The notes below the pieces were generated by a model. That model did no database searches and was not told the origin of the DNA. It was given only the letters and a program-made list of their open reading frames with translations. Shown piece by piece: positions 1-48,147 of a stretch of 48,147 nt of DNA. The position numbers were made by a program, and so were the translations under genes. This stretch comes from Gallionellaceae bacterium. Its GTDB lineage: Bacteria; Pseudomonadota; Gammaproteobacteria; Burkholderiales; Gallionellaceae. The stretch covers positions 1 through 48,147 of the forward strand of contig SCUU01000047.1 in NCBI GenBank assembly GCA_004297065.1, given 5' to 3'. Each line of letters begins with the position of its first letter. Within the stretch, counting starts at the first letter, position 1.

Positions 1-148
1 TGCAAAAACGAAGGCATATAAGCACCTGCTTCCAGTTGCACCGAGGGGTTTGGCTTGAAAATACTATTGTGCATCACCGCTGGCCCTCGAAATTGAGGTG
101 AATTTCAACAAACTGCTAACCCCCTAAGAAGGCGCTTCAAGTTATTGC

Positions 149-177
149 TTGAAATTGGGCTGGTTTACATATAATAT
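149..177 (+). promoter_or_regulatory. Candidate sigma-70 promoter of tolC
   Basis: TTGAAA (149-154) and TAATAT (172-177) are separated by 17 bp, close to the sigma-70 consensus; an overlapping TATAAT lies at 170-175. The site is about 40 bp before the tolC start. Seen by eye only; the start of transcription is not known. Confidence 0.5.
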
Positions 178-179
178 TA

Positions 180-196
180 GCAATATCTAATATTGC
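180..196. promoter_or_regulatory. Perfect 7-bp palindrome at the tolC promoter
   Basis: GCAATAT-CTA-ATATTGC is a perfect inverted repeat with a 3-nt spacer. It lies just downstream of the -10-like box and 18 bp before the tolC ATG, where an operator would sit. It could equally be a small 5'-UTR hairpin. No regulator gene is adjacent. Confidence 0.4.
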
Positions 197-214
197 TTTA
201 TTCGGTGCCAGAAA

Positions 215-1525
215 ATGAAACTATCCAAATCAGCTCTATTTGTATTGGCCGCTTTCGCAGCCGCCCCGACGCTTGCGGCTGACCTGCTTGATGCCTACCG
301 CTCGGCGCTGGGCCAGGACGCCGCGTTTGCCTCCGCGCGCGCGTCGCAGCAGGCCGGACAGGAAAAGAAATCGCAAGGCCGCTCTTTGTTGATGCCGAAT
401 GTCAATTTGACGGCCAGCACGACTTTCAACGATACCAGCAGCCAGTATGCCGGCAAGTCAGTCGATAACCAGTACAACAGCAACGGTTACGGGATTAGCC
501 TGGTGCAGCCGCTGTTCCGGCAACAGACCTGGTTGTCGTATTCCGAGTCGGAAATGCAGGTGGCGATTTCGGAGGCCCAATACAAGCAAGCCGAAAACGA
601 CCTGATCTTGCGCGTGGCGCAAAGCTACTTCGATGTGCTGATCGCGCAAGACGGCGTGCAGCTCGCTGTGGCGCAGAAGCAGGCGATCTCCGAACAACTG
701 GAGCAGGCCAAGCGCAATTTCGAAGTGGGGACTTCCACCATCACCGATACCTATGAGGCGCAGGCCCGTTACGATCTGATCAACTCGCAGGAAATCACCG
801 CGCAAAGCAATCTCGAGGTCAAGAGGCGCACCCTGCAACAGATCACCAATAGCGCTCCCGGCGAGCTGCGCCAATTGGGCAAGGAGTTCAAACTGGAAGC
901 GCCGCAACCCGCCGATGTGGAGAAATGGGTAGCCGACGCGCAGCAGAACAATGTGCAGATCACGGTTGCCGAGGCGGTTGCCGAATTGGCCGACAAAGAA
1001 GTCTCGCGCAATTTCGGCGGGCATTTGCCGACCCTCGATCTGGTCGCGAATTACGGGAAAAGCTCAACGGTTGCGGTCGGTATCGGTGCCGTGGAGAGCA
1101 CCAGCAAGTCCGTCGGTTTGCAGTTCAATATGCCGCTGTTTCAGGGCGGCGCAACGCAGTCGAAATACCGCGAAGCCGAGGCCGGGCGCGACAAGGCCAA
1201 ACAGGATTTGGAAAATGCGCGCCGTACTGTCGCGGTGCAGACGCGTCAAGCTTACCTCGGCGTAGTGAACGGCATCGCCCAAGTGCAGGCCTTGCAACAG
1301 GCGTTGAAATCGAGCGAGAGCCTGCTGGAGGCGAGCAAGCTGGGGCAGGGTGTCGGCGTGCGCACCAATCTGGATGTGTTGAATGCCCAGCAGCAACTCT
1401 TCTCGACGCGGCGCGACCTGTATCAGGCTGCGTACAGCTACCTGTTGAGCCGTTTGCGCCTCAAGGCGGCGGTGGGCACCTTGTCCGAAGAAGATGTGGG
1501 CAGCGTCAACCAGGCCTTGCGTTAA
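215..1525 (+). CDS. tolC: TolC family outer membrane efflux channel
   Basis: Outer-membrane channel subunit for type I secretion and multidrug efflux pumps; a trimer spans the outer membrane and the periplasm. The 436-residue protein starts with a Sec signal peptide (residues 1-22, hydrophobic core SALFVLAAF, cleavage near TLAA/D). Two internally similar halves follow, each with the long alpha-helical OEP pattern (for example QPLFRQQTW near 100 and MPLFQGGATQSKYREAEA near 305), as expected for a TolC duplication. Length is normal for the family. The gene stands alone and converges on waaA; the two stop codons overlap. No inner-membrane pump partner is in the window, so its substrate cannot be inferred. 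Confidence 0.93.
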   Translation: MKLSKSALFVLAAFAAAPTLAADLLDAYRSALGQDAAFASARASQQAGQEKKSQGRSLLMPNVNLTASTTFNDTSSQYAGKSVDNQYNSNGYGISLVQPLFRQQTWLSYSESEMQVAISEAQYKQAENDLILRVAQSYFDVLIAQDGVQLAVAQKQAISEQLEQAKRNFEVGTSTITDTYEAQARYDLINSQEITAQSNLEVKRRTLQQITNSAPGELRQLGKEFKLEAPQPADVEKWVADAQQNNVQITVAEAVAELADKEVSRNFGGHLPTLDLVANYGKSSTVAVGIGAVESTSKSVGLQFNMPLFQGGATQSKYREAEAGRDKAKQDLENARRTVAVQTRQAYLGVVNGIAQVQALQQALKSSESLLEASKLGQGVGVRTNLDVLNAQQQLFSTRRDLYQAAYSYLLSRLRLKAAVGTLSEEDVGSVNQALR

Positions 1526-2790
1526 CGTGCGCCGAGCGCCTTGCCCACTTGGGCAAGCGCTAGTTCTGTAGCCCCCCGATTGCTTTGCACGAAGTGTAAT
1601 CCTGCCGCGCCGATTTGCTGAAGTTGTGCGGGCGCGGCAAATAAAATTTGAATTTCATCTGCAATGTCGGTCGCATCTGTCACGCGCCGGGCCGCGCCGC
1701 ATGCGGTGGCGAGTTCGCTGGCCTGGGCGAAGTTGTAGGTGTGCGGGCCGACGAGAACAGGTTTGCCGACGGCACAGGCTTCAATCAGGTTTTGTCCGCC
1801 GAACGGCAGCAAACTGCCGCCGATGAAGGCCAGGTCGCAGGCCGCGTAGTAAGCAAACATCTCCCCCATGGAATCGCCCAGCAGCACTTGCGTATCGGCG
1901 CGAATTGCCGCGTTGCTGCTGCGCCGTTGGTACTTGAGGCCAGAGCGCCCGATCAGCGCGGCGACTTCGGCGAAGCGTTGCGGGTGGCGCGGCACGATGA
2001 CCGTGAGCAAATGCGGCACGCCGATGTTTTTGAGCGCGGCAAGGAGCAGCGCTTCTTCCCCTTCGCGCGTGCTCGCGGCGAGGAATATTTTGCGCTCGAT
2101 ACCGAACGCGACGCGCAACTGTTTGCCCAGTTCCAGCATTGCGGCAGGCGGCTCGATGTCGAATTTCAAATTTCCCATCACCGTGACTTTTTCGCCGCCC
2201 AGCGCGCGCAGGCGTTGCGCATCGGCTTCGGTCTGCGCGGCGATAGCGCCGAGTTCATTCAAACCGGGTTGAGTCAACTTGGGGAAACGCGCGTAGCGCC
2301 GGAAGGATTTGTCCGACAGGCGCGCATTGAGCAGCAGCAGCGGCATCGTCCTGCGCCGACAGGCATGGATGAGGTTGAACCAGATTTCCGTTTCCAGCAG
2401 GATGCCGGCGCGCGGTCGGAAGTGGCGCAGAAAGCGGCGTATGGCAAAGGGATAATCGTAAGGCAGATATACGCGCAGCACCTTGTCGCCGTAAAGCTGT
2501 TCGCTGGCGGCGCGTCCGGTAGGCGTGGTGTGCGTGAGCAGCAATTGGTGATCCGGGTAGCTGGCCGCCAAACGCTGGATCAATGATGCGGTCGCGCGGG
2601 TTTCGCCGACCGATACGGTGTGCAACCAGATGACGGGTTTGTCTGTACTGATGGCATAAAAGCCGAAACGCTCGGGGATGTGCCGCAAATATTCCGGCTG
2701 CTTGCGTGCGCGCCACAGCAAATGCAGGAAAACATAGGGCAGCAGCAACCACAGCAGCAGGGAATATAAAAGACGTGGAAGGTTATTCAT
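1522..2790 (-). CDS. waaA: 3-deoxy-D-manno-octulosonic acid transferase (Kdo transferase)
   Basis: Transfers Kdo from CMP-Kdo to lipid IVA at the cytoplasmic face of the inner membrane, beginning the LPS inner core. The 422-residue protein has an N-terminal membrane anchor (residues 5-25, LLYSLLLWLLLPYVFLHLLW), then the diagnostic HTVSVGETRA motif near residue 57, ETEIWFN near 135 and a C-terminal GT-B donor site (FIGGSLLPFGGQNLIEA, then VLVGPHTYNF). All are WaaA signatures and the length is typical. The ATG at 2790 places the anchor correctly. Its stop overlaps the tolC stop as TTAA. Upstream on the same strand, across a repeat element, is a heptosyl-type transferase, consistent with an LPS-core cluster. 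Whether it adds one or two Kdo cannot be read from sequence. Confidence 0.95.
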   Translation of the reverse strand: MNNLPRLLYSLLLWLLLPYVFLHLLWRARKQPEYLRHIPERFGFYAISTDKPVIWLHTVSVGETRATASLIQRLAASYPDHQLLLTHTTPTGRAASEQLYGDKVLRVYLPYDYPFAIRRFLRHFRPRAGILLETEIWFNLIHACRRRTMPLLLLNARLSDKSFRRYARFPKLTQPGLNELGAIAAQTEADAQRLRALGGEKVTVMGNLKFDIEPPAAMLELGKQLRVAFGIERKIFLAASTREGEEALLLAALKNIGVPHLLTVIVPRHPQRFAEVAALIGRSGLKYQRRSSNAAIRADTQVLLGDSMGEMFAYYAACDLAFIGGSLLPFGGQNLIEACAVGKPVLVGPHTYNFAQASELATACGAARRVTDATDIADEIQILFAAPAQLQQIGAAGLHFVQSNRGATELALAQVGKALGAR

Positions 2791-2796
2791 CCTAAA

Positions 2797-2956
2797 AACC
2801 TTAGTTCGTCCACGAAAAACACGAAAGGCACGAAAAATAACAGTGGGTTACATTCAGTCGGCGATTCATCCATCGGGTTGCTTGGCGCGACATGTTAATT
2901 ATTTGGTTTTGTTCGTTTTTTTCGTGCATTTCGTGGACAATTGCTTTTTCTAGGTT
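2797..2956. repeat. Intergenic inverted element, copy 1 (CACGAAANN iterons)
   Basis: About 160 bp bounded by AACCT (left) and AGGTT (right). The left arm contains three tandem 9-mers of form CACGAAANN beginning at 2811; the right arm carries the inverted counterpart ending TTTCGTGGAC at 2937. Two further copies are at 34349-34499 and 43308-43413. The right edge overlaps the first base of the stop codon of the next gene. It fills the gap between the family 9 glycosyltransferase and waaA and could form a long hairpin in the transcript. Confidence 0.8.
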
Positions 2957-4011
2957 CATCTTGCCAGCAAGCGGGCCAGCTGTTGCAGAACATCATCGGT
3001 CTCGATGCAACGCATGGCATCGGGGTGATGTACACGGGCGTTCCACTTCACCCGTGCCGCATCTTTGCCGAGAACGCGGCGCAAAGCGTCGGGGTAACGG
3101 TTCACAACGTAGCCGCCGCGCTGGTAGGGGCCGCTCAATGCCGGAGGTGCGACCGCATACAGGCCGAGCACGGGCGTGTTCATGGCGCGGGCGAGATGGA
3201 TGGCGGCGGTGTCCGGCGCGATCAGTCCGTCTACTGCACCCAGCAGGGCCGTAAGCTGTTTCGGCGTGGTGAGTCCGCACAGGTCGCGCGCATTGTCGCC
3301 GGCGACGGAGGCCAATCGCCGGCAGGCCTCCCGTTCACGCGGATGGTTGCCGCCGGTAAAGACGAAGCCGCATCCCCACTTGCTTTTTGCTGCGCGAATC
3401 ACTGTCTCCAGGCGTTCCAGCGGCCAATTGCGTTCCGGCTTGCTGGCGCAGGGATGAATGGCCAGCAGCGGATGCGGCAAAGCGCGAATGGCGGATTGCG
3501 CCCACGCTGTGTCTTCAGCCGATAGCGGCAGTGCCCACTCGGCAACCTGCGGCTCGCAACCCAGCAGATGCGTGAAGGCGAGAAAACTGTCCAGCAGATG
3601 TTCATTTTTGAACGGGATGGCGCGGTTGCAGAACAGCCATTGCCCTTCGCGCGCGCGGGTGCGGTCGAAGCCGATCTTGATCGGTGCATGCAGGGCGGGG
3701 TAGAGCAGGTTGATGCGCAAATTCGCCTGCAGGGCGAGAACTACGTCGAAGCGCCGCCGGCTAAACGCACGGTAAAACGCGCGGTAGTCCGCCAGCGTGG
3801 CGGGCTTGTCGTAGACCTCGAACTGAACGCCTTCCATGCCTTGCAGCAGCGCATAGCCCAGGGGGCTGGTGATCCAGGTGAGCGTGGCATCCGGCAGGCA
3901 GCGGCGGAGTTGGCGCACGGCCGCCGCCGCAAGCGCAACATCCCCCAGCGCGGAAAAGCGCACGATAGCGATATGGGGGGGGGATACCAAATGAATGGGT
4001 GCCGCTTGCAT
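2956..4011 (-). CDS. Glycosyltransferase family 9 protein (heptosyltransferase-like)
   Basis: Probably adds a heptose or related sugar to the LPS inner core, using an ADP-heptose-type donor at the cytoplasmic face. The 351-residue protein has the GT9 pattern: IAIVRFSALGDV at 14-25, HPCASKPERNWPLER at 186-200 (donor binding), FTGG, then APDTAAIHLARAMNTPVLGLY near 255-280. Its start overlaps the manC stop by one base (TAATG), so the pair is translationally coupled. Codons 10-13 contain a run of nine C, reported separately as a possible slip site. Function resembles WaaC/WaaF/WaaQ; the exact acceptor cannot be assigned, so no symbol is given. Confidence 0.85.
   Translation of the reverse strand: MQAAPIHLVSPPHIAIVRFSALGDVALAAAAVRQLRRCLPDATLTWITSPLGYALLQGMEGVQFEVYDKPATLADYRAFYRAFSRRRFDVVLALQANLRINLLYPALHAPIKIGFDRTRAREGQWLFCNRAIPFKNEHLLDSFLAFTHLLGCEPQVAEWALPLSAEDTAWAQSAIRALPHPLLAIHPCASKPERNWPLERLETVIRAAKSKWGCGFVFTGGNHPREREACRRLASVAGDNARDLCGLTTPKQLTALLGAVDGLIAPDTAAIHLARAMNTPVLGLYAVAPPALSGPYQRGGYVVNRYPDALRRVLGKDAARVKWNARVHHPDAMRCIETDDVLQQLARLLAR
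3975..3983 (-). repeat. Nine-base homopolymer (C9 on coding strand) in glycosyltransferase gene
   Basis: Nine consecutive G on the plus strand, read as C9 across codons 10-13 (Ser-Pro-Pro-His) of the family 9 glycosyltransferase. A one-base slip would shift the frame within the first 13 codons and abolish the protein. Such tracts are known phase-variation switches in LPS genes of other bacteria; here it is only a candidate. Confidence 0.8.
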
Positions 4012-5423
4012 TACTTGATGCGCTGATAGTCGTCGTCGAGACGGACAATGTCGTCTTCGCCCAGATACGAGCCGGACTGCACTTCGATCAGGTGCAGCGG
4101 CGTATCGCCGATATTTTCCAGGCGATGCACCACGCCGAGCGGGATGTAAGTGGACTGGTCGGGGTAGAGCACCAGCGAGTCTTCGCCGCGTGTGACCCGC
4201 GCTTTACCGGAAACCACTACCCAGTGCTCGGCGCGGTATTGGTGTTTTTGCAGCGAGAGTTTGGCGCCCGGATTCACCGTAATGCGCTTGGCCTGGAAGC
4301 GCTCGCCCACGTCGATGCCCTCGTAATAACCCCACGGGCGGTACACGCGGCGGTGTACCAGATGCTCGGTGCGTTCTGCCTGTTTGAGATATTCCACCGT
4401 GTGTTTTACGTCCTGCGCGGAATCCTTGTGCATCACCAGCACGGCGTCCGCTGTTTCGACGACGACCATATCTTTTATGCCGATGGCCGCGATCATACGG
4501 CTTTCCGCGCGCAGGTAGCAGTTGTCGGATTCGGCGACGTACACATCGCCGCGCACCGCGTTGCCGCGTGCATCATGCGCGCAGGTGCCGGACAGCGACG
4601 ACCACGAGCCGATGTCGTTCCAGCCGATGTCCACGGTCACCATGGCCGCCGCCTGCGTGCGCTCCATCACGGCGTAGTCGATGGAATCCGACGGGCACTC
4701 GGCAAATGCGGCTTCGTCGAGGCGGCAGAAATCGAGGTCGCGCTGGCTGAGTTGCCAGGCGCGCTGTGCGGCGGCATGGATGTCGGGGCGATGCCGCTGC
4801 AACTCGGCGAGGTAGGTCGCGGCCTTGAAGACGAACATGCCGCTGTTCCAGAAAAAGTTGCCGGAAGCGAGGAAAGTTTGCGCGGTTGCCAGATCGGGTT
4901 TTTCCACGAAGCGTGCGACCGCATAGGCTTGGTCGGTCGCGGATAAAGCCGCACCGCGTTCGATGTAACCGAAGCCGGTGGCCGGTTCATCCGGCGTAAT
5001 GCCGAAGGTGACCAGCTTGTCCTGTTGCGCCAGCAGCAGCGCGGCCTGGATGGCGCGGTGGAAACCGGCCACATCCTGAATCAGGTGGTCGGCGGGCAAG
5101 ACCAGCAGGGTGGCATCGGCATCCTGCGCTACGTAGGCGGCGGCGGCCACCGCCGGAGCGGTGTTGCGCCCGAAAGGCTCGAGTATCAACGCCAGCGGTG
5201 ACACGTCGATGGCGCGCAATTGCTCTGCGGCCAGAAAGCGATGCTCGTTGTTGCACACCACAATGGGGGCGGCCATATCGTTGAGGCCGCGCAGGCGCAG
5301 CAGCGTTTCCTGAAACAGGGTTTGCTCGGAAACCAGAGGCAAAAACTGCTTGGGCAACGCGGCGCGCGACAGCGGCCAGAGGCGTGTGCCGGAACCGCCG
5401 GAAAGGATGACGGGATAGAGCAT
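4011..5423 (-). CDS. manC: Mannose-1-phosphate guanylyltransferase / mannose-6-phosphate isomerase
   Basis: Bifunctional type II enzyme: fructose-6-P to mannose-6-P, and mannose-1-P plus GTP to GDP-mannose, the precursor of the GDP-L-fucose made by the divergent gmd and fcl genes. The 470-residue form has the pyrophosphorylase signature VILSGGSGTRLWPLSR at its N-terminus, LPKQFLPL, FVEKPD in the middle, and a C-terminal cupin isomerase domain (PWGYYEG, NPGAKLSLQKHQYRAEHWVVVSG region). The ATG at 5423 is chosen because family homology begins at Leu-2; a TTG 8 codons upstream would also stay in frame. No phosphomannomutase gene is in the window, so that step must be encoded elsewhere. Confidence 0.94.
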   Translation of the reverse strand: MLYPVILSGGSGTRLWPLSRAALPKQFLPLVSEQTLFQETLLRLRGLNDMAAPIVVCNNEHRFLAAEQLRAIDVSPLALILEPFGRNTAPAVAAAAYVAQDADATLLVLPADHLIQDVAGFHRAIQAALLLAQQDKLVTFGITPDEPATGFGYIERGAALSATDQAYAVARFVEKPDLATAQTFLASGNFFWNSGMFVFKAATYLAELQRHRPDIHAAAQRAWQLSQRDLDFCRLDEAAFAECPSDSIDYAVMERTQAAAMVTVDIGWNDIGSWSSLSGTCAHDARGNAVRGDVYVAESDNCYLRAESRMIAAIGIKDMVVVETADAVLVMHKDSAQDVKHTVEYLKQAERTEHLVHRRVYRPWGYYEGIDVGERFQAKRITVNPGAKLSLQKHQYRAEHWVVVSGKARVTRGEDSLVLYPDQSTYIPLGVVHRLENIGDTPLHLIEVQSGSYLGEDDIVRLDDDYQRIK

Positions 5424-5456
5424 AGGAGATTTTTCCACGGTGAACAACGGGGCTGA

Positions 5457-5483
5457 ATTATAATGCGCGCCTTATTTGCGCAA
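5457..5483 (-). promoter_or_regulatory. Weak candidate promoter of manC
   Basis: On the minus strand TTGCGC (5483-5478) precedes TATAAT (5462-5457) with a 15-bp spacer, 34 bp before the manC ATG. The spacer is short and the same AT box also reads TATAAT on the plus strand, so it could serve gmd instead. Low certainty. Confidence 0.3.
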
Positions 5484-5533
5484 GCTATCTTTAATCTGAA
5501 TTTTTCTGAATTTTATTGAGAGCGGGTTTAACC

Positions 5534-6622
5534 ATGGCCAAAGTTGCATTGATTACCGGCATCACCGGACAGGATGGCGCCTATCTGGCCGAACTGTTGC
5601 TGAAGAAGGGCTACCTCGTACACGGCGTCAAGCGCCGCGCCTCCCTGTTCAACACCGACCGCATCGACCACCTGTATCAGGACCCGCATGTCAGCAACGC
5701 GCATTTCAAACTGCACTACGGCGACCTGACCGACTCCACCAACCTCATCCGCATCATCCAGCAAGTACAGCCGGACGAGATCTACAACCTCGCCGCCATG
5801 AGCCATGTGGCCGTCTCGTTCGAGACCCCCGAATACACCGCCAATGCCGACGGCATCGGCACCCTGCGCATCCTCGAAGCGATCCGCATCCTCGGCCTGG
5901 AAAAGAAAACCCGCTTCTACCAGGCCTCCACCTCCGAACTGTACGGCCTGGTGCAGGAAATCCCGCAAAAAGAAACCACTCCGTTCTACCCGCGCAGCCC
6001 GTATGCGGTAGCCAAAATGTACGCCTACTGGATCACCGTGAACTACCGCGAGGCCTACGGCATCTACGCCTGCAACGGCATCCTGTTCAACCACGAGTCT
6101 CCCATCCGCGGCGAAACCTTCGTCACCCGCAAAATCACCCGCGCGCTGGCGCGCATCAAACTCGACCTGCAAGACTGCCTGTACCTCGGCAACATGGACT
6201 CCTTGCGCGACTGGGGGCACGCCAAAGATTACGTCGAAATGCAATGGCTCATGCTGCAACAAGACCGCCCCGAAGACTTCGTGATCGCCACCGGCGTGCA
6301 ATACAGCGTGCGCGACTTCGTCAACGCGGCGGCCAAAGAGCTGGGTATCGAAATTCGCTGGGAAGGTGCTGGCGTCGATGAAAAAGGCTACAACGCCGCT
6401 ACCGGAAAATGCATTGTCCAGGTTGACCCGCGCTATTTCCGCCCCACCGAAGTGGAAACTCTGCTGGGCGACCCGACCAAGGCAAAAAACAAACTCGGCT
6501 GGACGCCCAAAACCACTTTTGAGGAACTCGTGTCAGAAATGGTGCGCGAAGACCTCAAGAGTGCGGAGCGCGATGAGCTGGTCAAGAAGCACGGCTTCGC
6601 GGCTTACGATTATCACGAGTGA
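5534..6622 (+). CDS. gmd: GDP-mannose 4,6-dehydratase
   Basis: Converts GDP-D-mannose to GDP-4-keto-6-deoxy-D-mannose with bound NADP, the first committed step to GDP-L-fucose. The 362-residue protein has the short-chain dehydrogenase fold: nucleotide motif [11 protein letters not shown] at residues 8-18, [16 protein letters not shown] (typical of Gmd), and catalytic Tyr-157/Lys-161 in [28 protein letters not shown] is the usual C-terminal signature. The ATG at 5534 fits the family N-terminus; an in-frame TTG lies 6 codons upstream. It begins the plus-strand polysaccharide locus, divergent from manC, with fcl 12 bp downstream. Confidence 0.96.
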
Positions 6623-6634
6623 TGCAGACCTGAC

Positions 6635-7591
6635 ATGAAAAAAGATGCCAAGATATACGTCGCAGGTCACCGGGGTCTAGTCGGGTCGGCTTTGGTGAGG
6701 AGGCTTCAGTCCAAAGGCTACGCCAATCTGGTGCTGCGCGCTCATGCCGAGCTGGATTTGACCGATCAGCTCGCCGTACAGAATTTCTTTGCGGCAGAAA
6801 AGCCGGAATACGTCTTGCTGGCCGCAGCCAAAGTGGGCGGTATTCAGGCAAATAACACTTACCGCGCCGAGTTTATCCAGCAAAATCTGGCTATCCAGAC
6901 TAATGTTATTCACGAGGCATGGCGTAACAACGTGCAGCGCCTGCTGTTTTTGGGTTCTTCCTGTATTTATCCAAAAAACTGCCCGCAACCGATCAAGGAA
7001 GAATATCTGCTGACCGGCGAACTGGAGCCGACCAATCGCCCCTACGCGTTGGCCAAAATTGCCGGCATCGAAATGTGCTGGTCATATAACCGGCAATATG
7101 GCACCCGATATATAGCCGCTATGCCGACCAATCTGTATGGTCCGAACGACAACTATGACCTCAACAATTCGCACGTTTTGCCCGCGCTGATACGCAAGAT
7201 GCACGAAGCCAAACAGCGCGGCGACAAGGAAGTAATCGTATGGGGCACAGGCACTCCCAAGCGTGAATTTCTGTATAGCGAAGACATGGCCGATGCTTGC
7301 ATCTTCTTGTTAGAGCAAGACGAAGGCAAGCTGCAAAGCCTGTTCAATGATGAACAGCCGCCGCTGGTCAATATTGGCTGCGGCGAAGACCTCACGATTC
7401 GCGAATTGGCAGAGCTAATCGCTGAAACGGTCGGTTTCAAAGGGGGGTTCAGTTTTGACGCAGGCAAGCCGGATGGCACGATGCGCAAGGTAATGGATGT
7501 GTCGCGCATCAACGCGCTGGGCTGGAAAAGAAAAGTCCTTCTGAAGGACGGCGTCGTCTTATCCTACCAAGATATGCTGGATAAAATTTGA
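6635..7591 (+). CDS. fcl: GDP-L-fucose synthase
   Basis: Epimerises and reduces GDP-4-keto-6-deoxymannose to GDP-L-fucose with NADPH in the cytoplasm. The 318-residue protein shows [11 protein letters not shown] near residue 10 (dinucleotide fold), [14 protein letters not shown], and the active-site Tyr-137/Lys-141 in [14 protein letters not shown], followed by [10 protein letters not shown], all characteristic of WcaG/Fcl. It follows gmd by 12 bp and precedes ugd by 20 bp, so the three are almost certainly co-transcribed. Together with gmd and manC it completes GDP-fucose synthesis except for the mannose phosphate mutase step. Confidence 0.95.
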
Positions 7592-7611
7592 GACAGTCTG
7601 GAATATAGAAT

Positions 7612-8778
7612 ATGAAAATCGCCATCGCCGGAACCGGCTACGTCGGACTCTCTAACGCCCTCCTTCTTGCCCAACACAATGAAGTCATTGCGCTCGATAT
7701 CGCTCCTGAAAAAGTGGCGATGCTCAACCGCATGCAATCGCCCATCGAGGATGCCGAGATTGAAGACTTCCTCGCAAATAAAAAACTTAACTTCAAAGCA
7801 ACCCTCGATAAGAAAGAGGCCTACGCCGGCGCGGATTACGTCATCATCGCTACCCCTACCGACTATGATCCCGAAACAAACTACTTCAATACCCGCTCGA
7901 TAGAAGCTGTCATTCGGGATGTGTTGGGCATCAATCCGCAAGCCGTGATGGTCATCAAATCCACTGTGCCGGTCGGCTATACCGCCAAAGCCAGAGTGCA
8001 ATTCAATTGCGACAACCTGATTTTCTCGCCTGAATTTTTGCGCGAGGGGCGCGCGCTTTACGACAATCTTCATCCTTCCCGCATTGTTGTGGGCGAACGC
8101 TCGCAACGCGCCGAGATATTCGCCAACCTGCTCAAGCAAGGAGCCGTCAAGCAAGACATCAAAGTGTTGTTTACCGATTCCACCGAAGCCGAAGCGGTCA
8201 AGCTGTTTGCCAACACATATCTTGCCATGCGGGTGGCCTACTTCAATGAACTGGATACCTACGCTGCTACGCACGGACTGGATACCAGGCAGATCATCCA
8301 GGGGGTCTGTCTTGACCCACGCATTGGAGATCACTACAACAACCCGTCATTTGGTTACGGTGGCTACTGCCTGCCCAAAGATACCAAGCAACTGCTGGCC
8401 AATTACAATACCGTTCCGCAAAATCTCATCCGCGCCATCGTCGAGTCGAACACTACACGCAAGGACTTTATTGCCGAAAGTATCGTTAAGCGTAATCCAA
8501 AAGTTGTTGGCATCTACCGGCTTATCATGAAGGCGGGATCGGACAACTTCCGCGCATCCAGCATCCAAGGCATCATGAAGCGCATCAAAGCCAAAGGCAT
8601 TGAGGTCATCGTGTACGAGCCTGCGCTAAAGGAAACAGAATTCTATCGGTCACGAGTGGTGAACGACTTGGCGCAATTCAAGCAGGATGCCGACGTCATT
8701 GTGGCCAACCGGATTACAAACGATATACGCGATGTGGCAGATAAAATTATTAGCCGCGATTTGTTCGGGAACGATTAA
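7612..8778 (+). CDS. ugd: UDP-glucose 6-dehydrogenase
   Basis: Oxidises UDP-glucose twice with NAD to UDP-glucuronate. The 388-residue protein carries the N-terminal Rossmann motif [11 protein letters not shown] (residues 5-15), STVPVGYT, the central [13 protein letters not shown] motif, and the catalytic cysteine Cys-253 in [15 protein letters not shown], followed by the UDP-binding C-terminal domain. Length and sequence match the short bacterial Ugd branch (E. coli type). It ends directly against the start of the next gene (TAA then ATG), which encodes a UDP-glucuronate 4-epimerase-like protein, so the pair should supply UDP-glucuronate and UDP-galacturonate. Confidence 0.95.
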
Positions 8779-9789
8779 ATGAAAGTATTGGTTACCGGTT
8801 GCGCCGGATTTATCGGCATGCACACCTGCTTGAGGTTGTTGAAGCACGGCGATGTCGTTGTCGGAATAGATAACCTGAACGACTACTACGATGTTCGCCT
8901 GAAAGAAAACCGTCTGGCGCAATTAAAAAGCTTTGAGAGATTTTCTTTTTTCAAACTGGACATTACCGATTCGGGTGGCGTGGCAAAACTGTTCGCCAAA
9001 TACAATTTTCAGCGAGTCGTCCATTTGGCGGCGCAACCCGGTGTGCGCTATTCACTGCAAAACCCCCTTGCGTATATCCAAAGCAACTTGGTCGGCTTTA
9101 CCAATGTTCTGGAAGGATGCCGCCATCACCAAATCGAGCATCTTGTATTCGCCAGCAGCTCCAGTGTTTATGGCGCGAATACCACAGTCCCCTTCTCGGT
9201 GCACCACAACGTCGATCACCCGGTCAGCTTGTATGCGGCCACAAAAAAAGCGGGTGAGTTGATTGCGCATTCCTATAGTCACCTGTATGGAATTCCTGCG
9301 ACCGGGCTGCGTTTTTTTACCGTGTATGGTTCTTGGGGCAGGCCGGATATGGCACCTTGGTTATTCACTAAAGCGATTCTTGAGGGGAAGCCGATTGATG
9401 TTTTCAACCACGGGAAAATGCAGCGAGATTTTACTTATGTGGATGACATTGTCGAAGGTGTAGTGCGCGTATTGGACAAGCCTGCTGCCCCCAATCCTGT
9501 TTTCGATACAGCCAATCCTGACCCATCCAGCAGTTATGCCCCCTATCGGGTGTACAACATAGGCAATCACCAGCCGGTCGAATTGATGGCATTCATCGAA
9601 ACAATAGAAAATAAGTTGGGGAAAAAGGCGGTCAAGAACATGCTGCCCATGCAGGCGGGCGATGTGGTTGCCACCTATGCGGAAACTGGCGAGTTGCGCG
9701 ATGAGTTTGGCTTTGCGCCATCCACGACGCTGCAAAAAGGCGTAGGCGAGTTCATTGACTGGTATGCCAATTACCATGCTCCAAAATAA
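8779..9789 (+). CDS. NAD-dependent epimerase, UDP-glucuronate 4-epimerase type
   Basis: Most likely interconverts UDP-glucuronate and UDP-galacturonate. The 336-residue extended SDR has TGCAGFIGMHTCLRLL at its N-terminus, DNLNDYYDVRLK, HLAAQPGVRYSLQNP (a hallmark of the GAE/WbnF-type glucuronate epimerases), catalytic Tyr-152/Lys-156 in SLYAATKKAGE, and FFTVYGSWGRPDMA. It starts immediately after the ugd stop codon, which supplies its substrate. The related substrate UDP-glucose cannot be excluded from sequence alone, but the adjacent ugd and the GVRYS motif favour the uronic acid. Confidence 0.88.
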   Translation: MKVLVTGCAGFIGMHTCLRLLKHGDVVVGIDNLNDYYDVRLKENRLAQLKSFERFSFFKLDITDSGGVAKLFAKYNFQRVVHLAAQPGVRYSLQNPLAYIQSNLVGFTNVLEGCRHHQIEHLVFASSSSVYGANTTVPFSVHHNVDHPVSLYAATKKAGELIAHSYSHLYGIPATGLRFFTVYGSWGRPDMAPWLFTKAILEGKPIDVFNHGKMQRDFTYVDDIVEGVVRVLDKPAAPNPVFDTANPDPSSSYAPYRVYNIGNHQPVELMAFIETIENKLGKKAVKNMLPMQAGDVVATYAETGELRDEFGFAPSTTLQKGVGEFIDWYANYHAPK

Positions 9790-9801
9790 TTGTGTTCAGT
9801 C

Positions 9802-11091
9802 ATGCTAAAGACTGGGCGTTCGCGCAGGCTTTTCAAAGAAGGAAGCTGGATAGTCTTTGGGCAGGTGTTGATGGTGGTGGGCTCTTTGGCGGGAGTGAGG
9901 CTGCTAACAGAACTGCTGCCCCCCGATGCTTACGGCGAACTTGCGCTGGGAATGACCGTCGCCACCTTGGTAAACCAAATCATTCTCGGTCCATTGGGCG
10001 GCGGGATCATCCGTTTTTATGCGCCGGCAGTCGAGCATGGCGATCTTGCAGGCTATTTGCAGGCAGTAAAAAAATTAGTGCTGCGTGCCACCGCGCTGAT
10101 TTTTCTGATCACTGTATTTGCTATTGCGGGCTTGATGGTCGCAGGGGAAATGCAGTGGGTCGCCATTACGGCGAGCGCTTTGGCCTTCGCAATCCTGAGC
10201 GGCTATAGCGCCAATCTCGCCGGTATTCAAATGGCGGCACGGCAGCGATCCATTGTTGCAATCCATCAGGGCGTCGAGCCGTTATTAAGGTCGTTGGTGG
10301 CCGCAGGGTTGATATTGTTGCTGGGTATGGGCAGCACAGTGGCGATGGTTGGTTATATGATTGCCGCCTTGCTCATACTTGGGTCGCAGATATACTTTTT
10401 CCAAAATATTATTCGCGGCAGCACATTCGGCGAAAATAAAAGAAATTGGCAGGATGAAATATGGAAATTTTCCTGGCCCATCGGAATTTTTGGCGTTTTT
10501 ACTTGGCTGCAACTTGCTTCTGACCGCTGGGCGTTGCAGGTTTTTTCCACGATCGGCGATGTGGGCAGTTACGCCGTGCTTTATCAATTGGGGTATTACC
10601 CGATTTCGCTGCTCACCGGGATGGCAATGCAATTTCTGGTGCCGATTTTGTACCAGCGTGCGGGTGATGCGCGCGATAGCAAACGCAATGCGGGCGTGAA
10701 TGGTTTGAGTTGGAAATTAACCTGGTTAAGTTTGGGAGTGACCGGAGTTGCTTTTTTAGGGGCACTTCTCTTGCATCGCCAAATATTCTGGATTTTAGTC
10801 GCCGAAAAATATCGCAGTGTTTCTTACCTGCTGCCATGGATCGTTATTTCGGGTGGCGTATTTGCGTCGGGACAGGCCTTGGCTTCCAATTTGCAGGCAC
10901 AAATGAAAACGCGCGAAATGATGGCTGCCAAAATAATTACCGCCCTATTGGGCATAGCAATCAATTTTATTGGCGCATATTGGTATGGCATAACGGGGGT
11001 TATTTGTGCCGGACTTGTGTTTTCGATACTGTATTTTGCTTGGATGGTGATACTGGTTAACAAGGGGGGCGAAAAAGAATGTTTTTGTTAA
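9802..11091 (+). CDS. wzx: Polysaccharide flippase (Wzx-like, MATE/MOP superfamily)
   Basis: Probably flips undecaprenyl-diphosphate-linked repeat units across the inner membrane. The 429-residue protein is hydrophobic throughout, with about 12 predicted membrane segments (for example WIVFGQVLMVVGSLAGVRLL near the N-terminus, ALIFLITVFAIAGLMV, AAGLILLLGMGS, VAFLGALLLH), and fits the polysaccharide_synt/RfbX pattern by length and position. I chose the ATG at 9802; a TTG at 9790 is also in frame and neither has a strong ribosome-binding site. The end overlaps the next gene by 13 bases. Wzx proteins are poorly conserved, so the specific substrate is unknown. Confidence 0.8.
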   Translation: MLKTGRSRRLFKEGSWIVFGQVLMVVGSLAGVRLLTELLPPDAYGELALGMTVATLVNQIILGPLGGGIIRFYAPAVEHGDLAGYLQAVKKLVLRATALIFLITVFAIAGLMVAGEMQWVAITASALAFAILSGYSANLAGIQMAARQRSIVAIHQGVEPLLRSLVAAGLILLLGMGSTVAMVGYMIAALLILGSQIYFFQNIIRGSTFGENKRNWQDEIWKFSWPIGIFGVFTWLQLASDRWALQVFSTIGDVGSYAVLYQLGYYPISLLTGMAMQFLVPILYQRAGDARDSKRNAGVNGLSWKLTWLSLGVTGVAFLGALLLHRQIFWILVAEKYRSVSYLLPWIVISGGVFASGQALASNLQAQMKTREMMAAKIITALLGIAINFIGAYWYGITGVICAGLVFSILYFAWMVILVNKGGEKECFC

Positions 11092-11927
11092 AGTGGCTAA
11101 TAATGCTGGTCAAGCCCTTAGTAGGCCGCTTTCCCCGCATCGCGGCTATGTATCGGGGGGTGCGTGATCAACTGGATGGAATGGAAGAGCCGCAGCCAAC
11201 GCCATGGGGCTTTAAATTGGCGGGCAACGCGGCGATGGCACAAGGGATTTTTGAGCCCATAGAAACTGAATTGGTCAGGAAGCTGCTCAACGAAGTAGAT
11301 GTTCTCGTCAATGTGGGGGCGAATGTTGGATATTACTGTTGCCACGCATTAAGCATGGGCAAGCCGGTGATTGCCTTCGAGCCGATGCCAAGAAATTTGC
11401 GCTTCTTGTGCAAAAATATTACAGCCAACGGATGGAATGGCGCGGAAATATTTCCGATAGCGCTTTCGAATAACGTGGGCATTCTGGAAATATACGGCGG
11501 TGATACAGGGGCCTCTCTTGTTAAGGGCTGGGCAGGCATCCCCGAGAGTTATAAGACAATCGTGCCATGCTCGACGATGGATTTAATCCTCAACAAGCGG
11601 CTCGAAGGGAAAAGGGCGCTATTGCTTGTTGATATCGAAGGCGCAGAAAGATGGATGCTGGAGGGGGCGGGTAAAATGCTGGCCAATGACCCCAAGCCAA
11701 TTTGGCTAGTTGAAATCATGACTAAGGATCATCAACCAGAGGGCATCGAGATAAATCCTAATTTGATTAGCGTGTTCCAATTGTTTTTCCAAAACGGCTA
11801 TCAAGCTTTTAGTGCAGATACAAATGCGCAGCAAATTACTTTGGAAGAAGTCTATTCAGTGGCCAATGGCATTTCATCATTCAAGACACACAATTTCATT
11901 TTTCGTGAGCAAGAGTTACTAGGATAA
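11079..11927 (+). CDS. FkbM family methyltransferase
   Basis: Putative SAM-dependent O-methyltransferase, likely acting on a sugar hydroxyl of the polysaccharide. The 282-residue protein has the FkbM core: LVNVGANVGYYCCHAL near residue 70-85 (SAM binding), VIAFEPMPRNLRFLCKNI, and LLVDIEGAERWMLEGA near 185-200, which is the diagnostic D-IEGAE motif. It overlaps the flippase gene by 13 bases and is followed within 4 bases by another FkbM-type gene. The overlap implies co-translation with the flippase. No substrate can be assigned. Confidence 0.82.
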   Translation: MFLLKWLIMLVKPLVGRFPRIAAMYRGVRDQLDGMEEPQPTPWGFKLAGNAAMAQGIFEPIETELVRKLLNEVDVLVNVGANVGYYCCHALSMGKPVIAFEPMPRNLRFLCKNITANGWNGAEIFPIALSNNVGILEIYGGDTGASLVKGWAGIPESYKTIVPCSTMDLILNKRLEGKRALLLVDIEGAERWMLEGAGKMLANDPKPIWLVEIMTKDHQPEGIEINPNLISVFQLFFQNGYQAFSADTNAQQITLEEVYSVANGISSFKTHNFIFREQELLG

Positions 11928-11931
11928 TCAA

Positions 11932-12594
11932 ATGAATTCTATTTTAAAGCGAGTTCTTACTCGGGTTCGAATATCGTTGTTCCCAACAGAGCACGACAAA
12001 GAAGTTAGACGATGGTTCGCGGAAGACGGGGATGAAAGCCTTAGGTTCGACTACGATTTAAACGGTGACTCATTAGTCATTGATTTAGGGGGATATAAAG
12101 GTCAGTGGGCGTCTGATATATATGCCCGATTTAATTGTCGCGTGTTGGTTTTTGAGCCGGTTAAATCATTTGCAGAAAAAATTTCAAAAAGATTCGCAAG
12201 AAACCCCAAGATTGAAGTGTTTTGTTTGGCGCTTGGCGCAAGCCACCGCCAAGAAATGATTGCCTTGGGGGACGACGGTACTTCCTTGTATAGGGACTCA
12301 GCAAAAAAAGAATCGATTCAGTTTGAGGATGCGGCAGTTTTTTTTGCTGATCACGAAATAAAGAACATTGAGTTGTTGAAAATCAACATTGAGGGGGGCG
12401 AATACGAGTTGATGCCAAGACTAATAGAAACTGGATTAATAAATAATATAAAAAATATTCAGATTCAGTTCCACGATATTGGCCCAGATTCGGAAGCGAG
12501 AATGGAGGCTATTCGTATTGAATTATCAAAAACGCATAACTCAACCTATCAATTCAACTTTGTCTGGGAAAATTGGGTACGTCGAGATGTTTAG
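11932..12594 (+). CDS. FkbM family methyltransferase (second copy)
   Basis: Second putative FkbM-type SAM methyltransferase, 220 residues and only distantly similar to its neighbour. It shows VIDLGGYKGQWASDIYARF near residue 49-67 (SAM loop), VLVFEPVKSFAEKI, and LLKINIEGGEYELMPRL near 150-165, where the family usually has D-IEG-E; here the first acid is replaced (KINIEGGE), which is common in this branch. The coding region is visibly richer in A and T than the genes on either side, suggesting separate acquisition. It starts 4 bases after the previous stop. Function on the glycan is inferred from family and context only. Confidence 0.78.
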   Translation: MNSILKRVLTRVRISLFPTEHDKEVRRWFAEDGDESLRFDYDLNGDSLVIDLGGYKGQWASDIYARFNCRVLVFEPVKSFAEKISKRFARNPKIEVFCLALGASHRQEMIALGDDGTSLYRDSAKKESIQFEDAAVFFADHEIKNIELLKINIEGGEYELMPRLIETGLINNIKNIQIQFHDIGPDSEARMEAIRIELSKTHNSTYQFNFVWENWVRRDV

Positions 12595-12690
12595 GTTTGA
12601 GATTGTCCATTTGGAATCGCAGCGTCAGAAATAGCTATGCGCCTGCCCAAATTGGAATGGCTTTAAAAGCAATAAAAATAAGGTTAACTT

Positions 12691-13713
12691 ATGACGCCGC
12701 GTCTCCTAGATTTTATCTGTGAACCCATCACTAAGTCGTCGCTTCAGCTTGTTGATGCTGTTACTGATCCAGATGGAAATATTCTGTCTGGGGAGCTGGT
12801 AGCTACTTCTGGCAAGCGCTATCCCATCATTAATGGTATTCCTCGATTTGTGGATTTCGTGCCTAACAAAACAGTAGAGTCATTTGGCGATGAATGGAAT
12901 CACTTCAACTTTACAGATTTCAAAATTAACTGGATCACACATACGGTAGCCAATACCTTTGGTACGACAGATGCGTTTAAGGGGAAGGTAATTGTTGATG
13001 CCGGAGGAGGGAGCGGATCACAAACCAAGTGGTTTGCGGAATATGGTGCAGAGCACGTCATCCTGATGGATTTGTCTCATTCGGTTGATGATGTTGTGAA
13101 GCGCAATCTTTCGGGAATAAAAAATGTGGATGTGATTCAGTGCTCTATTGACGCGCCTCCGCTACGTGATCAATGTATTGACGGCATCGTCTATTGTCAT
13201 AATGTAATTCAACATACCCCCTCGGTAGAAAAAACGGCACATGCACTCTACGCTTTGACAGCGCCCGGAGGAGAATTTGTGTTCAATTGTTATCCCTTAA
13301 ACGATCAAGGCTGGGTACGTTGGACGCGGTTCCATTTGGTTTATCAGCCGCTCCGTGCAGTACTTTCACGAATGCCTTTTGCGGTGATTATGGCTTACTC
13401 GTATCTTATGGGTGCTTTGCGGTTGGTGCCAGGATTGGGTTGGTTGTTGGAAAAATCAGGTTTTTGTGTACGAGGTGATGTTCCCCAGATACAGTCTGAG
13501 CCTTTTTTGGTACGCATCAAGCGGCAATTCAAAAGTACCAGCCTAAATACATATGATTGCTTCGGCTCTCATATGTATCAGCACCTCAAATCGGATGACG
13601 AAATTCGAAATTTGGCTAAAGCATTGCAGCCGGATTCATCAAAAGCCTTGAACATGGAAAAATATTTTCTCAGGCCTACGCCTATTGGTTGTGCGCTACG
13701 CATATTTAGGTGA
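12691..13713 (+). CDS. Class I SAM methyltransferase with degenerate N-terminal Trm112-like domain
   Basis: Putative methyltransferase of the polysaccharide locus, 340 residues. Residues 1-55 resemble a Trm112-type zinc ribbon (LLDFICEPITKSSLQL ... SGKRYPIINGIPRFV), but only one of the usual four cysteines remains, so zinc binding is doubtful. The catalytic part follows with VIVDAGGGSGSQTKWFAEYGA near residue 99-119 (SAM motif I), then DGIVYCHNVIQHTPSVEKTAHAL (motif around the post-II acid). Start ATG has AAGG 9 bases upstream. About 96 bp of gene-free sequence separates it from the FkbM gene before it. The gene is AT-rich compared with the rest of the locus. Substrate unknown. Confidence 0.75.
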   Translation: MTPRLLDFICEPITKSSLQLVDAVTDPDGNILSGELVATSGKRYPIINGIPRFVDFVPNKTVESFGDEWNHFNFTDFKINWITHTVANTFGTTDAFKGKVIVDAGGGSGSQTKWFAEYGAEHVILMDLSHSVDDVVKRNLSGIKNVDVIQCSIDAPPLRDQCIDGIVYCHNVIQHTPSVEKTAHALYALTAPGGEFVFNCYPLNDQGWVRWTRFHLVYQPLRAVLSRMPFAVIMAYSYLMGALRLVPGLGWLLEKSGFCVRGDVPQIQSEPFLVRIKRQFKSTSLNTYDCFGSHMYQHLKSDDEIRNLAKALQPDSSKALNMEKYFLRPTPIGCALRIFR

Positions 13714-13731
13714 GATAGGTTGGATGCATGC

Positions 13732-14919
13732 ATGAGCTTTATTTCTGAACTAAAGAAACTTGCGTGGTTGCGCGCATTGAATGCCCGCTACAAATCGGCT
13801 GAGGTAAAAAATGCGTATCGCGCAACAGTCGCCCGCTATGCAAAGCTCCCTCTGGGCAACTCGTTTCGGTATTTGTTCAGCGAACGCCTGACCGGGCAAA
13901 ATCCATTTACCCTGATTGACAGACCGCTACGCATTTTTTTCCTGGGTACGGACGAGCAGCAAGATCGTAGCGGTACTTTGCAGGCATTGGCGAAGATTTC
14001 GGAGCTGACTTATTTCACGCGTGCGGACGGAAGCTATGGGCAAAATGATCCCGCACCACCGCCAGCTCGAAAACGCGCGAATACCGGGCGGCTATGGGAG
14101 TTGATTCAGGCGCAGGCCGCGCAAGGGAAAGCGCCGGATATTTTGATTGCCCAAACGTGGGGGTGTCTGATCGAGCCTGAAATTTTCAGCCGTATAAGGG
14201 AGGCTTGCGGCACGTTCATCGTTAACATCTCGATGGATGATCGTCACCAGTATTGGGGTGAAAAAATTAACGGGGTATGGGGTGGAACATATTCGCTCAT
14301 TCCGCATATAGATTTGGCGCTGACCGCCGCACCGGAATGCGCCGATTGGTATATGAAGGAAGGTTGTCCCGCATTATTTTTCCCCGAAGCGAGCGATCCG
14401 GAAATTTTTCATCCCATGCCGGGCTTGCCCAAAATTCATGATGTCTGCTTTGTTGGGGGACGTTATGGCATACGCGAACAAATTGTGAATGCACTGCGCG
14501 GGGCGGGGGTTCGCGTTGCCGCTTTCGGTGGCGGTTGGGAAGGCGGACGCATAGACACCGAGTCAGTCCCCATGCTATTTGCGCAATCCAAGATTGTTTT
14601 GGGCGTGGGCACGATAGGTCATTGTTCGGATTTTTATGCCTTGAAGCTGCGCGACTTTGATGCGCCGATGTCGGGAAGCTTTTATCTGACTCACGACAAT
14701 CCCGATCTGCATACTTTGTTTACTGTTGGCGGAGAGATCGCAACGTATCGCTCGATTGCGGAGTGCGTGGAAAAAACTCGCTATTACCTTGCACACGATG
14801 CCGAGCGTGAAGCGATTGCCCATGCCGGACAACAGCGCGCGTTCGCACAACACACTTGGGATGGTCGTTTCGGCTCGCTGCTAAATACGCTTAAGGACTC
14901 TGCATCATGTGCGGCATAA
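13732..14919 (+). CDS. CgeB-like glycosyltransferase
   Basis: Putative GT-B glycosyltransferase of the CgeB/Glyco_trans_1_2 type. The 395-residue protein has IFFLGTDEQQDRSGTLQALAK at the start of the first Rossmann-like domain, ILIAQTWG near 140, and a C-terminal donor domain with DVCFVGGRYGIREQIVNAL, SKIVLGVGTIGH, LKLRDFDAPMSGSFYLTHDNPDLHTLF and the helical tail with R-R cap typical of CgeB proteins (usually 'R.FE.PA.G'). Start: the ATG at 13732 is preceded by GGTTGGA; a TTG 4 codons upstream is the alternative. It overlaps asnB by 13 bases. Donor and acceptor are not predictable. Confidence 0.72.
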   Translation: MSFISELKKLAWLRALNARYKSAEVKNAYRATVARYAKLPLGNSFRYLFSERLTGQNPFTLIDRPLRIFFLGTDEQQDRSGTLQALAKISELTYFTRADGSYGQNDPAPPPARKRANTGRLWELIQAQAAQGKAPDILIAQTWGCLIEPEIFSRIREACGTFIVNISMDDRHQYWGEKINGVWGGTYSLIPHIDLALTAAPECADWYMKEGCPALFFPEASDPEIFHPMPGLPKIHDVCFVGGRYGIREQIVNALRGAGVRVAAFGGGWEGGRIDTESVPMLFAQSKIVLGVGTIGHCSDFYALKLRDFDAPMSGSFYLTHDNPDLHTLFTVGGEIATYRSIAECVEKTRYYLAHDAEREAIAHAGQQRAFAQHTWDGRFGSLLNTLKDSASCAA

Positions 14920-16781
14920 ACGGCATTGCAAAACGTGATGCGGCGGTTGACCGGAATAGCTTGATTCGCCGGCGTGATGCGCTCACGCATCGTGGCCCCG
15001 ATGACGCGGGGGTATGGTTAAGCGGCGATGGGCGCGTGGGGTTGGGGCATCGCCGTCTTGCCATCATTGACCTTTCTCCGGCAGGGCATCAGCCTATGGT
15101 GGGCGGGGATGGGCGATATGCCATCGTGTTCAATGGCGAGATTTACAATTTCCGCGAGCTCAGGAGTGCATTGCAGCAGCAGGGTTTCAAGTTTCATAGT
15201 GACAGCGATACCGAGGTGATGCTGATCGCCTATCAGGCGTGGGGCGAGTCTTGCCTCAACCGTTTCAACGGCATGTTTGCTTTTGTCATTTATGATCGCG
15301 GCGACAATCTGACGGCGCCCAGCCTTTTTTTCGCGCGTGACCGCGCCGGGAAAAAGCCGTTTTATTATTTTTACGACCAGCAGAGTTTTGAGTTTGCTTC
15401 CGAGCTGAAAGCCATTTCGCATGGAGGGGAAGTTTCGTTGAGCGCGCTCAATTACTACCTGGCGCTGGGCTACATTCCGGGCGAACAGTGTTTTATTGAA
15501 GGCGTTAAGAAACTCCCCCCGGCGCATGCCGGACGGTTGAACTTGAAAACGTTTGATTTGCAGGTGAGCCAATATTGGCAATTGCCCGAGAATCGCGCCG
15601 ATGCTTGCGCAAGCGGCGAAGTGCTGGCCGATGAGGCGGAGGCGCTGCTCAATGATGCAGTTTCATTGCGGATGGTGAGTGATGTGCCGTTGGGCGTATT
15701 GCTCAGCGGCGGTTTGGATTCGAGTCTTATTGCCGCCATCGCCGCACGGCAGTCTTCCGCGCCAATCAAGACATTTACTCTTTCTTTGCCCGGCAGCAAG
15801 CTGGACGAAGCGTCGTATGCACAGTGCGTGGCGAATCATCTGTCCAGCGACCATCACGTTCTGGAATTGGCAATGCCCTCATTGGGCGATCTTGAGGAAA
15901 TTGCTTTTTTGATTGACGAGCCGTTGGCGGATTCATCACTGATTCCTTCTTATCTGATTTCGAAACTGACCCGCCAGCACGTCACCGTCGTTTTGGGCGG
16001 GGACGGGGGAGATGAATTGTTCGGGGGGTATTCAGACTACCCGCTGGCACTGGCCTCGCAACAACGGCTGGGCTGGATACCTCGACCGTTGCTCGCAGGA
16101 ACAAGCCATCTGGCCGGACTGCTTCCTGCGGGAGTGCGGGGGCGCAATCGCTTGGCTTCTTTGCGCGGCGGCGCGTTGGAGCAACAAATATGGGGCTCCC
16201 CCTATTTTGACATCGCATTGCGCAAGCGGATATTTCTGCCGGAGTATCTGCGACAACTGGAGGGGGAGCATGAGGCTCCCGAGCATTTGTTGCTGGACTT
16301 GTTCAATGCGGGCAAGGATGCCGTGGACTGCATGACGCGCTCGCATTTCGGCAGCATCCTGCCGGACGATTTTTTGGTAAAGGTGGATCGGGCCAGTATG
16401 GCGGTCAGTTTGGAGGCGCGCACCCCATTTCTCGATTATCGTTTGATGGAATTCGCCTTCTCCAGAATCCCGAGCAATTGGAAAGTGCAGGGCGGCGAGA
16501 CCAGAAGAGTGGAGCAGATTCTGGCCCGGCGTTTGCTGCCCGCGCAATTGGATACCAGGCGTAAACAGGGATTTTCCATTCCGCTAGACGACTGGATGAG
16601 GGCGGACAAATGCGGCATGGTAAGAAACTACATGCAATATCTTCCCGAGTGCATCAATCGCGGCGAAATAGAAAATTTGATTGACGGTTTATTCCGGGGG
16701 CGAGCCAATGGCGCAAGACTGTACGCGCTGCTTGTGCTCGGCATTGCCATGAAAAATAAAGGGTCGACACATGCCGCCTAA
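14907..16781 (+). CDS. Glutamine-dependent asparagine synthase-type amidotransferase (AsnB/WbpS-like)
   Basis: Uses glutamine and ATP to amidate a carboxylate. The 624-residue protein has the N-terminal Ntn glutaminase with nucleophile Cys-2 (MCGINGIAKRD), RGPDDAGVW, GHRRLAIIDLSPAGHQP, GEIYNF, and the synthetase domain with the ATP loop LLSGGLDSSLIAA (SGGLDSS near residue 266-272), and VVLGGDGGDELFGGY. Full length for AsnB. In polysaccharide loci such proteins (WbpS of Pseudomonas aeruginosa O6 is the known example) convert a uronic acid to its amide; the ugd and glucuronate epimerase genes here make that the likely role, rather than asparagine supply. It overlaps both neighbours, so it is embedded in the glycan operon. 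Confidence 0.88.
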   Translation: MCGINGIAKRDAAVDRNSLIRRRDALTHRGPDDAGVWLSGDGRVGLGHRRLAIIDLSPAGHQPMVGGDGRYAIVFNGEIYNFRELRSALQQQGFKFHSDSDTEVMLIAYQAWGESCLNRFNGMFAFVIYDRGDNLTAPSLFFARDRAGKKPFYYFYDQQSFEFASELKAISHGGEVSLSALNYYLALGYIPGEQCFIEGVKKLPPAHAGRLNLKTFDLQVSQYWQLPENRADACASGEVLADEAEALLNDAVSLRMVSDVPLGVLLSGGLDSSLIAAIAARQSSAPIKTFTLSLPGSKLDEASYAQCVANHLSSDHHVLELAMPSLGDLEEIAFLIDEPLADSSLIPSYLISKLTRQHVTVVLGGDGGDELFGGYSDYPLALASQQRLGWIPRPLLAGTSHLAGLLPAGVRGRNRLASLRGGALEQQIWGSPYFDIALRKRIFLPEYLRQLEGEHEAPEHLLLDLFNAGKDAVDCMTRSHFGSILPDDFLVKVDRASMAVSLEARTPFLDYRLMEFAFSRIPSNWKVQGGETRRVEQILARRLLPAQLDTRRKQGFSIPLDDWMRADKCGMVRNYMQYLPECINRGEIENLIDGLFRGRANGARLYALLVLGIAMKNKGSTHAA

Positions 16782-17817
16782 AATTTCTGTCTGTATTCCC
16801 GCTTACAACCGGGCTGGGGTTTTGCCAGAATTGCTGGACTCGATTGTTGCGCAGGATTTCAACGATTTTGAGATTGTTATTTGCGAAGACCGCTCGCCGC
16901 AGCGCGAGCAAATCGCTGAAGTGGTTAATCGATATAGCAGCATCCATCCGGGATTGATCCGCTATTTTGAGAATTCGGAAAATCTCGGCTACGACGGCAA
17001 CCTGCGCAACCTGTTTGAAAAATCGCAGGGTGAATATTGTTTGTTTATGGGCAATGACGATTTAATGTGCGAGGGGGCTTTGGCCAAAGTTGCTGCCGCG
17101 TTAAGCCGGCATCCCAATATCGGCGTGCTACTGCGTAGCTATGCCGCTTTTGAGGGCTCGCCGGACAACATCGTGCAAACCTTCCGCTACTTTGACCAAG
17201 AGCTATTTTTCCCGGCAGGCGCGCAAACGATCAGCACGATTTACCGGCGCTCGGTGGTTATTCCGGGCATGGTGATTCGGCGGGAAGCTGCGCTGCGTAG
17301 CGCGACAACTCGCTTTGATGGCACGTTGTTGTACCAGTTGTATCTGGTCGCAAACATCCTCGTAGAGATGAATGCGGTTTATCTGCCGGATGTGATCGTG
17401 CTTTACCGCAATGGCGGCGTGCCGGATTTCGGCAATAGCGCCGCAGAGCAAGGCAAGTTTCAGCCGAAGGAACAAACCCCGGAATCGTCGGTGCATTTTA
17501 TGCGGGGGATGCTAGCCATCGCTCAATATATCGAGCGGGAACGGCAGGTTAAAATTTTCAGGCCGATTGTGCGCGACATTGCCAATTATTCTTACCCGAT
17601 TCTGGCAATCCAGGCGCAAAAGCCGTTAGGCATTTTCTTGAAATACGGGTGGTCCCTGGCGCGCTTGGGCTTGGCGCGGTCACCGTTATTCCTCGTTTGG
17701 TTTTTTGCCATTTTGATTTTGGGCACCAAGCGCGTGGAGCGGTTGATTGTGTGGATTAAAAAACGTTTGGGGCACACGCCAAGTTTGGGCAATGTTTATC
17801 GCGGTGAGTCACGTTGA
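16771..17817 (+). CDS. Glycosyltransferase family 2 protein
   Basis: Putative inverting glycosyltransferase of the cytoplasmic face of the inner membrane. The 348-residue protein opens with ISVCIPAYNRAGVLPELLDSI and has the GT-A acids in VICEDRSPQ and FMGNDDLMCEGAL (the NDD is the metal-binding DXD equivalent). Near the C-terminus a hydrophobic stretch SPLFLVWFFAILILG (around 318-335) probably anchors or embeds the protein in the membrane. It overlaps asnB by 11 bases and the next gene by 4, within a tightly overlapping run. The linkage and sugar it forms cannot be inferred. Confidence 0.85.
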   Translation: MPPKISVCIPAYNRAGVLPELLDSIVAQDFNDFEIVICEDRSPQREQIAEVVNRYSSIHPGLIRYFENSENLGYDGNLRNLFEKSQGEYCLFMGNDDLMCEGALAKVAAALSRHPNIGVLLRSYAAFEGSPDNIVQTFRYFDQELFFPAGAQTISTIYRRSVVIPGMVIRREAALRSATTRFDGTLLYQLYLVANILVEMNAVYLPDVIVLYRNGGVPDFGNSAAEQGKFQPKEQTPESSVHFMRGMLAIAQYIERERQVKIFRPIVRDIANYSYPILAIQAQKPLGIFLKYGWSLARLGLARSPLFLVWFFAILILGTKRVERLIVWIKKRLGHTPSLGNVYRGESR

Positions 17818-18890
17818 AAATCCTGGTTGTAGGTGATTGGCATTCCGAGCTGCATGAACAGGCCGTCTTTAATGCGTTCCAATCATTGGGGCATGAAGTA
17901 TCGAAATTCTCATGGCACGATTATTTCAAGCCAAGTAACCGGATTGATTCTTTCTATAAAAAACTGCAAAACCGATTCATTGTTGGCCCGATTATTTGGC
18001 GTCTGAACCGGGATTTGATGAGTGCGGCGGCTGGTTTTGTGCCCGATATGATTTTTGTGTATCGCGGTACGCACATTACCGCCGGCACTTTAAAGAAAAT
18101 CAAGCAACTCATTCCCGGCGCGACACTGGTGGGTTACAACAACGATGATCCGTTTGCCAAAGGCCATCCGTATTCGCTGTGGCGGCATTTTTTCCATGCG
18201 GTGCCGGTGTATGACCTGATGCTTGGGTACCGTCATCACAATCTCGATGATTTTCTGCGGATCGGTGCGAAGCGTGTAGAACTGTTGCGCTCCTGGTATT
18301 TCCCGGAGCGCAACCATCCCGTTACGCTTTCTGCCGAAGATACGAGCCGGTATGAATGTGATGTGGTGTTTATCGGGCATTACGAGGCGGATGATAGAAA
18401 ACAGTATTTGGAGGAGTTGGTGCGGCATGGTTTTAAACTGAAGTTGTTCGGTCCCGAATGGAATTCAAAGCTGAAAGAATCTCCGGAATTAAAGCAAATG
18501 CTCCCGGTGGATTCAGTGTTGGGCGAGGAATATAACAAGGCCTTATGTGGTGCCAAAATTGCATTGTGTTTTTTGTCCAAGCTCAATCGTGATACCTACA
18601 CCAGACGCTGTTTTGAAATTCCCGCGACGGGAACGTTGATGCTTTCAGAATATACCGATGACCTTGCCAGCCTGTACAAGGAGGGCGAAGAGGCCGATTT
18701 TTTCAAATCCAGGGAAGAAATGATTGCAAAGTTGAAGTTGTATCTCGGTGATGAGAAACTGCGGCAAGCCGTTGCTGCCAACGGCTATCGGCGCGTTATT
18801 GCGGATGGGCACAATGTCGTTGCGCGCATGGAACAGGTGTTGGACTGGGTGGCTTCGGTAAAGTTGAACAGGGAGAAAGTGCGTGATTGA
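17814..18890 (+). CDS. CgeB-like glycosyltransferase (second)
   Basis: Putative GT-B glycosyltransferase related to CgeB. The 358-residue protein begins KILVVGDWHSELHEQAVFNAF, has VVFIGHYEADDRKQYLEEL midway and the characteristic C-terminal block ALCFLSKLNRDTYTRRCFEIPATGTLMLSEYT, where R-RCFEIPA-G matches the CgeB/Glyco_trans_1_2 donor-site pattern. Start is a TTG overlapping the previous stop by 4 bases, preceded by GGTGAG; no ATG fits. Its own stop lies 8 bases inside the following GTG-started gene. With the CgeB-like gene at 13732 it makes two members of this unusual family in one locus. Confidence 0.76.
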   Translation: MKILVVGDWHSELHEQAVFNAFQSLGHEVSKFSWHDYFKPSNRIDSFYKKLQNRFIVGPIIWRLNRDLMSAAAGFVPDMIFVYRGTHITAGTLKKIKQLIPGATLVGYNNDDPFAKGHPYSLWRHFFHAVPVYDLMLGYRHHNLDDFLRIGAKRVELLRSWYFPERNHPVTLSAEDTSRYECDVVFIGHYEADDRKQYLEELVRHGFKLKLFGPEWNSKLKESPELKQMLPVDSVLGEEYNKALCGAKIALCFLSKLNRDTYTRRCFEIPATGTLMLSEYTDDLASLYKEGEEADFFKSREEMIAKLKLYLGDEKLRQAVAANGYRRVIADGHNVVARMEQVLDWVASVKLNREKVRD

Positions 18891-19779
18891 ATCAGAGTCG
18901 GGCGCAATGCGCTTCTTCAATTATCTGGGCATGGAAAAAATTGCCTGGGCTTTACGTAGGCTGTATTGCCCGGTAGCGGCAAACGCCTTGGTGCTGGAAG
19001 TCGGCTCCGGCGGAAATCCTTATGCGCGAGCCAATGTGTTGCTGGATGCCTACGCGGAAACGCGCGAACGCCATTGGGTGCCGCTTAAGTCAGATCGCCC
19101 TACCGTATTGGGTTTTGTCGAAAATCTCCCGTTTAAAGATAAGTCATTTGATTTTGTGATTGCCTCTCATGTCTTTGAACACTCGACTGACCCGGAAAAA
19201 TTCCTGCGCGAATTGCAGCGCGTGGCGCGGGCCGGCTACATCGAGGTGCCGGACGCCTTTATGGAGCGGATTAACCCCTATCGCGATCACCGTCTGGAAA
19301 TTACTGTGCGCCAAGGCAAGCTGGTGATTCGGAAAAAGCCGCAATCGACGGTGGATGAAACTTTGGTTGAGCTTTATAGCGATCGCGCAAAACCATACAT
19401 TGCTGGAGAACTTATCCCCGCACATCCTTTTGTTTTCCATGTCCGCTATTACTGGCAGGACAAAATCGATTTTGTAGTAATCAATCCCGATGTTGATGCG
19501 ACATGGCCGCCGCCCACAGATGTATTTTCCACTCCTAATGTGGCAAGCACGAAGTCAATTCGGCAAAGGCTTTTGGATACCATGAGAGCCTGGTCATCGC
19601 AGCGCAGCCGAAACTGTCAAATTGATTGGTTGTCCTTGTTGCGTTGTCCCGATTGCCATTCGGACAGGCTGGTGCGCAGTGAGGGGCAGCTTGTATGTAA
19701 CGTCTGCGGGGCGAATTATCCAATGCGCAACGGAATACCTGAGTTGTTTTCTCACACGAAAGTTGCGCAACATGACTGA
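18883..19779 (+). CDS. Class I SAM methyltransferase with C-terminal Trm112-like zinc ribbon
   Basis: Putative methyltransferase, 298 residues. The first two thirds are catalytic: VLEVGSGGNPYARANVLLD at about 42-60 (SAM motif I), VLGFVENLPFKDKSFDFVIASHVFEHS (motif around the acid and motif II), then a beta-rich insertion. Residues about 248-290 form a Trm112-like ribbon with four cysteines (LLRCPDCHSDRL ... LVCNVCGANYPMRNGIPELF), intact unlike the one at 12691. The start is a GTG with GGGAG 7 bases upstream, overlapping the previous gene by 8 bases. Whether the ribbon acts as an in-cis Trm112 activator, as Trm112 does in trans for tRNA and protein methyltransferases, is inference. Confidence 0.76.
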   Translation: MIESESGAMRFFNYLGMEKIAWALRRLYCPVAANALVLEVGSGGNPYARANVLLDAYAETRERHWVPLKSDRPTVLGFVENLPFKDKSFDFVIASHVFEHSTDPEKFLRELQRVARAGYIEVPDAFMERINPYRDHRLEITVRQGKLVIRKKPQSTVDETLVELYSDRAKPYIAGELIPAHPFVFHVRYYWQDKIDFVVINPDVDATWPPPTDVFSTPNVASTKSIRQRLLDTMRAWSSQRSRNCQIDWLSLLRCPDCHSDRLVRSEGQLVCNVCGANYPMRNGIPELFSHTKVAQHD

Positions 19780-19833
19780 TTGGATAAGCTTGTGGCAAGT
19801 GACTATTTCGCCGGTTTTTGGGTGGTGTAGAAA

Positions 19834-20127
19834 ATGCGCATCCTGGTAACCGGAGGTGCCGGATATATTGGCCCCCATACCTGTGTGGCTTTGCTGGATG
19901 CGGGTCATGCGGTGGCTATTCTGGATAACCTGAGCAATAGCCGCATTGATGTGATTGAGCGAATTACACGAATCGCGCAGCGCGCACCTGATTTTTATAA
20001 TGCGGATGTCCGCGACTCTGCGGCTGTCGCTCGTTTGTTGGGCTGGCAAGCGCGTTTCGGTTTGGAAGATATGTGCCGCGATGCGTGGCGCTGGCAGTCG
20101 ATGAACCCGCAAGGTTACGGCGCCTAG
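19834..20127 (+). pseudogene. galE: UDP-glucose 4-epimerase remnant with internal in-frame deletion
   Basis: A 97-codon open frame that starts exactly like GalE (MRILVTGGAGYIGPHTCVALLDAGH, LDNLSNS) and ends exactly like GalE (LGWQARFGLEDMCRDAWRWQSMNPQGYGA), but lacks the roughly 240 residues between them, including the catalytic Ser/Tyr-X3-Lys part. The join is near residue 68 (AVARLLGW) and keeps frame, as if a deletion occurred between short matching stretches coding for LLG. The product cannot be an active epimerase. It may be a dead gene, a real small protein, or an assembly error; reads spanning the join would tell. It lies 55 bp after the methyltransferase and 23 bp before the next glycosyltransferase start. 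Confidence 0.78.
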
Positions 20128-20150
20128 CCGCAGCCGCTGAAAATATATTT

Positions 20151-21275
20151 ATGCGAATATTTATCAATGCACTCTCGGCGCGCTTAGGCGGCGGCCAAAC
20201 CTATTTGCTGAATCTGCTCAAGCATGTGCCACAGGATAGCGGATTGCAGGTTTTTGTGCTGGTGCAACCCTCATTTCATTTGGCCGATTTGCCGCCGAAT
20301 GTCGTTCGGATTGAGCGGGCGTCGCTTGAAAATCCATTGTTGCGCGCTGCCTGGGAAGAGGTTCGTTTGGTTGCGTTACTGAAGAAATTAAATATTGATT
20401 TGTTTTTTTCGCCCGGAGGACTTCTGCCGAGGTCGTTGCCGTCCACCATGTTAACGGCGGTCACTTTTCAAAATATGCTTCCTTTCGATCATGTGCAGCG
20501 AGTCAAATATCCTTACGGGTATCGTCGCTTGCGCGATTGGTTGTTAGAGCGCGGCTTGTCTGCATCCATGCGCCGCGCCGATTTGGTGATTTTCATTTCC
20601 GAATTCGCTAGGAAATTCATGCAGCAGAAATTAAAGTCGTTGCGCGGATCAAGTGTGGTCGTGCCGCATGGTATTCACCACTCTTTTCGGGCGAGTTTAG
20701 AATCACCCTTGCCAAGGCCAAAATGGTTGCCCGATGGGGACTATTTTCTGTACGTATCTTTTGTGGATCACTACAAGGCGCAATTGGAAGTGGTGCGCGG
20801 GTTTAAGCTTTACCGTCAGCGGGGCGGCGATGGCCAGCTGCTGCTGGTCGGGCCGGAGTATCGGCCCTATGGCGATAGGGTGCGTCAGGAGATTGCCAAT
20901 CTTGGCTTGTCGGGTTGGGTAATAATGGTGGGCAACGTGCCTCATAGTGAGTTACCCGCAGCGTATCAGAATGCGCGCATCAATTTGTTTGCGTCATTTA
21001 CAGAAAATTGCCCGAATATCCTTTTGGAAATGATGGCATCCGGGCGGCCTGCGCTGGTGTCTTGCTACGGGCCGATGGCAGAATTCGGTGGAGATGCGGT
21101 AGCGTATTTTGATCCGTCCAAGCCGGAAGATTTTGCATTGCGTCTTGCCGGACTGATGGCTGATGAGGAACGCCAATCACTGCTTGCCAGTGCTGCCGCA
21201 AAAGCAGTTGAAAAATATACTTGGGAGCATGCGGCACAAATCACCTGGAAGGCCATCGTTAACGTTGGGGCATAA
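20151..21275 (+). CDS. Glycosyltransferase family 4 protein
   Basis: Putative retaining GT-B glycosyltransferase. The 374-residue protein opens with MRIFINALSARLGGGQTYLLNLL (acceptor-domain glycine loop), has VFISEFARKF and VVPHGIHHSF at the domain boundary, and the donor domain with YFLYVSFVDHYKAQLEVVRGFKL, LLLVGPEYRPYGD, and FASFTENCPNILLEMMASGRPALVS, where the E-X7-E pattern of GT4 (E-N-C-P-N-I-L-L-E) is clear. The ATG at 20151 is chosen because homology starts there; the frame stays open further upstream through the end of the galE remnant. Located directly before the fnl genes. Confidence 0.87.
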   Translation: MRIFINALSARLGGGQTYLLNLLKHVPQDSGLQVFVLVQPSFHLADLPPNVVRIERASLENPLLRAAWEEVRLVALLKKLNIDLFFSPGGLLPRSLPSTMLTAVTFQNMLPFDHVQRVKYPYGYRRLRDWLLERGLSASMRRADLVIFISEFARKFMQQKLKSLRGSSVVVPHGIHHSFRASLESPLPRPKWLPDGDYFLYVSFVDHYKAQLEVVRGFKLYRQRGGDGQLLLVGPEYRPYGDRVRQEIANLGLSGWVIMVGNVPHSELPAAYQNARINLFASFTENCPNILLEMMASGRPALVSCYGPMAEFGGDAVAYFDPSKPEDFALRLAGLMADEERQSLLASAAAKAVEKYTWEHAAQITWKAIVNVGA

Positions 21276-21280
21276 CAATT

Positions 21281-22315
21281 ATGTTTGCAAATAAGAAACT
21301 GATCATTACCGGGGGAACCGGTTCTTTTGGCAATGCGGTGTTGAAGCGTTTTTTGCACACCGACATTTCTGAAATACGCATTTTCAGCCGCGATGAGAAA
21401 AAGCAAGACGACATGCGCAAGCGCTATGACAACCCCAAACTCAAATTTTATATCGGGGACGTGCGGGAACCGCGTAGCTTGGCCCAGGCTTTTCGTGGCG
21501 TGGATTTTTGTTTTCATGCTGCCGCACTCAAGCAGGTTCCTTCCTGCGAGTTTTATCCGATGGAGGCTGTCCGCACCAATGTGTTGGGGACGGAAAACGT
21601 ACTGGAAGCCGCAATCGTCAGCGGCGTAAAACGAGTGGTTTGCCTGAGCACCGACAAGGCGGTTTACCCCATCAATGCAATGGGGATTTCCAAGGCGATG
21701 ATGGAGAAGGTGATGGTGGCGGCATCGCGCAATCTGGATCATTGCGATACGGTGATCTGCGGTACCCGCTATGGCAACGTGATGGCGTCGCGCGGTTCGG
21801 TAATTCCGCTATTTGTTGACCAGGTCTTGGCGGGCAAGCCCATTTCAATTACCGATCCGAGCATGACCCGGTTTATGATGACGCTGGACGATGCCGTTGA
21901 TTTAGTGTTGTACGCTTTTGAGCACGGTAAAAATGGTGACATCTTTGTGCAAAAATCACCCGCCGCAACGATTGAGGTCTTGGCAAAAGCATTGTTGCAA
22001 ATCATGGGTAAACCCGGGCATGTGGTGCGCGTGATTGGCACCCGGCATGGCGAAAAACTTTACGAGGCTTTGCTGAGCCGCGAGGAGAAGGTGGCGGCCC
22101 AGGACTTGGGTGGCTACTATCGAGTCCCTCCCGATCTGCGCGACCTGAACTATGGGAAATTTGTGGAACAGGGTGAAGTGCAGATTTCTGAGGCGGTGGA
22201 TTACAACTCGCACAACACAACACGATTGGACGTGGCAGGCATGAAAGCGTTGCTGCTGAAATTGCCGTTCATGCAAGCGGTTGCCCGTGGCGAACTAGCT
22301 CAGGCGGAGGTTTGA
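21281..22315 (+). CDS. fnlA: UDP-GlcNAc 4,6-dehydratase/5-epimerase (UDP-L-FucNAc pathway, step 1)
   Basis: First enzyme to UDP-N-acetyl-L-fucosamine (FnlA/WbjB/CapE type): dehydrates UDP-GlcNAc at C4/C6 and epimerises C5. The 344-residue protein has TGGTGSFGNAVLKRF at residues 11-25, FSRDEKKQDDMR, HAAALKQVPSCEFYP, and MGISKAMMEKVM, where Met-134 replaces the catalytic Tyr of the usual YXXXK with Lys-138 retained; this Met-X3-Lys is known for the inverting CapE branch. PINAMG and GTRYGNVMASRGSVIP also match. Downstream order fnlB, fnlC, then a WbuB-like transferase matches the E. coli O26-type cassette. Stop overlaps the fnlB start. Confidence 0.92.
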   Translation: MFANKKLIITGGTGSFGNAVLKRFLHTDISEIRIFSRDEKKQDDMRKRYDNPKLKFYIGDVREPRSLAQAFRGVDFCFHAAALKQVPSCEFYPMEAVRTNVLGTENVLEAAIVSGVKRVVCLSTDKAVYPINAMGISKAMMEKVMVAASRNLDHCDTVICGTRYGNVMASRGSVIPLFVDQVLAGKPISITDPSMTRFMMTLDDAVDLVLYAFEHGKNGDIFVQKSPAATIEVLAKALLQIMGKPGHVVRVIGTRHGEKLYEALLSREEKVAAQDLGGYYRVPPDLRDLNYGKFVEQGEVQISEAVDYNSHNTTRLDVAGMKALLLKLPFMQAVARGELAQAEV

Positions 22316-23421
22316 TGCGGGTGCTGGTCACGGGGGCGAATGGCTTTATAGGGAAAAATCTCCTTGTGCATTTGCGCGAACAAGGTATTGAGGCGGTTTA
22401 TTTTACCCGTGAAATGGGGCAGGCTGATTTGGCTGCCAAGCTGGGCGGTGTCGATTTCGTATTCCATTTGGCCGGGGTTAATCGACCTAAAGAGATGGGC
22501 GAATTTGCCGAAGGGAATACCGCTTTAACTCGGCAGCTTTGCGGTTTAATCCGAGCAAGCGCTCGTCAGATTCCGGTTTTATTCACTTCCTCCATTCAGG
22601 CGGAGACTGATAATCCTTATGGGGTGAGTAAGCGTGCGGCCGAAGATGAACTGGTAGCGCTGTCGCAAGAAACTGGCGTTCCCGTTTACCTGTACCGCTT
22701 GCCCAATGTGTTCGGCAAGTGGAGCCGTCCGAGCTATAACTCGGTTGTCGCTACCTTTTGCCACAACATCGCCAATGATTTGCCCATTCAAATAAACGAT
22801 CCGGCGTCAATTATCCGGCTGGTTTACATTGATGATGTAATCGGCGATTTTTTGCGATTGCTGAAGGTGCTTCCCGGTGGTGTGCAGTGGCCGGAAGTGT
22901 CCCCGAGCTACACGATCACTGTTGGCGGATTGGCGGAACAAATCAAATTGTTCAAAGCGAGCCGTGAATCGATGGTCACAGAAGCGGTTGGCACAGGCTT
23001 GACCCGGGCTCTGTACTCAACTTATTTGAGCTTCCTGCGCCCCGATCAATTTACTTATGGCGTAACGGTTCACGCAGATTCGCGCGGACGCTTTGTGGAG
23101 TTGTTAAAAACCAGGGATTCGGGACAATTTTCATTTTTTACCGCGCATCCGGGAATAACGCGCGGCGGACATTATCATCACTCCAAAAATGAAAAATTTC
23201 TGGTTGTCCAGGGCACGGCGCGATTCTGTTTTCGCCACGTGGAGACGGGCGCCACGCATGAATTGATGACAGAGGGGGATATTCCAACGATTGTTGAAAC
23301 AGTTCCGGGATGGTCGCATGACATCACAAACGTAGGGAATAATGAAATGATCGTGATGTTGTGGGCGAATGAAATTTTTGATCGCGAACATCCCGATACG
23401 ATTGTCTACAAGGTGCATTGA
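22315..23421 (+). CDS. fnlB: NAD-dependent reductase-cupin fusion (UDP-L-FucNAc pathway, step 2)
   Basis: FnlB/WbjC/CapF type: C3 epimerisation and NADPH reduction of the FnlA product to UDP-2-acetamido-2,6-dideoxy-L-talose. The 368-residue protein has an N-terminal SDR domain (VLVTGANGFIGKNLLVHL; catalytic Tyr-102/Lys-106 in YGVSKRAAEDE; YRLPNVFGKWSRP) and a C-terminal cupin from about 255 on, with GGHYHHSKNEKFLVVQG supplying the metal-binding histidines. This two-domain layout is diagnostic of CapF. The ATG at 22315 follows GGAGG by 4 bases and overlaps the fnlA stop. Its own stop overlaps the fnlC start. Confidence 0.92.
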   Translation: MRVLVTGANGFIGKNLLVHLREQGIEAVYFTREMGQADLAAKLGGVDFVFHLAGVNRPKEMGEFAEGNTALTRQLCGLIRASARQIPVLFTSSIQAETDNPYGVSKRAAEDELVALSQETGVPVYLYRLPNVFGKWSRPSYNSVVATFCHNIANDLPIQINDPASIIRLVYIDDVIGDFLRLLKVLPGGVQWPEVSPSYTITVGGLAEQIKLFKASRESMVTEAVGTGLTRALYSTYLSFLRPDQFTYGVTVHADSRGRFVELLKTRDSGQFSFFTAHPGITRGGHYHHSKNEKFLVVQGTARFCFRHVETGATHELMTEGDIPTIVETVPGWSHDITNVGNNEMIVMLWANEIFDREHPDTIVYKVH

Positions 23422-24557
23422 TGAAAAAACTTAAAGTGGTTTCTGTTGTGGGGACGAGGCCGGAAATTATTCGGCTATCCCGCGTACTCGCGCGCCTAGA
23501 TGAGTTTTGCGAGCACATTTTGGTGCACACCGGCCAGAATTATGACTACGAATTAAACCAGGTTTTTTTTAATGATCTCGACGTGCGCAAACCGGATTAT
23601 TTTTTGGATAGTGCCGCAAATAGCGCAGGTGCCGCACACACGATTGGCAACCTGATTATTGCCGTGGATCGAGTATTGGCCGAAGTGCAGCCCGAAGCGA
23701 TGCTGGTATTGGGCGATACCAATAGTTGCCTGTCGGTGATTCCGGCCAAGCGCAGAAAAATTCCCATCTTCCACATGGAAGCGGGAAATCGCTGTTTTGA
23801 CATGCGCGTGCCGGAAGAGACGAATCGGCGCATTGTCGATCACACTGCGGATGTCAATTTGACCTACAGCACCATTGCCCGCGACTACCTGCTCGGGGAA
23901 GGCTTGTCGCCGGATATGGTTATTAAGACAGGTAGCCCGATGTTTGAGGTGCTGGCGCACTACCGGCCCCGGATTGATGCTTCTGATGTGTTGGGCCGCT
24001 TGGGACTGGTCGAGGGCGATTATTTTGTTGTCAGCGCCCATCGCGAAGAAAATATCGAATCTCCGCAAACATTCGCCAAGCTGGTTGACGTTTTAAACAT
24101 GATCGCAGAAGACCATAATTTGCCGGTAATCGTATCGACGCATCCGCGCACGCAAAAGCGGATTGATGCCACAAATTCAAAATTTCATGCCCAAGTAAAA
24201 TTGCTAAAGCCACTTGGCTTTCATGACTATGTCAAATTGCAACTATCGGCACAAGCCGTGCTTTCCGACAGCGGTACGATTAACGAAGAATCGTCGATTC
24301 TCAATTTCCCGGCATTGAATTTGCGCGAAGCACACGAACGCCCGGAAGGAATGGAAGAGGCGGTCGTGATGATGGTAGGGCTCGAAGTTGAGCGGGTGCG
24401 GCAGGCGTTGTCCATCTTGACCAAACAGCCGCGCGGAACGGAGCGTGCGCTAAGGCAAGTTGCGGATTACAGCATGCCGAATGTTTCGGACAAAGTCGTG
24501 CGTATCATCCACAGCTATACCGACTACGTAAATCGCAACGTTTGGAAAAAATATTGA
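23421..24557 (+). CDS. fnlC: UDP-N-acetylglucosamine 2-epimerase family (UDP-L-FucNAc pathway, step 3)
   Basis: FnlC/WbjD/CapG type non-hydrolysing 2-epimerase that yields UDP-N-acetyl-L-fucosamine. The 378-residue protein has VVGTRPEIIRLSRVLARL at the N-terminus, HTGQNYDYELNQVFF (typical of CapG; WecB has a similar block), FHMEAGNRCFDMRVPEETNRRIVDHTADVNL with the conserved acid-histidine pairs, VSAHREENI and a C-terminal DSGTINEESSILNFPALNLREAHERPEGME. The last block is the UDP-binding loop of the family. One base overlap with fnlB. WecB function is unlikely given the fnlA-fnlB-fnlC order. Confidence 0.92.
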   Translation: MKKLKVVSVVGTRPEIIRLSRVLARLDEFCEHILVHTGQNYDYELNQVFFNDLDVRKPDYFLDSAANSAGAAHTIGNLIIAVDRVLAEVQPEAMLVLGDTNSCLSVIPAKRRKIPIFHMEAGNRCFDMRVPEETNRRIVDHTADVNLTYSTIARDYLLGEGLSPDMVIKTGSPMFEVLAHYRPRIDASDVLGRLGLVEGDYFVVSAHREENIESPQTFAKLVDVLNMIAEDHNLPVIVSTHPRTQKRIDATNSKFHAQVKLLKPLGFHDYVKLQLSAQAVLSDSGTINEESSILNFPALNLREAHERPEGMEEAVVMMVGLEVERVRQALSILTKQPRGTERALRQVADYSMPNVSDKVVRIIHSYTDYVNRNVWKKY

Positions 24558-24570
24558 TGTTTGGCCGGGA

Positions 24571-24593
24571 CAAACTATTTACGTGTTTGTCGG
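24571..24593. other. Small inverted repeat between fnlC and the next glycosyltransferase
   Basis: GACAAAC and GTTTGTC form a 7-bp stem with a 9-nt loop in the 81-bp gap after fnlC. There is no T-run, so it is not a standard intrinsic terminator. It could be a minor hairpin or regulator site; evidence is weak. Confidence 0.3.
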
Positions 24594-24638
24594 ACGTTAC
24601 GCGATATTCTCTGCCCGTTTTGAATAAGGCTGAATAAA

Positions 24639-25868
24639 TTGCGCGTCTTGATTGTCAGTTTATATTTCTGGCCGGAAGGTTTTCGTATCAACGAAATATG
24701 TAATTCCTTACAGGAAAAAGGTATTGCGTTTGAAGTGTTGACGGGCAAGCCGAATTATCCGCGCGGGGATGTGTTTCCCGGTTACCGCGCATGGGGATGC
24801 CAGAAAGAGGTTCATCATGGTTACGGCATCAATCGTGTTCCGCTTTTTGCGCGGGGGCGCGGCGGTTGGCGGTTGGCGCTCAATTATTTTTCTTTCGTCA
24901 TCTCGGGATTGCTGTTCGCTCCTTGGATGCTTCGCAACAAAAAGTTCGATGTCATTTTTATCTATGCCCCTTCCCCTGTACTTCAAGCCATTCCGGCTAT
25001 TTTCCTTGGCTGGCTAAAAAAATGTCCCGTCGTATTGTGGGTGCAAGATTTATGGCCTGAGAGTCTGTCGGCAACGGGGCATGTGCATAACCACGCTGTG
25101 CTCAAACTGGTTGAGCGGATGGTGCGCTTTATCTATAGGCATAGCGATTTGCTTTTGGTGCCATCGCGGGCTTTTGAAAAACCGATTCGCGCGCTGGTGA
25201 CTGATACTCCAATCAAGTATTACCCGAACTCGGTGGATGATACGTTTGCGGTGCCGTCCACCGGGGATACTCCCCCAATTGATGGGTTAGGCGAAGGATT
25301 TTCAGTCATGTTCGCCGGAAATATCGGTGCGGCTCAAGCCGTGAGCGTGATCGTTGAAGCTGCGTCATTACTAAAAGAATATCCGCACATCCATTTTGTT
25401 ATATTGGGGGATGGCAGCGCGCGGGAATGGATGATGAAAGAGGTGCAATTGCGCGGGTTAACGAACGTTCATTTGCCCGGAAGGTTTCCTGTGGAGACGA
25501 TGCCGGGTTTTATGCAGAAGGCGTCGGCTTTGTTGGTGACCTTGGCAGATCGACCGATTTTCGCGGCGACCGTGCCCAACAAAATACAGGCATATATGGC
25601 GGCAGGACGACCGATCATTGCTTGTTTGAACGGCGAAGGTGCGCGGTTGGTCGTAGAGGCCAAGGCGGGGTTGGCTACTCCCGCAGAAGATCCGAGAGCT
25701 TTGGCTGAGGCGGTCTTGCAGCTATATATGCAGTCATCGGATGAGCGCGCAAGCATGGGTGACAATGGCCGCCGGTATTATCAAGAGCACTTTGATCATG
25801 GCCGTCTGATAGACCAGTTGATTGAACATTTACATGGCGTGGCGCAAACGAAAAAGGTTTCCAGATGA
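24639..25868 (+). CDS. Glycosyltransferase family 4 protein, WbuB-like (putative L-FucNAc transferase)
   Basis: Likely transfers N-acetyl-L-fucosamine made by fnlABC. The 409-residue GT-B protein opens VLIVSLYFWPEGFRINEI, has VLTGKPNYPRGDVFPGY, VVLWVQDLWPESLSATG (a WbuB/WcfI hallmark) and the donor domain VMFAGNIGAAQAVSVIVEAA, FVILGDGSAREWM, FPVETMPGFMQKASALLVTL, with NKIQAYMAAGRPIIA. The start is a TTG with AAGG about 10 bases upstream; no ATG gives the conserved N-terminus. Order fnlA-B-C-wbuB is the same as in enterobacterial L-FucNAc O-antigen loci, which supports the inferred substrate. Its stop overlaps the next start by 4 bases. Confidence 0.86.
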   Translation: MRVLIVSLYFWPEGFRINEICNSLQEKGIAFEVLTGKPNYPRGDVFPGYRAWGCQKEVHHGYGINRVPLFARGRGGWRLALNYFSFVISGLLFAPWMLRNKKFDVIFIYAPSPVLQAIPAIFLGWLKKCPVVLWVQDLWPESLSATGHVHNHAVLKLVERMVRFIYRHSDLLLVPSRAFEKPIRALVTDTPIKYYPNSVDDTFAVPSTGDTPPIDGLGEGFSVMFAGNIGAAQAVSVIVEAASLLKEYPHIHFVILGDGSAREWMMKEVQLRGLTNVHLPGRFPVETMPGFMQKASALLVTLADRPIFAATVPNKIQAYMAAGRPIIACLNGEGARLVVEAKAGLATPAEDPRALAEAVLQLYMQSSDERASMGDNGRRYYQEHFDHGRLIDQLIEHLHGVAQTKKVSR

Positions 25869-26818
25869 AAATATTGGTGACCGGGGCAAGTGGTTTTGTC
25901 GGACGCGTACTTTGCGCGGAGTTGGTAAAGCGAGGGCAGGCAGTGCGTGCCGTATCTCGCAATTCTGCAAACCTAACGGGTTGTGAGGCAATCAAAATAT
26001 CTGGCATTGACGCGGAGACGGATTGGACGGGCACCCTGCAAGGGATAGAGGTCGTCATTCACCTCGCCGCGCGCGTGCATGTCATGCGCGACGAAGCCCC
26101 CGACCCCTTAAGCGAATTCCGCCGCACCAACACGGCGGGTACGGAGCATCTGGCGCGTTGTGCGGTCGCTGCGGGCGTGCGGCGCCTAGTGTATGTCAGC
26201 TCGATCAAGGTGAACGGCGCAGCGACGCATGCGGGCAGCAAGTTCACCGAGACGGATGCCCCCGTAGCGCAGGATCCCTACGGCATTTCCAAATGGGAAG
26301 CCGAGCAGGCTTTGCGGCGCGTGGCACAGGAAACCGGTTTGGAAGTGGTCATCGTGCGCCCGCCGTTAGTTTATGGTGCCGGCGTGAAAGGCAATTTTGC
26401 GCAAATGCTGCGCGTGTTAGCCAAAGGCATTCCGCTGCCCCTGGCTTCGGTGCGCAATCTGCGCAGTCTGGTTTATGTCGAAAATCTGGCCGATGCCTTG
26501 ATCGCTTGCATCGGGCATCCCGCTGCCGCCGGGCAGACTTATCTGGTCGGCGACGGCGAGGATATTTCCACACCAGATTTGCTGCGGCACTTGGGCGCGG
26601 CGCTGGCGCATCCGGCGCATTTGTTTCCCTGCCCGCCGGCGCTGTTGCAACTGGCCGGGCGCTTGACCGGCAAAGCGGATCAGGTCGAACGTCTGCTGGG
26701 TTCGTTGCAGGTCGATAGTGGTAAAATCCGCCGCGAACTTAACTGGATCCCGCCGTGTACCGTGCAGCAAGGGCTGCAAGCGACTGCCGCGTGGTATCGA
26801 ACTACTAAGGGCTCGTAA
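25865..26818 (+). CDS. NAD-dependent epimerase/reductase, WbpV-like
   Basis: Short-chain dehydrogenase of sugar-nucleotide metabolism. The 317-residue protein has ILVTGASGFVGRVLCAEL, VIHLAARVHVMRDEAPDPLSEFRRTN (the A-RVHVM block is typical of WbpV/RmlD-like 4-reductases and their relatives), YVSSIKVNG, and catalytic Tyr-139/Lys-143 in DPYGISKWEAEQAL. In P. aeruginosa O6, WbpV with WbpM makes UDP-D-QuiNAc and WbpL transfers it; here a WbpL-like gene and a WbpM remnant follow, which favours the same pathway. GalE-like 4-epimerase is the alternative. The stop codon lies inside the left arm of the 350-bp inverted element. Confidence 0.82.
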   Translation: MKILVTGASGFVGRVLCAELVKRGQAVRAVSRNSANLTGCEAIKISGIDAETDWTGTLQGIEVVIHLAARVHVMRDEAPDPLSEFRRTNTAGTEHLARCAVAAGVRRLVYVSSIKVNGAATHAGSKFTETDAPVAQDPYGISKWEAEQALRRVAQETGLEVVIVRPPLVYGAGVKGNFAQMLRVLAKGIPLPLASVRNLRSLVYVENLADALIACIGHPAAAGQTYLVGDGEDISTPDLLRHLGAALAHPAHLFPCPPALLQLAGRLTGKADQVERLLGSLQVDSGKIRRELNWIPPCTVQQGLQATAAWYRTTKGS

Positions 26819-27155
26819 ATGAATAACATGGGCTTACGCTGGGGTCGCTTTGGGCGCAGGCCAAGGCGCGAGACGCGCGGTTGTGTCATTCACAACAAGC
26901 GGCTCGCAACACCGGGATGCGCCCAAAGCGACCCCAGCCCGGAGGGTTGCAGCATATTCGGGCGATTGCGGCAGCCCTCTCCCAAACCCTCCCCCGGAGG
27001 GGGAGGAGACGATCGCCCCTTCTCCCTCTGGGAGAAGGTTGGGTTGAGGGTTGGCAAAGCTTGCGAATGGAACAACCATTCGCTGCGCTTTGCGCCTTGC
27101 ACTCATCCCGAATACGTTGCAACGTAAGCCCATGTTATTCATTTACGAGCCCTTA
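26806..27155. repeat. 350-bp nested inverted-repeat element with 33-bp perfect ends
   Basis: The ends (26806-26838 and 27123-27155) are perfect 33-bp inverted copies beginning TAAGGGCTCG. Inside are further palindromes: 26839-26858 with 26918-26937 (20 bp, perfect), which encloses GCGAG/CTCGC and GTTGTG/CACAAC; C- and G-rich hairpins around 26988-27035; and a stem around 27053-27096 built on GCGAATGG/CCATTCGC. No transposase or clear target duplication is present. The left arm contains the stop codon of the WbpV-like gene and the right arm ends 3 bp before the WbpL-like ATG, so the folded RNA would pair the two gene ends. It could be a non-autonomous mobile element, a structured regulator, or both. 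Confidence 0.85.
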
Positions 27156-27158
27156 TCT

Positions 27159-28136
27159 ATGAGCCATTACTCCCCCATCGTCGCGGCACTGGTCACCATG
27201 TTGTTGACCACGATTATTCTCTTCAGCAAATTCGGCAAAGAGATACAGGACATTTCCAACGAACGTTCCCTGCATGCGACGCCGGTGCCGCGTATCGGGG
27301 GCGTGGGCATGATGGCCGGTTTGCTGTCCGGCTGGGCGTTGATGCTCACTTCGCTGGCATGGTGGCTGGTGCTGCCGCTGATCGGACTGTTCGCGGTCTC
27401 GCTGCTCGATGATATTCAGGGCTTGCCGGTGCGCAAGCGTTTGCTGGCGCACACCGTGGCGGCGGCGATCATGGTCGGCGGCGCCGGTTTGCCAACGCAA
27501 CACGGCGTCCTGATCGCACTTGCGGCACTGTTGCTCGTGATATGGATGACCAATCTCTACAACTTTATGGACGGCTCGGACGGCTTGGCGGGCGGCATGG
27601 CACTGTTCGGTTTCAGCATGTATGGCGTCGCGGCGCTGATGGCGCACGACGACATGCAGGCCATGCTGAATTTCACCATCGGCGCGGCAGCGTTGGGGTT
27701 CCTCTACCATAACTTTTATCCGGCCAAAGTATTTATGGGCGATGCGGGCTCCATTCCGCTGGGCTTCCTGGCCGCAGGTATGGGGTTATGGGGCTGGCAA
27801 CAGGGCTACTGGGCGGTATGGTTCCCGCTGCTGGTATTTTCCCCGTTCATCGCCGATGCCAGCGCCACGCTGGCAAAGCGCGCCTTGCGCGGTGCAAAAA
27901 TCACCGAGGCACATCGCGAGCATTATTATCAACGCCTGATACAAATGGGCTGGGGGCATCGCAATGTGGCGCTGCTCGAATATGCCCTGATGCTGGCGGC
28001 GGGCGTGTCGGCGCTGGTATCCGTGCGCGTGGCCTTCCCCGTGCTGACACTCCTTGTTTGGTGCGGTATCTATGCGCTGCTGATGCTGGCAGTCGATATC
28101 GCGTGGAAAAGAACGGGGCAAAAGCAGCATGTTTAA
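27159..28136 (+). CDS. Undecaprenyl-phosphate sugar-1-phosphate transferase (WecA/WbpL-like)
   Basis: Starts lipid-linked glycan assembly by moving a HexNAc-1-phosphate (in WbpL, QuiNAc/FucNAc/GlcNAc) from UDP to undecaprenyl phosphate. The 325-residue integral membrane protein has about 10-11 hydrophobic segments and the MraY/WecA acids: LLDDIQGLPVRKRL near 83, NLYNFMDGSDGLAGG near 130-145, KVFMGDAGSIPLGF near 190, and the cytoplasmic HREHYYQRLIQMGWGH loop (HXXH-like). The ATG at 27159 gives the first membrane segment at once; an upstream in-frame ATG at 27132 lies within the repeat arm. No good ribosome-binding site is visible because the repeat arm occupies that position. Confidence 0.88.
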   Translation: MSHYSPIVAALVTMLLTTIILFSKFGKEIQDISNERSLHATPVPRIGGVGMMAGLLSGWALMLTSLAWWLVLPLIGLFAVSLLDDIQGLPVRKRLLAHTVAAAIMVGGAGLPTQHGVLIALAALLLVIWMTNLYNFMDGSDGLAGGMALFGFSMYGVAALMAHDDMQAMLNFTIGAAALGFLYHNFYPAKVFMGDAGSIPLGFLAAGMGLWGWQQGYWAVWFPLLVFSPFIADASATLAKRALRGAKITEAHREHYYQRLIQMGWGHRNVALLEYALMLAAGVSALVSVRVAFPVLTLLVWCGIYALLMLAVDIAWKRTGQKQHV

Positions 28137-28392
28137 CTATCATCGTTATGTTGCGCTGGCCATGTTGCACGATTTGCTGGTGGCGTATCTGCTGCGTTTC
28201 AATTTCGATCTGCCGCAGAATTATCAAAGCGAAATGTGGCGCACCCTGTTCTGGGTCGCGCCGTTGCAATCGTTGATTTTCTGGTACATGAGCTTGTATC
28301 GCGGCATTTGGCGCTACGCCAGCGTGGCCGAAGTGCGCCAGCGCTTGCAACACTGGGTGCCCGAATATATCCCCACCCCGAATTCGCATTAG
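28129..28392 (+). pseudogene. WbpM/CapD-type dehydratase remnant
   Basis: An 87-codon frame beginning with the membrane domain of WbpM-like UDP-GlcNAc 4,6-dehydratases (HDLLVAYLLRFNFDLP, then WRTLFWVAPLQSLIFW and YRGIWRYAS), proteins that are normally above 600 residues. Everything after about residue 70 is missing, including the whole SDR catalytic domain. The last residues (RLQHWVPEYIPTPNSH) look like the C-terminal end of this family, which would make it an in-frame internal deletion like the galE remnant; that detail is inference. It overlaps the WbpL-like gene by 8 bases, so the ancestral wbpV-wbpL-wbpM order is kept. Confidence 0.72.
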
Positions 28393-28395
28393 AAA

Positions 28396-29139
28396 ATGCC
28401 CCGCCTTTCCGTCATCCTCATCACAAAAAACGAAGCGGAAAATATTCGCGCATGTCTGGAAAGCGTGTCCTGGGCCGACGAAATTATTGTGGTCGATTCG
28501 GGCAGCTCGGATGGCACGGCGGGCATCGCGCGCGAATTTACTTCGCACGTTTACCAGCATGACTGGCCGGGTTTCGGGGCGCAAAAAAATCGCGCGTTAA
28601 GTTACGCCACGGGCGACTGGGTATTTTCTATCGACGCCGACGAACGCGTTACGCCCGAGCTTAAAGCAGAGTTGATGGAGGCTATGGGCCAAGCGCGGGC
28701 TGACGGTTTCTATTGCCCGCGCCTGTCGCAGTTTTGCGGGCGTTTCATCAGGCATTGCGGCTGGTATCCCGACTATGTATTGCGCCTGTTCAAACGCACG
28801 CAAGGGAAGTTTTCCGACAGTCTGGTGCATGAAAGTTTGCTCTTGCAAGGTAGCTCGGCCAGATTGACCCGCCCCCTGCTGCATTACAGCTACCGCACCT
28901 CCGATGACGTGCGGCGCAAGGTCGAACAGTATTCTGCGGCGGCGGCGCAGCAGATGTTTAACCGTGGCAAGAATGCGACGCCGCTGGATGCGCCGCTGCG
29001 CGCGGCATGGGCCTTCTTCAGGACTTACTGCCTGTGGCTGGGCGTGCTGGACGGTTGGGCGGGTTTTGCTGTGGCGCGCATGAATGCCGCGACGACTTAT
29101 CTTAAATACCAGCGCTTGCGCGCAATGCGGCAAACTTGA
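28396..29139 (+). CDS. Glycosyltransferase family 2 protein, WaaE/KdtX-like
   Basis: Putative LPS core beta-glucosyltransferase. The 247-residue GT-A protein has LSVILITKNEAENIRACLESVSWADEIIVVDSGSSDGTAGIA at the N-terminus, WPGFGAQKNRAL and WVFSIDADERVTPEL, where D-A-D-E is the metal and nucleotide site. These blocks, and the C-terminal HYSYRTSDDVRRKVEQYS, match the WaaE/KdtX family closely in sequence and length. It starts 3 bp after the WbpM remnant and is the last plus-strand gene of the main locus. The family normally acts on the heptose of the inner core; that assignment is by homology. Confidence 0.85.
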   Translation: MPRLSVILITKNEAENIRACLESVSWADEIIVVDSGSSDGTAGIAREFTSHVYQHDWPGFGAQKNRALSYATGDWVFSIDADERVTPELKAELMEAMGQARADGFYCPRLSQFCGRFIRHCGWYPDYVLRLFKRTQGKFSDSLVHESLLLQGSSARLTRPLLHYSYRTSDDVRRKVEQYSAAAAQQMFNRGKNATPLDAPLRAAWAFFRTYCLWLGVLDGWAGFAVARMNAATTYLKYQRLRAMRQT

Positions 29140-29426
29140 AACACGCGTAGAGATTCGTTTGTTCTTTCCCCAGCAGGAATTGAAGATTGCCTTTGCGAGC
29201 ATCCGCTTCGCGGATTGCCTGCTTGACCCGTTTCTCGTTCGCCTCCTCTCCCGCTCTTGTACTCTGCCCGCCAACGGCGGGTGGGGTGTGCGGGATAACC
29301 AGCGACTTGCACAGTTTCATCGTGCTTAGTCGATTGGCTAGTAGTTTCATCAGAGGATTGAGGAGAGGGCATCGGGAGAAGGTTGGATAGGGAGAACGGT
29401 CACGGCAAGGAAACTTGCCATGATTG
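29140..29426. other. Gene-free stretch between convergent glycosyltransferase genes
   Basis: No coding region is supported. The sequence has GC-rich palindromic fragments (for example CCCGCC-AAC-GGCGGG near 29269) and a CGGGAGAAGGTTGG block near 29372 resembling part of the 350-bp element, so it may be decayed repeat. No T-run terminator was recognised. Confidence 0.4.
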
Positions 29427-30266
29427 TTAGCTCAAGCGCCGCTTTAAATCGCTGCGCAACACTTGCCAGCGGAATTCCCGCGTGTCTTCCGGCTCGGGTA
29501 ACACAAGGCCGGAGGCGACTTCCCCGCGCCGCAAATAGTAGCGGTCGAATACCGATTGGCGGATGCCCCATTTGTGCAGGAATTGCCGGGTGCCTTTGTT
29601 CTTCTTGACCTTGCCCGTGGATTTGCATTGGAAGTGATAGACCAGCGAGGTGCCGACGCCGATAAAAATCCGGCAGCCCGCGTGCCACAGCTTCATGGAG
29701 AAATCGTTGTCGCTGCTCATGCCCGGCGACAGTTCGCTGCTGTAACCGCCGACCTTGAACCACCAGCGTTTGCTCACCAGCGTGGGCGGCCAGGTTGCAC
29801 CGTACCAGTCGGGCTTGTGCTGCTGCGGCAGCTCCGCGAGCAGTTTGGCCTCGTCGAAAGAATCGGCCTCGCGCCCATAGTCGCGCACGATCACGCAGGG
29901 ATTGCCGGAGTCGCGCGGCTCGATCATCGTTCCCGACAGCATGAATAAATCGCTATCGAGTTCCTGCATCTTCGCCACGAGCGCAGTATCCCAACCCGGG
30001 CAGCAATACATGTCGTCGTTCAAATACAGGATGTAGTCCTGCGTGGCGTGCATCGCCGCCTCATTTACCGCAAGACAGATGCCGACGTTCTGCGGCGAGT
30101 GCGTGTAGGCCAATTGCTGCGCCCGCACCCATGCCAGCGTGCCATCGCTGCCGTCATTGACATGCACGATGATTTGGTGGGGATAGGCGGAGTTTTCGCG
30201 GATGCTGCGCACGCACAATTGCAGCAGGGCAAGGTTGTTCCAGGTGGGGATCAGGATGGAGAACAT
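29427..30266 (-). CDS. Glycosyltransferase family 2 protein
   Basis: Putative inverting glycosyltransferase. The 279-residue GT-A protein begins FSILIPTWNNLALLQLCVRSI, has IIVHVNDGSDGTLAWV and NVGICLAVNEAAMHATQDYILYLNDDMYCCPGWD, where N-D-D is the metal-binding site of this branch, then the acceptor side with SELSPGMSSDNDFSMKLWHAGC (the conserved ED-like acid before the C-terminal helix). It lies 3 bp downstream of the methyltransferase at 30270 on the same strand, so the two are one operon. Sugar specificity is not predictable. It faces the WaaE-like gene convergently. Confidence 0.86.
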   Translation of the reverse strand: MFSILIPTWNNLALLQLCVRSIRENSAYPHQIIVHVNDGSDGTLAWVRAQQLAYTHSPQNVGICLAVNEAAMHATQDYILYLNDDMYCCPGWDTALVAKMQELDSDLFMLSGTMIEPRDSGNPCVIVRDYGREADSFDEAKLLAELPQQHKPDWYGATWPPTLVSKRWWFKVGGYSSELSPGMSSDNDFSMKLWHAGCRIFIGVGTSLVYHFQCKSTGKVKKNKGTRQFLHKWGIRQSVFDRYYLRRGEVASGLVLPEPEDTREFRWQVLRSDLKRRLS

Positions 30267-30269
30267 GGT

Positions 30270-31265
30270 TTATTCATTAAGGGGTTTGCGGGCGCAGATG
30301 AGGACATTCTGTCCGGTATGCGGGTAGCTTGCTTGCGCACGGTATTCCTGTAGCTCTCTGCGATAGCTCCAGACCAATAAACCGAGTTCGCCGAGCCAGG
30401 ATAGATTGCCGGAGGGCTTGAGCTGATTGGTGCGGCTCACGCGGTAGACCACTGCCGCGCCGGCCGAGTAGGTGCGCGCCTCGGTCACTTCGAAACCGGC
30501 GTGCCGGGTGAGGCGCTGCAACGAGGCGACCGTAAACAATTGCAGATGGCGCGGCGCTTCCCAGCCGCGCCACAACGCGTCAAATTCACGCGCCCCGATG
30601 CTGGCGCAGTTGGGCGTGGTCATCACCAGCAGCCCGCCCGGCTTCAGGATGCGCAGGCACTCGCGCAGCGTCATCTCCGGCGCATACAAATGCTCGATGG
30701 TCTGGCTCATGGTGATGACATCGAAACTGTCCGCAGGCAGGGCGCATTGCAGCAGGTCGCCGACATGGGTCTTGATGCCGTAACGCGCCATCACTTTTCT
30801 GGCCGCCTGTGCGTCGAAGTCCGATCCTTCTACCTGCCAGCCGCGCTTCTTGATGCGGTTGAGGAAGCGTCCGCCGCCGCAGCCGACATCGAGCAGCTTG
30901 CCGGGAGGCACCTGCGCCAGCGTCATGAAGCGCAGGTAATCGGCTTCGCGTTTCAGACCGTTGGCGAGCCACAGCGGTTGCAGGCACAGCTTGATGAGCC
31001 GGTGTGCCAGGCTGAGCGTGGCTTTCGCCAAACGTTTGCCCGTCTTGCGCGTGTGCGTGTGGTAGGTGGTGTAGGCCTTCCACATTTCTTCGGGCCGGGG
31101 TGCCGGATCCAACCAGACGAGACCGCAGTCGGTGTTGACGCATTGCTTGAACGACCAAGGCTCGGCGATCGCGCCGTCGGGATCATAGACGTTGCTTTGT
31201 ACAGGCCGACCTGCCGAGCCGCAGGCGGGGCACGCGGGGACGGGAGCGGTTGCGATGTGATCCAT
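30270..31265 (-). CDS. Class I SAM methyltransferase with N-terminal zinc ribbon
   Basis: Putative methyltransferase linked to glycan synthesis, 331 residues. Residues 11-50 form a cysteine ribbon (Cys-12, Cys-15, Cys-42 and Cys-47; CPACGSAG and CVNTDCGLVWLDP), as in the Methyltransf_23-type proteins of many surface-sugar clusters. The catalytic domain follows with LLDVGCGGGRFLNRIKKRGW at 125-144 (SAM motif I), FDVITMSQTIEHLYAPEMTLRECLRILKPGGLLVMTTPN (motifs II and III). It heads a two-gene minus-strand operon with the glycosyltransferase 3 bp downstream. The function in the polymer (sugar O-methylation or end capping) is unproved. Confidence 0.82.
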   Translation of the reverse strand: MDHIATAPVPACPACGSAGRPVQSNVYDPDGAIAEPWSFKQCVNTDCGLVWLDPAPRPEEMWKAYTTYHTHTRKTGKRLAKATLSLAHRLIKLCLQPLWLANGLKREADYLRFMTLAQVPPGKLLDVGCGGGRFLNRIKKRGWQVEGSDFDAQAARKVMARYGIKTHVGDLLQCALPADSFDVITMSQTIEHLYAPEMTLRECLRILKPGGLLVMTTPNCASIGAREFDALWRGWEAPRHLQLFTVASLQRLTRHAGFEVTEARTYSAGAAVVYRVSRTNQLKPSGNLSWLGELGLLVWSYRRELQEYRAQASYPHTGQNVLICARKPLNE

Positions 31266-31436
31266 GAATGTTTTGCCGGAAAATTTGCGTCGTCTTTTCT
31301 ATGCGCGAATTGTAAGGGGAATAAGCGCTTCCGTGGGGTTTTCGGGCCATATTCGGGGGCGCAACGGCAGTTCAGGGCAAGGTGTGCCGGAGAAATAGGA
31401 TAAAATCCGCCCGGATATTTTCGGGCCGGGGAACAA
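31266..31436. other. Divergent intergenic region (171 bp)
   Basis: Lies between the start of the methyltransferase (minus) and the start of the glycosyltransferase (plus), so it must contain promoters for both. An AT-rich GATAAAAT near 31394 could be a -10 for the plus strand, but no convincing -35 partner was found. Confidence 0.35.
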
Positions 31437-32303
31437 ATGAAAGTCAGCGGTTTTACCTTTATTCGCAACGGCAATATATTGGGTTATCCCTTTGTGGAAA
31501 GTATCCGTTCGGCTTTGCCGGTTTGCGACGAATTTGTGGTGGCCGTCGGCGCATCGGACGACGATACGTTGCAGGCGCTGCAGGCGATCAACGATCCCAA
31601 GCTGCGCATTATTCAAACCACGTGGAATGAAAAGATGGTTGATCGCGGTTTCGTGTACGGCCAGCAGAAAATGATTGCGCAATTCAACTGCACCGGCGAC
31701 TGGGCGTTTTACCTGGAAGGCGACGAGCTGCTGCACGAAAATGAACTGGACACCCTGCGTGCCGCCATGCGGCGCTATCTGGACGATCCCGAAGTGGAAG
31801 CGCTGGCTTTCGACTACTACCATTTTTACGGGTGCGCCGACTGGATTGCGGTGGGTGCCGCCGGTTACCGCCAGGCACCGCGCATCATCCGCAACTCGAT
31901 CCGCAGCATCGCCCCGGACGGATTGTTCTTTGTGGTCATGGATAAAAACAAAAAAGGCCGCTACCCGCGCGCGGCAATGACGGGCACGCATATTTACCAC
32001 TACGGCGCGGTGCGCAGCGTGGCGAAAATGAACGAGAAAAATCAGCGCGTCGCCAAGTATTGGGGCAAGCAACCGGCGGTGTTCAGTTACGCCGACGGCG
32101 ACCCGTTCGAGATGGAACGCTTCACCGGCACGCATCCGGCCGTGATGCGTGACTGGCTGGCCAGCGATGCGGCGGAGCAGCATTACACCCCCGATCCCGA
32201 CCATGTGCCCGACATGCGCCAGAGACGCCACCGCTGGCGCATGCAACTGGAAAGAATCCTGGGCATGGATTTGAGCAAAAAGCATTTCAAGCGCGTCAAA
32301 TGA
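31437..32303 (+). CDS. Glycosyltransferase family 2 protein
   Basis: Putative glycosyltransferase of the GT-A fold, 288 residues. It begins VSGFTFIRNGNILGYPFVESIRSALPVCDEFVVAVGASDDDTLQAL, an unusual opening shared by a group of GT2-like proteins in bacterial surface-sugar clusters, and has WAFYLEGDELLHENEL where a D-X-D-like E-G-D-E replaces the classical motif. The ATG at 31437 follows GGGGAACAA. The gene precedes the O-antigen ligase by 16 bp, suggesting an operon. Which polymer or core sugar it adds cannot be told. Confidence 0.78.
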   Translation: MKVSGFTFIRNGNILGYPFVESIRSALPVCDEFVVAVGASDDDTLQALQAINDPKLRIIQTTWNEKMVDRGFVYGQQKMIAQFNCTGDWAFYLEGDELLHENELDTLRAAMRRYLDDPEVEALAFDYYHFYGCADWIAVGAAGYRQAPRIIRNSIRSIAPDGLFFVVMDKNKKGRYPRAAMTGTHIYHYGAVRSVAKMNEKNQRVAKYWGKQPAVFSYADGDPFEMERFTGTHPAVMRDWLASDAAEQHYTPDPDHVPDMRQRRHRWRMQLERILGMDLSKKHFKRVK

Positions 32304-32319
32304 CGCTTCCCGGAACGAC

Positions 32320-33507
32320 ATGAATCCATTTCAAGCGCGGATGCAAGCCGTCACTCCCACCCTTGCGGTGTTGATGGTGTTTACGCTGATTGCCCCGATT
32401 GCCCTGATGAATGTGGTTTCGTTTCTGGCCGTGCTTGCTTATTTCCTTTCCGGTCACTACAGGGAGAAATGGGCAAGCATCAAAACGCACCCGTTGACCT
32501 ATCCCGCGTTGTTTCTGTTCGGCCTGTTCATGCTTGGCGTGCTCTATTCTTCATCTGACATTGCTTATGCGCTGCATCACTTGGGCAAATATCGCGAACT
32601 GTTATTGCTGCCGATAGCGATCTCCATGTTCAGCCGGGCCGAAGTGCGGCAGCGGGCGTATTACGCGTTTCTGCTGGCCATCGGCGTGGCGGTGCTGGTT
32701 TCGTTTTCCATGCGCTTGGGCTGGCTTCCCGTGTACGAAAACGCCGGCGAGGAGTTCGCTCCATTCAGGGGGCGCATTTCATTTGGTTTCTACTTGGCCT
32801 TCGCGATTTACCTGATGCTGCATCATGCGTTGCTGGCGGAGGGTATGAGAAAAAGGCTGTTGTGGTCGGGCTGCGCCGCGCTGTCCGCCTTCGATCTGCT
32901 GTTCCTGATTTCCGGGCGGACGGGCCACTTTGTGCTGGTAGCCTTGATAGGCTTGCTGCTCATCCAGCAGCGCGCGCGGGTGAAGAAATACTGGCTCGTT
33001 ATCCTGCTGGTTCTCGGCGCGCTCACCAGTGCCGTCGTGCTGACCTCGCCGGCGATAAAAAGCCGTTCCGGCGATATAGACAAGGCCATGAGCAAACCCG
33101 AAGAGTCGTCCATCGGCGTGCGCCTGATTTTCTGGCAAACCAGTTTGCGCATCGTCGCCGACCATCCCTTGCTGGGCGCAGGTACCGGCAGCTTTGCCGC
33201 CGAGTCCGCCAAGCATGCCGGCGACCATCCCGGTTTGGTAATGGACAACCCGCATAATGAATACTTGTCGATCGCGGGCCAATTGGGCCTAGTCGGCTTG
33301 CTCGGTTTTATCTGGTTGCTCTATAGCCAATGGAAAATCGCGGAACAATTGCCGCCGTTGTACGGGGTTGCGGCGCAGGGCCTGGTGGTAGCGTTTGCCG
33401 TCGGCTGCCTGTTCAATTCTTTCTTGCGCGATGAAGGGCATTTCTTTGCGATTTACGCGGGCGTGCTTTTTTCCGCTTTCGTTCCAAGCAACAGGGCGAC
33501 GACCTAA
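32320..33507 (+). CDS. O-antigen ligase/polymerase family membrane protein (Wzy_C domain)
   Basis: Either joins O-antigen to lipid A-core (WaaL) or polymerises repeat units (Wzy) on the periplasmic side. The 395-residue protein has about 10-12 membrane segments (for example VSFLAVLAYFL, PALFLFGLFMLGVLY, LVALIGLLLI, WLVILLVLGALTSAVVL) and a large periplasmic loop with the Wzy_C/WaaL motif (IVADHPLLGAGTGSF and DNPHNEYLSIAGQLG), including the conserved H-N-E. Its stop overlaps the apaH start (TAATG). No other Wzy candidate exists in the locus, so this protein may supply polymerase or ligase activity; sequence alone does not settle which. Confidence 0.85.
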   Translation: MNPFQARMQAVTPTLAVLMVFTLIAPIALMNVVSFLAVLAYFLSGHYREKWASIKTHPLTYPALFLFGLFMLGVLYSSSDIAYALHHLGKYRELLLLPIAISMFSRAEVRQRAYYAFLLAIGVAVLVSFSMRLGWLPVYENAGEEFAPFRGRISFGFYLAFAIYLMLHHALLAEGMRKRLLWSGCAALSAFDLLFLISGRTGHFVLVALIGLLLIQQRARVKKYWLVILLVLGALTSAVVLTSPAIKSRSGDIDKAMSKPEESSIGVRLIFWQTSLRIVADHPLLGAGTGSFAAESAKHAGDHPGLVMDNPHNEYLSIAGQLGLVGLLGFIWLLYSQWKIAEQLPPLYGVAAQGLVVAFAVGCLFNSFLRDEGHFFAIYAGVLFSAFVPSNRATT

Positions 33508-34328
33508 TGGCGATCTACGCCGTCGGCGACATACAAGGCTGCTACGCGGAATTCCAGCAACTGCTGGAGCAGATGCATTTCGATCCGGCGCAGGACCAGC
33601 TCTGGCTGGTGGGCGATCTGGTCAATCGCGGGCCGGGCTCGCTGCAAGTGCTGCGCCACGTTAAAGCGCTGGGCGACAGCGCAATCACCGTCCTCGGCAA
33701 TCACGATTTGCACCTGCTCGCGGTCGCCGCAGGCGAAGCCGCGCTGCACCGCAGCGACACGCTGGACGAAGTGCTTGCCGCGCCCGACCGCGACGAACTG
33801 CTCGTCTGGCTGCGCCAACAACGCTTGCTGTATGCGGAAGGGGATTACGTTTTGGTGCATGCCGGCCTGCTGCCGCAATGGGGCGTCAAACAGGCCGTCG
33901 GCCTTGCGCACGAAGTGGAGCAAGCCTTGCGCGGCGACAGCTATGCCGCTTTCTTTGAGCACATGTACGGCAATTCGCCGCGCGGCTGGAGCGACGATTA
34001 CAGCGGCTACAAACGCCTGCGCGTCATCACCAACGCGCTCACGCGCATGCGCATCTGCACCCCGCAAGGCGAGATGGAATTCAAGTTCAAAGGCGAAGTG
34101 GAAAATATCCCGCAGGGTTACGTGCCGTGGTTTGAAATGCCCCAGCGCAAGAGCCGCGATGCCACGGTGATTTTCGGCCACTGGTCGGCATTGGGCCTGA
34201 AGCTTGCGCCCAACATGATTGCGCTGGATACGGGCTGCCTGTGGGGTGGCCCGCTGACGGCCATCCGCTTAGAAGACCGCAAGCTGTTTCAGGTGGAATG
34301 CAAAAATCCGGTGGCGCAGGACTGGTAG
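33507..34328 (+). CDS. apaH: Bis(5'-nucleosyl)-tetraphosphatase, symmetrical
   Basis: Hydrolyses Ap4A to two ADP in the cytoplasm and also removes Np4 caps from RNA. The 273-residue protein has the metallophosphatase motifs in order: GDIQGCY at 7-13, GDLVNRGPGSL near 36, GNHDLHLLAV near 64, VHAGLLP near 122, and FGHWSALG with the final histidine, then LDTGCLWGGPLTAIRL, the ApaH-specific C-terminus. Full length. Translation is coupled to the O-antigen ligase gene by a one-base overlap, an unusual partner. Downstream is a copy of the intergenic iteron element instead of the usual apaG neighbour. Confidence 0.95.
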   Translation: MAIYAVGDIQGCYAEFQQLLEQMHFDPAQDQLWLVGDLVNRGPGSLQVLRHVKALGDSAITVLGNHDLHLLAVAAGEAALHRSDTLDEVLAAPDRDELLVWLRQQRLLYAEGDYVLVHAGLLPQWGVKQAVGLAHEVEQALRGDSYAAFFEHMYGNSPRGWSDDYSGYKRLRVITNALTRMRICTPQGEMEFKFKGEVENIPQGYVPWFEMPQRKSRDATVIFGHWSALGLKLAPNMIALDTGCLWGGPLTAIRLEDRKLFQVECKNPVAQDW

Positions 34329-34348
34329 GAGTTTGGCTTAATCCTTAA

Positions 34349-34499
34349 AACCTCAGTTCATCCACGAAAAACACGAAAGGCGCTAAAAGAAACAATTGGT
34401 TACATTCATTCGGTGTCTCACCCAACGGGTTGCATTGTGCTACATGTGAGTTCTTTGGTTTTGTTCGTGTTTTTCGTGGACAACTGCTTTTTTTAGGTT
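34349..34499. repeat. Intergenic inverted element, copy 2 (CACGAAANN iterons)
   Basis: About 151 bp bounded by AACCT and AGGTT, closely matching copy 1 over its whole length, including the middle (GGTTACATTCA, CGGGTTGC). The left arm has CACGAAANN repeats starting at 34363 and the right arm the inverse ending TTTTTCGTGGAC near 34481. It fills the gap between the convergent apaH and fructosamine-kinase genes, where it might form a bidirectional hairpin at transcript ends. Confidence 0.82.
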
Positions 34500-34547
34500 A
34501 ATACCTGCGTGCTTGTGGGGTGTGGGCACGAAATCTATCGGTATCCG

Positions 34548-35432
34548 TCAAACGCGCGACAGCAGTCTTTGCATCATCTGCTCCGCCTGCCTCACATATC
34601 CCCCGCCGAACAGGTTCACGTGATTGAGAATGTGGTAGAGGTTGTATAAATCGCGGCGCATCTCATAGCCCGCGTCCAGCGGCCACGCGCTGCGATAGGC
34701 GGCGTAGAAACCGGCGGGGTATCCGCCGAAGAGTTCCGTCATCGCGAGGTCGCATTCGCGGTCGCCGTGGTAGGTGGCGGGATCGAAGATGGCGGGTGTG
34801 CCGTCGGCCAAATAGGCGTGGTTGCCGCTCCATAGGTCGCCGTGCAGCAGCGCGGGTTGCGGGGTGTAGCCGGCGAAGAAAGCGGGCAGTGTGCCCAGCA
34901 ATTGTTCGCCCAAGTGCTGTAACTGTCCGCTGTAGCCGTTCTCTACCGCAAGGTGCAGCTGATAACCCAAGCGTTGTTCGCGCCAGAAGTCTATCCAGTT
35001 ATCTTTCCATGCGTTCCGCTGCGGCGTGGTGCCGATGAAGTTGTCCCGCGCAAAACCGAAGCGGGACAATGTGCGGCGATGCAATGCGGCGAGTTGTGCG
35101 CCGAGCAGTTCGGCATCGCCATGCGTATGCAATTCCAGATGTTCGAGGAGCAGATAGCTGTGCCGTTCCGCGATGCCGTGAGCGATGGTGCGCGGTACGC
35201 GCAGGGTGTCGGTGGAGGCGATGGCATCGAGCCCGGCGGCTTCGGCGACGAACATCGGGTAACGGCGTGCGTCGTTGAGCTTGAGGAAATAGCGCGTGCC
35301 GTCAGCGTCTTCCAGACGGTAGGTCTGATTGATGTCTCCGCCGCCGACGGGTGTTGCGCTGCGTGTTTTGAACGGACGCCGCGTCGCGTCACTGATGGCG
35401 GCGGCTATTTGGCCGAGGAGTTTTGCGTTCAC
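34548..35432 (-). CDS. Fructosamine kinase family protein
   Basis: Probably phosphorylates sugars bound to amines (ketosamines), which lets glycated proteins or amino acids break down. The 294-residue protein has a kinase-like fold: GGDINQTYRL near residue 30 (nucleotide loop), YFLKLN with the ATP-binding lysine, LLEHLEL hinge, and the catalytic loop LLHGDLWSGNHAYL (HGDLWSGN at 197-204) followed by FDPATYHGDRECDLAM with metal-binding Asp-217. These are diagnostic of FN3K/YniA. Its start overlaps the VOC gene stop by 4 bases. The substrate in bacteria is usually unknown; ribulosamines are preferred by characterised relatives. Confidence 0.9.
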   Translation of the reverse strand: MNAKLLGQIAAAISDATRRPFKTRSATPVGGGDINQTYRLEDADGTRYFLKLNDARRYPMFVAEAAGLDAIASTDTLRVPRTIAHGIAERHSYLLLEHLELHTHGDAELLGAQLAALHRRTLSRFGFARDNFIGTTPQRNAWKDNWIDFWREQRLGYQLHLAVENGYSGQLQHLGEQLLGTLPAFFAGYTPQPALLHGDLWSGNHAYLADGTPAIFDPATYHGDRECDLAMTELFGGYPAGFYAAYRSAWPLDAGYEMRRDLYNLYHILNHVNLFGGGYVRQAEQMMQRLLSRV

Positions 35433-35866
35433 GCCTTGAATTGCAAATCGCCGTATTCCGTGAATTCAAACATCGGCCCCCAGGCCACTTCCCAGTAGTG
35501 CCCATCGGGATCGGCGAAGTAACCGCTGAATCCGCCCCAGAAAGTTTCCTGCGGCACCTTGGCGATATGTGCGCCTGCCTCGGCGGCGCGGGCGAAGATG
35601 CTCACGATCTCGGCTTTGCTGCGCGCGTTGTAGGCGAGGGTGTAGCCGCGGAAGGTGTTGGGTGCGGGCAGGACGACTTCTTCACCGATGTCTTCGGCGA
35701 GTTTATCCAGCGGGTAGAGCGAGAGCCACACGCCGGGCAGCGGAATGAAGGTGACGCCCGCATTTTCGGTGACGGGCGGCGTGGAGAATATTTCGCGGTA
35801 GAACCCGGTGGAGCGCGCGAGGTCGGCCACGCCCAGGGTGATGACGGTCATGCGCGGGATTTGCAT
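35429..35866 (-). CDS. VOC superfamily (glyoxalase/dioxygenase-like) protein
   Basis: A small metal-dependent VOC protein of unknown substrate. The 145-residue form has one beta-alpha-beta-beta-beta unit at each end: VITLGVADLARSTGFYREIF at the N-terminus, VTFIPLPGVWLSLYP, and the second half FRGYTLAYN, AHIAKVPQETFWGGFSGYFADPDGHYWEVAW with the conserved FADPDGHYWE. I chose the ATG at 35866, which has a GGGGGG run 5 bases upstream; the ATG at 35878 is nearly as good. Overlap with the fructosamine-kinase gene suggests joint expression and perhaps a role in dealing with reactive sugars, but that is inference. Confidence 0.82.
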   Translation of the reverse strand: MQIPRMTVITLGVADLARSTGFYREIFSTPPVTENAGVTFIPLPGVWLSLYPLDKLAEDIGEEVVLPAPNTFRGYTLAYNARSKAEIVSIFARAAEAGAHIAKVPQETFWGGFSGYFADPDGHYWEVAWGPMFEFTEYGDLQFKA

Positions 35867-35919
35867 CTGGCCCCCCATTTTCGCCATTCCCGCATGCGCA
35901 GGAATGGCAGTTCTTTGTG

Positions 35920-36858
35920 TTACAGCGTGATAGCGAAACCGAAGTGTTTCTTGAACAGATCGGCGATTTCGGTGAGCGAATGGCGATGGTTCTGTCCGCC
36001 ACGGCTGGAGATTTTGAGCGAACCCATGAGCGACGCCAGACGTCCTGTCGTTTCCCAATCCCAGCCGCGTTCGATACCGTACAGCAGGCCGGCGCGGTAG
36101 GCGTCGCCGCAACCGGTGGGGTCGACCACGGCCACGGGTTTCGGGGTGGGGATGGCGATCTGTTTGCCGTCGACGTAGATCAGCGAACCGTCCGCCCCCA
36201 GTGTGACGATGAGAGCGGTGACGCGTTGCGCGATCTCGGCCAGCGTCTTGCCGGTCTTGTCTTGCAGCAGCTTGGCTTCGTAATCGTTCACGGTGATGTA
36301 GTTCGCCTGATTGATGAAATCGAGCAGTTCGTTGCCGGAGAACATCGGCATGCCCTGGCCCGGGTCGAACACGAACGGGATATTGGCATCGGCGAATTCC
36401 TGCGCATGTTTCAACATGCCGTCGCGACCGTCCGGCGAGACGATACCGAGCGTGACTTCTGTTGCGGCATTCACGTGGTTGAGGTGCGACATCGACATCG
36501 CGCCGGGATGGAAGGCGGTGATCTGATTATCGTCGAGGTCGGTGGTGATGAAGGCTTGTCCGGTGAAGTTGCCGGGCACGGCGCGGATATGGGTTTGCGG
36601 TAGCCCGAGTTTTTCCAGGCGCGTGGCATAAGGGCCGAAATCGTCGCCGACTGTCGCCATGATGAGCGGACGCCCGCCCAGCAGTTGCAGGTTGTAGGCG
36701 ACATTGCCCGCGCAGCCGCCGTATTCGCGGCGCATCTCCGGCACCAGGAAGGCGACGTTGAGGATGTGGATTTGTTCGGGGAGGATGTGTTTCTTGAAGT
36801 GGTCCTTGAACACCATGATGGTGTCGTAAGCGAGAGAACCGCAGATCAGAGTATTCAT
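35920..36858 (-). CDS. PfkB family carbohydrate/nucleoside kinase
   Basis: ATP-dependent kinase of a sugar or nucleoside. The 312-residue protein has the N-terminal GGCAGNVAYNLQLLGGRPLIMATVGDDFGPYA block (PfkB signature 1 region), VNDYEAKLLQ, LIVTLGADGSL and the C-terminal signature VVDPTGCGDAYRAGLLYG with catalytic Asp-252. Similar proteins in betaproteobacteria are annotated adenosine kinase or ribokinase-like; the sequence alone does not fix the substrate. It lies 51 bp after the PilZ protein gene and 53 bp before the VOC gene. Full length, no abnormality. Confidence 0.88.
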   Translation of the reverse strand: MNTLICGSLAYDTIMVFKDHFKKHILPEQIHILNVAFLVPEMRREYGGCAGNVAYNLQLLGGRPLIMATVGDDFGPYATRLEKLGLPQTHIRAVPGNFTGQAFITTDLDDNQITAFHPGAMSMSHLNHVNAATEVTLGIVSPDGRDGMLKHAQEFADANIPFVFDPGQGMPMFSGNELLDFINQANYITVNDYEAKLLQDKTGKTLAEIAQRVTALIVTLGADGSLIYVDGKQIAIPTPKPVAVVDPTGCGDAYRAGLLYGIERGWDWETTGRLASLMGSLKISSRGGQNHRHSLTEIADLFKKHFGFAITL

Positions 36859-36909
36859 GTCGTCTTCGAAAAAATGGTTTAGAGGCGCAGATTATAACTG
36901 CGACGGCGC

Positions 36910-37626
36910 TTATTCTTTATCCAAATTTTGGGCGAAGAAGTTAATCAACTCCGGGAGTTCATCGGGTCTTTGCAGGAGGCGAAAACCCGCGCGATGGGCC
37001 AAAGTTCCATCCGCCAGCACGGTCAGCGAAATGTGGCGCAGCAGGAGATCGGCCACGATAGCCTTGCTGCCCGGAATGATGATGCGACAAGCCGTTAACA
37101 CGGATCCCGGTTCGAGTTTGATGCCGCGATCGTAAATTATCCCGCCCAGACCATCGTGGCTGATGTCGGTGATATGCGACTCGAACGGAACAAACCCTGT
37201 GGCATCGGCGATGCAGCGCAGCGAGGCTTCGGCAGGGATCGGAATGCGCGGCGACTCGCGGCGACGGTAGAGAATAAGCGTATTCGGGAGCGCAAACTGA
37301 ATGGCGGACTGGCCGTCGAACCTGGTTTCGCCGGGGTTGGCCACCTCGAATATAAGATGCGCGTCCCGATAATTTGCCGTGAATTTCAAAGAAGGTGTTT
37401 TGAGCAGCTTGCTGTTGAGCGATTTGTTTGCGCAATAGGAGACGACGAAATATCCCGCGCGCGGATCGACGAACAGAATACGGGAAACGAACGTTCTGCC
37501 GCCATCAAGCTCCGCAAATAACGAACTATGGCTCTTCGCGATATCCTGCAAGATACGGCAGATTTCGATGCGCGAGCGATACAGCACATTCTCGGGCGGG
37601 GCAGATTTAGCGGATGCGGTGCTCAT
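36910..37626 (-). CDS. YcgR-like PilZ domain c-di-GMP binding protein
   Basis: Probable c-di-GMP receptor. The 238-residue protein has a YcgR-type N-terminal domain (about 15-115, with ICRILQDIAKSHSSLFAEL and RTFVSRILFVDP) joined to a C-terminal PilZ domain: the arginine motif RRRESPR at 121-127 and DISHDGLGG at 154-162 (D/N-X-S-X2-G), the two known c-di-GMP contacts. In enterobacteria YcgR slows the flagellar motor when bound. No flagellar gene is in this window; the gene is 10 bp downstream of dgkA. Its target is therefore open; surface polysaccharide output is one possibility. Confidence 0.86.
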   Translation of the reverse strand: MSTASAKSAPPENVLYRSRIEICRILQDIAKSHSSLFAELDGGRTFVSRILFVDPRAGYFVVSYCANKSLNSKLLKTPSLKFTANYRDAHLIFEVANPGETRFDGQSAIQFALPNTLILYRRRESPRIPIPAEASLRCIADATGFVPFESHITDISHDGLGGIIYDRGIKLEPGSVLTACRIIIPGSKAIVADLLLRHISLTVLADGTLAHRAGFRLLQRPDELPELINFFAQNLDKE

Positions 37627-37636
37627 GGTCGGGCGC

Positions 37637-38005
37637 TCATGAGAACAATATCAGCCCCCAGACGACCAGTGCATTGACGATGCTCAACAAAACCGCCGCA
37701 CTGCCGATGTCTTTGGCGCGCTTGGCCAGATCGTGATCTTCCAGCGAGATGCGATCCACGGTGGCCTCGATGGCGGAGTTGAGCAGTTCGACGAGCAACA
37801 CCAGAAATATGCTGCCTATCATCAGTGCCTTGCCGATGTTGCCTGCGGGTAGCCACAGCGCCAACGGAATTGCCAGCGCGGCGGCCAGCAGTTCCATGCG
37901 GAAGGCATCCTCATGCCGGTAGGCGGCGCGCAAACCCTCCAGCGCATAACCCAGCGTGTTCCACCAATGCTTCAAGCGGGTTTTGCCTTTGTACGGGCTA
38001 TGCAC
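37637..38005 (-). CDS. dgkA: Diacylglycerol kinase
   Basis: Phosphorylates diacylglycerol released during membrane-derived glucan or LPS modification back to phosphatidate. The 122-residue length matches the E. coli enzyme. It has an amphipathic N-terminus (LKHWWNTLGYALEGLRAAYRHEDAFRMELL), three membrane helices and the active-site block VLLVELLNSAIEATVDRISLEDHDLAKRAKDIGSAAVLL. The start is a GTG at 38005 with GGGGA just upstream; the frame remains open further upstream only as an antisense shadow of tpx. Located 65 bp downstream of tpx and 10 bp before the PilZ gene. Confidence 0.93.
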   Translation of the reverse strand: MHSPYKGKTRLKHWWNTLGYALEGLRAAYRHEDAFRMELLAAALAIPLALWLPAGNIGKALMIGSIFLVLLVELLNSAIEATVDRISLEDHDLAKRAKDIGSAAVLLSIVNALVVWGLILFS

Positions 38006-38070
38006 GGCATCCCCTGAAACGGTCGAACATCGTATGCATGCCGGATTGTGCCGACATGGCAGTACGGGTT

Positions 38071-38592
38071 TTATTGCAACGCCGCCAGCGCCGCATCGTA
38101 ATTGGGCTCGTGGGTGATGTCGTCCACCAGCTCGGCGTGGACGACGCGGTCTTTCTCGTCCAGCACCAGCACGGCGCGCGCGGTCACGCCGGACAGCGCG
38201 GTATCGGCGATCTTCACGCCGTAGTTGCGCATGAAATCGCGGCCGCGCATGAGCGACAGCGTGACGACGTTCTCCAGCCCCTCCGCCACGCAGAAGCGGC
38301 TCATGGCAAAGGGCAGGTCGGCAGAGATCACCAGCACCACCGTGTTGTCCAGCTTGCTCGCGGCCTCGTTGAACTTGCGCGTGGAGGTGGCGCACACCGC
38401 AGTATCCAGGCTGGGCACGATGTTGAGCACCTTGCGCTTACCCGCGTAGCTTTGCAGCGACGCATCCTTCAGATCCTTGTCCACCAATGTGAACGCGGGG
38501 GCGACTTGACCGACTTCGGGGAATTTGCCGAACAAAGTGACGGGCGCACCGGCGAGCGTGACGGCTGTTTTGTTGCTGATGTCTTTGAACAT
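38071..38592 (-). CDS. tpx: Thiol peroxidase (atypical 2-Cys peroxiredoxin)
   Basis: Reduces hydrogen and lipid peroxides using thioredoxin. The 173-residue protein matches Tpx in length and order: GNPV-like [47 protein letters not shown] with peroxidatic Cys-67, and [14 protein letters not shown] with resolving Cys-101, then the [21 protein letters not shown] block. The ATG at 38592 has GGAGAT upstream. It begins 12 bp after the gcvP stop, so it may be read through from the glycine-cleavage operon, whose dihydrolipoamide chemistry is oxidant sensitive; that link is speculation. Confidence 0.95.
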
Positions 38593-38604
38593 GTTTCTAT
38601 CTCC

Positions 38605-41460
38605 TCAGATGTATGACGCCACCGGCGGGCAGGAGCACACCAGATTCTTGTCGCCGTACACATTATCCACTCTCGCCACGGCCGGCCAGAACTTATTCTC
38701 GCGCACCCAAGGCAACGGGTAGGCGGCCTGCTCGCGCGAGTAAGGGCGTTGCCACTCGTTGGCACAGACCGATTTCGCGGTATGCGGCGCATGTTTGAGG
38801 ATGTTGTCCTTTTTGTCCACCTTGCCAGTGATGACCTCTCCGATCTCCTTGCGGATGGCGATCATCGCTTCGCAGAAGCGGTCGAGTTCGGCTTTCGATT
38901 CGCTCTCGGTCGGCTCCACCATCAAGGTGTCCACCACCGGGAAGGAGGTGGTCGGCGCATGGAAGCCGAAGTCCATCAGGCGCTTGGCGATATCGGCCAC
39001 TTCCACGCCATCCTTTTTCCACTCGCGGCAGTCGAGGATCATCTCGTGTGCGCAGCGGCCGTTGCTGCCGCTGTACAAGGTGGAGTAGCTATCCTTGAGC
39101 GTTTCCTTGATGTAGTTGGCATTCAGGATCGCCATTTTGGTCGCGTCGGTCAGCCCCTTGCCGCCCATCATCTTGATGTAGCCGTAGGAGATCAGCAGGA
39201 TCAGCGCGCTCCCGTAGGGTGCAGCCGACACCGCGTGGATGCCCTGCGCGCCGCCGACCTTCACCACCGGGTGCGAAGGCAGGAACGGAGCGAGATGCGC
39301 CGCCACGCCGATGGGGCCGGCGCCGGGCCCGCCGCCGCCGTGCGGGATGGCGAAGGTCTTGTGCAGGTTGAGGTGGCACACGTCCGCGCCGATGTTGCCG
39401 GGGCTGGTCAGGCCCACCTGCGCGTTCATGTTCGCGCCGTCCATGTACACCTGGCCGCCGTAGTCATGGATGATCGCGGTGATGTCGCGGATAGATTCCT
39501 CGTACACGCCGTGCGTGCTGGGGTAAGTCACCATCAGGCAGGACAGGTCGGCCTTGTGTTCTTCCGCTTTCGCGCGCAGGTCGTCCACGTCGATGTTGCC
39601 TTTGCTGTCGCATTTCACGATGACGATGTTCATGCCGCACATCGCCGCGCTGGCAGGATTGGTGCCGTGCGCCGAAGAGGGGATCAGCACCACGTTGCGC
39701 TGACCTTCGCCGCGCGAACGGTGGTAAGCCTGGATCACCAGCAGGCCGGCATATTCGCCGGACGCGCCGCTGTTGGGCTGGAAGCTCATCTGCGCGAAGC
39801 CGGTGATCTCTGATAGCGCCGCATCCAAGCCGGCGATGAGTTCCTGATAGCCCTCGGCTTGTGCCAGCGGCACGAAGGGATGCAGGTTGGCGAACGCAGG
39901 CCAGGTCAGAGCCAGCATCTCGGAGGCCGCGTTGAGTTTCATGGTGCAGGAGCCGAGCGAGATCATCGAGTGGGTGAGCGAGAGGTCTTTGCTCTCCAGC
40001 CGTTTGATATAACGCATCATCTCGGTTTCGGAGTGATAGCTGTTGAACACCGGATGGCTCAGGATGGCCGACTGGCGCGGCTTTACGAGCATTTTCTGTG
40101 CGGAGATTTGTGCTTGCGTCAACGTGGGAGGAAGCTCCATTTTCGCAAATGCAAATACTTTCAGAATGGCGTTGAGGTCATCCACCGAAGTGGTTTCATT
40201 CAGCGCGATGACTATGCCTTCAGTGCTGTAGCGGAAATTGATTTGCGCGGCTTCGGCCAGCGCGTGAATTTTTACGTTGTCGGTGTGCGTTAATTTCAGC
40301 GTGTCGAAGAAAGTATCGTAAGCCACGCTGTAACCGAGTTTCTTCAATTCATTCGCCAACGCCACAGCGCTCGAATGCACTTGCGTGGCGATGCCGCGCA
40401 GCCCGTCTGCACCGTGGTACACCGCGTACATCGAAGCCATGATGGCGAGCAGTGCCTGCGCGGTGCAGATGTTGGAGGTGGCCTTCTCGCGGCGGATATG
40501 TTGTTCGCGGGTTTGCAGCGCCATACGTAACGCAGCGCCGCCGTCGGCATCCACCGACACGCCGATGATGCGGCCCGGCATAGCCCGTTTGTGCGCGTCG
40601 CGGCAGGCGAAGAATGCGGCGTGCGGGCCGCCGTAGCCCATCGGCACACCAAAGCGTTGCGTGGAGCCCAGCACCACGTCCGCGCCCCATTCGCCCGGCG
40701 GCGTGAGCAGCACTAAGCTGAGGATGTCTGCCGCGACGGCAATGGTCATGCCGTTCGCCTTGGCGCGCGCCACGAAATCGGCGTAGTCATGCACCACGCC
40801 GTTGGCGGCGGGATATTGCAGCAACGCGCCGTACAGCTTGTCGTTCAGCGTGACGGTCTTGAAGTCGCCGATCACCAGATCGATGCCGAGCGGTTTGGCG
40901 CGTGTCTTCAGCAGTTCGATGGTCTGCGGGAAACATTCGTGCGACACGAAGAAACTGTTTTTATCTGCCGCCACGTCATCGCGCGGACGCAGGCCGTGCA
41001 ACATGGTCATCGCTTCGGCGGCGGCGGTGGCCTCGTCCAGCAGCGACGCGTTGGCGATCTCCATGCCGGTGAGGTCGCACACCATCGTTTGAAAATTCAA
41101 CAACGCCTCCAAACGACCTTGTGCGATCTCCGCCTGATACGGTGTGTAAGCGGTGTACCAACCGGGATTCTCCAGCACGTTGCGCTGAATGACGGGCGGC
41201 ACGATGGTGTCGTAGTAACCCAGCCCGATGTAACTCTTGAACAACTTGTTCTTCGCCGCGATGTCGCGCAGATGCTGCAAGAACGCGTATTCGCTCATGC
41301 CGTCGGGCAGGTTCAATGGCTTCTGCAAACGGATGGCGGCGGGAACGGTCTGGGCTATCAGCGCATCGAGCGAGGGCGCGTTAATCTTCTTCAGCATGGC
41401 TTGCACATCTTGCGCGCGCGGGCCGTTGTGGCGATTCACAAATTGTTCGGTGTTGTTCAT
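38605..41460 (-). CDS. gcvP: Glycine dehydrogenase (decarboxylating), P-protein
   Basis: PLP-dependent decarboxylase of the glycine cleavage system, passing the aminomethyl group to the lipoyl arm of GcvH. The 951-residue single-chain type has [19 protein letters not shown] at the N-terminus, the half-repeat with [24 protein letters not shown]-type sequence near 115, and the PLP lysine Lys-701 in [22 protein letters not shown] in the second half, with [13 protein letters not shown] before it. The ATG at 41460 is chosen by homology; a longer frame runs 26 codons further. It is separated from gcvH by two unrelated genes, which is unusual. Confidence 0.95.
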
Positions 41461-41506
41461 GGTTTTGTATTGTGATGGATAGGAAAGCGGGGCTTGCATG
41501 ATGGCA

Positions 41507-42319
41507 TTAAGCGGACACTCCACGCATTTTTTGCTCAATAGTTCGAAGCGTATTTTGAATTTCTTTTTCCTTTAATTCCGGATCTATGTCCTGAATGTAT
41601 TCAATGGCAGAAAAATCGTCGCCACGTTTTCTATTTTGGGGTGGCTCAAGTGCTTCAATTAACAAAGCCTCAAGTGTTGATACTAGGCTCGCGAGAGAAG
41701 TATTGGGCGGGGTTTCACGAAGATTGCCCTCTTGGGTTACATCCAGTAAGCCAAACCACGAGAACCGATTCCAACGACTCCCCAATCGATCAATGGTGTG
41801 TTCGAAAAGCCGTTTTCCTAGAGGGCGATCAATGGAGCGTCCTACATACACTACGGTGTGGTGATCATAGAGAATATAAATCCCCTTTTGCTTGCCGAAA
41901 TCAACGGGTTTGGAAAGTGCTTGTTGTTTTCCGTACATCTTGGGGTCGCTGCGCCATACGACAAGGTCTCGCTGCCAGTACATGCCGAAGGAATGAATGA
42001 TGGATTCAGATAACTCATCCTCGAATGAAGTCGGAATATCCGATGGGTTTTGTTTGGATGGGGAGGTTGTTTCTTGACCGGCAATCAAAACAAATTTCTT
42101 TAGGGCGAAAGTACCTTTTGCAACTCGTACAAACGGAGAACTGTCACCCTCATGTTTAATTGATGAGGCTAGTTGTGCGTTTACTGTTGCAGCGGGAGTT
42201 GCGCCATCGGTTTCGTAGTATCCGCGAGATAAAATTTGTTCAGATATTTCTGTGTAGTGCAACGGATTTTCTGATTCCGCGAGCACTCGTTTAATGGCTT
42301 CCTTCCAAGATTTTTCCAT
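41507..42319 (-). CDS. HARE-HTH and GIY-YIG nuclease domain protein
   Basis: Predicted DNA-binding nuclease, 270 residues. Residues 1-75 form a HARE-HTH (winged helix) domain: [27 protein letters not shown], then the [15 protein letters not shown] and [12 protein letters not shown] blocks. Residues 140-235 are a GIY-YIG nuclease: [17 protein letters not shown] (Gly-Ile-Tyr at 146-148, Tyr-Val-Gly at 158-160, Arg-161), [26 protein letters not shown] with the catalytic Glu-217 or Glu-222 and Asn-229. The ATG at 42319 follows GGAAGG. It lies inside the glycine-cleavage operon, 34 bp downstream of the BrnT fusion gene. Possible roles are phage or plasmid defence, or an accessory of the neighbouring toxin gene; neither is shown. 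Confidence 0.82.
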
Positions 42320-42353
42320 TGAACCTTCCCTATATCAATCTGAAATTGAGACG

Positions 42354-42851
42354 CTATCCCGCTTTGCGTTTGGTGCTTACACGTTGCGTCAAACCAGCGG
42401 ACTTGGCGATATTCAGCAGCCCAAGCAGCGCTTCGTTTACTGCCGCTCCGTTCGGAAAGGCTTTCGCCACTGCAGGTTCAAGTACGACCACATTGGATGC
42501 AGCCTTGCATTTTTTTGCATATTTCCCGCGCACCATTTTTCCGAAATCTTCACGGCGATATTCGGGACGCATTTCATCTTTTGCCACTTCAGTCAATTTC
42601 CTTTCTGCACGGGTTGCCAGTCTGGCACTGATGATGCGAATTTTCCCGCTGCGTTCGGTGTGGGAAACGGCGAGTAAGCGCCCGGCAAATGATACGCCAA
42701 AAGTGATTAGCCTATGCTCGCCGCGAGAATGATCGGGGTCGTTGCCGGTCAGCGAAAGATCATCGGAAAAAACGGTCGTCGCCTCTTCAAAGGCCACGCC
42801 ATGTTTGCTTAAATTTAGCGTAGCCTTTTCTTCGCCCCATTCAAACTTCAT
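42354..42851 (-). CDS. BrnT-like toxin fused in frame to its antitoxin-like partner
   Basis: Residues 1-88 are a BrnT-type ribonuclease toxin (FEWGEEKATLNLSKHGVAFEEATTVFSDD, HSRGEHRLITFGVSFAGRLLAVSHTERSGKIRIISARLATRAERK). Residues 90-165 look like the small antitoxin usually encoded as the next gene (DEMRPEY, VRGKY, NVVVLEPAVAKAFPNGAAVNEALLGLL). Here no stop separates them, giving one 165-residue chain. An internal GTG (codon 89) and ATG (codon 94) could still start a separate antitoxin. GGGAGAC lies upstream of the ATG at 42851. A C-terminal lysine/arginine tail (RVSTKRKAG) is extra. Whether the fusion is active, self-inhibited or a relic is not visible. Confidence 0.8.
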   Translation of the reverse strand: MKFEWGEEKATLNLSKHGVAFEEATTVFSDDLSLTGNDPDHSRGEHRLITFGVSFAGRLLAVSHTERSGKIRIISARLATRAERKLTEVAKDEMRPEYRREDFGKMVRGKYAKKCKAASNVVVLEPAVAKAFPNGAAVNEALLGLLNIAKSAGLTQRVSTKRKAG

Positions 42852-42892
42852 TCCAGTCTCCCGTAAAGTGAGAAGGAATTGGCGTCAAATGT

Positions 42893-43282
42893 TTAATGCG
42901 ATTCGCTATCGACCACGGCCTGGTACGCGGCAGCATCCAGCAGGGCGGCGATATCGGCGGCATTGTCGGGCTTCATCTTGAATATCCATGCGCCGTAAGG
43001 GTCGCTGTTGATGTTCTCGGGAGCGCTATCCAGATCGCTGTTGGCGGCGATCACTTCACCGGACACGGGTGCGTACACGTCGGCAGCCGCCTTCACCGAT
43101 TCCACCACGGCGCATTCTTCCTTGGCCTTCAGTTTGCGGCCGGCGGCGGGTGCCTCGACGAACACCATGTCGCCCAGCAGTTCCTGCGCGTGTTGCGTGA
43201 TGCCGATGGTGATGCTGCCGTCGGCTTCGGTCTTTACCCATTCGTGGGAGGCGGTGTATTTCAGGTTGCTTGGGTTGCTCAT
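42893..43282 (-). CDS. gcvH: Glycine cleavage system H protein
   Basis: Lipoylated carrier that shuttles the aminomethyl group between GcvP, GcvT and the L-protein. The 129-residue protein has [23 protein letters not shown] at the N-terminus and the lipoylation site Lys-64 in [25 protein letters not shown]. The ATG at 43282 is preceded by a strong GGAGGACACC; a TTG four codons upstream overlaps this ribosome-binding site and is rejected. Downstream on the same strand, 41 bp away, is the BrnT fusion instead of gcvP. Upstream is a copy of the iteron repeat, then gcvT. Confidence 0.96.
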
Positions 43283-43307
43283 GGTGTCCTCCAAATAAAT
43301 TGATGCC

Positions 43308-43413
43308 TAAATTAAAAATCAGTCTTGTCCACGAAACACACGAAAATCACGAACCGTAATGCAAATTGCTTTCGTGTTTTTTCGTGCCTTTCGTGGACAG
43401 TTGCTTTTGACCT
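43308..43413. repeat. Intergenic inverted element, copy 3 (short, CACGAAANN iterons)
   Basis: A shorter copy of the element at 2797 and 34349, with the middle deleted. Core 43327-43398: GTCCACGAAA on the left with three 9-bp CACGAAANN-like units, TTTCGTGGAC on the right, only about 16 bp between the arms. The right end overlaps the gcvT stop codon. It fills the gap between gcvT and gcvH and could form a strong hairpin in the operon mRNA. Confidence 0.8.
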
Positions 43414-44581
43414 AAATGACTGCCTTGCCGTTGCGGGCGAACGGATATTTCACAACCTGTGCTGCCAACATTTTATCGCGGATAGCGACTTGCACGCTGT
43501 CGCCCACCGCAACGCCGTTCGGCACGCGCGCCAGCGCGATGGATTTTTCCAGCGTGGGCGAGAAGCTGCCGCTGGTGATCTCGCCTTCGCCGTGGGCGGT
43601 GTGTACTTTCTGGTGGCCGCGCAACACGCCGCGGTCTAGCAGCACCAGGCCGACCAGTTTGCTGCTCGGCGGGTTCGCCAGCAAGGCGGCCTTGCCGATG
43701 AAGTCGCGCTCGCTCTTCAGATCAACCGTCCAGCCCAGACCGGACTCCAGCGGGCCGACCGTCTCGTCCATATCCTGACCGTACAGGTTCATGCCGGCTT
43801 CGAGACGCAAGGTGTCGCGCGCACCGAGGCCTATGGGTTTGACGCCCGTCTTGTTCAAGTCATACCAGAACGCTTCCACTTTCTCTTTCGGCAGCATCAC
43901 CTCGAAACCATCCTCGCCGGTGTAGCCGGTGCGCGCCACGAAGTATTCGCCGCAGTCGGCGGCCTGGAAGTTCACGAGGTTTTCGGTCGCCGCCTTGGTC
44001 TGCGGCAATACCTGCCACACCTTGGCGCGCGCGTTCGGGCCTTGGATGGCGACCATCGCCAGGTCGTCGCGCGAGGTGATGGTGAGCAACCCCTCCCGGC
44101 CTCCCCTTGTCAGGGGAGGAGTATCCGCATTGCTCCCTCCCTGATAAGGGAGGGTTGGGGTGGGTTGGTTTTTTCCGGAGAAAGTTGCGGCCTGTTGTTT
44201 CATCCACGCGATGTCTTTGTCCGCCGTGCCCGCGTTGACCACGATGCGGAACCACTGCTCGGTCATAAAGTAGATGATGAGGTCGTCGATCACATGTCCA
44301 TCGGGGCGCAGCATGGCGGAATACAGCGCCTTGCCGGGGGCGGTGATCTTGTCGGCGTTGTTCGCCAGCAGGTAGCGCAAGAAGGTGCGCACGCCGTCGC
44401 CCTTGGCATCCACCACGCGCATGTGGCACACGTCGAACATGCCGGCATCGTTGCGCACCTGATGGTGTTCGTCGATCTGCGAACCGTAGTTGACCGGCAT
44501 GTCCCAGCCGCCGAAATCCACCATTTTGGCGCCCATGGCGCGGTGGGCTGCATTCAAAGGAGTTTGTTTGAGAGTCGTCAT
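43412..44581 (-). CDS. gcvT: Glycine cleavage system T protein (aminomethyltransferase)
   Basis: Transfers the C1 unit from aminomethyl-lipoyl GcvH to tetrahydrofolate, releasing ammonia. The 389-residue protein has [30 protein letters not shown] at the N-terminus, [11 protein letters not shown], and [15 protein letters not shown] then [23 protein letters not shown] in the C-terminal half. It is about 26 residues longer than usual because of a palindromic repeat read in frame after residue ~138 (see repeat at 44090). The ATG at 44581 has GGAAATGG upstream. A glycine riboswitch and terminator precede it. Function is probably retained since the core motifs are intact. Confidence 0.94.
44090..44167. 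repeat. Palindromic repeat inserted in frame in gcvT
   Basis: 78 bp (26 codons) with two hairpins, CTCCCCTTGTCAGGGGAG (44101-44118) and CCCTCCCTGATAAGGGAGGG (44135-44154), flanked by CCAACCC-type ends. On the gcvT strand it reads [11 protein letters not shown] ... [10 protein letters not shown], a string typical of translated REP-like palindromes and foreign to GcvT. The multiple-of-three length keeps the frame open. Absence from other GcvT proteins is from general knowledge, not a search. Confidence 0.82.
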
Positions 44582-44599
44582 AATCCATTTCCAAGTAAT

Positions 44600-44631
44600 A
44601 AAAAAGGCGCGGCACGGTGTCGTGCTGCGCC
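44600..44631 (-). terminator. Intrinsic terminator between glycine aptamer 2 and gcvT
   Basis: On the minus strand GGCGC-A-GCACG, a 4-nt loop, CGTGC-C-GCGCC (44631-44606) are followed by six T. The stem is nearly perfect and sits directly after aptamer 2 and 19 bp before the gcvT ATG. It is the expected expression platform: glycine binding would prevent its formation and turn the operon on. Note that it was read from sequence, not folded by program. Confidence 0.85.
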
Positions 44632-44895
44632 CCATCTGTCCTTGGTACCTGAGAGATTACGGATAATCCGCGTGCCCCTTCGGTGGTCTGGAATCAGTCG
44701 TTAGTTGCTAGTTTTTAGTCATTAGTTAAAGCAAACCCGCGAAGCGGACAGCACCAACTAACGACTAACGGCTAACGGCTAAATAACTGACTCTGACGCT
44801 CTCCAGATTCGCCTGTTCCGGTTGGTTCTTGAGCCTGAGCGGTTACGGGTGTTGCGCCTTCGGCGGTGCAAGGAATCTGCACACTCTCCCAGTCG
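44631..44895 (-). promoter_or_regulatory. Tandem glycine riboswitch
   Basis: Two consecutive aptamers upstream of gcvT. Aptamer 1 (about 44895-44811): GGGAGAG, CCGAAGGCGCAAC, CTCAGGC and AGAACCA, in the order known for glycine aptamers. Aptamer 2 (about 44806-44631): CTGGAGAGCG, CCGAAGGGGCA, ATCTCTCAGG, AAGGACAGA, with P1 pairing ATCTG to CAGAT. Each holds the conserved CCGAAGG core and CTCAGG strand. The second aptamer contains an extra stem (44695-44790). The terminator below is the output. This predicts that glycine turns on gcvT and the downstream genes up to the next signal. Confidence 0.93.
44695..44790 (-). repeat. Extra stem in glycine aptamer 2
   Basis: About 96 nt between the GGAGAG and CCGAAGG parts of aptamer 2, where a short stem-loop is usual. 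The arms pair GTCGTTAGTTG with CAACTAACGAC, and a CGTTAGCCGTTAGTCGTTAG direct-repeat series occupies the 5' arm. It may be an inserted palindromic repeat that folds into an existing stem and so is tolerated. Confidence 0.72.
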
Positions 44896-44912
44896 GTTTG
44901 AACGGCGGGCGG

Positions 44913-44918
44913 ATTATA
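44913..44918 (-). promoter_or_regulatory. Candidate -10 box of the gcv operon
   Basis: TATAAT on the minus strand, about 20 bp upstream of aptamer 1, so a transcript would start just before the riboswitch. No good -35 was found; that box would lie within the end of the DUF3426 gene. An alternative is read-through from accC-prmA. Confidence 0.45.
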
Positions 44919-44928
44919 CCGGAAGTTT

Positions 44929-45696
44929 TTACTGCGGGTAGAACAGGAACAGTTTATAGCCCGTCGGTTTCAAGTCGGTGGTATCGAGGCGCAGTTTGAT
45001 GCTCGTTTCGCGGTTGGCCGCCAAACCCAGTTTTTCCTCTGCGCTGGTCTTGAGGTATTCCGCAGGAATGAAGGTGCGGCGCGCCACGACCTTGTCCTGT
45101 ACGTCGGTGAGGCTCAGTTCCAGATGCGGGTAGGCCTGGGTATGCGTGGCGCGGTTGTGCAATACCGCGCTTAAGGTAATGAGGCTGGTTTGCGGCGGAT
45201 CGGCTTCCAGATCGGAAGACTCGATGCTCATCAGGTCGGCTTTCGCCGGCAAGGGGATGGTGCATTTAAGCAGGCCGCAATAGCTCGCTAATGCAGGCTT
45301 CAAGCCGGGCAACTGGGCGGCCAGTTCGACGCGGTAGAAATACATGGCCTGTGCCAGCAACACCAGCAATGCTGACAAGACACCGACTAGCCACGGCCAT
45401 TGGCTCCTGCGGGGTGTTGACGGCAAGGCCTCGGGTTCATCCGGGTTGGCGTCTACGCCGGAGGAGGCTACGGTTTCCCGGCCGGCTACCGGCGCGGCGT
45501 CGTTTGCTGGGTCTTCCGGTACCGCGATGGGCAGGCTGAGTTGCGGGCTGGGCTCGTCGTCATGCAGGTGCTCGGCGGCATTAAAAACCGCGTTGCAACG
45601 CCCGCAACGCACTATACCGTCGTGTGCCGCGAGTTGTTCGGCGCTCACCTTGAAGCGGGTTGAACATTCCGGGCACCGCGTAACTGCCGCATTCAT
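44929..45696 (-). CDS. Zinc-ribbon DUF3426 membrane protein
   Basis: Unknown function. The 255-residue protein has an N-terminal MJ0042-type zinc ribbon (RCPECSTRFKVSAEQLAAHDGIVRCGRCNAVFNAAEHL, Cys pairs about 8/11 and 29/32), an acidic linker, a single membrane helix (SQWPWLVGVLSALLVLLAQAMYFYRVEL near 115-140) and a C-terminal DUF3426 periplasmic beta domain (LITLSAVLHNRATHTQAYPHLELSLTD). This arrangement is standard for the betaproteobacterial family found next to prmA. It overlaps prmA by 4 bases (ATGA); the ATG at 45696 is chosen since homology starts there. Confidence 0.88.
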   Translation of the reverse strand: MNAAVTRCPECSTRFKVSAEQLAAHDGIVRCGRCNAVFNAAEHLHDDEPSPQLSLPIAVPEDPANDAAPVAGRETVASSGVDANPDEPEALPSTPRRSQWPWLVGVLSALLVLLAQAMYFYRVELAAQLPGLKPALASYCGLLKCTIPLPAKADLMSIESSDLEADPPQTSLITLSAVLHNRATHTQAYPHLELSLTDVQDKVVARRTFIPAEYLKTSAEEKLGLAANRETSIKLRLDTTDLKPTGYKLFLFYPQ

Positions 45697-46583
45697 TTTT
45701 TCGTACCGGAAAGGCAAGCCCAGCCATCTTCAATAACGGCGGGCTCCATTTCGAACCATTGCGCATAGATGCGCATTACATCTTCCGCCTGCTCGGCGAG
45801 AATGCCGGAGAGCACGATGCGCCCGTCGGACTTTGCCGCAGCGGCCAGCAGCGGGGCCAGCGCGCGCAAAGGATTGGTGAGGATGTTGGCGACAACCACA
45901 TCGTATTGGGCGAGCGATACTGCTTCCGGCAGATAGAACTCGGCATGCACCTGGTTTGCCGCCGCGTTGTCGCGGCTGGCCAGTACGGCCTGCGCATCCA
46001 CGTCCACGCCGGTGGCGTAGATCGCCCCGAGCTTCATCGCCGCGATGGCGAGAATGCCGGAACCGCAGCCGTAATCTAGCACGCTTTCGCCGCCACGCAG
46101 ATGGCTGTCCAGCCAGCGCAGGCACAGGCGCGTGGTGGGGTGACTGCCGGTACCGAAAGCCAAGCCGGGATCGAGTGCGATGTTGATGGCTGCGGGATTG
46201 GTCGGCGTATGCCAGGTCGGCACGATCCACAGGCGTTCGGAGATGCGGATCGGATCGAACTGCGCCTGGGTCAGGCGCACCCAGTCGCTTTCTTCCAGCG
46301 TCTCGATTTTGTGCGGGGGGAGCGGTGCGATGCCGAGGTTGGCGCAGCAAGCTTGTAGGATGTCGGCGACGGGCATGTCGCTTTCAAACAGTGCGTTGAC
46401 CAGATTGTGTTGCCACACTGCGCTGGCCGGCTCTCCCGGTTCTCCGAAAATGGCCTGCTCGTCGGGTGTGTCGGCATCCGCATCCAGCATATCCACCGAC
46501 AGCGCGCCGTTCTCCAGCAATGCTTCGCTCAATGCCCCGGCGTAGCCGGCAGAGGCTGACACCGACAACGTAAGCCAGGACAT
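45693..46583 (-). CDS. prmA: Ribosomal protein L11 methyltransferase
   Basis: Trimethylates several lysines and the N-terminus of ribosomal protein L11 using SAM. The 296-residue protein has the N-terminal recognition domain (MSWLTLSVSASAGYAGALSEALLENGALSVD), WVRLTQAQFDPIRISERLWIVPTWH, GLAFGTGSHPTTRLCLRWLD, the SAM motif VLDYGCGSGILAIAAMKLGA near 165-185 and VVANILTNPLRALAPLL, a PrmA signature. Typical length. It follows accC by 3 bp and overlaps the next gene by 4, so accC-prmA-DUF3426 is one operon, an arrangement seen in many betaproteobacteria. Confidence 0.95.
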   Translation of the reverse strand: MSWLTLSVSASAGYAGALSEALLENGALSVDMLDADADTPDEQAIFGEPGEPASAVWQHNLVNALFESDMPVADILQACCANLGIAPLPPHKIETLEESDWVRLTQAQFDPIRISERLWIVPTWHTPTNPAAINIALDPGLAFGTGSHPTTRLCLRWLDSHLRGGESVLDYGCGSGILAIAAMKLGAIYATGVDVDAQAVLASRDNAAANQVHAEFYLPEAVSLAQYDVVVANILTNPLRALAPLLAAAAKSDGRIVLSGILAEQAEDVMRIYAQWFEMEPAVIEDGWACLSGTKK

Positions 46584-46586
46584 GCG

Positions 46587-47942
46587 TTACTCGCCTTTCG
46601 TTCTTTCCGCCAGCTTGTGTTCCAGATAATGGATGTTGGTACCACCCCGGACAAAAGCGGCATCCTGCATCAGTTCCTGATGCAGCGGAATGTTGGTCTG
46701 GATACCTTCCACGGCCATTTCCGACAACGCGGTGCGCATGCGGGCAATGGCCTGGTCGCGCGTGTCGCCGTAAGCGATGATTTTGCCGATCATGGAATCG
46801 TAATGCGGCGGAATGAAGTAGTTGGCATACACATGCGAGTCTACGCGGATGCCGGGTCCGCCCGGCACATGCCAGGTATTGATGCGACCTGGCGACGGCA
46901 CGAAGGTGTAAGGATGCTCGGCGTTAATACGGCATTCGAGCGCATGTCCCTTGAACTGGATGTCGCGTTGCCGGAACGGCAGTTTTTCGCCCGCAGCGAT
47001 ACGGATCTGCTGCTGCACGATGTCGATGCCGGTAATCATTTCGGACACCGGATGCTCGACCTGCACGCGGGTGTTCATCTCGATAAAGTAGAACTCGCCG
47101 TTCTCGTACAGGAACTCGAACGTGCCCGCGCCGCGATAATCGATCTTGCGGCAGGCTTCGGCACAACGTTCGCCGATCTTGTCGCGCAGCTTGGGGTTGA
47201 GCAAGGGGGCCGGCGCTTCCTCGATGATCTTCTGGTGGCGGCGCTGCATGGAGCAATCGCGTTCGCCCAGATACACCGCGTTTCCGTGCTGGTCGGCCAG
47301 TATCTGTATCTCGATATGGCGCGGGTTCTCCAAGAACTTCTCCATGTACACCATGGGATTGTTGAAAGCCGCCTGCGCTTCGGTCTTGGTCATGGTCACC
47401 GCGTTCAACAGCGCCGCTTCCGTGTGTACCACGCGCATCCCGCGCCCGCCGCCGCCGCCCGCCGCCTTGATGATGACGGGATAACCGATAAATTTGGCGA
47501 TACGGATGATCTCTTTGGGATCGTCCGGCAACGCGCCGTCCACGCCGGGTACGCAAGGCACGCCGGCCTTGTTCATCGCGTTTTTGGCGGAAACCTTGTC
47601 GCCCATCAGGCGGATGGTTTCCGCGCGCGGGCCGATGAACACGAAACCGCTCTTTTCCACACGCTCGGCGAAATCGGCATTCTCGGACAAAAAGCCGTAA
47701 CCGGGGTGGATCGCCTGCGCGTCGGTCACTTCGGCCGCGCTGATGATGGCGGGCACGTGCAGGTAACTCTGGCTTGAAGGTGCCGGACCGATACACACCG
47801 ACTCGTCCGCCAGCTTGACGTATTTGGCCTCGGCATCCGCTTCGGAGTGCACGGCGACGGTCTTGATACCCATCTCACGGCAAGCGCGCTGAATACGCAG
47901 CGCGATTTCGCCGCGGTTGGCGATCAGGATTTTTTCAAACAT
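46587..47942 (-). CDS. accC: Acetyl-CoA carboxylase, biotin carboxylase subunit
   Basis: ATP-dependent carboxylation of biotin on AccB, first half of malonyl-CoA formation. The 451-residue protein has [26 protein letters not shown] at the N-terminus, [35 protein letters not shown], the ATP-grasp glycine loop [13 protein letters not shown] near 165, [15 protein letters not shown], and the [12 protein letters not shown] pattern. The ATG at 47942 gives the canonical N-terminus; an extension of 18 codons upstream (ATG at 47996) lacks homology. No good ribosome-binding site is visible for either. It begins downstream of the accB stop at 48003. Confidence 0.95.
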
Positions 47943-48002
47943 GACGGGAATTTCGGGCTTAGCGGGGGTATCTGTCTTGCGCGGGAACATGGCCATGATG
48001 GA

Positions 48003-48147
48003 TTAGCCGATGATGAACAGAGGTTGGCCAAACTCCACGGCTTGCCCGTTTTGGTTCCGGCCAGCGCTACGCGCTTTAACGTTCACTGCGTTCACGTTAG
48101 CCTCCGCCGAAACGGGCTGAGCAATCTCAAAATGATGTATACACATA
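48003..48147 (-). pseudogene. accB: 3' end of accB (biotin carboxyl carrier), apparently interrupted
   Basis: Only the last 47 codons lie in the window. The final residues NGQAVEFGQPLFIIG are the normal AccB C-terminus. Before them one expects, within about 35 residues of the end, the biotin motif EAMK and the NEIEADKSG segment; instead the frame reads FEIAQPVSAEANVNAVNVKARSAGRNQ, encoded by a palindromic repeat (48044-48117). The frame stays open. Either the repeat is inserted in frame late in accB, with the biotin site further upstream, or this is a truncated copy. The gene runs off the window, so this cannot be decided. Confidence 0.55.
48044..48117. repeat. Palindromic repeat in the 3' end of accB
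   Basis: 74 bp bounded by GCCCGTTTTGG and CCGAAACGGGC (one mismatch between arms), with inner palindromes AGCGC-TAC-GCGCT and AACGTTCACTGCGTTCACGTT. It is different in sequence from the palindromes in gcvT and between the wbp-like genes. Its right boundary may extend beyond 48117. Confidence 0.65.

Follow-up and report, generated by a model that had tools for sequence, protein, structure and literature searches.

Between two sugar-polymer genes of a Gallionellaceae bacterium lies a long palindromic stretch, and the question it raises is whether this is a mobile element that landed there or a structure kept there for the expression of the downstream gene. The window analysed here is the whole of contig SCUU01000047.1 (48,147 nt). 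Its first-pass annotation described a 350-bp element of nested inverted repeats joining the stop codon of a WbpV-like gene to the start of a WbpL-like gene, and offered two guesses, control of translation or a non-autonomous transposon without a gene. The second guess has been borne out by other copies, by 3-bp duplications at about half of them and by empty sites, and we consider it highly probable that the feature is a complete copy of a non-autonomous transposon (MITE) whose family occurs in some members of one order. The unit is short, free of a transposase gene, bounded by terminal repeats, dispersed in further copies and missing from empty sites; a target duplication is found in the family (23 of 42 listed copies) but not in the window's own TAA/TTA flanks.

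Anatomy of the element and the junction it entered

The symmetry that had drawn attention to this stretch is real. Its outer arms (26806-26841 and 27120-27155) are 36 nt long and 97% complementary, the outermost 33 nt being perfect as claimed, and the inner repeat, also reported as perfect, is 100% complementary over 21 nt. The boundaries and the reading of the parts need correction. By comparison with the other copies, the element proper runs from GGG to CCC (Table 1), and the TAA and TTA included in the 350 bp are target bases. The stop codon of the WbpV-like gene does fall in the left end, but it is a TAA supplied by the repeat itself and not the outermost TAA, which is out of frame. The nested structure stands as well, and about 78 bp of the stretch are a copy of a different, widespread repeat. 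This stretch corresponds to 78 gap columns in the other 24 rows of our copy alignment, is matched on its own at many places in this genus, in the window's own genome and in relatives, and lies within hairpin B, which is why the window copy exceeds the 266-bp unit. A nested-repeat-like stretch was also seen, without the MITE, at the wbpV/wbpL junction of another genome (G048, L090), where the gap is 102 nt.

Table 1. Coordinates of the putative MITE copy, its parts and its flanking genes in the window
Feature	Position	Strand	Remarks
WbpV-like gene, NAD-dependent epimerase/dehydratase family	25865..26818	+	PF01370, E 9.4e-38
Left target bases TAA	26806..26808	+	Out of frame for wbpV
MITE copy, complete, 344 bp	26809..27152	.	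266-bp core plus ~78-bp nested repeat
Left terminal inverted repeat	26809..26838	+
Actual in-frame stop of the WbpV-like gene	26816..26818	+	TAA supplied by the repeat
Inner hairpin A	26838..26938		Arms 26838-26858 / 26918-26938; apex hairpin 26881-26895
Inner hairpin B	26946..27123		Arms 26946-26962 / 27107-27123; apex hairpin 27063-27083
Nested C/T-rich palindromic repeat, ~78 bp, separate family	26973..27051		Ends good to ~2 nt
Right terminal inverted repeat	27123..27152	-
Right target bases TTA	27153..27155	+
WbpL-like gene, glycosyl transferase family 4	27159..28136	+	PF00953, E 9.7e-31

The names WbpV and WbpL are those of the first-pass annotation; NCBIfam did not confirm them, and no NCBIfam model stood above its cut-off for the WbpV-like protein among the 25 matches listed. 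The wbpV reading frame ends inside the left terminal repeat, which in the window copy holds two ATGs and, over some 20 nt, a stop codon in each of the three frames, and wbpL begins 340 nt downstream, its ATG lying 3 nt past the right target bases. This ATG is the native one and has been retained, as judged from its alignment with the starts of relatives. The right terminal repeat holds another ATG (27132-27134) in frame with it. No open reading frame fully within the element is longer than 102 aa, a length reached once on each strand.

As had been proposed, the junction was compared in relatives. The MITE is absent from this junction at all 29 wbpL loci compared outside the own genome, of which 19 have a WbpV match upstream. 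In 10 of these 19 the two genes overlap by 4 nt as ATGA (L088, L089, L091, L092, L093, L098, L100, L101, L105 and L107, the start in L098 having been corrected by eye), and in the remaining nine they are separated by 70-1095 nt. Two genomes of the same genus, G002 (L089) and G003 (L101), are among the ten; a third, G001, has no WbpV match upstream of wbpL. Removing the element and one 3-bp target copy from the window junction leaves a 4-nt overlap, and nine of the ten can each be matched to the joined flanks by a single BLAST alignment that spans the site, at 67-76% identity. Aligned by eye, L089 has CTA where the window has its left TAA. Judged from these alignments, the ATGA junctions of G002 and G003 represent the empty site, and the insertion is best read as having separated two sugar-polymer genes whose counterparts in close relatives overlap. 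The insertion had also been said to remove the ribosome-binding site of the second gene; this is doubtful, as the ten relatives with the ATGA overlap show no Shine-Dalgarno sequence directly upstream of wbpL that is clear by eye either.

A dispersed family and its candidate relatives

Searching the genome for further copies of the end, another check that had been suggested, was productive. A BLAST search of the own genome with the 350-bp query gave 49 matches. Ten of those outside the window reach E < 1e-30 at 85-99% identity, and most of the others cover the nested repeat only or the repeat's own arms. The terminal ends of the MITE are GGGCTCGTWAATGAATAA-like, and at up to three mismatches the own genome has seven of them: both ends of the window copy, and one on each of five other contigs (C39, C47, C155, C167 and C226), close to a contig end in every case. 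The element probably explains some of the contig breaks in this assembly. On three of these contigs (C167, C226 and C47) some copies are broken after TTCACAACA by another G/C-rich repeat, an indication that elements nest within elements.

Beyond this genome, a scan of species-genome contigs for the exact end GGGCTCGYAAATGAATAACATG gave 11 stretches, whose records carry the titles Gallionella sp., Gallionellaceae, Sulfuricellaceae and Proteobacteria; Gallionella, Gallionellaceae and Sulfuricellaceae are betaproteobacteria. Of 300 genomes of the order, 12, the own genome among them, have ends at up to three mismatches (backward control 0). This pattern misses diverged copies, since one genome (G038) scored zero and yet has one. 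The element was seen under seven family labels, all of one order. In a single-contig genome (G213), eight ends make up four 266-bp copies and nothing longer. A class-wide BLAST search of 369 genomes with one 266-bp copy at E 1e-20 matched the own genome alone, and a 266-bp copy gave no match among plasmids. Two exact matches of an 18-letter end pattern in viral contigs were judged to be chance, since both lie inside open reading frames without a second end.

After removal of repeated loci, at least 42 copies have both ends. The set consists of loci fetched by their ends, with part of the ends listed for three genomes, so that the terminal repeats of the other copies are a selection criterion. 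Among the 42 listed copies, 24 measure 265-268 bp, seven 46-53 bp, one 94 bp, five 159-160 bp, three 182-214 bp, one 287 bp and the window copy 344 bp. With minor variations, the unit begins GGGCTCG and ends CGAGCCC. Identical 3-bp flanks surround 23 of the 42 (TAA or TTA in 22, ATA in one); the flanks differ in the other 19, including the window copy, in 15 by one base. TAA or TTA stands on at least one side of 41. These flank counts include both L067 and L069, which share one insertion site in two genomes and carry a 182-bp and a 268-bp form; the 182-bp form probably arose by internal deletion after insertion. Conservation is uniform across the element, at about 0.90-0.93 per part, which counts against a freely drifting interior and to that extent against a plain gene-less transposon.

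A sister subfamily in the own genome has the same interior and other ends, GAGCTTGTCCGCAAATAATTC, with 12 ends at up to three mismatches on contigs C201, C200, C131, C22, C85, C255 and others. Its longer copies also hold the nested repeat, as if ends had been exchanged.

The unit would be moved into TAA/TTA sites by a transposase acting in trans, perhaps of the IS5 kind. This link comes from the 3-bp target length and from the ends of the sister subfamily, GAGCTTGTCC, which we take to resemble IS5-type ends. IS5-family elements of the IS1031 type have 3-bp TNA targets, to which the TAA/TTA flanks of the present family, identical on both sides in 22 of the copies, are alike. PF01609 was found at 12 places in the own genome and at 33 places in 10 of 11 element-bearing genomes (30 of them taken as loci), and PF13340 at eight places in four of the 11. 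At the 50 of these 53 places that became loci, scanned for MITE ends and for flanked inverted pairs, we found no autonomous element with MITE ends. At one locus (L210), a stretch weakly resembling the end lies beside a PF01609 gene, where a gene that we named maf-like stops; a second end was not found, and the match, at four mismatches, may be due to chance. At another (L231), the PF13340 gene adjoins an ordinary 266-bp copy and lies outside it. A PF13340 gene in G038 (L230, 1414-2272) sits in an element of its own with TAA on both sides, as in the family, and 18-bp perfect ends, GAAGCTGTTTTAAAAAAT, unlike those of the MITE. None of the transposase loci examined has IS5-family ends matching the MITE, and the family is not classed as IS5-derived.

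Elements of this general kind are familiar from other bacteria. The Chunjie MITE of Geobacter uraniireducens (235 bp) is of similar size and, like the family described here, variable in length, and its host belongs to another phylum than ours. One Chunjie copy sits in a phosphate uptake operon: a review (PMC10969869) speaks of a disrupted operon copy, and the title of the original report speaks of an undisturbed operon structure. Correia/NEMIS elements of Neisseria are likewise gene-adjacent MITEs with terminal repeats and target duplication, and according to the same review RNase III reportedly cleaves their transcripts at these repeats (PMC10969869). They differ in having, according to a published table, 24-bp terminal repeats and TA termini (PMC2229807), a separation made by description and not by sequence. 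ERIC/IRU elements of enterobacteria (127 bp) share with the family the gene-less palindromic mobile unit and the target duplication; in Yersinia they are described as co-transcribed with their neighbors, and they have a 127-bp consensus and TA termini, with terminal repeats given as 7 bp in the table (PMC2229807). Set against these descriptions only, the family differs in length (265-268 bp), terminal repeats (about 30 bp), 3-bp TAA/TTA flanks and hosts; neither the length nor the flanks are those of ERIC. The element is of an ordinary kind, comparable to ERIC, Correia and Chunjie, and its family is apparently new: we recognized no prior description in the open-licence literature searched, where no paper on a Gallionella miniature inverted-repeat was found.

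Insertion sites and stop codons

The window copy lies at the end of a gene, and we asked how common this is in the family. Genes were called with an in-house, non-standard caller based on simple codon usage after removal of the element, and non-coding TAA/TTA sites of the same loci served as a rough null. L067 and L069 represent one insertion, and L067 was left out, which gives 41 copies. Of these, 23 have their target no more than 10 nt away from a called stop, compared with 194 of 1058 null sites (Fisher p 1.5e-7), and in 15 the target shares bases with the stop codon, compared with 125 of 1058 (p 6e-5). For 12 of the 41, the nearest called stop is over 50 nt away. Co-directional gene pairs as such are not enriched (32/38 versus 669/891, p 0.25); those with a gap of at most 30 nt account for 17 of the 32, compared with 88 of 669. 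One copy (L149), whose neighbors are co-directional with the element in place and divergent in the joined sequence, is a failure of the caller and was kept in the counts. GG stands directly after the downstream target copy at 10 of 31 co-directional sites (both L067 and L069 included) and after 469 of 11506 TAA/TTA sites in general, a difference to be expected if stop codons that run into a Shine-Dalgarno sequence are frequent targets. Insertions called inside a gene number two of 42 in one count and four of 41 in the other (L150, L162, L165 and L178).

Copies of the family often sit near stop codons between genes, a clear habit that target choice and survival could produce alike. Insertions at stop codons would be tolerated because the repeat brings its own stops and the next gene stays intact. 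The junctions that contain copies include bamB/der, secD/secF and pstC/pstA, as named from their translations.

RNA structure and what the element may do at this junction

The further hairpins mentioned in the first-pass annotation are also predicted. The RNA from 26806 to 27161 folds at -234 kcal/mol, whereas 100 dinucleotide shuffles of it average -130.6 (sd 5.9), which gives z = -17.6. For covariation the window copy was aligned with the 24 copies of 265-268 bp, and RNAalifold predicted 101 pairs for these 25. Both-sided changes occur in 32 of the 101 pairs (shuffle mean 17.4, with 0 of 500 shuffles reaching 32), and only 3-7 pairs have them when partners are slid by one to three columns; the aligned copies are related, a fact that the shuffles ignore and that the slid control keeps while favoring a sequence-derived structure. 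The both-sided changes fall in 11 of 29 pairs of the terminal stem, nine of 22 of the hairpin A stem (helix 2, formed by the hairpin A arms), five of 17 of the hairpin B stem and two of eight at the B apex (helices 6 and 8), and five more lie in smaller helices. Pairing cells reach 97.8%, compared with 92.2% in shuffles; further pair types, the weakest measure, number 63 against 56.3, a value reached by two of 500 shuffles. An earlier count from a one-strand prediction (A-first G.U 70 versus A.C 38; transcribed 43 versus 42) was set aside, as its A-first bias looks like an artefact of prediction. In pairs predicted on both strands the transcribed strand has 21 G.U and 12 A.C (p 0.16); in the union of pairs it has 86 and 79 (p 0.64), and the A-first bias is reversed (79 versus 129).

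We regard all of the remaining readings as unlikely. The foremost of them supposes that the terminal stem hides the region before wbpL until a ribosome at the wbpV stop melts it, so that the element would substitute a structural coupling for the lost ATGA overlap. The geometry is suitable, with the wbpV stop 10 nt within the stem and the wbpL ATG 4 nt past its foot, and in the model the 20 nt before the ATG have a mean unpaired probability of 0.15 in the free RNA and 0.15 with a ribosome further upstream, rising to 0.57 once a 31-nt ribosome footprint is placed on the wbpV stop, close to the 0.54 of the empty site in G002. However, this prediction comes from a single fold model, in which the ATG itself is already largely free of pairing when no ribosome is present (0.85, 0.74 and 0.40) and the stretch of 17 nt that begins with the ATG becomes no more open when one is (0.47 to 0.40; 0.60 in G002). 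Moreover, no Shine-Dalgarno sequence is evident before the ATG, the G.U excess in pairs predicted on both strands is non-significant, and many copies sit at sites lacking the stop/start geometry. If such coupling did occur, it would show how a tightly coupled operon can take in a transposon and not be destroyed by it.

Marginally less probable in our estimate is a generalization to the whole family, in which the element would be a portable joint that lands on stop/Shine-Dalgarno sites in operons, brings its own stops and leaves the start of the next gene in place. Its terminal stem would expose the stretch before that start only in the wake of a ribosome that has completed the upstream gene, and translational coupling would thereby outlast the insertion. 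The unpaired state of the ATG without a ribosome weakens this reading as it does the former. We give still less credence to a cis-acting RNA retained under selection at this locus, as a riboregulator or a processing site for the initiating transferase. Its fold is very stable and covaries strongly over copies, but the first-pass annotation had looked to covariation in relatives, and what is seen is covariation across copies, not that of the wbpV/wbpL locus; as it spans different insertion sites, it reflects the element. The structure belongs to a mobile family at every landing site, Rfam has nothing at gathering score for 26700-27300 (10 sub-threshold matches), and the 29 other wbpL loci do without the element at the junction, ten of them with ATGA. 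Least credible is a REP/BIME-like palindrome mobilized by a Y1 (RAYT) transposase, which would suit the seven of 42 listed copies that at 46-53 bp are scarcely more than hairpins from end to end, but REPs are not known to have the identical 3-bp flanks, the fixed unit (here 266 bp) and the long terminal repeats of this family.

We therefore return to the transposon copy as the preferred reading. The element would have landed in the wbpV/wbpL junction, where its TAA became the stop of wbpV and its insertion, as a 340-nt spacer, would break the old ATGA coupling. Any effect on the host is most likely incidental, that of an intercistronic hairpin which may offer a processing site to RNase III or RNase E; such cutting by RNases has been reported for Correia and ERIC elements.

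A second filled/empty pair was found at bamB/der, filled in G068 and empty in G284, the empty site being one base longer than expected from a clean 3-bp duplication. Natural pairs of this kind would allow the effect of an intercistronic palindrome on downstream expression to be measured. In the same two genomes, a lone left end lies at a hisS/yfgM-like junction, so named from translation (L145, 2497-2519; L146, 2484-2506). There the TAA of the repeat closes the first frame and its ATGAATAACATG opens the next, so that, as read from the sequence, both codons seem to come from the repeat.
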